From NCBI GenBank assembly GCA_026390695.1, contig JAPLFL010000102.1, forward strand, positions 1 to 36,188: 36,188 bases of DNA, given 5' to 3'. This document shows, one piece after another, positions 1 through 36,188 of this stretch. Source of the stretch: Candidatus Kapaibacterium sp. GTDB taxonomy: Bacteria > Bacteroidota > Ignavibacteria > Kapaibacteriales > UBA2268. Numbering within the stretch: the first letter of the stretch is position 1; every line of letters begins with the position of its first letter. Both the position numbers and the translations under genes were made by a program. The notes below the pieces were generated by a model that saw only the letters and a list, made by a program, of their open reading frames with translations, was not told the DNA's origin and did no database searches.

Positions 1-150
1 GAGCCTATTCTTATCGGTACTCCATTGTTTGGGATTAATTGAGATACCGGTGCTCATCAATAATCTTTGCTTTGAGAACGAGGCAGAGACCATGACAACG
101 CTTGAAGGATTCTGTGGTTTGTCGCTGTAGAAGGAAATAGAAATTTTCAT
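1..150 (-). CDS. Tyrosine recombinase/integrase, N-terminal fragment (runs off window)
   Basis: Reading leftwards from an ATG at 150, the frame stays open for 50 codons to the window edge. The translation begins MKISISFYSDKP and contains LLMSTGISINPKQWSTD. This matches the arm-type DNA-binding domain at the N-terminus of Bacteroidetes tyrosine recombinases (the TGI.I.P..W core, Arm_DNA_bind_5 type). In the family that domain binds arm sites and is followed by a SAM-like domain and a catalytic domain with the R-H-R-Y residues; these would lie outside the window. The gene points out of the window, so any element it serves lies to the left, with metG as a flanking chromosomal gene. Whether the gene is intact cannot be seen. 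The family call rests on this short motif only. Confidence 0.72.
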   Translation of the reverse strand, partial: MKISISFYSDKPQNPSSVVMVSASFSKQRLLMSTGISINPKQWSTDKNRL

Positions 151-480
151 AATCAAAACCTGCAAGTAAATAAAGTACAAATATACGAACTTGCAATTAC
201 ACTTGCAAATATTACTTAATTTCAGTTAATCTCAGTAAACCTATAAAAAGAAATATTGCCTTAAAAACCAGCCTAATCCTATATAAAATATTCAATAACG
301 TTCATTGAGATTAACCAAGATTAACTTAATAACCCTCCTGACTGGAGGAGTTGTAGTCCTCCCGTCTGAAGCTCCATCCTATTGGTTCCGACACCTTTTT
401 TGTAATATAAATATCTGACAATAGGAAATAGTTCCGACTTTTTTTCGTATTTTTGTAATTTTAAGATTGTAAAGTTTAAT
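151..480. other. Intergenic region between integrase and metG with short repeats
   Basis: There is no convincing gene here. It holds a 10-bp inverted repeat GTTAATCTCA (225-234) / TGAGATTAAC (306-315), with a second GATTAAC just after the right arm. ACTTGCAA is directly repeated near 189-207. At 334-362 CCTCC/GGAGG and GGAGGA/TCCTCC can form two competing hairpins. Since the integrase starts at 150, these repeats could be arm or attachment sites, but no core or duplication can be identified within this window. Confidence 0.4.
448..455 (+). promoter_or_regulatory. Possible Bacteroidetes-type -7 element for metG
   Basis: TATTTTTG matches the TAnnTTTG -7 consensus of Bacteroidetes sigma factors and lies 25 bp before the metG ATG. 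No good TTTG -33 box is seen at the expected spacing, so this is weak evidence. Confidence 0.25.
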
Positions 481-2676
481 ATGTTTAATAGAACTCTAAT
501 CACATCGGCTCTCCCTTACGCTAACGGATTTATCCATCTTGGCCATCTTGCCGGTGCTTATCTGCCTGCCGATATGTATGCCCGGTTTCAAAGATTAAGC
601 GGGCGTGATGTGCTTTATGTCTGCGGTTCCGATGAGCATGGCGTGGCTATCACTATTGCTGCAGAAAAAAAAGGCGTAACTCCTCAGGAAATTATCAATA
701 TGTATCATTTTTCCAATAAAGAGGCATTCGATAAATTCAACATGACTTTCGATATTTATTCTCGCACCTCAGAAGCACTTCACCACGAAACTGCCCGTGA
801 GTTTTTTGCTGATTTCTTGGAAAAAGGCTTTCTTATCGAAAGAGAAGAAGAGCAGTTTTATGATTCAAAATTAAATATGTTTTTGCCGGATCGTTATGTT
901 GAAGGTGTTTGTCCAAATTGTAGTTATGACCATGCCCGCGGAGATCAGTGCGATTCATGTGGTAAATACTATAATCAATTGGAACTTCTTTCTCCACGCA
1001 GTACAGTTTCGGGTGAAGTTCCGGTCGTTAAAAAGACAACGCATTGGTATATGAGATTTGATATGTTTCAGGAATTTTTATCGAACTATATTGAATCCCA
1101 CTCCGCAGACTGGAAGGATAATGTGTTGCAGCAGACCCGTAGTTGGCTGAATCAGGGAATGAGTGAAAGGGCTATTACGCGTGATTTAACATGGGGAGTG
1201 AAAATTGACGGAATTGGAAATATTGAGCCTGAAAAGGTTGTCGGGAAAGTGCTTTATGTATGGTTCGATGCTGTTTTGGGATATATCTCGGCAACAAAGA
1301 TATGGGCTGCTGCTCAGAATCAAGCAGCGGGCAAAGAAATTCAGGATTGGAAAACATGGTGGCAAACCAAAGATACTGAATATATTGCATTTATCGGGAA
1401 AGATAATATCGTTTTTCATACATTAATTTTTCCGGCTTTGCTTCATGGCCGTGGAGATAATTATATTTTACCCGAAAATGTTCCGGCGAATGAATTTTTA
1501 AATCTTGAAGGACAAAAATTCTCAAAATCGCGTAATTGGAGCATTGATGTTATAGATTTTATGAAAGAGTTCCCTCAAGCAGATAAAATTGATGCTTTGC
1601 GTTATAGTTTGGCAATGGGACTTCCCGAAAATAAAGATTCTGATTTTACATGGAAGGATTTTCAGAGCCGTAATAATAATGAATTATCCGCAATTTTCGG
1701 TAATTTTATTAATCGGACATTGCAATTTATAATTAAAAATTTTGAATCAAAGGTTCCGTTATTAAGTGAGAATTTAAAATCCATTCCAACAAAATGGAAG
1801 CATCTTTTATCATTACTTAGTGAAGATCAATTTATTGACAAGTCGGAATTTCCTGAATTTAACGAAAATGATTGGCTGCTGATTGAATCAATACATGGCT
1901 ATTTAAATAAAATTATCAGTAATTACGAGAAATTTCGTTTTCGTGATGCTGTCACCGAAACCATGAATATTGCCCGTGCAGCTAATAAATATTTTAATGA
2001 CGAGCAACCTTGGAAAACAATAAAATCCAATCCCGAACAAGCAGCTAAAACACTTTTTGTTTGTTCTCAATTGGCTTATAGTTTATCAATATTATTTGCT
2101 CCGGTAGTTCCGAATGCTTGTAAAAAAATACAAGGATTTTTCTCTCAAGAAGCAAGTGTCGGGGAAGTTAACACAAATCCAGGTGCTATCAACTATTTTG
2201 ATCAAGCCCTAAATATGATTTTACCGCAGGGTCTTCAAATAAATACACCGGAAATATTATTTGCGCAAATTGAAGATGCGATTATAGAAGCGCAAATCGC
2301 TAAACTTGGATTTCGGGAAACCGAACAACCGATTAAAGAAACCGAGCCTTTGATCTGTATAGATGATTTCAAAAAAATAAAACTACGTACAGCTAAAATC
2401 ATATCTGCGGAAAATATTAAAAAATCCAAGAAATTAATCAAGCTACAAGTGGATTTGGGCGATGGAGATAAACGCCAGATTTTGGCAGGTATTGCCGAAC
2501 ATTATACTCCAGATCAGCTCATAGGAAAAACAATTGTTGTGGTTGCAAATCTTGAGCCCGCCAAGCTGATGGGGCTGGAGTCACAGGGGATGTTATTAGC
2601 TGCCAATACTGCGGATGGAAAACTTAGTATTATTAGTTTTGAAGATGAAATAGGGGTTGGAGCAGAAGTCAGGTGA
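481..2676 (+). CDS. metG: Methionyl-tRNA synthetase with C-terminal tRNA-binding domain
   Basis: This cytoplasmic class I aminoacyl-tRNA synthetase charges tRNA-Met with methionine using ATP. The 731-residue protein has the HIGH-type signature HLGH at residues 19-22. A zinc-knuckle region carries CPNC and CDSC pairs around residues 144-160. The KMSKS loop is present as FSKS near residues 347-350, a common MetG variant. An anticodon-binding helical domain follows. The last ~110 residues form an EMAP/Trbp111-like tRNA-binding OB fold (DFKKIKLRTAKI, then LEPAKLMGLESQGM). The length matches long MetG proteins with the fused tRNA-binding domain. The ATG start has no Shine-Dalgarno sequence, as is frequent in this group, but the protein begins directly with the catalytic fold (LITSALPYANG), so the start is secure. 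It is apparently monocistronic. Confidence 0.97.
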   Translation: MFNRTLITSALPYANGFIHLGHLAGAYLPADMYARFQRLSGRDVLYVCGSDEHGVAITIAAEKKGVTPQEIINMYHFSNKEAFDKFNMTFDIYSRTSEALHHETAREFFADFLEKGFLIEREEEQFYDSKLNMFLPDRYVEGVCPNCSYDHARGDQCDSCGKYYNQLELLSPRSTVSGEVPVVKKTTHWYMRFDMFQEFLSNYIESHSADWKDNVLQQTRSWLNQGMSERAITRDLTWGVKIDGIGNIEPEKVVGKVLYVWFDAVLGYISATKIWAAAQNQAAGKEIQDWKTWWQTKDTEYIAFIGKDNIVFHTLIFPALLHGRGDNYILPENVPANEFLNLEGQKFSKSRNWSIDVIDFMKEFPQADKIDALRYSLAMGLPENKDSDFTWKDFQSRNNNELSAIFGNFINRTLQFIIKNFESKVPLLSENLKSIPTKWKHLLSLLSEDQFIDKSEFPEFNENDWLLIESIHGYLNKIISNYEKFRFRDAVTETMNIARAANKYFNDEQPWKTIKSNPEQAAKTLFVCSQLAYSLSILFAPVVPNACKKIQGFFSQEASVGEVNTNPGAINYFDQALNMILPQGLQINTPEILFAQIEDAIIEAQIAKLGFRETEQPIKETEPLICIDDFKKIKLRTAKIISAENIKKSKKLIKLQVDLGDGDKRQILAGIAEHYTPDQLIGKTIVVVANLEPAKLMGLESQGMLLAANTADGKLSIISFEDEIGVGAEVR

Positions 2677-2767
2677 GTTTGTATAGTTGTCGGTTTACTC
2701 AAACGAAAAATTGATTTTCCATAGGTTAGGTTTTTTACCTTGCTGGATATCCTGTCGAATTTAACTT

Positions 2768-2941
2768 ATGATGGGTGGAGAAAAAATCCTTCGGAATGGA
2801 AGTGATTTCAAGGAATATATACTTGAGTTAGGACACAGCACGCCTTATCACTACAATCACGATCATATGGCAGAGTTAATAAAAAGCCCTTCGGGGTGGA
2901 AGGGATATTACTTCAATAACAAAATCACGCTTCACCATTAA
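2768..2941 (+). CDS. Small ORF (57 aa), doubtful
   Basis: A 57-codon ORF with two consecutive ATGs reads MMGGEKILRNGSDFKEY and ends WKGYYFNNKITLHH. I do not recognise it. No Shine-Dalgarno sequence is apparent, and its end overlaps in antisense the end of the frameshifted pseudogene. It contains two related sub-sequences (CCTTCGGAATGGAAG and CCTTCGGGGTGGAAG, about 75 bp apart), so it may be a scrap of a repetitive or degraded gene. It lies in the decayed stretch after metG. Confidence 0.18.
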   Translation: MMGGEKILRNGSDFKEYILELGHSTPYHYNHDHMAELIKSPSGWKGYYFNNKITLHH

Positions 2942-3401
2942 CTATAAAATCATAATAGATATTCTTTTTTAGATTAATCTTTAATTGAAAATTGCATTTA
3001 CATCCGTCTAAAACTATAATAATACCATTTTTCCAATTAGTTATTTCAGAGGACTTTAAACAAATGCAATTCACAAATATTTCCTTTTCACCATTCGGAT
3101 TAATTACTGGAACTAATTGTATTTTATAATTCGATAAATCAATTTCGTAGCTATTTTGGTTTAGATTATTATTTTCAATAGCATTTTTAAAAGATAGTCA
3201 GAAATTGCTATTCTAATTAATAGATAAATTGACTCAATCTCTTGTTTATTAATATCAGAAGGTTTATATTTTTTTAAATATTAATCCTTTATCATTATCA
3301 AATTTCAGAATTACATATTGGTTTGAATCAATCAAAATATTTTCTGCTTTTATCTGAATAAAGCAAAAAAGAAAGATAAATATTAAAACAAATTTTTTCA
3401 T
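2925..3401 (-). pseudogene. Frameshifted small secreted protein gene (two frameshifts)
   Basis: The ATG at 3401 has a good ribosome-binding site (AAGGAG, 8 nt spacing). It opens MKKFVLIFIFLFCFIQIKA, a clear signal peptide, and continues ENILIDSNQYVILKFDNDKG. The frame then breaks at an A7 run near 3270. It resumes one frame over with YKPSDINKQEIESIYLLIR and breaks again in the A/T run near 3185. It then continues coherently as NAIENNNLNQNSYEIDL... to VNCICLKSS, IIIVLDGCKCNFQLKINL and YYDFIVNGEA before TGA. The reconstructed product is about 158 residues, with a Cys-rich C-terminal half reminiscent of small secreted proteins of unknown function in Bacteroidetes. Both lesions sit in homopolymers, so sequencing error is the alternative to true decay. 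The decayed surroundings favour a pseudogene. Confidence 0.8.
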
Positions 3402-3431
3402 CAATGACTCCTTCGTTAATTATCAATTCCC

Positions 3432-3533
3432 TTACACCAGCACCGGCATCACCACTCCACCTGCATTCACCACCGCAATATTGCTTGCCCCGCTTGTTTC
3501 ACTGCCTCTTCTGGCTTTTACTATATACTGAAC
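3432..3533 (-). pseudogene. C-terminal scrap of a secreted fibronectin-like protein
   Basis: A 33-codon open stretch on the minus strand reads VQYIVKARRGSETSGASNIA and ends AGGVVMPVLV before TAA. The pattern Y.VKARRGSE.S..SN resembles the last strand of a fibronectin type III domain. There is no start codon, and the frame is closed by TGA about 9 nt upstream. It abuts the 82-bp repeat on one side and the secreted-protein pseudogene on the other. I read it as a remnant left by rearrangement. The domain assignment is weak because it rests on so few residues. Confidence 0.4.
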
Positions 3534-3544
3534 ATGTTTTTTTC

Positions 3545-3626
3545 AATTTCAAAAAATCAATCCATGCAAAATTAAATGCTTTTGAGTAAATACACATACA
3601 AGTTTCTGAATTTCCCAAAAATAATT
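3545..3626. repeat. 82-bp imperfect direct repeat, copy A
   Basis: This 82-bp stretch recurs at 4121-4202 in the same orientation, with 10 mismatches and no gaps by eye (about 88 % identity). The two copies flank the retropepsin-like gene. On the minus strand, copy A encodes most of the 45-residue ORF at 3549-3686. Confidence 0.9.
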
Positions 3627-3686
3627 CAACATTCCAGATTCGCCATCCAAATCATCTTTTAGGGTTTTGGGAATTATTAACTGCAT
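3549..3686 (-). CDS. 45-residue ORF overlapping the retropepsin stop codon
   Basis: The stop of the upstream protease gene and this start share one base (TAATG), which favours translational coupling. The ORF reads MQLIIPKTLKDDLDGESGML, then NYFWEIQKLVCVFTQKHLIL, and ends HGLIF. The opening resembles the N-terminus of a longer protein (IPK.LKDDLDGE), so this may be a truncated gene whose 3' part was replaced by repeat copy A, which begins within it. No function is assigned. The coupling and a Lys/Asp-rich beginning suggest it was once a real gene. The repeat-derived tail suggests it is now truncated. Confidence 0.4.
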   Translation of the reverse strand: MQLIIPKTLKDDLDGESGMLNYFWEIQKLVCVFTQKHLILHGLIF

Positions 3687-4060
3687 TAATGAAACCCAGC
3701 TATTATCGCAAGAATCGGATGTAGTGTTTTTGAAACTGGGTCAACCTCCACAGCAAAATTTTCTAATGCAGTAGATCCCAATAGAAAAATCGAATCATTT
3801 GAACCCGCTATAACTGGGCAAATTGCTTTATCCGTTAATTCTTCAATTTCAAATCTGCAGTAACCAAATAACTTCCGTTCAGTTCTTCCATCAGCTAAAA
3901 GTATATTCTTTGTGGCTTCATGTTCAAATCCAATTCCTTCTAATAAATTCTGTGGAATTAGAGAATATAATGCTCCTGTATCAATCCAGAAATCAGCTTC
4001 GAAATATTTTGAATTATCAAAAACATTAGAGATTTTCACTTTTTTCTTAAACATTCCCAT
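3686..4060 (-). CDS. Retropepsin-like (clan AA) aspartic protease, single domain
   Basis: This is a small cytoplasmic retroviral-type aspartic protease of 124 residues. The catalytic motif is DTGA in FWIDTGALYSLIP. It is followed by the flap region LADGRTERKLFGY and the second hydrophobic motif FLLGSTALENFAVEVDP, the typical ending of bacterial clan AA proteins. Such proteins act as homodimers in which each subunit gives one Asp. An ATG 15 nt upstream is possible (129 residues), but the ATG at 4060 has GGAG 6 nt before it, so I prefer that start. The gene is intact although both sides are degraded, and it is flanked by the 82-bp direct repeats. The substrate is unknown. Confidence 0.8.
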   Translation of the reverse strand: MGMFKKKVKISNVFDNSKYFEADFWIDTGALYSLIPQNLLEGIGFEHEATKNILLADGRTERKLFGYCRFEIEELTDKAICPVIAGSNDSIFLLGSTALENFAVEVDPVSKTLHPILAIIAGFH

Positions 4061-4120
4061 AATAAACTCCATCATGTAATCTTAAATATTCAATTCTCTT
4101 TAATCTATAATAAATCCTAA

Positions 4121-4202
4121 AAATTCAAAAAATCAATCCATGCAAAATTAAGAGTTTTTGAGCAAATACATATCCATATTTCTGAATTTTCCAAAAATAA
4201 TT
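4121..4202. repeat. 82-bp imperfect direct repeat, copy B
   Basis: This is the partner of 3545-3626. On the minus strand it would read NYFWKIQKYGYVFAQKLLIL..HGLIF in the frame matching the 45-residue ORF of copy A, but it has no start codon here. It lies immediately upstream of the protease gene and immediately before the DUF4373-like scrap. Confidence 0.9.
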
Positions 4203-4321
4203 ATTACTAAAGATGCCTTTTACTTTTCCCATGATGCTAATGCACGTTATGACGAGAAAATACTTGAGCTAAGGGCGTGCCTTCATTGTCGCACTTGTAA
4301 TATAAATAGGGGGGATTTCTA
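4203..4321 (+). pseudogene. Fragment of DUF4373 (Lin1244/Lin1753-like) phage replication protein
   Basis: The plus strand reads ITKDAFYFSHDANARYDEKI followed by LELRA. This is the conserved opening of DUF4373/Lin1244-like proteins (YFSHDANAR.DEKI..LR), which are found in prophages and mobile elements as replication or primosome-type proteins. After LRA the similarity stops (CLHCRTCNINRGDF, then TAA), so only the first part of the domain remains. No start codon is seen in front; the fragment begins right at the end of repeat copy B. It is a relic of a former phage or integrative element. The following 4322-4542 holds no gene that I can see. Confidence 0.65.
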
Positions 4322-4542
4322 AATATGACGATAATAAGACTAACGCCTATTTATTTTAAATTTTTCATTTACTCACTTTATTCTATTTCATTCTTAAAAT
4401 TAGATAAAATCTCAACTTTCAAATTATTTATATTTACTGAAAAACAACTATATTTTAATTCTTTTTCGTCCCGTCGGTTGTAGCAACTAATTAGCCAGAA
4501 AAGAAAGAATTCAATAAAAATAAACCAACAACTTTATAACTT

Positions 4543-4836
4543 TCAACTTTCGGAGACTTCAATCTTATCACGAAGAAAAAAATACTTGAAAAAGAAATAT
4601 TCAGGAATTAATAATAATACAAGCGAAAGAGTATCTCTTGTAAAATATTGACTGTTTAATTTTGATGGCCAGATCACTCCGGCAATTGCTCCGGTAAGTG
4701 CCCAGCCAATTGAGAAAAATACACCAATTACCATCAGAGCTAAAAACCCTTCTTTAAAACTGCGGTTTTGCCAGTTCTTTGTAAAAGCATAGAGCGATCC
4801 GATAATATGCAAATGAAATATAAATAATTCGATCAT
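4543..4836 (-). CDS. Small membrane protein, unknown function
   Basis: The protein has 97 residues from the ATG at 4836 (MIELFIFHLHIIGSLYAF) and about three hydrophobic helices: roughly residues 1-18, 31-55 (FLALMVIGVFFSIGWALTGA) and 69-87. A short charged tail follows. The open frame extends upstream into asd, but the internal ATG 10 nt after the asd stop is the natural start. It is the last gene of the ymdB-asd operon on the minus strand. I do not recognise a family. Its place downstream of asd suggests co-expression, not necessarily a shared role. Confidence 0.65.
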   Translation of the reverse strand: MIELFIFHLHIIGSLYAFTKNWQNRSFKEGFLALMVIGVFFSIGWALTGAIAGVIWPSKLNSQYFTRDTLSLVLLLIPEYFFFKYFFLRDKIEVSES

Positions 4837-4846
4837 GTTAATTCTG

Positions 4847-5857
4847 TTAATAGTTGAATAAATTTTTGGTCTGAACGATTTCAGCAATTTGCACAGCATT
4901 TGTAGCAGCACCCTTACGTAGATTATCAGCCGTTATCCACATATTCAAGCCATGAGTAACAGATTCATCAATTCTCAAACGTCCGACTGTTACCTCATCG
5001 TGTCCATCGGATGCCGATACAGTCGGATAAGTTTCATTAATCGGATCATCGGCAAGAATAATTCCCTGAAATTTTCTTAAAACATCACGCAAATCTTCAA
5101 GCTCGAAATGTTTCTCGGTGACAAGATTAACAGATTCACCATGACCACCAAGAATAGGCAGTCTAACGCAAGTAACGGAAATACGTAAATCTTCATTATG
5201 AAGAATTTTTCTAAGTTCATTCATCATTTTTATCTCTTCAACTGAATTACCGCTTTCTTCAGTTATTTCATGGAAGATTGTATTGAAGGCAATTCTATGT
5301 TTTCCGCTGCCATGAATAAAATCACTATTTTGCAGTTCGGAATTTAATTTGTCTAATCCTTTCTGACCAGCACCGCTGATTGATTGATAAGTAGAAACTA
5401 CTAAACGATTAATCCCAAAGTTATCATAAATAGGTTTCAAAGCAACGGCGAGTTGGATGGTAGAACAATTCGGATTAGCAATTATTCCTGTATGACGCTC
5501 TGCATCTTCCGGATTCACTTCCGGCACAACTAAGGGTACTTTTTCATTCATACGCCAATAGCTTCCGTTATCAATTACCACGCATTTACTTGCAACGGCA
5601 ATAGGTGCGTAATTAATACTAACATCCTTACCTGCGGAAAACAGTGCGATATTGACATCTTCGAAAGAAGAATCGCTGATTTCTTCTATTATTAATTCCT
5701 TATCTTTGAAAGTTAGGATAGTACCGGCGCTGCGGGCAGATGCAAGAAGTTTAATATTTGCAACTGGAAAATTTCTTTCTTCCAATACTTTGAGCATAGT
5801 CCTACCGACAAGGCCACCAGCTCCTACGATTGCTATATTTACAGGATTATTATTCAT
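4847..5857 (-). CDS. asd: Aspartate-semialdehyde dehydrogenase
   Basis: This cytoplasmic enzyme reduces beta-aspartyl phosphate to aspartate semialdehyde with NADPH, at the branch to lysine/diaminopimelate, threonine and methionine. The 336-residue protein starts MNNNPVNIAIVGAGGLVGRT, with the nucleotide-binding GAGGLVG at 12-18. The catalytic cysteine is C131 in NPNCST and the catalytic histidine is H239 in GGHGES. The open frame extends 29 codons further upstream, but the ATG at 5857 has AGAGGA 8 nt before it and begins at the conserved fold. Its start overlaps the end of the ymdB-like gene by 8 bp, which implies translational coupling. Confidence 0.96.
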   Translation of the reverse strand: MNNNPVNIAIVGAGGLVGRTMLKVLEERNFPVANIKLLASARSAGTILTFKDKELIIEEISDSSFEDVNIALFSAGKDVSINYAPIAVASKCVVIDNGSYWRMNEKVPLVVPEVNPEDAERHTGIIANPNCSTIQLAVALKPIYDNFGINRLVVSTYQSISGAGQKGLDKLNSELQNSDFIHGSGKHRIAFNTIFHEITEESGNSVEEIKMMNELRKILHNEDLRISVTCVRLPILGGHGESVNLVTEKHFELEDLRDVLRKFQGIILADDPINETYPTVSASDGHDEVTVGRLRIDESVTHGLNMWITADNLRKGAATNAVQIAEIVQTKNLFNY

Positions 5858-6677
5858 GATTGGATTCCTCTTTAGTTCTGAATTCAGGGAAAACAAATGA
5901 GTTAATTTCAAGGGCTTTTCCATTATTAGGATTGATAATAACATTGCAGCCTGAAACTTTCAAATCACCAACTCCAAGTTCGTATTTATGCGCTGTTTGA
6001 AGGATAGCTCTTTTGATTGCAATATCCTTACGAAGTCCGACAACAGAATTATAAGGTCCGGTCATACCAACATCTGTAATAAAAGCAGTACCACGTTTAA
6101 GAATTTGAGCATCAGCAGTTTGTATATGTGTATGTGTACCTAAAATGGCAGATACTTTACCGTCCAGGTGCCAACCCAAAGCCATTTTCTCGGCAGATGC
6201 TTCAGCATGGAAATCAATGACAATATTTTTTGTTGTTAATTGTAATTCTTTAACAAGTTCGAGCCCTGTACGAAAAGGACAATCGATTGCCTGCATGAAG
6301 GTTCTGCCCTGAAGCTGTACCACAGCCACTTGTAATTCATCACTTATTTTAACTATATAAAATCCGTTCCCTATGTTACCGTCAGGGTAGTTATAAGGTC
6401 TTATAACTTTCGGATCGGATTTAAGTATGGGTTTTGATTTCCAGTTTTCCCACACATGATTTCCGGTTGTAACCACGTGAGCGCCCATTCCAAAGAATTT
6501 CTGCTGGTCGGTTTCATCTAATCCTTTACCTTCATGAGCATTTTCACCATTAATAATAATGACATCAGGCGCATATTGTGAGATCATGGCGGGCATGGAT
6601 TCCCCAAGAAAATCGACAGCTGCCGTGCCAACCACATCACCAATGAACAGAACACTTAAATAACCGTATAAATTCAA
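5850..6677 (-). CDS. ymdB: YmdB-family metallophosphoesterase (TIGR00282 type)
   Basis: The 275-residue protein belongs to the calcineurin-like phosphoesterases that include Bacillus YmdB, a 2',3'-cyclic nucleotide phosphodiesterase acting in the cytoplasm. Metal-binding motifs are all visible: GDVVG (D14), NGENA (from N43), GNHVW (72-76), DFHAEASAEKMALGW and GTHTHIQTAD. The length is typical. The likely start is TTG at 6677, which places GDVVG at the usual distance; no ATG fits. It is the first gene of a minus-strand operon, overlapping asd by 8 bp. The physiological substrate here is inferred from the family only. Confidence 0.9.
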   Translation of the reverse strand: MNLYGYLSVLFIGDVVGTAAVDFLGESMPAMISQYAPDVIIINGENAHEGKGLDETDQQKFFGMGAHVVTTGNHVWENWKSKPILKSDPKVIRPYNYPDGNIGNGFYIVKISDELQVAVVQLQGRTFMQAIDCPFRTGLELVKELQLTTKNIVIDFHAEASAEKMALGWHLDGKVSAILGTHTHIQTADAQILKRGTAFITDVGMTGPYNSVVGLRKDIAIKRAILQTAHKYELGVGDLKVSGCNVIINPNNGKALEINSFVFPEFRTKEESNHE

Positions 6678-6828
6678 TTTTAACTCAATAAAAAGTTACA
6701 AATTACGAAATTTTAGGAAATTGAGAAAGAGGAATAATAATGGTTAATTGAATATGATAAATCTTTTAAGAATTTTTGGCTATTATCACGCTACTTGATT
6801 TCAAGAATTGCTGCAAGGGCAAGGTTTA

Positions 6829-7128
6829 ATATCGTTTCCTACTTGAAGTCTGTCATTAGAACTAATGCGGGAATCTCCTAAAGTGTGTCTGGTAGGGGAT
6901 TCCTGCATCTGAGACTGTGTGAAAACTCACAACTTCTACTGGATTGTCATTCCTGCGAATGCAGGAATCCCCATCTATGGCAATTAGGAGATTCCTGCAT
7001 TCGCAGGAATGACAGCAATAAAGAGTTCTTACACAGTCTCATCCGCAGGAATGACAAGAAATTGCAGTTTTCATACATTCTCATCCGCAGGAATGACAAG
7101 AATTCCTAATTCATTAAGAAAATGATAT
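6829..7128. mobile_element. MITE-like non-coding element, copy 1 (300 bp)
   Basis: It shares its outer ends with the element at 11085-11350. It begins ATATCGTTTCCTACTTGAAG and ends AATTCATTAAGAAAATGATAT. The reverse complement of the right end (ATATCATTTTCTTAATGAAT) resembles the left end, giving imperfect terminal inverted repeats; TGTCATT follows inside on both sides. The interior contains a perfect 24-bp inverted repeat (6946-6969 / 6990-7013) built of GTCATTCCTGCGAATGCAGG-type units, plus further ATCCGCAGGAATGACAAGAA units. It has no coding capacity. The flanks 6678-6828 and 7129-7189 show nothing else. A clear target-site duplication is not visible for this copy. Confidence 0.7.
6946..7013. 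repeat. Perfect 24-bp inverted repeat inside MITE-like copy 1
   Basis: The arms 6946-6969 and 6990-7013 are exact reverse complements with a 20-nt loop. The unit is the GTCATTCCTGCGAATGCAGG type seen as abundant interspersed repeats in many genomes. Confidence 0.9.
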
Positions 7129-7189
7129 AATTCTGTCAATTCTTTATCATTCTCTTTTAATATTAATTACAGTTATTAAATTGTACAAT

Positions 7190-7230
7190 AAAAAAAACCA
7201 GTCAGAAGTTGCTGCCTGACTGGATTTTTA
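7190..7230 (-). terminator. Rho-independent terminator of serC
   Basis: On the minus strand the stem CCAGTCAG / CTGACTGG (8 bp, 10-nt loop) is followed by a run of eight T. It lies about 25 bp after the serC stop. On the plus strand the tail is GGATTTTTA, so it might also work weakly in the other direction. Confidence 0.85.
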
Positions 7231-7247
7231 AACTTTGGAAATAACTC

Positions 7248-8333
7248 TTACTTATTCTCTTTCATAAATTCACCCATATATGTTATCAATGCTTCAACCG
7301 ATTCAATCGGACAAGCATTGTATATAGATGCTCTTATTCCGCCTACAGAGCGATGCCCCTTAAGATTTGTCATATTATAACGTTTTTTGGCTTCTGCACA
7401 GAATTTGGATTCAAGCTCTTCAGATGTCAGGTTCCAGCACACGTTCATTAATGAACGGTCTTCTTTTGTTTTGACTTGTGGAATATAAAAATCGGAATTT
7501 GCATCGAGATAATCATATAGGAGATAGCCTTTTTTCTTATTAGTTGCTTCTACTGCCGGTAGTCCGCCCTGATTCAGAATCCACTTAAATACTCGGTTAA
7601 TAACATAAACCGGTAAACAAGGTGGTGTATTGTACATTGAGCCATTTTCCAGATGAATTTTATAATCCAGCATTGTTGGTGCTTTGCCAGTCCAGCGCTC
7701 CATAAGTGATTTTTTAATTACTACCATTGTGACACCGGCTGGGCCGATGTTTTTCTGTGCTCCGGCATAAATAAGATCAAATTTGGAATAATCCATTTCT
7801 CGTGATAAAAATTCCGAACTCAAATCTCCGATAAGCGGCACTGATCCTGTATCGGGAATTGAAGGATACCATGTTCCTTCCACTGTATTATTTGTTGTAA
7901 TATGTACATAATCAGCATCAGGGCTGAATTGCACATTTTTGGGGATATAATTGAATTTTGTGTCTTCGGAACTGGCAACAACTTTCACATCTCCGCCGAC
8001 CCACTTAGCTTCTTTGATGGCTTTCTTAGCCCAGATTCCAGTATTGATATAATCAGCCTTGCTTTTCAGGAAATTATATGCTATCATTAAAAACTGTGTA
8101 CTGGCTCCACCTCCTAAGAACAAAACATCATATTCATCGGGAGAAAGTCCCATAACTTTCAAACCGTCTAATTGAGTTTCGATAAATACAGCATCGTATT
8201 CCTTCGAACGATGGCTCATTTCCATAATCGACATACCAAGATTATTATAATTAAGCACGGCTTGTGCTGTTTCTTCAAGCACCTGTATTGGTAAAATTGC
8301 CGGCCCTGCACTAAAATTATGTGCTCTTTGCAT
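7248..8333 (-). CDS. serC: Phosphoserine aminotransferase
   Basis: This PLP enzyme of serine synthesis transfers an amino group from glutamate to 3-phosphohydroxypyruvate; in the family it also serves the pyridoxal-phosphate pathway. The protein has 361 residues, the normal length. It opens MQRAHNFSAGPAILP, the family signature. MSHRSKEYD is at 39-47, the phosphate-binding GGGASTQF is at 74-81, and the PLP lysine is K194 in YAGAQKNIGPAG. HRSVGGIRASIYNA near the C-terminus is also typical. The ATG has AGGAG 8 nt upstream. It is transcribed alone, with its own terminator, and divergently from the vWA lipoprotein gene. Confidence 0.97.
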   Translation of the reverse strand: MQRAHNFSAGPAILPIQVLEETAQAVLNYNNLGMSIMEMSHRSKEYDAVFIETQLDGLKVMGLSPDEYDVLFLGGGASTQFLMIAYNFLKSKADYINTGIWAKKAIKEAKWVGGDVKVVASSEDTKFNYIPKNVQFSPDADYVHITTNNTVEGTWYPSIPDTGSVPLIGDLSSEFLSREMDYSKFDLIYAGAQKNIGPAGVTMVVIKKSLMERWTGKAPTMLDYKIHLENGSMYNTPPCLPVYVINRVFKWILNQGGLPAVEATNKKKGYLLYDYLDANSDFYIPQVKTKEDRSLMNVCWNLTSEELESKFCAEAKKRYNMTNLKGHRSVGGIRASIYNACPIESVEALITYMGEFMKENK

Positions 8334-8504
8334 AATGATGACTCCTAAAATTCTTTATTTTCAAATTAAAAATGAACATTTACAAAATTACGGAATTTCC
8401 GATAAATAGTTTGTCTAATCTGAGTGATAAGAAAAATATTTCATAGTTTATATCGTTTTAATCATTAAAGATATTAACCAAATAATAGGTTTGAAGTATA
8501 ATTG

Positions 8505-10091
8505 ATGAAAAATAAAGTGTTGAGTAAAATACTGTTCTCAATTTTAATTGCCTTAGCTGCCGCTTGTGCTCGTCCAAAACTTAATAATTATGAGCTGATG
8601 CGCCAGATTGCAGATGAAACTGATACTTCAAAAAGACCGATTTATATAACCTCAACCCTTCCCATTGATTCGGCAGACCCGAAGAAGGTGATTTATGAGA
8701 TTGATCGCTTGGATTGGGATGAATATCCTAATAAAATTAAAATTTACAGCCGTGTCTATGATTCAGTCGGGCATTTCATCACTAACATGGCTGATCCGTA
8801 TAAAAAAGATAAAAATGCAACTTATTTCACAACCGTAATTGAGAAACTGGGTAAGGAATATAATCCTCGTTATGAAAAAGTAAAAGATTTTCATGTTCGT
8901 GAATTCGGTGCAAATGATTCTATACCGTATAATATTGTTTTGACTACGGACTACAGCGGTTCTATGGCCAGTGTAATGGATGCGATTTTTGAAGGAACCG
9001 AATTATTTATTTCTTTGAAATTCCCTCAGGATGCAATTGCAGTATGTTCCTTTAATAGCAAACCATCTGTCAAAGTGCCGTTTCTGAGAAATCAGAACGA
9101 TCTTTTAAAATTATATCGTGCAAAAAGGAAAGAAGGAATTGGACTCTTTTCTGCCGTATATGACGCAGCAGAAGCCGGTATTGAAATGCTTTACGAAACT
9201 TCAAAAACCGATCCGAGAGTGTTGGTTGTACTTTCAGATGGTGATGACAATTATTCTAAAATTGAAATCGGGCCACTCATCCGAAAAGCCAAGGAAAATA
9301 AGGTTTATGTCTTTACGGTTGCATTTGGTTATTCAGACGATGAAAATCTTCGTGATCTTGCAAAATATACCGGAGGAAAATTTTACAAAGCATATTCAAA
9401 AGAGCAGTTAGTGTCTATTTTTCGTGATATATATATGAGTTTGCGCTTTCATTATTTGATAACTTATAAACCACCAGTTTTTTGGGGTTATCATTTAGCT
9501 AAAAGCGCACTCTATATCCCTGGACGCGCTGATACTCTTCAAGCCTCACCCAAACAGCTTGAGCCATATAATAAACTTACTACAAAAACTAAGGATGGGA
9601 AGGATTCTCTCAGCATTTTAAAAATTTCAGGAGGGGATTCATCCAAAGTAAAAAAGGATTCTTTATTAAAAAAGACAATTCCGATTTTATCTGATTCTTT
9701 GTTTGCTGAGTCTGAATATGATACGTCGCCTTTTACTCCAGCAAGCCTTGATGCTCCTTTTTCGCTGCCAATTCTTTTTGATTTCGACTCTGCTGTCGTA
9801 AAGGTAGAATCATTCCCTGTTTTGGATCAGATCACCGATGTGTTAATGTCAAAACCCTCAATAAGACTGCAAATCGAAGGACACACCGATAATAAAGGTT
9901 CGATTGAATATAATCAAAAACTCTCCGAAAGGCGTGCTTTAGCTGTGATGAATGCCCTGATACAGCGTGGTATCGATCCTCATCGTATGAGAGCAAGAGG
10001 TTTTGGTATGTCCCAGCCTATTGATGATAATACGACTGATGCCGGACGAGCCAAGAATCGACGGACACAGTTCAGAAAAATAGCAAAATAA
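8505..10091 (+). CDS. Lipoprotein with von Willebrand A domain and C-terminal OmpA-like domain
   Basis: The predicted envelope protein has 528 residues from the ATG at 8505; a TTG one codon earlier is possible. A signal peptide (residues 1-20) ends LAAAC with C21 as probable lipidation site; the -3 residue is Ala, so the lipobox is not canonical. A vWA domain covers roughly residues 142-320. Its metal site DYSGS is at 149-153, with VLSDGDDN further on. After a Ser/Lys/Asp-rich linker, residues ~415-528 form an OmpA/Pal peptidoglycan-binding domain (FDFDSAVVKVESF, IEGHTDNKGS, then AKNRRTQF). It is therefore probably outer-membrane anchored, bound to the wall, and displays a protein-binding vWA module. 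The ligand is unknown. Confidence 0.85.
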   Translation: MKNKVLSKILFSILIALAAACARPKLNNYELMRQIADETDTSKRPIYITSTLPIDSADPKKVIYEIDRLDWDEYPNKIKIYSRVYDSVGHFITNMADPYKKDKNATYFTTVIEKLGKEYNPRYEKVKDFHVREFGANDSIPYNIVLTTDYSGSMASVMDAIFEGTELFISLKFPQDAIAVCSFNSKPSVKVPFLRNQNDLLKLYRAKRKEGIGLFSAVYDAAEAGIEMLYETSKTDPRVLVVLSDGDDNYSKIEIGPLIRKAKENKVYVFTVAFGYSDDENLRDLAKYTGGKFYKAYSKEQLVSIFRDIYMSLRFHYLITYKPPVFWGYHLAKSALYIPGRADTLQASPKQLEPYNKLTTKTKDGKDSLSILKISGGDSSKVKKDSLLKKTIPILSDSLFAESEYDTSPFTPASLDAPFSLPILFDFDSAVVKVESFPVLDQITDVLMSKPSIRLQIEGHTDNKGSIEYNQKLSERRALAVMNALIQRGIDPHRMRARGFGMSQPIDDNTTDAGRAKNRRTQFRKIAK

Positions 10092-10165
10092 TTTTCTTTT
10101 GTTTTGCCTGTTTATTTGTTAAATTATGTATATGTTATATGTTTTTTAATTTTAGCAGGTAATAC

Positions 10166-11080
10166 ATGGGTAAGAAACACAAAAAAAATAAGCACAGTTC
10201 CGATGAAATTCAAAACAATGAAAATGTCATCGAGACAACCGCATCTGCAGCGTCTGATACTAATGATTCAGAATCCGATGAAATAAAGAAATTCAATAAA
10301 CGCGGTTTGATATCCAAGGAATTTTATGAGTTTGAGATGAATAAGCTTTTTCTTGAACTTGTTAAATTTCAATACTGGGTCAAGCAAAAAGGCTTGCGTT
10401 TAATAATTATTTTTGAGGGACGTGATGCCGCCGGTAAGGGTGGGGTAATAAAGAGAATTACCGAACCTATGAATCCACGCGGATGTCGAGTTGTGGCTCT
10501 TGATAAACCATCTGACCGAGAACGTACACAATGGTTTTTTCAGAGATATGTTGCTCATTTACCTGCAGCCGGTGAAATTGTCATATTTGATCGAAGTTGG
10601 TATAATCGTGCAGGTGTTGAACGGGTGATGAATTACTGTACTAATGAAGAATATGAAGAATTTATGCGCTCCTGTCCTGAGTTTGAGAGAATGTTAGTAC
10701 GTTCGGGGATAAAAGTTATAAAATATTGGTTTTCTGTTAGTGACGAAGAGCAGGAAAAGCGATTCCGAGAACGTGCAACAATGCTTGAAAAGCGTTGGAA
10801 ACTATCTCCAATGGATCTTGCATCTTGGGATAAGTGGGAAGATTATAGTAAAGCTAAGGATGAATTATTTAAATATACTGACATCAAACAAGCGCCATGG
10901 TTCAGTATTGATGCTAATGATAAAAAACGGGCACGATTGAATTGTATTTCTCATTTATTAAGTACAATTCCTTATGAAGACGCCGCACCTGAGCCTATGG
11001 AGCTGCCTGAGAGGAAGATAAGAAGTTCGTATATTCGTCCTCCGATGGAAGATATTAACTGGGTGAAAGGTATTTATTAA
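10166..11080 (+). CDS. ppk2: Polyphosphate kinase 2 (PPK2) family protein
   Basis: PPK2 enzymes transfer phosphate between polyphosphate and nucleotides, mostly using polyphosphate to phosphorylate NDP or NMP. The 304-residue protein has Walker A GRDAAGKGG at 85-93. The second Asp motif is VIFDRSWYNRAGVE (D141, R142), and the lid region is ERTQWFFQRYVAHLPAAGE. The first ~45 residues are a Lys- and then Ser/Asp/Glu-rich low-complexity extension before the PPK2 core. An AGG precedes the ATG by a few bases. It follows the vWA lipoprotein gene by 74 bp and is followed directly by a MITE-like element. The core motifs are clear; the subclass and nucleotide preference cannot be fixed by eye. Confidence 0.93.
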   Translation: MGKKHKKNKHSSDEIQNNENVIETTASAASDTNDSESDEIKKFNKRGLISKEFYEFEMNKLFLELVKFQYWVKQKGLRLIIIFEGRDAAGKGGVIKRITEPMNPRGCRVVALDKPSDRERTQWFFQRYVAHLPAAGEIVIFDRSWYNRAGVERVMNYCTNEEYEEFMRSCPEFERMLVRSGIKVIKYWFSVSDEEQEKRFRERATMLEKRWKLSPMDLASWDKWEDYSKAKDELFKYTDIKQAPWFSIDANDKKRARLNCISHLLSTIPYEDAAPEPMELPERKIRSSYIRPPMEDINWVKGIY

Positions 11081-11084
11081 TATT

Positions 11085-11350
11085 ATATCGTTTCCTACTT
11101 GAAGGCTGTCATTTGTGCGAATGCAGGAATCCCCTGATTGGTACTGGAAGTGGATTCCCGCATGCGAGACTTTGTGAAAACACGAAATATTCACGTATCT
11201 GTCATTCCCGCGAATGCGGGAATCCCCTTCCATGGCGCAATTGGTGATTCCTGCATTCGCACAAATGACATTTTTGTTAAATATGTGGCTTTTGAGACAG
11301 TCTCATGCTCGGAAATGACAAGAATTCCTAATTCATTAAGGAAATGATAT
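11085..11350. mobile_element. MITE-like non-coding element, copy 2 (266 bp)
   Basis: It has the same outer ends as 6829-7128: the left end ATATCGTTTCCTACTTGAAG is identical over 20 bp, and the right end is GACAAGAATTCCTAATTCAT through AAATGATAT. It begins 4 bp after the ppk2 stop. A possible TATT target duplication is at 11081-11084 and 11351-11354. Inside, a perfect 24-bp inverted repeat (11108-11131 / 11246-11269) carries TTGTGCG where copy 1 has TCCTGCG, changed in both arms. Between them is a second palindromic unit ATTCCCGCGAATGCGGGAAT near 11202. No gene is present. Confidence 0.72.
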
Positions 11351-11393
11351 TATTCAATAAAGGAAATAAAATTTGTGAAACTCATTTGGTCAC

Positions 11394-11428
11394 AAAAAAA
11401 ACGGCTCTAAAAAAAGAGCCGTTTTTTA
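11394..11428 (-). terminator. Strong, probably bidirectional terminator
   Basis: The stem ACGGCTCT / AGAGCCGT (11401-11408 / 11415-11422) is extended by flanking A and T runs to about 14 bp, with a six-A loop. It sits 23 bp after the stop of the minus-strand Ig-repeat gene. It can also stop plus-strand transcription coming from ppk2. Confidence 0.85.
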
Positions 11429-11450
11429 TTTTTATTGCTTGATTTTTATC

Positions 11451-14400
11451 TTATTTGATAACAACCATTTGTTGAGTGATGACGACTGATCCGGCTTTCA
11501 TTGTATAATAATATACTCCTGATGTAAGATTTAGCTCATCAGTTGAAATTTTCAGATCAGTTGATCCTTGGTTTGCATATCCGTTAAATAACTCGGCAGC
11601 TTTTCTACCGGTTGCATCCACCAAATTGATTTTTACATTTGTTTCGTAAGGCACTGTGAAACTGATTGTTCCCTGTCCATCAATCGGATTTGGCTTGCTG
11701 GATGAAAGAATAAATCCATCAACAGATTTATCATTTACCGACATCATATTTGAATAGCTAACAGTTACAGTGGCAGTATCTGACCAAACATCTCCGCACA
11801 TATTGCTGATTTTGCAAACGTAATTTCCTGCATCTGTCGAAGCAGCACTTGCAATTGTGAATGTAGCATTGGTAGCTCCGCTTATATCACCACCGTCTTT
11901 TGACCATTGGTAAGTTATGCTTGAACCACTTGCAGCAACAACGATACTAAATGCTTTGCCTGTACTTGCAGCAATTGCTTTTGTAGGTTGGCTTGTAATG
12001 GCAGGTTTGGAATTAATAATAAGCTTGCCTGTTTTTGAAGTTAAATTATAATTATATTCCACAACTGTAACGATACAATAGTAAGAGCCCACATTAGCTG
12101 CGGTTGGACTTGCTATATTTAAAGAAGCAGTTTTTGATCCGGTTATTCCTGATCCATCGCTTACCTTAGCACCGTCTTTGTACCATTGATATGCAAGTGT
12201 TCCAGTATTTGTTGTAGCCTTTATAGTTAAAGAAACAAGTGGAATACCTGAGCAAGTGGTTACATCAGTAAGATCAGTAATGAAAGATGCGGTTAATTGG
12301 GTTAAACTTGCATTGCTTGTAGCAACTGTAGAACCGCATAGGCCAGTGATTTTTGCACTGTAATCGGTACCAAAGTTTGCTGCAGTAATATTGGAGATTG
12401 TTAATATACTTGAATTTGCGCCTGATATTTTTGAATTAGGTGAAATTGTGTCATTAACAAGAGCTACGGCACCTTTGTACCACTGAACAGCAATAGGATA
12501 ATTAGGAGGTGCGCCATTAACGTGTGCACTCACACTAAATGCTGCTGTACCACCGAGATTACCGATTGTAGTTGCAGGTTGTTTGGTAATTACAGTTCCA
12601 AGTGCAATATAAAGGGGCATATTGTCTGACCATGTAGGAGTACAAATTGCATTTCCGGAAACCATACAGTTATAAACTCCTGAGTTTGGTGTTGCAACTG
12701 CGGTTAACTGTAATGATGGGTTTGTTTGTCCAGCCAAAGCCACACCGTCTTTGTACCATTGATAAGTAATTTGTGAACCAGTACCAACTAATGAGAAATT
12801 AACAGTATTGCCTACACAAGCAACAGCAGGACCGCTTTGTTTGGTTGCATCAGGTGAATCATATAGTGTAAACTGAACACTTTGATCATTGAGAGTTGGG
12901 TTTGTATAATAATTATCTTTGTTCCAAACTCTGATTAAATATGGAGTATTTGAATAAGCACCCATGCGTGGTGTGTTCCAGCGGTATGAAGCATTTGCAT
13001 TGGCAGCATAATTTGTAGCAAGATTAACCCAGCTTCCACCACCGTTTGAAGAGATTTGAATATCAACAGCAGTTAAACCATTTGAACGGAAAGTAATGAA
13101 TTGAGCTCCGTCTTTCCCATTGCAGTAAGCATTATTTGCTTTGGTTGGGAAATCAAGTATTAATTGTGGTGTTGCAAAATTTAATACTGTTAAACCACCA
13201 ACCGGATTTACAGTACTTAAACCGTTCCAAATACCTGTGGCAGTAGTTCTTGACATATTTAAAGTACCATCCCAGTTTCTGTCTTCAATTTTGAGAAGAC
13301 CAGTTGGACATGAATCAGGAATAATGGTTGCCCATGAGCCTGCTTTATTATCAAGATTACTATAAAAGATAGGTGCTTCGTTTACACCCGGAGCCGATTG
13401 ATATAATAAGCCATCGCTCTGAACCATACCGGTTGACATTGGCATAACTGCATCTGAATAAAGTGCAATTACGTGGAATGGTTGAATGAGTGAATTAGCA
13501 TCTACAATTCCAGTAATATTTGTTGCACCGGCACCGAAATCTTTACAAATAGTTGTATTGACAGATTTGAATCTTGTAATATTAGAACCATTTTCATTTG
13601 CTAATGAGAAAATCCAATTAATCTGGTTCTGAGCTGTGAAAACTGCATTTGTTGAAGGTATAAGATTTACCCACATTTGATAAGATGTTTGTCCTGCACC
13701 GGTTGTAAACTCTGAATAGTTACCGGCAATGGCAGGATCACTTGCATTTGTATTATAAGTATAAGTTTTTGTATTATAGTTGCAATGAATTTCTATTCCA
13801 GCACCTTGATCTGCTGTAGTCCAAGCAAAACCAACATTTCTTGCACCAAGCATGAAACGATAATTTGTGCTTGGTATTAAATTATTAATTGTAATTAAGG
13901 CATATGTTGGAACTCTTGAGCCACTGGCAGCGGCTGCTTTCATAAACAAAGGAACGATATTCTCTGTCATTGTAGGAGTAGCAGCAATTGTATATGAATA
14001 ATTATATGAAATTAATCCAGGAGCAGAGAAACTTACAGTATAATTTCCCGGTACAGTGAACTGAATATCATCGAAAGTAGCAATACCTGCAACTGTGTTT
14101 CGTGGGTTTGTGCCGATGATTGTGCCAGGGCCACTAACAACCGTCATAGTTACTGGATATCCGTTATAAGCAGCTACAACTCCGTTTGCACCGGTTGCTT
14201 GCATTTGAAACGAATTTAAATTAATTCCTACGTAACCTTTTGAGTACATACTGGCACCAAATAATGTTGTAGGATTATCAAGAACACTGGTCATAGTCTG
14301 AGCTAAAGCCAATGTTGTACCGTTCACTTCTAAACCGACCTGTGATTCTACCTGATCATATAATAAATTGCTGAATACAGCAGTATTTTGACCAATTGGA

Positions 14401-15320
14401 AGTGTCTGGCTCAATGTTCCGGTCAAATGTCCTGTACCAAAATAAGTTTGTAAATTAACTTGTGTATTAGCGGTAACGTTTTTAGGTGTTCCGCCTGCAT
14501 CCACAGTACGAACAACTATTGAGAAAGGAATATTGCGGAGAGGTTTGCCTGGAGTAATTGTTGTAAACTGGAACTTTGTGGGAACACCAACTGTATTGCC
14601 ACTTGTAACTGAAATGTCATCCATTCTGATTTCCGGACGGCTTCCAAAGCCAGTTACATAATAATATTTCCATCGCAATTCAACTACCGGTAAATTTTCC
14701 AATGTGTATGGAAGTGGAGTTGTGAATGTCTGATTATGTGCGATTGTTTGATATGGATTGTTCGGATCAGCGCCTGCATAGAGGTTATAATTATATTCAA
14801 CAGGGCTACCGAAATTATCTAATAAATCTGTGAAATTACCAGCAGTACCAACTCTGTATTGCAGTCGTAAATGGAATTCTCTGTAACCGGAGGCTGATGC
14901 CAGAGGAACATATCCTGCAGTCCAGTTAACGACAACGTTTACACGTCCGCTTGTATTGAGAGATAGAACAGCAGCACCAAGAAAATCATTTACCGAACCG
15001 GTAATTTTAGTTGAAGTTCCTAAAAATGAAAATCCTGATGTCCCTAATCCTTTAATTCTTGTTGCGCTTGATAAATTATATGCTGCAACATAATCGCCGG
15101 TGGTATTGTAAGTGAGTGTCGGATCCAATGTATTCATTACATGGAATCTCATACTTGGAGGATATGTACCTGCCGGATTGAATGTAGCATCCCATGCCGT
15201 TAGTGAATAATCTCCGCCAGCCAGATTATATGCAGCAGGGCTTGTCTGAGCATAAGCGAAAGTAGCCGCTAATGCCATTGCCACGATTACTAAAAGTAGT
15301 CTTGCCGATTTCTGATTCAT
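11451..15320 (-). CDS. Very large secreted Ig-repeat protein with type IX secretion C-terminal domain
   Basis: The 1289-residue predicted cell-surface or secreted protein starts at the ATG at 15320, with a GGGA-rich site in front; a TTG four codons earlier is less likely. The signal peptide is about residues 1-25 (LLLVIVAMALAATFAYAQ). The first ~800 residues are beta-rich with Asn/Thr-rich segments. At least four Ig-like domains follow, recognised by the QWYKDG...G.Y.C pattern near residues 850, 943, 1043 and 1135. The last ~85 residues are a Por/T9SS sorting domain: SSSKPNPIDGQGTISFTV, LVDATGRKAAELF, LTSGVYYYTMKAG. In the family that domain directs export through the type IX machinery and is then removed. 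The role is probably adhesion or matrix; no catalytic motif is seen. Confidence 0.85.
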   Translation of the reverse strand: MNQKSARLLLVIVAMALAATFAYAQTSPAAYNLAGGDYSLTAWDATFNPAGTYPPSMRFHVMNTLDPTLTYNTTGDYVAAYNLSSATRIKGLGTSGFSFLGTSTKITGSVNDFLGAAVLSLNTSGRVNVVVNWTAGYVPLASASGYREFHLRLQYRVGTAGNFTDLLDNFGSPVEYNYNLYAGADPNNPYQTIAHNQTFTTPLPYTLENLPVVELRWKYYYVTGFGSRPEIRMDDISVTSGNTVGVPTKFQFTTITPGKPLRNIPFSIVVRTVDAGGTPKNVTANTQVNLQTYFGTGHLTGTLSQTLPIGQNTAVFSNLLYDQVESQVGLEVNGTTLALAQTMTSVLDNPTTLFGASMYSKGYVGINLNSFQMQATGANGVVAAYNGYPVTMTVVSGPGTIIGTNPRNTVAGIATFDDIQFTVPGNYTVSFSAPGLISYNYSYTIAATPTMTENIVPLFMKAAAASGSRVPTYALITINNLIPSTNYRFMLGARNVGFAWTTADQGAGIEIHCNYNTKTYTYNTNASDPAIAGNYSEFTTGAGQTSYQMWVNLIPSTNAVFTAQNQINWIFSLANENGSNITRFKSVNTTICKDFGAGATNITGIVDANSLIQPFHVIALYSDAVMPMSTGMVQSDGLLYQSAPGVNEAPIFYSNLDNKAGSWATIIPDSCPTGLLKIEDRNWDGTLNMSRTTATGIWNGLSTVNPVGGLTVLNFATPQLILDFPTKANNAYCNGKDGAQFITFRSNGLTAVDIQISSNGGGSWVNLATNYAANANASYRWNTPRMGAYSNTPYLIRVWNKDNYYTNPTLNDQSVQFTLYDSPDATKQSGPAVACVGNTVNFSLVGTGSQITYQWYKDGVALAGQTNPSLQLTAVATPNSGVYNCMVSGNAICTPTWSDNMPLYIALGTVITKQPATTIGNLGGTAAFSVSAHVNGAPPNYPIAVQWYKGAVALVNDTISPNSKISGANSSILTISNITAANFGTDYSAKITGLCGSTVATSNASLTQLTASFITDLTDVTTCSGIPLVSLTIKATTNTGTLAYQWYKDGAKVSDGSGITGSKTASLNIASPTAANVGSYYCIVTVVEYNYNLTSKTGKLIINSKPAITSQPTKAIAASTGKAFSIVVAASGSSITYQWSKDGGDISGATNATFTIASAASTDAGNYVCKISNMCGDVWSDTATVTVSYSNMMSVNDKSVDGFILSSSKPNPIDGQGTISFTVPYETNVKINLVDATGRKAAELFNGYANQGSTDLKISTDELNLTSGVYYYTMKAGSVVITQQMVVIK

Positions 15321-15572
15321 AATATTTCCCAAAAAAATTAAACAAATTATAAATGTATATTACTTATTATCAATTTTACATATTTCAGAATATTAAATTA
15401 ATAAATTAGTTGTTAATTATCAAGAAAAAATACTGATAATTCCAACTTTTTAATGATTTTTTGCAGTTTTTTTTAACTTTTTTTTGATTTGTGTGGAATA
15501 GTTCTTGTTTATGTCAGATTTTTTTCACAATTTTGTAACTCTTAATCGTTCTAACTCATAAAATGTATAACT

Positions 15573-15647
15573 CGGGGCGTAGCACAGTCCGGTCAGCGCG
15601 CCTGCTTTGGGAGCAGGAGGCCGCAGGTTCAAATCCTGCCGCCCCGA
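15573..15647 (+). tRNA. tRNA-Pro (anticodon UGG)
   Basis: The complete cloverleaf has 75 nt. The acceptor stem CGGGGCG / CGCCCCG has seven pairs, with discriminator A. The anticodon stem-loop is CCTGC-TTTGGGA-GCAGG with anticodon TGG. The T-arm GCAGG-TTCAAAT-CCTGC is perfect. The D-stem reads GCAC / GCGC, which leaves one A-C mismatch. CCA is not encoded (ACGG follows). It is convergent with spoT. Confidence 0.96.
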
Positions 15648-15654
15648 CGGTTTT

Positions 15655-15689
15655 AGAAGGTAGAAGGTAGAAAATAGAAAATAGAAGAA
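15655..15689. repeat. Short heptanucleotide tandem repeat
   Basis: Five 7-bp units follow each other: AGAAGGT twice, AGAAAAT twice, then AGAAGAA. The tract fills the 44-bp gap between the tRNA-Pro gene and the spoT stop. A looser AGAAGG-rich stretch occurs again near 17920-17960, upstream of the UmuD-like pair. Confidence 0.8.
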
Positions 15690-15691
15690 GG

Positions 15692-17557
15692 TTAATCGAG
15701 AGATTGGATTTCTTCTATTTTTTTTATGCCTTTTATACCTCCGAGTTTGAAAATTAAGTGACTGAGAGCTATTTTATTGGGTACTGTTATTGTGATTACC
15801 CCTTCGAATTCATCGTCGTCATTTGGTGATAATCTGATTTTGCCGATATTAATTTCTCCCATACACTGCGTAATCTCTAAGAGCATCCCTGGCCGGTCAT
15901 TTCCCATTATATGCAGAGCAACTTCATATGGTTTGTTTGATAAATCAATTTGCTTGATATGATTTGGAATATTTTTGAAATAATTGTGAAGTTTGATTAC
16001 CGCTTTATAATGTACGACGAAATCTTGCCAATTTTTATCTGGCTTCCCATTTTCCGAAGTTATTATTTCGACCCGGTCTCCGGTCTGAAGCTGATAGTTT
16101 AAGTCTTTGAGCAAATTATTAACTTTAACTGAAATAATTTTAAATCCTGTTTTTTCGCTTATTTCAAAAGCAAGATCTACAGGTGTGGAATTTGGCGGTA
16201 ATAAAAATGAACGACCGTCTTTTAAAAATACATTTACGCCTTGATTATATAAATTATTTCTTATTGAATTCCAGATTATTCCGTCTGCATCGTTACTTTT
16301 GGATTCAATTATTTCCATCATCCAGTTTCCCCATTCATCGATACTATCATTTGAAATCTCAAGTGGTCTCACTTGTTTTGAGTTCACGGATAATGTCGTG
16401 AGTATGCCTTCGTCTGCGATTTTCCCCATTTCGCTTGTTCTGATCAGCACTTCAACCATTGTGCCATCTGGTCCGATCAAATTTGTTTTGAGATACTTGA
16501 ACCAATTTTTTCCCCAATGAGTTATTGCATCCTCTTGCAGCCCTGAACTCCTGAAAGTGCCCATCAGCAGCCCTAAGACCTTGAAGCACTCTGATGAATC
16601 ATTGGTATTAAGTTGAATTATTAGGGAATAAAAATTCTCTATACTATCGGGATCATAGCCAGCACTGATCATTCTGTATATTTCGTAGAAGTGCTTATGT
16701 TCCTGAATGACTGTGCAATCTAAATTTTTTGAGTTTAGAAAATCTTCTATTTTATTGGTCATATCGAAAATAAATTCTGCATACTGGATCCTTTTTTCCC
16801 AAAGCAGTTTGCGTATTCTCTCGTACATGATTTTATCGGTATTGTACAAAGATAAATCTTCGAGTTCGCAATTTACGTTCATCATTCCGAGATTATAGGC
16901 TATAGGAGTATAGAAGTTTAATGTTTCATAAGCAATACTTGATCGTTTTTTTTCGTTCATGTAGTGAATCGTTCGCATATTATGCAACCTATCGGCTAAT
17001 TTTATTACCATTACTCTTGAATCTTCAAGCAATGCAAGAAATAATTTACGGTAAGTTAGTGCCTTAGCGGAGATATGAGCATTTGAGTTGTAATTTTTCA
17101 GAACGGAATTTTCAATTTCATCGAAGGTTTCGATGATTTTCTCGTGTTTAATTTTTGTAACTGCTAATACTAATTTTAAAATTTCGCTGCCAAGTGGCCC
17201 AGGGAAAAGTTTAAGAATTGTATCTTCGTTAACTCTTTCGTTTTCTGGTTTATCTTTTGTATCTTCGATTGTATCATGCAGTAGGCTGGCAGCAATTACA
17301 GCAGTATCCCATTTGATTTTTAATTCTTTTAAAAGAATTAAGGTAACTTTTAAAGGATGAGTGTAATATGGTTTTCCGGATCCACGGATTTGTCCACTGT
17401 GGGCTTTTAAGCAAAGATTAAAAGCTGTGGAAATAGATTGAATGTCTAATTCGGATTGTTCTCGTTCAATTGTTTCTATAAGGTAATTCAGATCATCATC
17501 ACTGCTAAAGCCGAATCTGTCGTTTTCTTCGATCTCAAAATTATAGATTGTTTCCAT
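15692..17557 (-). CDS. SpoT/Rel-like (p)ppGpp hydrolase with degenerate synthetase domain
   Basis: This is a cytoplasmic alarmone enzyme of the long Rel/SpoT family (621 residues). The N-terminal HD hydrolase domain looks intact: H53, H67 in YYTHPLK, HD at 94-95 in LLHDTIEDT, and D189/N193 in LADRLHNMRT. The next region (~260-400) occupies the synthetase position and keeps only scattered features (HKHFYEIYRM, CFKVLGLLMG, MVEVLIRT). The usual GRFKDYI..PK.NGYQSLHT block is not recognisable; FRSSGLQEDAITHWG stands there instead. A TGS domain (~445-525; VFLKDGRSFLLPPNSTPVDL) and a C-terminal ACT domain (~540-621; VALHIMGNDRPGMLLEIT) follow. The likely activity is hydrolysis without synthesis, which implies a separate synthetase elsewhere. 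This inference comes from motif reading only. Confidence 0.88.
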   Translation of the reverse strand: METIYNFEIEENDRFGFSSDDDLNYLIETIEREQSELDIQSISTAFNLCLKAHSGQIRGSGKPYYTHPLKVTLILLKELKIKWDTAVIAASLLHDTIEDTKDKPENERVNEDTILKLFPGPLGSEILKLVLAVTKIKHEKIIETFDEIENSVLKNYNSNAHISAKALTYRKLFLALLEDSRVMVIKLADRLHNMRTIHYMNEKKRSSIAYETLNFYTPIAYNLGMMNVNCELEDLSLYNTDKIMYERIRKLLWEKRIQYAEFIFDMTNKIEDFLNSKNLDCTVIQEHKHFYEIYRMISAGYDPDSIENFYSLIIQLNTNDSSECFKVLGLLMGTFRSSGLQEDAITHWGKNWFKYLKTNLIGPDGTMVEVLIRTSEMGKIADEGILTTLSVNSKQVRPLEISNDSIDEWGNWMMEIIESKSNDADGIIWNSIRNNLYNQGVNVFLKDGRSFLLPPNSTPVDLAFEISEKTGFKIISVKVNNLLKDLNYQLQTGDRVEIITSENGKPDKNWQDFVVHYKAVIKLHNYFKNIPNHIKQIDLSNKPYEVALHIMGNDRPGMLLEITQCMGEINIGKIRLSPNDDDEFEGVITITVPNKIALSHLIFKLGGIKGIKKIEEIQSLD

Positions 17558-17939
17558 TGCAATTTCTAAAAATTTTATCTGTTCTTAATCCAAAAAAGAC
17601 ATTTCTTGCTGTCTCCTAATAAATATACTCACAAGCCACTGCTGTAGCGGCATTTCCGATTCCGATTATCAGAAAATAGAAAAATTTTCCCTTTTAATAA
17701 GAAAGTTCCTCTTTTATACTTCCTTAATCGAATTCTCAATATATGACTTTTTTTTGAATAAAAATTAATCTCAATTCATTTTTACTTTTCAAAAAAGCAA
17801 AATTCATTTGTTGATAGCTCATTTTTTATATAATTTTTTAAGGTCTATTGTAAAGAATTGTTCCTATTTAATAAATATTTTTTGTTATATTGCTTATTGC
17901 TTCATGGGGGGAGCGGAAATAGAAGGCAGAAGTTAAAAA

Positions 17940-18041
17940 GTGAAGGTAGGAAGAAGAATCAGCAAATATTTTCGTTTTGGAGCATATTCTGAAATTGTCT
18001 CAATTACTGAGTTTAACTCAGGCCCCCTGTTATTTACTTAA
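17940..18041 (+). CDS. Possible 33-residue peptide (GTG start), doubtful
   Basis: The ORF runs from GTG at 17940 to TAA at 18041 and would encode MKVGRRISKYFRFGAYSEIV followed by SITEFNSGPLLFT. It is noted because it lies just before a locus with an asparagine-synthetase-like gene, a family that also works on peptides. No good Shine-Dalgarno sequence is present, the ORF contains the palindrome at 18007, and length alone could arise by chance. I give it low weight. Confidence 0.15.
   Translation: MKVGRRISKYFRFGAYSEIVSITEFNSGPLLFT
18007..18021. promoter_or_regulatory. Perfect 15-bp palindrome, possible operator of the UmuD-like operon
   Basis: CTGAGTTTAACTCAG has two perfect 7-bp arms around one central base. 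It lies 60 bp before the ATG of the first UmuD-like gene, a plausible operator position. An SOS-type repressor site is an inference; no consensus for this group is known to me. Confidence 0.4.
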
Positions 18042-18081
18042 TTTGAACTGACAGATTTTTTTAATTTTTTTGGGGCAATTT

Positions 18082-18507
18082 ATGGAAAAAATTGAATTAC
18101 TAAACTTTGAACCTACAAGTTCTGCTAAAATTCCCTTTTTTCAGGGTTCAGTTTCGGCTGGAGTTCCTGTCTCAGTCGATAATCCACAACAAGAGCGAAT
18201 TGATTTGAACGAATTTTTAGTGGATAATCCGACTAAAACTTTTTTTGCTAAGATTCATGGTTATGAGATGTCACCTTACGGAATACGTGACGGAGATATT
18301 GCTATTGTTGACTCTTCGCTTCAGTTGCGGGATGGTAATCTTGTAATTACTCAGGTTGGCGAAGATTTATTGCTGAAAATATTTCGTGATGTCAATGGTG
18401 AAAAATTCTTAGAATCGCATAATAAGACATTTTTGCCATTATCAATTGAACCCTTTATGAATTTTCAACCATTAGGGATTGTTACTAAAGTTATTCGCCC
18501 TGTCTGA
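18082..18507 (+). CDS. UmuD/LexA-type S24 protein lacking the catalytic serine
   Basis: The 141-residue protein aligns by eye over its whole length with UmuD: IPFFQGSVSAGVPVS, ERIDLNEFLVDNPTKTFF, then GIRDGDIAIVDSS. The Ala-Gly bond used for self-cleavage in LexA-type proteins is present at 26-27. The catalytic lysine is probably K99 in GEDLLLKIF. The nucleophile motif, normally GDSM, reads GYEM, with Glu at 62 in place of Ser. It is therefore probably a pseudo-protease that could still be cleaved by a partner or act as a dimerisation subunit. It has no DNA-binding domain. The start is the ATG at 18082 with GGGG 6 nt before it; a TTG 12 nt earlier is an alternative. The next gene begins 9 nt after its stop. 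Confidence 0.8.
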   Translation: MEKIELLNFEPTSSAKIPFFQGSVSAGVPVSVDNPQQERIDLNEFLVDNPTKTFFAKIHGYEMSPYGIRDGDIAIVDSSLQLRDGNLVITQVGEDLLLKIFRDVNGEKFLESHNKTFLPLSIEPFMNFQPLGIVTKVIRPV

Positions 18508-18516
18508 GACACTATT

Positions 18517-18942
18517 ATGAAAGTCACTGAATATTCCGAGATTGGTACTCGGTTTGAATTTAAAGCTGAATTGTTTCAAGCTGCTTCTAAGGCAGGACTT
18601 TTGAATATTAACATGGAAGAGTCCGGTTCACTGGACTTAAATATTTTACTTGCACCTAATCCTGAGAAATTCTTTTTAGTCCGTGTTAATGGCGAGAGTA
18701 TGATTGATGAAGGAATTTTTGATGGCGATATTCTTGTTGTTGAAAGATCTGAAGTACCGATTGATGGCGAAATTATCATTTCAGCTTTAAATGGTGAACT
18801 GACAGTTAAAACGTTCAGACTCATTGATGGTACCGGCTATCTTTATTCTGCAAATAAAAAATTTTTACCGATAGAAATAATGACATTCTATGATTTCAGT
18901 GTGCAGGGAATCGTAAGGCATATTATTCACTATTTTATTTGA
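18517..18942 (+). CDS. UmuD-type S24 self-cleaving protease homologue with Ser-Lys pair
   Basis: The 141-residue protein is the second of the tandem pair and the same length as the first. The nucleophile is S61 in VNGESMIDEGIFDGDILVV, and the general-base lysine is K98 in LNGELTVKTF. A possible cleavage bond, Ala-Gly, is at 26-27 in ASKAGLLN, the same position as in its neighbour. In E. coli, UmuD is cleaved under RecA stimulation and then works with the polymerase UmuC. No umuC lies here; an asparagine-synthetase-like gene follows after 53 bp. The pair probably arose by duplication and diverged strongly. An active protein that cleaves or pairs with the serine-less one is plausible but unproven. 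Confidence 0.8.
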   Translation: MKVTEYSEIGTRFEFKAELFQAASKAGLLNINMEESGSLDLNILLAPNPEKFFLVRVNGESMIDEGIFDGDILVVERSEVPIDGEIIISALNGELTVKTFRLIDGTGYLYSANKKFLPIEIMTFYDFSVQGIVRHIIHYFI

Positions 18943-18995
18943 GAAAGCCCTTTGAGGTAGATGAGGACAGTTTATTATATTTTTAGAAAAGCCTT

Positions 18996-20732
18996 TTGAG
19001 TTGGTATTTCGGATTATATGGAAATTTAAATCAAAATGATAGGGATTATTTTGATAATGTAGGCTCAGAAGCGCTTTTTCAAGTTAGAAATGAAAAATTA
19101 TTACTTTGTTCGGGTGGCTTAAAAGAAAATTTGAATTATCATTTTGAGAATGATGATAATACAGATTCAGGCTGGCTAATCGTTGGATTTGGGTTATTAG
19201 AACGTGAGAATGATTTTATTTTTGCAAACAACGATTATTGGTCTGCTATTCTGACTGAGAACGATTTTTATGATGAAAAACTAAACGGACATTTTTGTGG
19301 TGTTCGATGGTCAGAAAAAGAGATTTTTCTCTTTAGTGATAACTTAGGGATCAGAGATTTTTATTATACCGAGCTGAATGGCATAATCGCATTTTCATCT
19401 CGTCCGCATATTTTATCAAATTATCGAAAAGATTGTTTGGTTAAATGGCCGGTGATAGGCTCCAGATGGCTACTTAGGAATCAAATTGACAGGAAAAGTC
19501 CTTATTCGAATCTCAGCCGTGTAAGTTCATCAGGAAGAGTGATAATTAATGAGAATGGTATAATTACTAATGAGAGGCTCTGGCAACCGAAAAGTATATC
19601 CCCAAGTTCTGTAGATGCAGATATTCCACTTAAAAAATTCTTTTTATCCGAGTGTTTTCAGAATAAGAAAATTAGGTTAGCTCTATCCGGCGGTATGGAT
19701 TCGAGGTTTTTACTTTCAATTATTAATTCAAATCATAAAAATTATGAAGTTTTTACCTTGGGTGATCCTAATCATCCTGATTCGATAATAGCCTCAAAAA
19801 TAGCATCAGCTCTGAATTTGAAGCATTGTCAATATGAAGTAAAAGAGTTGAATGAAACTGAAATAATTAAACATACCTTGGATTTTATTTCATATACAGG
19901 TGCGACGGCTCCTGCATCCGAATCTATGCAGAAACTTTATTTTGAGAATCTGTATGAGCCTGATTCAATCGTAATAGATGGTGGATTCGGAGAAATCGGA
20001 AGACGTAGTTTATTTAATAAACTTCTAAGTTTCGGAAAAAAATATCTGATGGCACAAGATTCGCAAAGAATACTGGATTTGCTTATTTACCAAGACAGAG
20101 CCTATTATTCCAAAGATGTTTATAAAATGATTCTTGAATATAGCAAGGACAGCCTTGAAGTATTATTTAGTGAAATGCCAGATCCTAATTATTTTGGTGC
20201 TGAAAATTGGATGGATCTGTATTCTGTCAGAACAAAACTCATCAATTATACTTCCTTAGAGCAAGCCAGAGTGGATAATTATGTGCAGAATTTAACACCT
20301 TTTTCTGAGAAATTTTATTTTGATTATTCTTTTACGATTCCTTTGAAGGAAAAAATAAATTCTAAAATGTATAAAATGCTGATAAAATCAGATAATCCGT
20401 TAATTTCAAAATTTCCGATTGTAAAAGGAGATACTTATGTCCCGTTTTCCGCTCCTGATCTATATAACAAACTTTACAGCAAGGTTAAAAACAAAATCGT
20501 TAAACCTTATATTGATGATTTTAAGATAATGTTTTTTAAATCAATGAAAAATTATTTCAATGATTTATTGAACTCGCAATCTGTCCGTCAATCCGGAATT
20601 TACGATATAAATTATTTACAACAAAAATTCAATTCTTCCTTTAAAGAAACGGTAGTTCCCAATCCCGAACTTGATTTCTGGCTTGCAACCGAATTATTGC
20701 GCCAAAAGACCGAAAATATTTTGAAGGTTTAA
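18996..20732 (+). CDS. Asparagine-synthetase-like protein without glutaminase cysteine
   Basis: The 578-residue protein has the two-domain layout of class B asparagine synthetases. The N-terminal Ntn/GATase II-like half (1-~195) includes LFSDNLGIRDFYYTELNG and IAFSSRPHIL. The catalytic residue expected right after the initiator Met is Ser instead of Cys (MSWYFGLYGN), so glutamine hydrolysis is unlikely. The C-terminal ATP pyrophosphatase half has the P-loop SGGMDSR at 231-237, and IDGGFGE in place of the usual G.G.DE segment. The start is TTG at 18996; no later Met preserves the domain. Relatives with a lost or altered GATase site activate carboxyl groups in lasso-peptide, beta-lactam and surface-polymer pathways. 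The acceptor here is unknown. Confidence 0.78.
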   Translation: MSWYFGLYGNLNQNDRDYFDNVGSEALFQVRNEKLLLCSGGLKENLNYHFENDDNTDSGWLIVGFGLLERENDFIFANNDYWSAILTENDFYDEKLNGHFCGVRWSEKEIFLFSDNLGIRDFYYTELNGIIAFSSRPHILSNYRKDCLVKWPVIGSRWLLRNQIDRKSPYSNLSRVSSSGRVIINENGIITNERLWQPKSISPSSVDADIPLKKFFLSECFQNKKIRLALSGGMDSRFLLSIINSNHKNYEVFTLGDPNHPDSIIASKIASALNLKHCQYEVKELNETEIIKHTLDFISYTGATAPASESMQKLYFENLYEPDSIVIDGGFGEIGRRSLFNKLLSFGKKYLMAQDSQRILDLLIYQDRAYYSKDVYKMILEYSKDSLEVLFSEMPDPNYFGAENWMDLYSVRTKLINYTSLEQARVDNYVQNLTPFSEKFYFDYSFTIPLKEKINSKMYKMLIKSDNPLISKFPIVKGDTYVPFSAPDLYNKLYSKVKNKIVKPYIDDFKIMFFKSMKNYFNDLLNSQSVRQSGIYDINYLQQKFNSSFKETVVPNPELDFWLATELLRQKTENILKV

Positions 20733-20796
20733 TATTTTAAAAATAAATTTGCTTAAAATTCGTTTACTCTTTATTATATTGATTCAAAGGTGAAAA

Positions 20797-21411
20797 ATGG
20801 TAGATAACGAAAATTTTAATCCGAACATGACCTTGCTCAGTGGCTCTTGTGGCTATAGTATAGATTTAGTCTGTAATCAGAACGACAGTATTTATTGCTA
20901 TAAACTTCATCTGGTTAATGTAACAAGTGATTATATAGTTGTTGCTCCATCGGAAACTTCATCTGCATTCAAAAAGATACCTTTCTTCGATAAAGGCAAG
21001 CAGTTGATCCTTAATATTTACAGAGCTGATGCGGATATATTGAATGGCAGGAAAGCCGTGTTGTTCGACTATAAACTTATGAAAACTTATGATAAAGTTA
21101 TTGGGAAAATAAAGCCGTATTTAAACACAATAGTTTATATTGTGAGCACATGGAGTCCGAAAGGTTTATCAGATATTAAACTTAGTGTTGAATGGGGGCT
21201 AATGAAATCATTTGGAATGAACGCTCTGGAACTCACCACGAATAAAGTATTAGCTGTAAAAAAAGTTGGTCGTTACCAAATTTACGAAGAACCTGGAGAA
21301 TTAAAGGATAAAAAGGAATATATAGTCCATGCCATCCCTTATAAAAATATTTATCATATATACGCATGGGATGAAGAAACCAAAGATTTGGTAGATATAT
21401 CTAAAATTTAA
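20797..21411 (+). CDS. Unrecognised 204-residue protein in the UmuD/AsnB-like locus
   Basis: The protein starts MVDNENFNPNMTLLSGSCGY, with AGGTG about 6 nt before the ATG, a convincing ribosome-binding site. It has no signal peptide, membrane segment or obvious repeat. Two cysteines lie near the start (SGSCGYSIDLVC) and a third in IYCYK. The middle is hydrophobic and beta/alpha mixed (KPYLNTIVYIVSTWSP, LSVEWGLMKSFGM). The C-terminal part is rich in Tyr and charged residues (HAIPYKNIYHIYAWDEETKD). I do not recognise a family. It lies 64 bp after the asparagine-synthetase-like gene on the same strand and is probably cotranscribed, so it may be a partner or substrate of that enzyme. Confidence 0.7.
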   Translation: MVDNENFNPNMTLLSGSCGYSIDLVCNQNDSIYCYKLHLVNVTSDYIVVAPSETSSAFKKIPFFDKGKQLILNIYRADADILNGRKAVLFDYKLMKTYDKVIGKIKPYLNTIVYIVSTWSPKGLSDIKLSVEWGLMKSFGMNALELTTNKVLAVKKVGRYQIYEEPGELKDKKEYIVHAIPYKNIYHIYAWDEETKDLVDISKI

Positions 21412-21974
21412 TAAATGTCATCCTTGCTAAGGCGGTTACAGACGAAGACGTCTGTACTACTACTGCGGTAGAATTGACGTCCTCGTCTGTTCATGTATAA
21501 TTGACATGACAACAAGTGAAGGATCTCTCCGACACTCATTTATTCTGAAACAAATCAGATAGAGAAATAATAGAGCTTTTAGAGTATAACCAAAATTAAT
21601 TTTAGTTGGATATAAAATCTACGTTAATCTTGCCTGTAATAATAAAATTAATTTACTATTTTTTAAGAAAAATACCGATAATAAATGTAGTTTATATTTG
21701 GTTATTTGGATTTTTTTTTGTAGTTTATATTCTTCAATTATGTTAAATTATTTAGAGATACTTATTTTTTTGATGGTCATAAGAACAGCAACAGAAGCCG
21801 CTGAAAAAATATTTTTAAAATAGAAGTAACTTTTTTAATTTTCATCTGTTCTTACTAATGTGCAAAAGAAAAGTTGAAAAAAATGAGAAGTTTAGGATTA
21901 AATGCACAAAATATAGATTGATAGCAATGTTTAATGATTATTTATATATTTTCTAATTTATTTAAGGAGTTTTA
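21412..21974. other. Intergenic region with inverted repeat, upstream of the large T9SS gene
   Basis: These 563 bp hold no gene. Near its left end is an imperfect inverted repeat (21438-21452 / 21476-21490). It is embedded in a sequence beginning TGTCATCCTTGC and ending GAAGGATCTCTCC that resembles a widespread interspersed repeat. The rest is very AT-rich; a promoter for the following gene is expected but not identified. Confidence 0.5.
21438..21490. repeat. Inverted repeat, 15-bp arms with one mismatch
   Basis: ACAGACGAAGACGTC pairs with GACGTCCTCGTCTGT apart from one A-C position, with a 23-nt loop. It starts 27 bp after the stop of the unknown 204-residue gene. There is no T-run, so it is more likely part of a repeat element than a classic terminator. 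Confidence 0.75.
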
Positions 21975-24900
21975 ATGAAAAGGTTTACTTATTTTCTGCT
22001 TGCAGTATTTCTCGCTGCTGCAGTGCTTTTCCCGAGCTTATCTAATGCTCAGGCAAAGGTCGATATCGAGAAGTTAAAGAAAGATTTGCCTCACATGTTC
22101 GGATCATCGAACGTAGGTAAAGATTTCTGGTTTACGGTGCCTCCATGCTTCTTTGATGAGAGCTTTGGCTCCGAAAACTTTATTCGTTTGTTCATTACAT
22201 CGCCATCAAACGCACTCTGCGTGGTAGAAATTCCCGGTAAAGGATTTTATTCTACACAGCAGACAATTGCTAATGATGTAATTCAATTCCCACTTACTCC
22301 AAATGATGCTCAACCTTACGTTAAAAAAGGTAATGAGCCTTATTATCCTGAGAAAGTATATACCGGTGCTGGTGTACACGTTTTTTCCGAAGCTCCGCTT
22401 GTAGTCTATGTAGCTGTTCGTTACCATTATACAAGTGATTCATGGCTTTGTGTTCCAACTGCATCTTTCGGTAAAGAATATATTGTCGCTTCTTATGGCG
22501 ATATGACCGCAATGTTTCCAAGCTATACTCTTCCGAGTTTAAGCGGTTGTGTTGCTGCTTATGATGACACTAAAGTTCGTTTTACCCTTGGTGGAAACCC
22601 GAAATCAGTTACTGCTGGTGGCTTGCTGCCATTGCAGTCTGCAAATGTTAACCTTAATAAAGGCGATGTTTGGATGATCTCCTCAAAAGGTCCTGACGCT
22701 GACTTAACTGGATCGAAATTTGCCGCAAACAAGCCAATAGGTGTTGTTTCCGGTAATCAATGTACAAACATTCCAACAGACAATCAATGGTGCGATTATA
22801 CCGCTGAAATGGATCTTCCAACTTACGTTTGGGGTCTTGATTACTATGTTCCTGTAATGCCAGGTAGAAAATATCCTCCGTTAATGAGAATATTCGGAAA
22901 AGATCCCGGTACTTCTTTTTACCGTGATGGTAACATGATCGGTACAGTTACTGCAGTTCCCGGTTTAATGGGTAAAGGTTGGTTTGAACAACGTTTGCAC
23001 CCAATGGGAATTAAACCACATAGTGTAACCGTTTCCGGTACAGCCCCTATCGGAGTTGTAGAATATAATACCGGTGTTCAGGAAGACGGATACCCGCTGC
23101 CAAACTCAGACCCATTCGAATGTGTAATTTCTCCTATACAGCAGTATCAAAAAGAAATTACTTTCTGTACTCCCGGACTTCGTGGTAACTTCGGTTTCCC
23201 TGAAAATAATTTAAACGTTGTTTATGAAACCAATCAATATGGCTATATGCCGGATGACATGATGTTTGCTAAGGTTGAAAGCGGAGCTTTCCAATGGCAG
23301 CAATTTAATCAAAAGTACCCCGGTATTGATGAGAAATTTACTAAATTACAGCAACCAGGCGACAGACAATATGCTCTGAAACTTGTTAGACTGCCCGGTG
23401 ACGGTGTTTATAAAGTAAAAGCTAACAAACCTTTCGCAGCTTATGCATTTGGTTTCGGTTGGTGCGACTCTTATGGCCATCCTACAAGCTTTGCTCTAAT
23501 TGATCAGGAACATCCCGATACTAACGCTCCGGATCCACGCTGGACCCCACGTTGCACAGGTAATGTTGATAATGGAACTGTTACCGATATGCCGGATGAC
23601 GATTCAGTGCGCTCTAACCTTGCAAGAATCGATTTCTTAATCGACTCAAGCTTTAACTATGATTTCCAATATAAAGATTTCATCCCCGGTCAAACACGTA
23701 CTACAACATGGCAATTAAACGTAATTGATCCACTATCAGAAGCTCGCGCCTTCATTCGTTTTTCTGACAGACGCGGTAATGATACTGTAATTGTGATAAA
23801 CTATTATCCACCGAAAGTTCAGATTACTCCTGATATGTACGACTTCGGTCACTTCAAGCTCGGTGAATCAAAAACTATGGACTTTCTTGCAACAAACTTA
23901 TCAGATAAAGGGCCGCTTGTAGTCACCAGACTTCCTCTTGCCCATGGAGACCAGAACTTCATAATAACTAATATCACTCCTGCTTTACCTGCAATTATTC
24001 CACCACTCGGTCAACTTACCTTTAAAGTACGTTTCACTGCAGTAAAAGAAGGAACTTTCCAGGATTCAATCGCAATCACAGACGATTCATGTTATTTCTT
24101 CCAGCAATCTTTTGTACAGGCATCAGTAGGTGTTCCTGTTATTATCGTTGGAAATACAGCCGGCTTACAGTACGATGCTGATTTCGGCAATTTAGCTGTT
24201 AATGCAACTAACACATTACCAATCCCAGTCCGCAATACCGGAAATGCTCCTTTGACCGTTACCGGCCATAGCAATCTTCCTGGCGGTTCAGCTTATAAAA
24301 TTATCTGGGGAGCTGATGGAGAACCAACTGCAGCTACTCCTTGGGTTATTATGCCGAACACTCAAAAAGGATTCATGGTTAGCTTCACACCACCTGCAAC
24401 GATGAACTATAAAGACCAGATAACATTCTACAGCGATGCACAGACTATTGATAGCATTGCTCCACTGAATGGAAACGGTATTCAGGCTGGTTTAAATGCA
24501 AACAATTATAATTGGAAAAATCGTCATATTGACAGAGCATCCGATCCACGTCCTGCTTATGGAATTGATGCAGGAGATCCACCAGCAATAGTTCTTGAAG
24601 CAACTGGAAACAAAGATGTTGTTATTACTGATATAGTTGGATTTACAAATCCAAGTATCAATAAATCAGGATTTGAATTCCCTAACGGCGATATTTATGT
24701 TGATGGAAGTGGAAATTTCCAATTATCAAAGACAATCAAAATACCAAAAGGAGAAACTTTTACAATCCCTGTTAAATTCCATCCTACTGCAGTTGGCCCT
24801 TATGAAGTTCGCTTCCATTATAAAAGCGATGCAATAAGTGATCCTGAATCTTTCCTTAAAGGTGTTGGTATTTTAGGTGAATTAACAACCAATGATTTGG

Positions 24901-26432
24901 ATTTCTCAACCACCGTCCTTGGCGATAATCCTGCCGATCCTACAAAAATTCAGACAAGAACCGTTAAATTTACTAACGATAATAAAGCTGCATTCCCCGA
25001 TAGTATAATTATTAATAGTTTTACAATTAGTAATGGTAATGATATTGATAATAAACCGACATGGGGTGCTAAAGGATTTAGATATGATAATTTAACTATT
25101 CTTAAACCAAATGGAACTACTGGTCAATTACCTGTTACTTTACAGCCTGGTCAATCGATTACCGTTACTGGAGATTTCTTTGCAAAGGTCGTAGGACCAG
25201 CTCAGGCTACATTGACAACTGATGCTGTTACTGCAAAAACTAATGTTACCAGTGTATGGAATGGAATTGGTTTAAATCGCGGTATTCAGGTTACAGGCGA
25301 TCAGACTACAATTTGCGCAAATGACACCAAAATACTTAAAGTTACAATAAAGAATTCTTCCGTAACTACTCTCTTGCAGCATTTAAAAGTTAAGATTACT
25401 CCTAAAAATGCTGGCACAAATGATGATAAGTATTTTACTTTCTTAACTGCTGCTGACGCAACACCTGCTGATTTGTTACCTAATACAAATGAGACTATTT
25501 CTATAAAATTCGATCCTGCCAATACAATTAGCCCTCTTATAGGTTATGCCGTAACAATTACTGTTACCTCAGATGACGATCCGAATATTATGGGAGTTAC
25601 TACCTTAACAGGTATTTCTCAGAACTTTACTCGTTCAACCACATCACAGTTTATTTCAACAACAACTAATGCAAGAATTACCAGTTTGCCTATCACAAGC
25701 GATCTAAGCAAACCACAGGCTAACTTTGTATTAGACATGCAAGCCAAAGACAATGCAAATCTTGCCCAGGTTAAACAAGTTGAAATCATCTTGTCATATC
25801 CTACCGAGTTTATGGTTCTTGATTTAAATAAATTCACATTAGGTGCAGCTCTTAATGGTTTTGCATTAAACACAAACTTAACTAAAGTTTCTATTGTAAA
25901 CGGGCTTAAGACTCACGACTTTATTTTCGATCAGAAAAATCCTGCTATATTCTTCGGTAACGGTGGAAACCTCTTCACAATAGGTGTCAGCGCCTACTTG
26001 CAGAATTATTCAAGTCTTGATGCAGCATCAAAAGGATTTACTGATACAGTAAAATGTACAATAAACATTCCAAATAATGCTTGCTTGACTGTAGCTCCTA
26101 CAAACGATAATCTTACTTTGGAACCGATTTGCGCTCATCCATACCGTGAGGTTGTTATTTCAGCCAATAGCTATTACATGAACGAAATTAATCCGAATCC
26201 GGTTAGCTCCAACGGAACCAACATTAACTTTGGCTTAGGTCTTTCAGGATTTACCGAAGTTAAGATTTACAATTCCAATGGTGAACTTGTTGCAACACCA
26301 GTTAGCAAAGAAATGAAAGCCGGTGAATATTCAATTCCTGTTCCGGTCGAATCACTCTCCAGCGGTGTTTATTCAATCCACCTGAATTCATATCCGTTCA
26401 ATGAAACAAAGAAACTTGTAATCGTAAAATAA
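21975..26432 (+). CDS. Very large secreted protein: IgGFc-binding-like N-terminus, choice-of-anchor domains, T9SS C-terminus
   Basis: The 1485-residue predicted secreted or surface protein has a strong ribosome-binding site (AAGGAG, 7 nt). Its signal peptide is residues 1-26 (LLAVFLAAAVLFPSLSNAQA). Residues ~45-430 resemble the IgGFc-binding/FCGBP-type N-terminal domain (GKDFWFTVPPCFF, LFITSPSNA, YVWGLDYYVPVMPGRKYP). Hydin/choice-of-anchor D-like beta-sandwiches follow near residues 617, 737 and 970 (YDFGHFKLGES, DFGNLAVNATNT, LDFSTTVLGDNP). A cohesin-like region lies around 1230-1370 (VEIILSYPTEFMVLDL). The C-terminus (from ~1400) is a T9SS sorting domain: NEINPNPVSSNGTNINF, LSSGVYSIHLNS. 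The role is probably adhesion or interaction with other cells or matrix; no enzymatic motif is seen. Confidence 0.85.
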   Translation: MKRFTYFLLAVFLAAAVLFPSLSNAQAKVDIEKLKKDLPHMFGSSNVGKDFWFTVPPCFFDESFGSENFIRLFITSPSNALCVVEIPGKGFYSTQQTIANDVIQFPLTPNDAQPYVKKGNEPYYPEKVYTGAGVHVFSEAPLVVYVAVRYHYTSDSWLCVPTASFGKEYIVASYGDMTAMFPSYTLPSLSGCVAAYDDTKVRFTLGGNPKSVTAGGLLPLQSANVNLNKGDVWMISSKGPDADLTGSKFAANKPIGVVSGNQCTNIPTDNQWCDYTAEMDLPTYVWGLDYYVPVMPGRKYPPLMRIFGKDPGTSFYRDGNMIGTVTAVPGLMGKGWFEQRLHPMGIKPHSVTVSGTAPIGVVEYNTGVQEDGYPLPNSDPFECVISPIQQYQKEITFCTPGLRGNFGFPENNLNVVYETNQYGYMPDDMMFAKVESGAFQWQQFNQKYPGIDEKFTKLQQPGDRQYALKLVRLPGDGVYKVKANKPFAAYAFGFGWCDSYGHPTSFALIDQEHPDTNAPDPRWTPRCTGNVDNGTVTDMPDDDSVRSNLARIDFLIDSSFNYDFQYKDFIPGQTRTTTWQLNVIDPLSEARAFIRFSDRRGNDTVIVINYYPPKVQITPDMYDFGHFKLGESKTMDFLATNLSDKGPLVVTRLPLAHGDQNFIITNITPALPAIIPPLGQLTFKVRFTAVKEGTFQDSIAITDDSCYFFQQSFVQASVGVPVIIVGNTAGLQYDADFGNLAVNATNTLPIPVRNTGNAPLTVTGHSNLPGGSAYKIIWGADGEPTAATPWVIMPNTQKGFMVSFTPPATMNYKDQITFYSDAQTIDSIAPLNGNGIQAGLNANNYNWKNRHIDRASDPRPAYGIDAGDPPAIVLEATGNKDVVITDIVGFTNPSINKSGFEFPNGDIYVDGSGNFQLSKTIKIPKGETFTIPVKFHPTAVGPYEVRFHYKSDAISDPESFLKGVGILGELTTNDLDFSTTVLGDNPADPTKIQTRTVKFTNDNKAAFPDSIIINSFTISNGNDIDNKPTWGAKGFRYDNLTILKPNGTTGQLPVTLQPGQSITVTGDFFAKVVGPAQATLTTDAVTAKTNVTSVWNGIGLNRGIQVTGDQTTICANDTKILKVTIKNSSVTTLLQHLKVKITPKNAGTNDDKYFTFLTAADATPADLLPNTNETISIKFDPANTISPLIGYAVTITVTSDDDPNIMGVTTLTGISQNFTRSTTSQFISTTTNARITSLPITSDLSKPQANFVLDMQAKDNANLAQVKQVEIILSYPTEFMVLDLNKFTLGAALNGFALNTNLTKVSIVNGLKTHDFIFDQKNPAIFFGNGGNLFTIGVSAYLQNYSSLDAASKGFTDTVKCTINIPNNACLTVAPTNDNLTLEPICAHPYREVVISANSYYMNEINPNPVSSNGTNINFGLGLSGFTEVKIYNSNGELVATPVSKEMKAGEYSIPVPVESLSSGVYSIHLNSYPFNETKKLVIVK

Positions 26433-26450
26433 TATCAAGTTAGACAATAT

Positions 26451-26483
26451 AAAAAAGGCTGCCCTCAAAAGCAGCCTTTTTTT
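26451..26483 (+). terminator. Rho-independent terminator after the 1485-residue T9SS gene
   Basis: The stem AAAAAAGGCTGC / GCAGCCTTTTTT has 12 pairs and an 8-nt loop, followed by a T-run. It begins 19 bp after the stop codon and is a textbook hairpin. Confidence 0.92.
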
Positions 26484-26563
26484 ATATAATTTTAAGCCTT
26501 AAATATATGATAAATTTCTTAATTTGCAATCAATAATATTGTTAAACTAAAAAAATATAAAAA

Positions 26564-27754
26564 TTGAAAGACATAAAAAATTACTCTATGGATACAGTAG
26601 CTGTCCATGCAGGTATTGGTGAATATGAATTCGGAGCTGTAATCCCACCGATTTTCCAAACAAGCACTTTTAAATTTAATTGCGCTGATCAAGGAGCCAG
26701 ACTATTTAAAGGCGAAGAAGACGGATATATCTATACCCGAATGCGTAATCCCACTATTGAAGCAATGGAAAAATCCATCGCAGCATTAGAAGGCGGTGCG
26801 TTTGCTTTAGGATGTGCAAGCGGAATGGCTGCCATTCACACATTGTTTGCCGTTTTACTTGATTCTGGATCGCACGTTGTATGTTCGGAATCAGTTTATG
26901 GTCCAACTACTACTCTACTTAATTCATATCTCGCAAAATTCGGAGTAGAAGCTACTTTTGTTGATACTACAAAAGCTGAGAATGTGCTAAACGCAATGAA
27001 AATCAATACAAAATTAGTCTTTATCGAAACACCCGGCAATCCTACACTCGTTATGAGTGATATAGCAGCCATAGCAGATATTGCACATCATGCCGGTGCA
27101 AAACTTGCAGTTGACAATACATTTATGAGCCCTGTGCTGCAGCAGCCATTCAAGTATGGTGCTGATTATAGTGTACACAGCTTAACAAAATTTTTGAACG
27201 GCCATGCCGATGTTGTTGGCGGAGTTATTGTATTAAAAGATGCTGCTGAATACCCGCTATTCCGAAAAACACTTAATCATTTTGGCGGAGTAATAGATCC
27301 CTTCAATTCTTTTTTGGTGCATCGCGGAATAAAAACACTTGCAATCAGAATGCAAAAACATTGCGAGAATGCCATTGAAATTGCCAATTTCTTAGAAAGC
27401 CACCCATTGATTGAGTGGGTTAATTTCCCCGGCTTAAAAAGCCACCCACAGTACGAAATAGGCTTAAAACAAATGAATGGCTTTGGCGGAATGATTGCCA
27501 TGGAGCTGAAAGGCGGAGTTGAAGCAGGAAAAACATTACTTGATAACTTAAAATTGTGGCAATTAGCCGTCAGCCTTGGCGGAGTTGAATCATTAATTCA
27601 GCATCCTGCATCGATGACTCATGCCAGTATGAACGCAGATGTTCGTCGTCAGGCTAATATAACAGATGGTTTGGTAAGAGTATCCGTAGGTATCGAAAAT
27701 GCCAAAGACCTGATTGATGACCTGAAGCAGGCTCTGGAATTAATTACGAATTAA
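26564..27754 (+). CDS. Methionine gamma-lyase / cystathionine gamma-lyase family PLP enzyme
   Basis: This is a Cys/Met-metabolism PLP enzyme of 396 residues, the normal length. Family marks are TVAVHAG at 11-17, YIYTRMRNPT at 55-64, CASGMAAI at 84-91 and the PLP lysine K209 in SVHSLTKFLNGH. Such enzymes cleave methionine to methanethiol, 2-oxobutyrate and ammonia, or cleave cystathionine. The residue equivalent to the methionine-specific Cys116 of Pseudomonas methionine gamma-lyase (VYG-C) is Pro here (VYGPT), so the substrate is uncertain. The start is TTG at 26564; an in-frame ATG at 26588 would still give a full domain. Neither has a Shine-Dalgarno sequence. It is transcribed alone after a strong terminator. 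Confidence 0.88.
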   Translation: MKDIKNYSMDTVAVHAGIGEYEFGAVIPPIFQTSTFKFNCADQGARLFKGEEDGYIYTRMRNPTIEAMEKSIAALEGGAFALGCASGMAAIHTLFAVLLDSGSHVVCSESVYGPTTTLLNSYLAKFGVEATFVDTTKAENVLNAMKINTKLVFIETPGNPTLVMSDIAAIADIAHHAGAKLAVDNTFMSPVLQQPFKYGADYSVHSLTKFLNGHADVVGGVIVLKDAAEYPLFRKTLNHFGGVIDPFNSFLVHRGIKTLAIRMQKHCENAIEIANFLESHPLIEWVNFPGLKSHPQYEIGLKQMNGFGGMIAMELKGGVEAGKTLLDNLKLWQLAVSLGGVESLIQHPASMTHASMNADVRRQANITDGLVRVSVGIENAKDLIDDLKQALELITN

Positions 27755-27766
27755 AAAAAATCATCA

Positions 27767-27808
27767 TTCGGCTTCGCTCATTGTTTATTAGCATAGAGCG
27801 GAGTCGAA
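27767..27808. terminator. Stem-loop between convergent genes
   Basis: TTCGGCTTCGCTC (27767-27779) pairs with GAGCGGAGTCGAA (27796-27808) over 13 positions, two of them G-U, around a 16-nt loop. It lies between the converging PLP-enzyme and histidine-kinase genes. There is no clear T-run on the plus side. It resembles a widespread palindromic repeat unit and may stop transcription from one or both sides. Confidence 0.5.
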
Positions 27809-27843
27809 CTGAATTGTAATTAATTCTTAATCTATTTATCAAA

Positions 27844-30174
27844 TCATGTCAAAGTAAAATAAAACGTCGTTCCATTATCTACTTCGCTTTCAAGCCATAT
27901 CTTACCATTATACTTTTCGATATATTCTTTGCACAGCAATAGACCTAAACCGGTGCTCGGTTCGTTTTCGGTACCTTTACGGGAGACTCTCTCATCAATT
28001 TTGAATAATTTACCTTTTAATTCATCATTGATTCCAATTCCACTGTCTTTAACATAGATTTTTTGATGAGAATCAGAATTAAACGAGCTGATACCGATTT
28101 CAATTTCGCCGCCCCGATGAGTAAATTTAATGGCATTTGATATTAAATTTCTGAAAACCGTGTTAATCATATTATAATCGGCCGCTATTTCAAATTTTTC
28201 CGGTATTTTATTATAAATTTTTATATTCTTTTGTTTTGCAAATTCATTTAAAAGATAGATATTTTCGTTAACAATATGAAATAAAATCCAGAGGTCGGGT
28301 TCAAATTCGGTAATCCCACGCTGCATTCTTGACCATTCTAAGAGATTCTCAAGCAATTTATAAAGATTATCGGCAGAATCTTTCATATTGATACTCAATT
28401 CTTTAAGTTCATGAATCGAGATGTCGCTAATATTATCTGCAAACAACTTTGTAATCCCGAGGAAGCCAGAAAAGGGGGATTTTAAATCATGTGCGATGAT
28501 AGAGAAGAATTTATCTTTGACAGCTAATGTTTCTTTAAGGTTAGCTTCGGATTGGGTAATCGCCTCTAACAATGAATTATTCTCATATAGATTGATTTCA
28601 ATATTTTCTTTTGAAATAACGAGATCATTATATAGATTTTTTAGTTTTTCCTCAGCTTCTTTCCTATCTGTTATGTCAATTAAGGTGCCATCGAGAATAT
28701 TGTCATTTAGAACAATACTCATTAAAACGAATTTATCATTTCCATTGCTTGTAAGCATAGATGTTTCATAATTTTCTACTTTGCCATTTTGTTTCAATAG
28801 CTCCATTAGCCGATCTCTTTGCTCGGGAAATTTATAAGCAAACAAAGAACCTTTAGATTTTATTTCATTAAAAGAACTAAATTCAAAAGTTTTCAAAACA
28901 GAATTATTTACATAAAGTATATCACCTTGTACATTAGACCTAAACACGCCGACAAGGGAAGTTTCGACAATATTTCGATACTTTTCTTCGGACTGGGATA
29001 ATGCCAATTCAGTTATCTTTTTTTCTTCGATAACAAGTTCCAGAGTCAGGTTTTTATTGTTTAGTTCATTAGTACGTTCATTAACTAAAAATTCCATTTG
29101 CTCGCTATATTTCTTCACTGAGGCAATCATTTCATTGAAAACCGTGGCTAATTGCTGCAATTCTCCCGCACCACTATTAATTTCCACAAGAACGTCTTTA
29201 TCGCCCGCAGCAATTTTCTTGGAAGCATTAGCTAAAATATCAATCTGTTTGATGACAGATCTTTTGGAAATTATCCAAGCAAGAATCACAGCTCCTGCAA
29301 GACAGCAAATCAAGCCAAAAAAATCATTTATTAATATTTCATTAGTCTGCTTTTCAAGATATTTTTTTGAAACTCCGATTCCAATTAACAAACTTCCATT
29401 TGATTTAGGAACATGAATATATCTATACAAGCGACTAATACTGTCAATACCTAAAACTTCAACAAATTTTTCATTATTAGGATTATTAAATATGAATGCA
29501 GTCCAGGCACCTGAAATCCTTCCAATGTAACTTTCTGCACTTAGATTTCGAGCTAATATTACGCCATTTCTATCGATAAGATTAATAACGCCATCTGGAG
29601 GAAGTTTGATATTAGCTAACAAGTTCTGAAAGTAATCTAAGTTCATAGCGACGTAAATTGCCGGTAATGTCGAACTTTCTGGAAGATTATTCAGAGGTAA
29701 AGCCATATTAATACCTGGCTTTTTAGTTAACTTCCCTATTTGGAAATCTCCTATAACAAATTTTCTTTCGTTCTGCAAACGTTTGAACCATGGCTTGTCG
29801 TTACTATAAACTGGTGAAGTTAATTTGATAGCTGAAGCAATATTTAAACCGGCACTGTCGGTTAAACCGATATTATTGTAGTAATTGCATTTCTTTTTCA
29901 CATTTTCAAAAAGGGAGGAAATACCTGAAGTATTCAATTCCCTTACTTCTTTTGAAAGCGCAAGGACATTCAGAGTTTGTTTTGTGGATTCAATATACTC
30001 TTCGAAATTATTGGCTGTGAGGTCTGCAATGGCTGTTGCATCGGATTGAAGGTCAGAAAACTTACGTTGATAATCATCTTTAATATGAAACATCATTAAA
30101 ATAAAAACAGGAAGAATACTCAACATAGTTAAAAGGATCAATCTGGTTCTTATTCCAAATTTAAATGATTTCAT
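27844..30174 (-). CDS. Membrane sensor histidine kinase (CACHE-HAMP-PAS-HisKA-HATPase)
   Basis: The 776-residue inner-membrane sensor has TM1 at ~11-29 and a long periplasmic double-CACHE-like region (~32-280; PWFKRLQNERKFVIGDFQIG, GVINLIDRNGVILA). TM2 is at ~284-303. HAMP (~304-360) and a coiled coil follow. A PAS domain (~397-503) begins SEEKYRNIVETSLVGVF and ends LIDITDRKEAE. In the kinase core, the phospho-accepting H562 lies in FFSIIAHDLKSP, the N-box is NLISNAIKFT, the G1 box is VKDSGIGI and the G2 box is STGLGLLLCKEY. There is no receiver domain and no response regulator in the window, so it is an orphan. It starts 21 bp after the FabL-like gene ends and is probably cotranscribed with it. 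CACHE domains usually bind small metabolites; the ligand is unknown. Confidence 0.92.
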   Translation of the reverse strand: MKSFKFGIRTRLILLTMLSILPVFILMMFHIKDDYQRKFSDLQSDATAIADLTANNFEEYIESTKQTLNVLALSKEVRELNTSGISSLFENVKKKCNYYNNIGLTDSAGLNIASAIKLTSPVYSNDKPWFKRLQNERKFVIGDFQIGKLTKKPGINMALPLNNLPESSTLPAIYVAMNLDYFQNLLANIKLPPDGVINLIDRNGVILARNLSAESYIGRISGAWTAFIFNNPNNEKFVEVLGIDSISRLYRYIHVPKSNGSLLIGIGVSKKYLEKQTNEILINDFFGLICCLAGAVILAWIISKRSVIKQIDILANASKKIAAGDKDVLVEINSGAGELQQLATVFNEMIASVKKYSEQMEFLVNERTNELNNKNLTLELVIEEKKITELALSQSEEKYRNIVETSLVGVFRSNVQGDILYVNNSVLKTFEFSSFNEIKSKGSLFAYKFPEQRDRLMELLKQNGKVENYETSMLTSNGNDKFVLMSIVLNDNILDGTLIDITDRKEAEEKLKNLYNDLVISKENIEINLYENNSLLEAITQSEANLKETLAVKDKFFSIIAHDLKSPFSGFLGITKLFADNISDISIHELKELSINMKDSADNLYKLLENLLEWSRMQRGITEFEPDLWILFHIVNENIYLLNEFAKQKNIKIYNKIPEKFEIAADYNMINTVFRNLISNAIKFTHRGGEIEIGISSFNSDSHQKIYVKDSGIGINDELKGKLFKIDERVSRKGTENEPSTGLGLLLCKEYIEKYNGKIWLESEVDNGTTFYFTLT

Positions 30175-30195
30175 AATATACTATTCAATAAAAAA

Positions 30196-31005
30196 TTATT
30201 GTTCTATAAAATTCAAAATACCTTCTCCTCCATCAACTTTAATTGTAGCACCGGTAATCCAATAGAATTTTTCGTCGGCAAGCATTGAAATTGCTTTGGC
30301 AACGTCTTCGGGCAAAGTATTTCGTCCAAATGGATTGTGTTGCTTGGAACTATCCAGCATATTTGTAAATCCTGGAATCTTCTGAGCCGCAGGAGTATCG
30401 GTTAAGCCTGCCATTATTGCATTCGTTGTGATTTTATAAGGAGCAAGTTCGACAGCAATTTGCCGGACATAAGCTTCTAATGCAGCTTTTGCTGCAGAAA
30501 TAGCGCCATAATTCTGCATTGCCCGCTCCGATCCAATGCTGCTTAATGCAAAGATTCTTGAATTTTCTGCTAATAGTCTTTCATAAAATAAATCCTGTGT
30601 CCAATACAGCAAACTGTTTGCCATTACGTCCATAGTCATTTCAACACCTCTTTTATTGATTCTGTCATCAATATTTTCTGCAAAAAAAGGTTTGATCGCA
30701 CCGAATGCGAGGGAATGGAGTAATACTCTTAGTTCGGAACCTTCGTGGTCATTCAGATTAGCTTTAATTTTCTGAATAAGTTCTTTTCGGTTGGTTTCAT
30801 CAGCGGCATTTGCATTATAAAAAATAGCTCTTGCACCCAACATTTCAAGGCTGGCACGAAATTCTTCAGCTTTCTTTTTATTTGAGCCCATATCAAGGTG
30901 GACTCCAATTATATTGTACCCTAATTTTGCAAGCTCAATTGCAGTTGCGCGTCCGAATCCACTTGAAACTCCGAGTATCAGTGCGTAAAGGTTTCTATCT
31001 TTCAT
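30196..31005 (-). CDS. fabL: Enoyl-ACP reductase, FabL-like SDR
   Basis: The 269-residue cytoplasmic short-chain dehydrogenase would catalyse the last reduction of the fatty-acid elongation cycle. The nucleotide-binding loop GVSSGFGRATA is at 12-22. The catalytic pair is Y166 and K173 with six residues between them (NYGAISAAKAALEAYVR). This Y-x6-K spacing is typical of enoyl-ACP reductases, in contrast to Y-x3-K of ordinary SDRs. SSIGSERAMQNY, IAVELAPYKITTNAI, GLTDTPA and the ending TIKVDGG follow the FabL pattern closely. FabL enzymes use NADPH and resist triclosan; that property is family knowledge, not seen here. It is first in a probable two-gene operon with the histidine kinase and divergent from the CueP-like gene. 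Confidence 0.82.
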   Translation of the reverse strand: MKDRNLYALILGVSSGFGRATAIELAKLGYNIIGVHLDMGSNKKKAEEFRASLEMLGARAIFYNANAADETNRKELIQKIKANLNDHEGSELRVLLHSLAFGAIKPFFAENIDDRINKRGVEMTMDVMANSLLYWTQDLFYERLLAENSRIFALSSIGSERAMQNYGAISAAKAALEAYVRQIAVELAPYKITTNAIMAGLTDTPAAQKIPGFTNMLDSSKQHNPFGRNTLPEDVAKAISMLADEKFYWITGATIKVDGGEGILNFIEQ

Positions 31006-31104
31006 TTTATCCTAAATTTATTTTATAATTATTGTTGATTTATTAATTTATTAACGTCATTAATTAAAAATTATTGTTTTATTATTAAAATTTTACCTCT
31101 ATTT

Positions 31105-31127
31105 GATAAAATAAGTTTTATTTTATC
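31105..31127. promoter_or_regulatory. AT-rich 10-bp inverted repeat between divergent genes
   Basis: GATAAAATAA and TTATTTTATC are perfect reverse complements around GTT. The site lies 48 bp before the CueP-like ATG and about 100 bp before the fabL start, so it could be an operator for one or both. A pure AT palindrome can also arise by chance in this AT-rich gap. Confidence 0.3.
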
Positions 31128-31174
31128 TCGTCTTAAAAAAAGATCAATTATTTACAACTTTTATAGGTTAAAAT

Positions 31175-31717
31175 ATGAATTATATCTCAATTTTAATGGT
31201 TTTTGCAAGTTTACTTTTTACAGGTTGCCCCAATACCAATGATCCAAATTATGACACTGATTATAATACGATTAGTGGTATGGATCTAATGACTGCAATT
31301 GCAAAAGCAAATGAATGGCATTATTCCGAACCTAAAATTTCAAGTAATATAGATACTTACAATTTAAATATAATCTTCCCAGACGGAAGAAAAATATCCA
31401 AAGTCCTTCCTTCAGATTCCATGTATATTGCAATTGCACCATATATTACAAAGACTCATGATTGTGCGATTCATAATCCGGGTTCTTGCCAGGGTGAGCA
31501 AGTGAATGTAACTATGCACTTTAAAATAACCGACAATGCTAATAAAGCAATTTATGACAGTGATATTCAGACATTAAAGAACGGTTTTGCGGAATTTTGG
31601 CTACCCCGTGATAAAAATCTGACAATTTTAGTTACTTATGCTGGGAAGTCAGCAACTCAGTCAGTTAAAACTGATCATAATTGTAATACATGTATAACAA
31701 CTATGAAGTTAAATTAA
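31175..31717 (+). CDS. CueP-family copper-binding lipoprotein
   Basis: The 180-residue envelope protein has a short signal peptide ending LFTGC, so lipidation at C18 is likely (Phe at -3 is slightly unusual). The core follows the CueP family: MYIAIAPYITKTHDC, C97 and C105 (HDCAIHNPGSC), VTMHFKITDNANK, GFAEFWLPRDKNL, and the ending CNTCITTMKL with C170 and C173. In Salmonella, periplasmic CueP binds copper and supplies it to superoxide dismutase; the cysteines are the metal ligands. The extra lipid anchor would tether it to a membrane. It is followed after 19 bp by an HgdC-like ATPase gene. No CueR or CopA homologue is in the window. The start has only a weak AGG in front. Confidence 0.8.
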   Translation: MNYISILMVFASLLFTGCPNTNDPNYDTDYNTISGMDLMTAIAKANEWHYSEPKISSNIDTYNLNIIFPDGRKISKVLPSDSMYIAIAPYITKTHDCAIHNPGSCQGEQVNVTMHFKITDNANKAIYDSDIQTLKNGFAEFWLPRDKNLTILVTYAGKSATQSVKTDHNCNTCITTMKLN

Positions 31718-31736
31718 TTCCAAAACTAATAAATTT

Positions 31737-32504
31737 ATGAATAGATTTTTCCTCGGTCTTGATATTGGTTCATCATATACAAAATACATTATTATAGATA
31801 ATTTTAAAAATATTGTTTATGAAAATTTTTCTAAATCCTTGACACGCAATAAGAATATTGAACAAAATATCAGAAATCATATTCAGGAAAATTTTGAAAT
31901 TTGTCAAACCGGCGTTACAGGATACGGCAGAAACCATTATAGCCAATCATCGGTTGTAAAGACTGAACTTTATTGCGCATCCAAAGCCATGTCTGAGCTT
32001 TATAATTATGAGAAGATGATTGTTGATATTGGAGGAGAGGATATTAAAATTATCAAGAGTGCTGCCGGTGGTAAAGTAATTGATTTTTATATGAACTCCA
32101 AATGTGCTGCCGGAACTGGTGCATTTATTAGCGAAACTGCCGAGCGTGCCGAAATAAATATTTCCGAAATGAGTGAATTGGCCTCAAAATCTAAAATAAA
32201 CCGCGAACTTAATAGTTTTTGCACTGTTTTTGCTAAAACCGAAATTATGCAATGGATTTTTGATAAAGTGGAGCCCGAAGATATTGCAAAGGGAATTTAC
32301 ATCTCAACAATTAAGCGAATAATAAAAAATAAAATAGACTATAATCTTCCCATTTTTTTAATTGGTGGAGTTGCCGAATATCATCCATATATAAGAAATG
32401 TAATGTCCGAATTAATCGGCAAGGAAGTTGTAATCCCGGATAAGCCTCAGTTCATCAATGCTTATGGAGCAGCATTATTTGCAATCGAATCCTTTAATTT
32501 ATAA
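31737..32504 (+). CDS. BadF/BadG/HgdC-type activator ATPase with [4Fe-4S] cysteines
   Basis: The 255-residue cytoplasmic ASKHA-fold ATPase has the phosphate-1 motif FLGLDIGSSYTKY at 5-17 and the phosphate-2 motif IVDIGGED at 95-102 (relatives usually have GGQD). The adenosine motif is IFLIGGVAEY. The cluster cysteines C123 (SKCAAGTGAF) and C162 (FCTVFAKTE) are conserved, so a homodimer could hold one [4Fe-4S] cluster as in HgdC. In known systems the activator donates an ATP-driven electron to a 2-hydroxyacyl-CoA dehydratase or benzoyl-CoA reductase. No such partner lies here; the upstream neighbour is the CueP-like gene. Single-domain activators also occur beside double-cubane-cluster proteins. 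The partner is unknown. Confidence 0.88.
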   Translation: MNRFFLGLDIGSSYTKYIIIDNFKNIVYENFSKSLTRNKNIEQNIRNHIQENFEICQTGVTGYGRNHYSQSSVVKTELYCASKAMSELYNYEKMIVDIGGEDIKIIKSAAGGKVIDFYMNSKCAAGTGAFISETAERAEINISEMSELASKSKINRELNSFCTVFAKTEIMQWIFDKVEPEDIAKGIYISTIKRIIKNKIDYNLPIFLIGGVAEYHPYIRNVMSELIGKEVVIPDKPQFINAYGAALFAIESFNL

Positions 32505-32518
32505 TAATACCGGACGTT

Positions 32519-32659
32519 CTAAAAACACAAGTTTGACAGTCCTTCCCTCACATGCAACTGTGTCAAAACCATCAAATTCTGAGTTTCCGACAGCTCGCTC
32601 AGCTTATTATCCCAAATTACGCAGTTGGCTCTGATATTTGGTGTAACTCGACTATTTCC
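32519..32659 (-). pseudogene. Possible leucine-rich gene remnant
   Basis: The minus strand is open through this stretch and ends in TAG at 32519. It reads RVTPNIRANCVIWDNKLSEL, then SETQNLMVLTQLHVREGLSN. The spacing L..LSE.QNL.VLTQL.V resembles leucine-rich repeats, but no start codon or complete repeat is present. It could be a chance open frame. Confidence 0.25.
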
Positions 32660-32674
32660 ATACACCTTCCCTTC

Positions 32675-32692
32675 CCCTTCCTCAAGGAAGGG
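32675..32692. repeat. Hairpin CCCTTCCT-CA-AGGAAGGG
   Basis: Perfect 8-bp arms around a 2-nt loop. It lies in a cluster of short palindromes between hgdC-like and the next gene. Confidence 0.7.
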
Positions 32693-32749
32693 ATTAATAA
32701 TCCCAGATTAAGCATTAGAAAGTTCGTAATAATCTGAATATTAGTGTAG

Positions 32750-32769
32750 GGGCATGGCTTGCCGTGCCC
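32750..32769. repeat. Hairpin GGGCATGGC-TT-GCCGTGCCC
   Basis: Nine-base arms with one T-G position form a G/C-rich stem in AT-rich DNA. The sequence is typical of dispersed palindromic repeats. Confidence 0.7.
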
Positions 32770-32797
32770 TCTTTGTATAAGATATATATTTGTAGAT

Positions 32798-32814
32798 GCG
32801 GGTTCTGAACCCGC
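32798..32814. repeat. Hairpin GCGGGTTC-T-GAACCCGC
   Basis: Perfect 8-bp arms with one central base, 28 bp to the right of the previous hairpin. The pair probably forms one dispersed repeat unit. Confidence 0.75.
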
Positions 32815-33064
32815 CATTACACCTATTTTCAATTGGATATTTTTTCTTGAAAAACCTGGGTTTATTGAAAGCTATTTGAGTAGAATAGTAGCTAATTTTG
32901 ATAATTTTCTATTTTCTAATGAGCAATTTGGGATAATTAAAATTAGATTATTAGGTAAATATAATAAAATATTTAGTAATGGCAAAATATTTTACAATAG
33001 AAATTCAATATGTTCGTTTTAACTTTTGTGATATATTTTTAATGTTTTAGGAGTGACTAATATT

Positions 33065-35872
33065 ATGTTATCAAAATTTTCTACAAAATTATTTATAAAT
33101 TCTTTAATTTTGTTCTTCGCTATCATCGGATTGGCTGTGCTTTCCCAATCTGCTAAGTCGAAACAAGATGGTTCAAAAACCGGACTTACGTCGAGTAGTT
33201 CTGCCGGTTGTGCTCAGAGCTGCCATGCAAGCGGCCCTAACTCTGAAACCACCTTATCCATTGCAAGTGATAATGGTCAGTTTACTACGACTACAGGCAG
33301 TGAACTGACATTTACACTTACTATTGCCTGCAGCGGGAAGTCAACTGCCGGTTGTGATATTGCCGTCAAGACTACTCAAACAGGGGGGACAAATGCCGGA
33401 ACCTTAGCTCCGATAACGGGCGAAGGATTACAATTATATGGCAATTCCGGCGAGCTCACTCACAGCAGTCCAAAGGCTATGAGTAACGGCTCTGTTACTT
33501 TCAGATTCACATGGACTGCTCCTTCTTCGCCCGGAACCTATTATCTCAGGGCAGTTGGCAACGCCACTAATGATAATCATCAATCAGATAATAACGATCT
33601 TTGGAATTGGCTAAATGTTACTTCCATTACCGTTACTCAGGCTCCCTCAATCACTTTGAATGCTCCCAGCGGTGGAGAAGCATGGTGCCAGAGTAGTAGC
33701 CATAATATCACTTGGTCGGCCACTAATGTTAGCACCTGTAAAATTGAGCTTTCAAGCGATGGCGGCTCTTCTTTTCCTACTCTTTTAGCTTCGGGATTAA
33801 ATGCTTCTACCGGATCTTACAATTGGAGTATTTCGTCGGGTTTAGCGGCAGGGAATCAATATAAAATTAAAATTTCCGATGAATCTAACGCTGCCACAAA
33901 CGGAATCAGCGCTGCCAATTTCACCATCAGCGGCCCTACTTCTATTAGTTCGCAGCCAAACCCCATAACGGCTTGCACTGGTCTTCCAGCCTCTTTTTCA
34001 GTGACTGCTTCCGGAGGCAATCTAAGTTATCAATGGAGAAAAGGCGGTACAAATATTCCCGGTGCCATTAACAGCACTTACACTATAAACTCGGTTCTTG
34101 CTTCTGATGCCGGATCTTTTGATTGTGTTGTCAGTGGGGCTTGCGGCTCGGCTACAAGTAGTGCTGCAATATTAACAGTAAATGTTTCTCCGACTATCTC
34201 ACAACAACCAAGTTCTGCCTTAGTTTGTTTAGCTGCCAATGCTACTTTTTATATTGAAGGAACTGCAACTAATCCTGTTTACAAATGGCAAAAAAACGGT
34301 GCTGATATTACTGGTGCGCCTAATTCTAAAACATTCACTATTATTAACGTTTCGCCAGCCGATGCCGGGAATTACACTTGCACAGTCAATGGAACTTGTA
34401 CTACTCCTTTAGTGAGTCAACCAGCAACTCTTACCGTTGTTCAAAGTGTCTCCATTACTTCACAACCTTTAGCTATTAATGCCTGCGAATCAAGTGCTTC
34501 GAGTCTATCTGTTCTGGCATCTGGTCAGGGGATGAAGTATCTATGGTATAAAGATGGCAATCTTCTATCAAATCAGACAACAAGTCAGATAAATTTCGCC
34601 TCTTTATCTATTAATGATGCGGGCACTTATCAAGTTACTGTCAAGGATGGCTGTGGGAATCTTGATATTAGTCAGGCTGTGATTGTTTCAGTTATCCAAA
34701 AGCCGTCCATCAGCGTGCAACCTTCGGATCAGGTGGTTAGCGCCGGCGCGGTTGCAAACTTCTCTGTTACCGCCATTGGAACCGGACTGAATTATCAGTG
34801 GAGAAAGGACGGACTTAATTTATCCGGCAAAACCGACCCCGTTCTTCAGGTTAAAAATGTTTCAGTTGCTGAAATCGGAAATTATGATTGCATCATAACC
34901 AATAATTGTGGATCTCTGACGAGTAATATTGCGAAATTAACAATTTCAAGTTCCAATGCACCAATACTTACCCTAACAAATTCCGTCGTTAATTTCCCAA
35001 ATACTCTGTTAGCAAATCAAAATGATACTATTCTTAAAAATATTGTTACAAACAGTGGAGTTCAGGACCTGATTATTACTGCTATCACAATTAATGGTTC
35101 CGATGCTTCTCAGTTTATTCTTAATTCGACTTCCTTTCCTTTGACTATAAAAAAAGCCGAAAGTAAAGATATTAACATTAGTTTTAAGCCAACCTCGATT
35201 GGATTAAAAAATGCCAAAATTGATTTCGCAAGCAATGCCCCAAATAATCCTTCTATCACTTTGAACGGAACTGCGGGAACTATTAATTTTACTTTATCGA
35301 ATACAAAACTCGATTTTACCACAAGTTCTTTATCTTCTTCGAGCTCTAAGGAATTTTCGATAACTAATAACGGTAATTTTAAAGCGACATTAAACTATAT
35401 AATTAGTGGGCAAAATGCTTCGGAATTTAGTAGTGATTTAACCCAGGGTATTAATATCGACGCTTCCAAAACTATTAAATTTAATATTACATACCTTGCA
35501 CAATCTGTGATTAATGCTAATGCGGCGCTTATAATTACTTGCGCTGAAAACGGTCAGAAAATCAATATTCCTTTAAACGGACAGGTTATGAGTTCGGTTT
35601 TTGATGAAAATATCAGCAACGAAGATTTTCGGGTATATCCAAATCCAGCAACAAACATGATTAGTTTTGAATCATTGAAGGAATTTCCACTTCAAATAAT
35701 TATTATTGATATTTACGGCCAGGAGATTGCCGAATTGAGTCTGAAAGCGGGAGAAAAGTTTGATTGGAATGCCTGCGATGCCAATTCAAAACCGTTAACA
35801 ACAGGTATTTATAATATTGTTACAATAATAAATAATAAAAAATCAGTAGAGAAAATCTCAATAATAAAATAA
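33065..35872 (+). CDS. Secreted choice-of-anchor V / Ig-repeat protein with T9SS C-terminus
   Basis: The 935-residue protein starts at the ATG at 33065, with AGGAG 11 nt upstream; the GTG at 33053 overlaps that site and is unlikely. A signal peptide or N-terminal anchor (~residues 8-30) is followed by a choice-of-anchor V/reelin-like domain (~40-195) opening with a Cys motif (GCAQSCHA). A Kre9/KNH-like sandwich (~196-290; ITLNAPSGGEAWCQ, HNITWSATNV) and four Ig-like domains (~292-630; YQWRKGG, YKWQKNG, YLWYKDG, YQWRKDG) follow. Then come two choice-of-anchor D-like domains (~635-840; VVNFPNTLLANQND, LDFTTSSLSSS). The T9SS sorting domain is FRVYPNPATN...LTTGIYNI at the C-terminus. It is probably exported to the cell surface as an adhesion or matrix component. 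Confidence 0.85.
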   Translation: MLSKFSTKLFINSLILFFAIIGLAVLSQSAKSKQDGSKTGLTSSSSAGCAQSCHASGPNSETTLSIASDNGQFTTTTGSELTFTLTIACSGKSTAGCDIAVKTTQTGGTNAGTLAPITGEGLQLYGNSGELTHSSPKAMSNGSVTFRFTWTAPSSPGTYYLRAVGNATNDNHQSDNNDLWNWLNVTSITVTQAPSITLNAPSGGEAWCQSSSHNITWSATNVSTCKIELSSDGGSSFPTLLASGLNASTGSYNWSISSGLAAGNQYKIKISDESNAATNGISAANFTISGPTSISSQPNPITACTGLPASFSVTASGGNLSYQWRKGGTNIPGAINSTYTINSVLASDAGSFDCVVSGACGSATSSAAILTVNVSPTISQQPSSALVCLAANATFYIEGTATNPVYKWQKNGADITGAPNSKTFTIINVSPADAGNYTCTVNGTCTTPLVSQPATLTVVQSVSITSQPLAINACESSASSLSVLASGQGMKYLWYKDGNLLSNQTTSQINFASLSINDAGTYQVTVKDGCGNLDISQAVIVSVIQKPSISVQPSDQVVSAGAVANFSVTAIGTGLNYQWRKDGLNLSGKTDPVLQVKNVSVAEIGNYDCIITNNCGSLTSNIAKLTISSSNAPILTLTNSVVNFPNTLLANQNDTILKNIVTNSGVQDLIITAITINGSDASQFILNSTSFPLTIKKAESKDINISFKPTSIGLKNAKIDFASNAPNNPSITLNGTAGTINFTLSNTKLDFTTSSLSSSSSKEFSITNNGNFKATLNYIISGQNASEFSSDLTQGINIDASKTIKFNITYLAQSVINANAALIITCAENGQKINIPLNGQVMSSVFDENISNEDFRVYPNPATNMISFESLKEFPLQIIIIDIYGQEIAELSLKAGEKFDWNACDANSKPLTTGIYNIVTIINNKKSVEKISIIK

Positions 35873-35897
35873 AATTTCTCAAATACTTGCATTACTT

Positions 35898-35940
35898 AAA
35901 TTCATCCGATGATTAAACAGTTATCGGATGAATTTGTTTT
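35898..35940 (+). terminator. Rho-independent terminator after the choice-of-anchor protein gene
   Basis: The stem AAATTCATCCGAT / ATCGGATGAATTT has 13 perfect pairs and a 12-nt loop, followed by GTTTTAAAA. It is 26 bp after the stop codon. Between here and the tandem repeat at 36070 I see nothing. Confidence 0.85.
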
Positions 35941-36069
35941 AAAATGTTCTATTATTATATTTATTAAATATAGAATTCTATAGATCAAGATTCCATTAGG
36001 TATGGAATATTTGGGATAAATAAATAGTATAATTAAATAATAATTGAATATAAAGTCTTTAAAAATATT

Positions 36070-36188
36070 TTAGATTTTCTTTATTATACTTATGAAAAGT
36101 ATTATTACATTTATGAATGCTTTTATTTTACTTATGAAAGCTCTTATTACGCTTATGAAAGCTCTTATTACGCTTATGAAAGCTCTTA
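36070..36188 (+). repeat. 21-bp tandem repeat running off the right edge
   Basis: Five full units and one cut unit with a period of exactly 21 bp begin at 36070, 36091, 36112, 36133, 36154 and 36175. The last three are identical as far as they go (TATGAAAGCTCTTATTACGCT); the first three diverge progressively to the left. One frame is open from the ATG at 36092 to the edge and reads MKSIITFMNAFILLMKALIT followed by further MKALITL heptads. An in-frame TAG stands in the first, most degenerate unit. It may be a minisatellite or the beginning of a heptad-repeat peptide gene; the window ends too soon to tell. Confidence 0.9.

Follow-up and report, generated by a model that had tools for sequence, protein, structure and literature searches.

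A tandem pair of UmuD-like proteins that largely divides the cleavage site and the catalytic residues between two genes

For decades, studies of UmuD and LexA cleavage have relied on engineered mutants, either dead or truncated. In E. coli, UmuD/UmuD', the accessory protein of Pol V (PDB 1UMU, 1AY9, 8GMT), unites in one S24 protein a Ser-Lys dyad and an N-terminal arm with a cleavable X-Gly. One report (PMC5342242) describes that arm-truncated UmuD cleaves UmuD S60A in trans in the presence of RecA:ssDNA; in the laboratory heterodimer of UmuD S60A and UmuD 18 one subunit provides the arm and the other the active site. Also linked to DNA damage, and found in bacteria lacking a canonical LexA, are the S24 proteins UmuDAb and the SOS regulators of Bacteroidetes, which according to PMC8565304 are single self-cleaving proteins carrying DNA-binding domains. 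In contrast, the two proteins described here, A and B, consist of an S24 domain and a short arm only. They share size and domain with E. coli UmuD, the dyad being kept in B and the cleavable arm in A, but they are encoded by two genes, each of which mostly lacks one half of the self-cleavage apparatus. Whereas the UmuD S60A/UmuD 18 heterodimer of PMC5342242 is engineered, the A/B arrangement appears to be natural. No such split UmuD pair was found among the titles and abstract openings listed in our literature survey, which is thin on subscription journals.

The window, that is the whole stretch of DNA analysed (36,188 nucleotides), contains four plus-strand open reading frames at 18070-18507, 18517-18942, 18996-20732 and 20797-21411. 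Their common strand and the short gaps of 9, 53 and 64 bp agree with the initial annotation, which had read them as an operon spanning 18007-21411; the end of this span fits, but it begins 63 bp before the first start codon on the list. For the first gene, an ATG at 18082 suits the relatives better than the listed TTG at 18070. The features are as follows:

17906..17911, + strand: G-run GGGGGG, followed by A, 176 nt upstream of gene A
18082..18507, + strand: S24 protein A, UmuD-like, 141 aa from the ATG (Peptidase_S24 match, residues, predicted model)
18517..18942, + strand: S24 protein B, UmuD-like, 141 aa (Peptidase_S24 match, Ser and Lys kept)
18996..20732, + strand: AsnB-like protein without glutaminase Cys (Asn_synthase match), outside the conserved unit
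20797..21411, + strand: 204-aa protein of no known family, outside the conserved unit

Both S24 proteins match Peptidase_S24 (70.2 and 74.7 bits for A and B, cut-off 23.3), and no umuC lies beside them in the window, which bears out their earlier description as UmuD-like proteins lacking the usual neighbour. UmuD is the best PDB sequence match for both and the best fold match for A, whose predicted model resembles UmuD', while their scores against the NCBIfam UmuD model (82.1 and 90.5 bits) are below its cut-off of 110. Like UmuD, both are S24 domains of ~140 aa without a DNA-binding domain. The winged helix-turn-helix of LexA is absent from these 141-aa proteins; TIGR00498 aligns with them no earlier than position 69 or 97 of its 203, with 54.1 and 68.6 bits as compared to a cut-off of 110.95.

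An A-type protein, called at over 180 bits, is present in 37 of the 54 genomes analysed from the window's family. A precedes B in all 35 examined loci that carry both on one strand (34 from the family and one from outgroup genome G044); G077 has a 36th pair, which is interrupted by the end of its contig, and G003 and G027 carry A and B on separate contigs. Among the best 80 of 567 loci from a wider search, 13 contain two S24 frames and five (L128 and L130-L133) have a tandem of the A/B kind, four of these being labelled Kapaibacterium or Ignavibacteria. Judged from these genomes, it is the S24 tandem that is the conserved unit, kept by itself. The fifth locus, L128, is labelled Desulfobulbaceae, but its contig is equal in length to C35 of G074, which belongs to the window's family. 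Two other backgrounds were considered and rejected: a phage origin of A, for which a viral collection gave 38 loci with relatives, the best segment being 33% identical, and a role in anti-phage defence, for which none of the four proteins had a PADLOC match at E 0.1.

In the window, A carries Ala26-Gly27 (numbered from the ATG) within the cleavage-site region SVSAGVP and keeps the catalytic Lys (LLLK), while the catalytic Ser is replaced by Glu (HGYEM). B keeps Ser (NGESM) and Lys (LTVK) and still has KAG at the site position. The Ser loss in the first gene, plain from comparison of HGYEM with NGESM, had been missed by the initial annotation. Across the family, Ala-Gly is present in 37/37 A proteins as compared to 8/36 B proteins, near the site and with the window's B included. 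Conversely, Ser is present in 36/36 B but 7/37 A proteins, and Lys in 36/36 B but 25/37 A proteins, being replaced in the other 12/37. Dyad and cleavage site, which UmuD holds in one chain, are thus mostly separated, with Ser missing from 30/37 A and Ala-Gly from 28/36 B proteins; since the window's B keeps KAG, the separation is uncertain for that one protein. Fisher tests, which ignore shared descent although the genomes are not independent, gave p = 4e-14 for Ser and 2e-13 for Ala-Gly; the tree requires a minimum of five changes for Ser in A, three for Lys in A and three for Ala-Gly in B. Every canonical UmuD row that was counted kept all three features: 21/21 in the family, 19 of them distinct, and 9/9 at other loci. 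Going by these residues, the seven A proteins with Ser, one of which keeps the following Met, could be active, and the eight B proteins with A-G, the window's included, could still be self-cutting, although their contexts are KAG or TAG without the V-x-A-G-x-P surroundings.

These counts exclude the partial S24 frames of G007, G010 and G011, an additional S24 frame that G061 has apart from its pair, and the B fragment of G077; they include the truncated B frame of G030 and, added by hand, the A proteins of G003, G027 and G077. Of the 22 outgroup tree rows, 9 were kept. Four proteins whose profile scores had first placed them in A or B (G008, G009, G014 and G077:C183) were reassigned by hand to canonical UmuD; all three counted features are kept in them, and a tree built without those columns also groups them with canonical UmuD. 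In the tree, A forms one clade (SH-aLRT 83), as does B (SH-aLRT 95) except for one long-branched outsider inside it, and A and B together are set apart from other UmuDs (SH-aLRT 96). Outgroup G044, whose A keeps Ser, is basal in both, and the topology fits one duplication giving A and B. With dN/dS values of 0.01-0.09 in 13 pairs of close relatives, A is, by this measure, under purifying selection.

We consider it probable that A and B constitute a heterodimeric UmuD, in which B acts as protease and cleaves A in trans, with the laboratory UmuD S60A/UmuD 18 heterodimer as a precedent. The earlier notion of a self-cleaving UmuD-like pair away from umuC is retained and sharpened to a largely split arrangement of substrate copy and protease copy. 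A tandem duplicate would have given rise to A as a cleavable, mostly protease-dead subunit and to B as a protease with a mostly worn-out cleavage site. Upon DNA damage, a RecA-ssDNA filament would hold the N-terminal arm of A in the Ser-Lys active site of B within the heterodimer, B would cut A at Ala-Gly (residues 26-27 of the window's A, from the ATG), and partner binding of the resulting A'-B dimer would be changed, as in the conversion of UmuD to UmuD'. If so, a natural half-and-half pair would show autoproteolysis evolving into a true protease-substrate relation.

The pair could alternatively work in trans with the genome's separate UmuC as an ordinary UmuD heterodimer, the split reflecting drift in a Pol V accessory pair. 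Indeed, the sole PF00817 match in the window's genome is a UmuC-like protein (assigned by eye) on another contig, C115, and a UmuC-like match at 1e-100 or better occurs in 41/54 family genomes, pair-bearing ones among them. At 1e-15 the number is 43, two of these having only weak, ~25% identical rows that are probably DinB. However, no PF00817 match was detected in the draft assemblies of seven pair-bearing genomes from three genera, two of them 99% complete and four of one genus, and six of the seven also yielded no further hit with the A profile at 1e-34, hence no canonical UmuD at this level. Moreover, a separate canonical UmuD adjoins umuC both in pair-less genomes (G008, G028, G060, G068, G069, G070) and in pair-bearing ones (G024, G074, G075). 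The association with umuC typical of UmuD is thus lacking, both beside the window's pair and in these seven genomes, and we regard the ordinary accessory role as unlikely. Since seven genomes keep the pair without a detectable Y-family polymerase, the proposed protease-substrate heterodimer probably acts on the replisome (clamp or Pol III) or on RecA itself and not on UmuC. That such an obligate heterodimer forms a checkpoint or replisome switch independent of Y-family polymerases in much of the family is a tentative proposal, which we rate at somewhat below an even chance; if it holds, a polymerase-independent role of UmuD would become open to study in genomes apparently lacking a Y-family translesion polymerase.

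A variant compatible with this protease-substrate reading is that the pair regulates RecA or homologous recombination instead of the replisome. The occurrence of the pair without a detected Y-family polymerase would suit it, as would the inhibition of RecA-mediated recombination by elevated umuDC products reported in PMC5342242; as a specific proposal it appears rather improbable. Quite doubtful is the idea that A stays uncleaved and serves as a decoy or dominant-negative form, buffering B or canonical UmuD, its Ala-Gly being structural. The loss of Ser in 30/37 and replacement of Lys in 12/37 A proteins would be expected for a decoy, and a dead UmuD is still able to dimerise, as stated in PMC5342242; yet B suggests that the fold needs no Ala-Gly, and the Ala does not vary among A proteins (entropy 0, rank 2 of 145 columns; the Gly column fell on a gap column and was not used).

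The initial annotation had also asked whether all four genes stay together, and had suggested an S24 switch controlling amidation. Clear AsnB-like relatives were found in 13 other genomes among the 60 searched, but none of the 14 loci carried an S24 A or B gene (tblastn), and of the 43 further S24 loci examined, totalling 551,610 bases and partly on short contigs, none carried the AsnB-like gene; seven genomes have both on different contigs. The 204-aa protein had a single distant relative, in G001 (24% across 192 aligned positions). In relatives the AsnB-like gene is thus found at other loci, an outcome that the initial annotation had itself named as a refutation. On this linkage the four-gene operon is largely refuted as a conserved unit, and control of amidation is unsupported; the AsnB-like and 204-aa genes adjoin the pair by chance or were added in this lineage. 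That the S24 pair nonetheless regulates the AsnB-like enzyme within a functional operon, as the common strand and short gaps in the window's genome alone might suggest, is very improbable given that no other locus examined shows the linkage.

The AsnB-like protein itself was described correctly: it starts with MSW, lacks Cys2 and has the PP-loop SGGMDSR. Among 15 aligned rows, the N-terminal Cys is absent from all 14 that cover the N-terminus and SGGxDS is present in all 14 that cover the loop. The protein shares this loop and a degenerate N-terminal glutaminase domain with AsnB, CarA and lasso peptide cyclases; CarA is its nearest solved sequence (E 0.01), Asn_synthase scores 33.5 bits (cut-off 21) and GATase_7 barely passes (25.1, cut-off 25). 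Unlike AsnB and the lasso cyclases, it comes nowhere near the NCBIfam thresholds (AsnB, 45.9 against 267.1 bits; lasso cyclase, 15.1 against 525) and belongs to a small family of its own with an MSW start (9/14 rows) and a DGGFGEI-like motif. Lasso peptide cyclases have precursor, B1 (PqqD-like) and B2 genes nearby. A lasso or other RiPP cluster appears unlikely on these scores, and no precursor, B1 or B2 gene was recognised by eye among window ORFs of at least 120 aa, six window genes having been scanned against Pfam. The 204-aa protein is of no known family, with nothing above cut-off in Pfam (best E 0.53), NCBIfam, PADLOC or PHROGs, and its predicted fold (mean pLDDT 37) is unusable.

Upstream of A, the top 4-mer palindrome occurred in 10/33 regions as compared to maxima of 6-10 in 20 shuffles. 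An SOS box was therefore rejected, and SOS control is unsupported by the sequence, as no palindromic operator rises above chance. G-runs are enriched as compared to other ORFs (10/315, taken from the furthest upstream start codon and hence with less exact upstream windows): of the 38 A genes 33 were scored, without G018 and G033, where the rule for start codons failed, and without G003, G027 and G077, and 21 of the 33 are preceded by a G-run.

The four open reading frames of the stretch, encoding two S24 (UmuD-like) proteins termed A and B, one AsnB-like protein and one protein of 204 residues without a match over the cut-off, have the order and gaps described in the initial annotation, which had proposed that they form an operon. 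This proposal is not supported, as S24 and AsnB-like genes were unlinked in all loci fetched from relatives, where the copies of these genes are scattered. The actual finding is the S24 pair, not an operon. We searched the AsnB-like protein in 60 genomes including its own (4.63 Mb in 129 contigs, the window being contig C82) and obtained matches at 1e-3 in 26 of them, and at 1e-12 or better in 13 besides its own. None of the 14 AsnB-like loci fetched from these 13 genomes contained an S24 A or B gene (tblastn, 1e-4), and no AsnB-like gene was present in the 43 S24 loci fetched besides the window, which total 551,610 bases; some of these contigs span only about 3.5 kb. Seven genomes (G006, G012, G013, G018, G024, G030, G033) harbour pair genes as well as the AsnB-like gene, always on different contigs. 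As judged by eye, the surroundings of the latter gene differ between genomes, with tatC-like and polyprenyl synthetase-like genes in three and glycosyltransferase-like genes in two (loci L087 and L089). The 204-residue protein was matched in two of the 60 genomes including its own, the other match having 24% identity over 192 aligned positions. The AsnB-like family (18996-20732 and loci L079-L092) is devoid of Cys2; its loop reads SGGxDSR, and it has a motif resembling DGGFGEI.

Within the family of 54 genomes to which the window belongs, the A profile scored above 180 bits in 37 and the B profile gave full-length matches in 35 (1e-50 or better); across the order (123 genomes), a single one outside the family, G044 of another family, exceeded 180 bits with the A profile. 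A lies 5' of B in all 35 fetched loci carrying both on one strand (34 from the family plus G044), and in G003 and G027 they are on separate contigs. According to PMC8565304, self-cleavage is determined by Ala-Gly or Cys-Gly plus Ser-Lys. In the family, A retains Ala-Gly in 37/37 proteins, the catalytic Ser in 7/37 and the catalytic Lys in 25/37, the remaining 12 having Arg, and B retains both Ser and Lys in 36/36 and Ala-Gly near the site in 8/36 (Fisher p = 4e-14 for Ser and 2e-13 for Ala-Gly, genomes being treated as independent). In terms of column entropy, the Ala of A has zero entropy and its Ser ranks 117 of 145; in B, Ser is invariant and the site ranks 132 of 141. Canonical UmuD, that is a separate UmuD outside the pair, has all three features in 21/21 family rows (19 distinct) and in all nine rows that were retained, out of 22, from other loci. 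However, the split is not clean: Ser is present in seven A proteins (G015, G019, G020, G025, G035, G076, G077), of which only that of G015 retains Ser-Met, and Ala-Gly is present in eight B proteins (G000, G019, G024, G034, G065, G066, G074, G075), the window's own B among them.

A quick tree (116 rows, 101 columns, trait columns excluded) is best explained by a single tandem duplication followed by losses in A and in B; of its 107 inner branches, 47 are unresolved. A forms one clade (SH-aLRT 83), B forms another with one long-branched outsider within (SH-aLRT 95), and both together are set off from other UmuDs (SH-aLRT 96). G044 is basal in either clade; its A has Ser, Lys and Ala-Gly, and the site in its B reads Thr-Gly. 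The tree requires at least five changes for Ser and at least three for Lys in A, and at least three for Ala-Gly in B. Nei-Gojobori dN/dS values of close relatives, in 13 pairs that share some genomes, were 0.01-0.09 for A; for B, where one pair was saturated, the other 12 gave 0.01-0.12. Thus, A is not a decaying gene.

The only match to the Y-family polymerase profile PF00817 (UmuC/DinB) in the window genome is a UmuC-like protein on contig C115, and a separate UmuD with all three features is encoded on contig C99. This UmuC was matched at 1e-100 or better in 41 of the 54 family genomes, and at 1e-15 in 43, two of which gave only weak rows, probably DinB. PF00817 was searched in 15 chosen genomes and matched in six; it was absent from all seven pair-bearing genomes without a UmuC match, which are draft assemblies with the following completeness:
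G016, 99%
G019, 99%
G027, 92%
G034, 92%
G062, 98%
G065, 83%
G066, 78%
These seven represent three genera, four belonging to one genus, and the genus-mates of the remaining three do have UmuC. A second A-profile match at 1e-34 was absent in six of them and present in G062, and some carry other S24 proteins. Moreover, UmuD adjoins UmuC in six genomes lacking an A above 180 bits (G008, G028, G060, G068, G069, G070), and three others (G024, G074, G075) combine the pair with a UmuD-UmuC neighbourhood. Taken together, the pair and UmuDC come and go separately. In loci L098, L314, L315, L316 and L324, the gene directly 3' of the family's canonical umuD is not umuC but one resembling an acetylornithine aminotransferase gene (by eye).

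The pair appears to be a new variant of UmuD, for which cleavage in trans is predicted. The AlphaFold2 model of A (10 rows; mean pLDDT 65.6) has ten-residue blocks averaging 65-87 from residue 51 onward and an unconfident arm; modelled alone, A has E. coli UmuD' as its best PDB match (1ay9, E 2.4e-6). As described in PMC5342242, UmuD cleaves in trans, arm-truncated UmuD efficiently cutting UmuD S60A (heterodimers, RecA:ssDNA), and the FRET signal for contact between Pol III alpha and beta is decreased by full-length UmuD but scarcely by UmuD'. A and B resemble a natural form of this laboratory pair of UmuD S60A and arm-truncated UmuD, which suggests that B may catalyse cleavage of A. The seven genomes without a PF00817 match in turn point to the replisome or RecA as the putative target.

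Many A genes are preceded by a G-run, here at least five consecutive G (17906-17911 in the window) and frequently followed by A as in GGGGGGA. Such a run is present within 220 nt 5' of A in 21 of 33 scored genes as compared to 10/315 other ORFs of at least 150 aa, and within 30 nt of the start codon in 13/33 versus 0/331, whereas the opposite strand carries it in 1/33 versus 13/315. Its placement varies, being at the ribosome-binding position of some A genes and 39-206 nt upstream of others. No G-run was detected within 100 nt 5' of umuC or canonical umuD in the scorable regions, several of these genes being unscorable.

Additional S24 proteins were observed. One, measuring 210-219 aa and extended at its N-terminus, recurs in G000, G019 and G016 (L317:4613-5272, L312:4068-4709, L309:3232-3864). 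In another family of the order, an XRE-like N-terminal part precedes the UmuD-like domain (L320:3201-4259, L322:4266-4949; by eye), and these proteins are possibly repressors. In L322, imuB-like and dnaE2-like genes follow just downstream (by eye).
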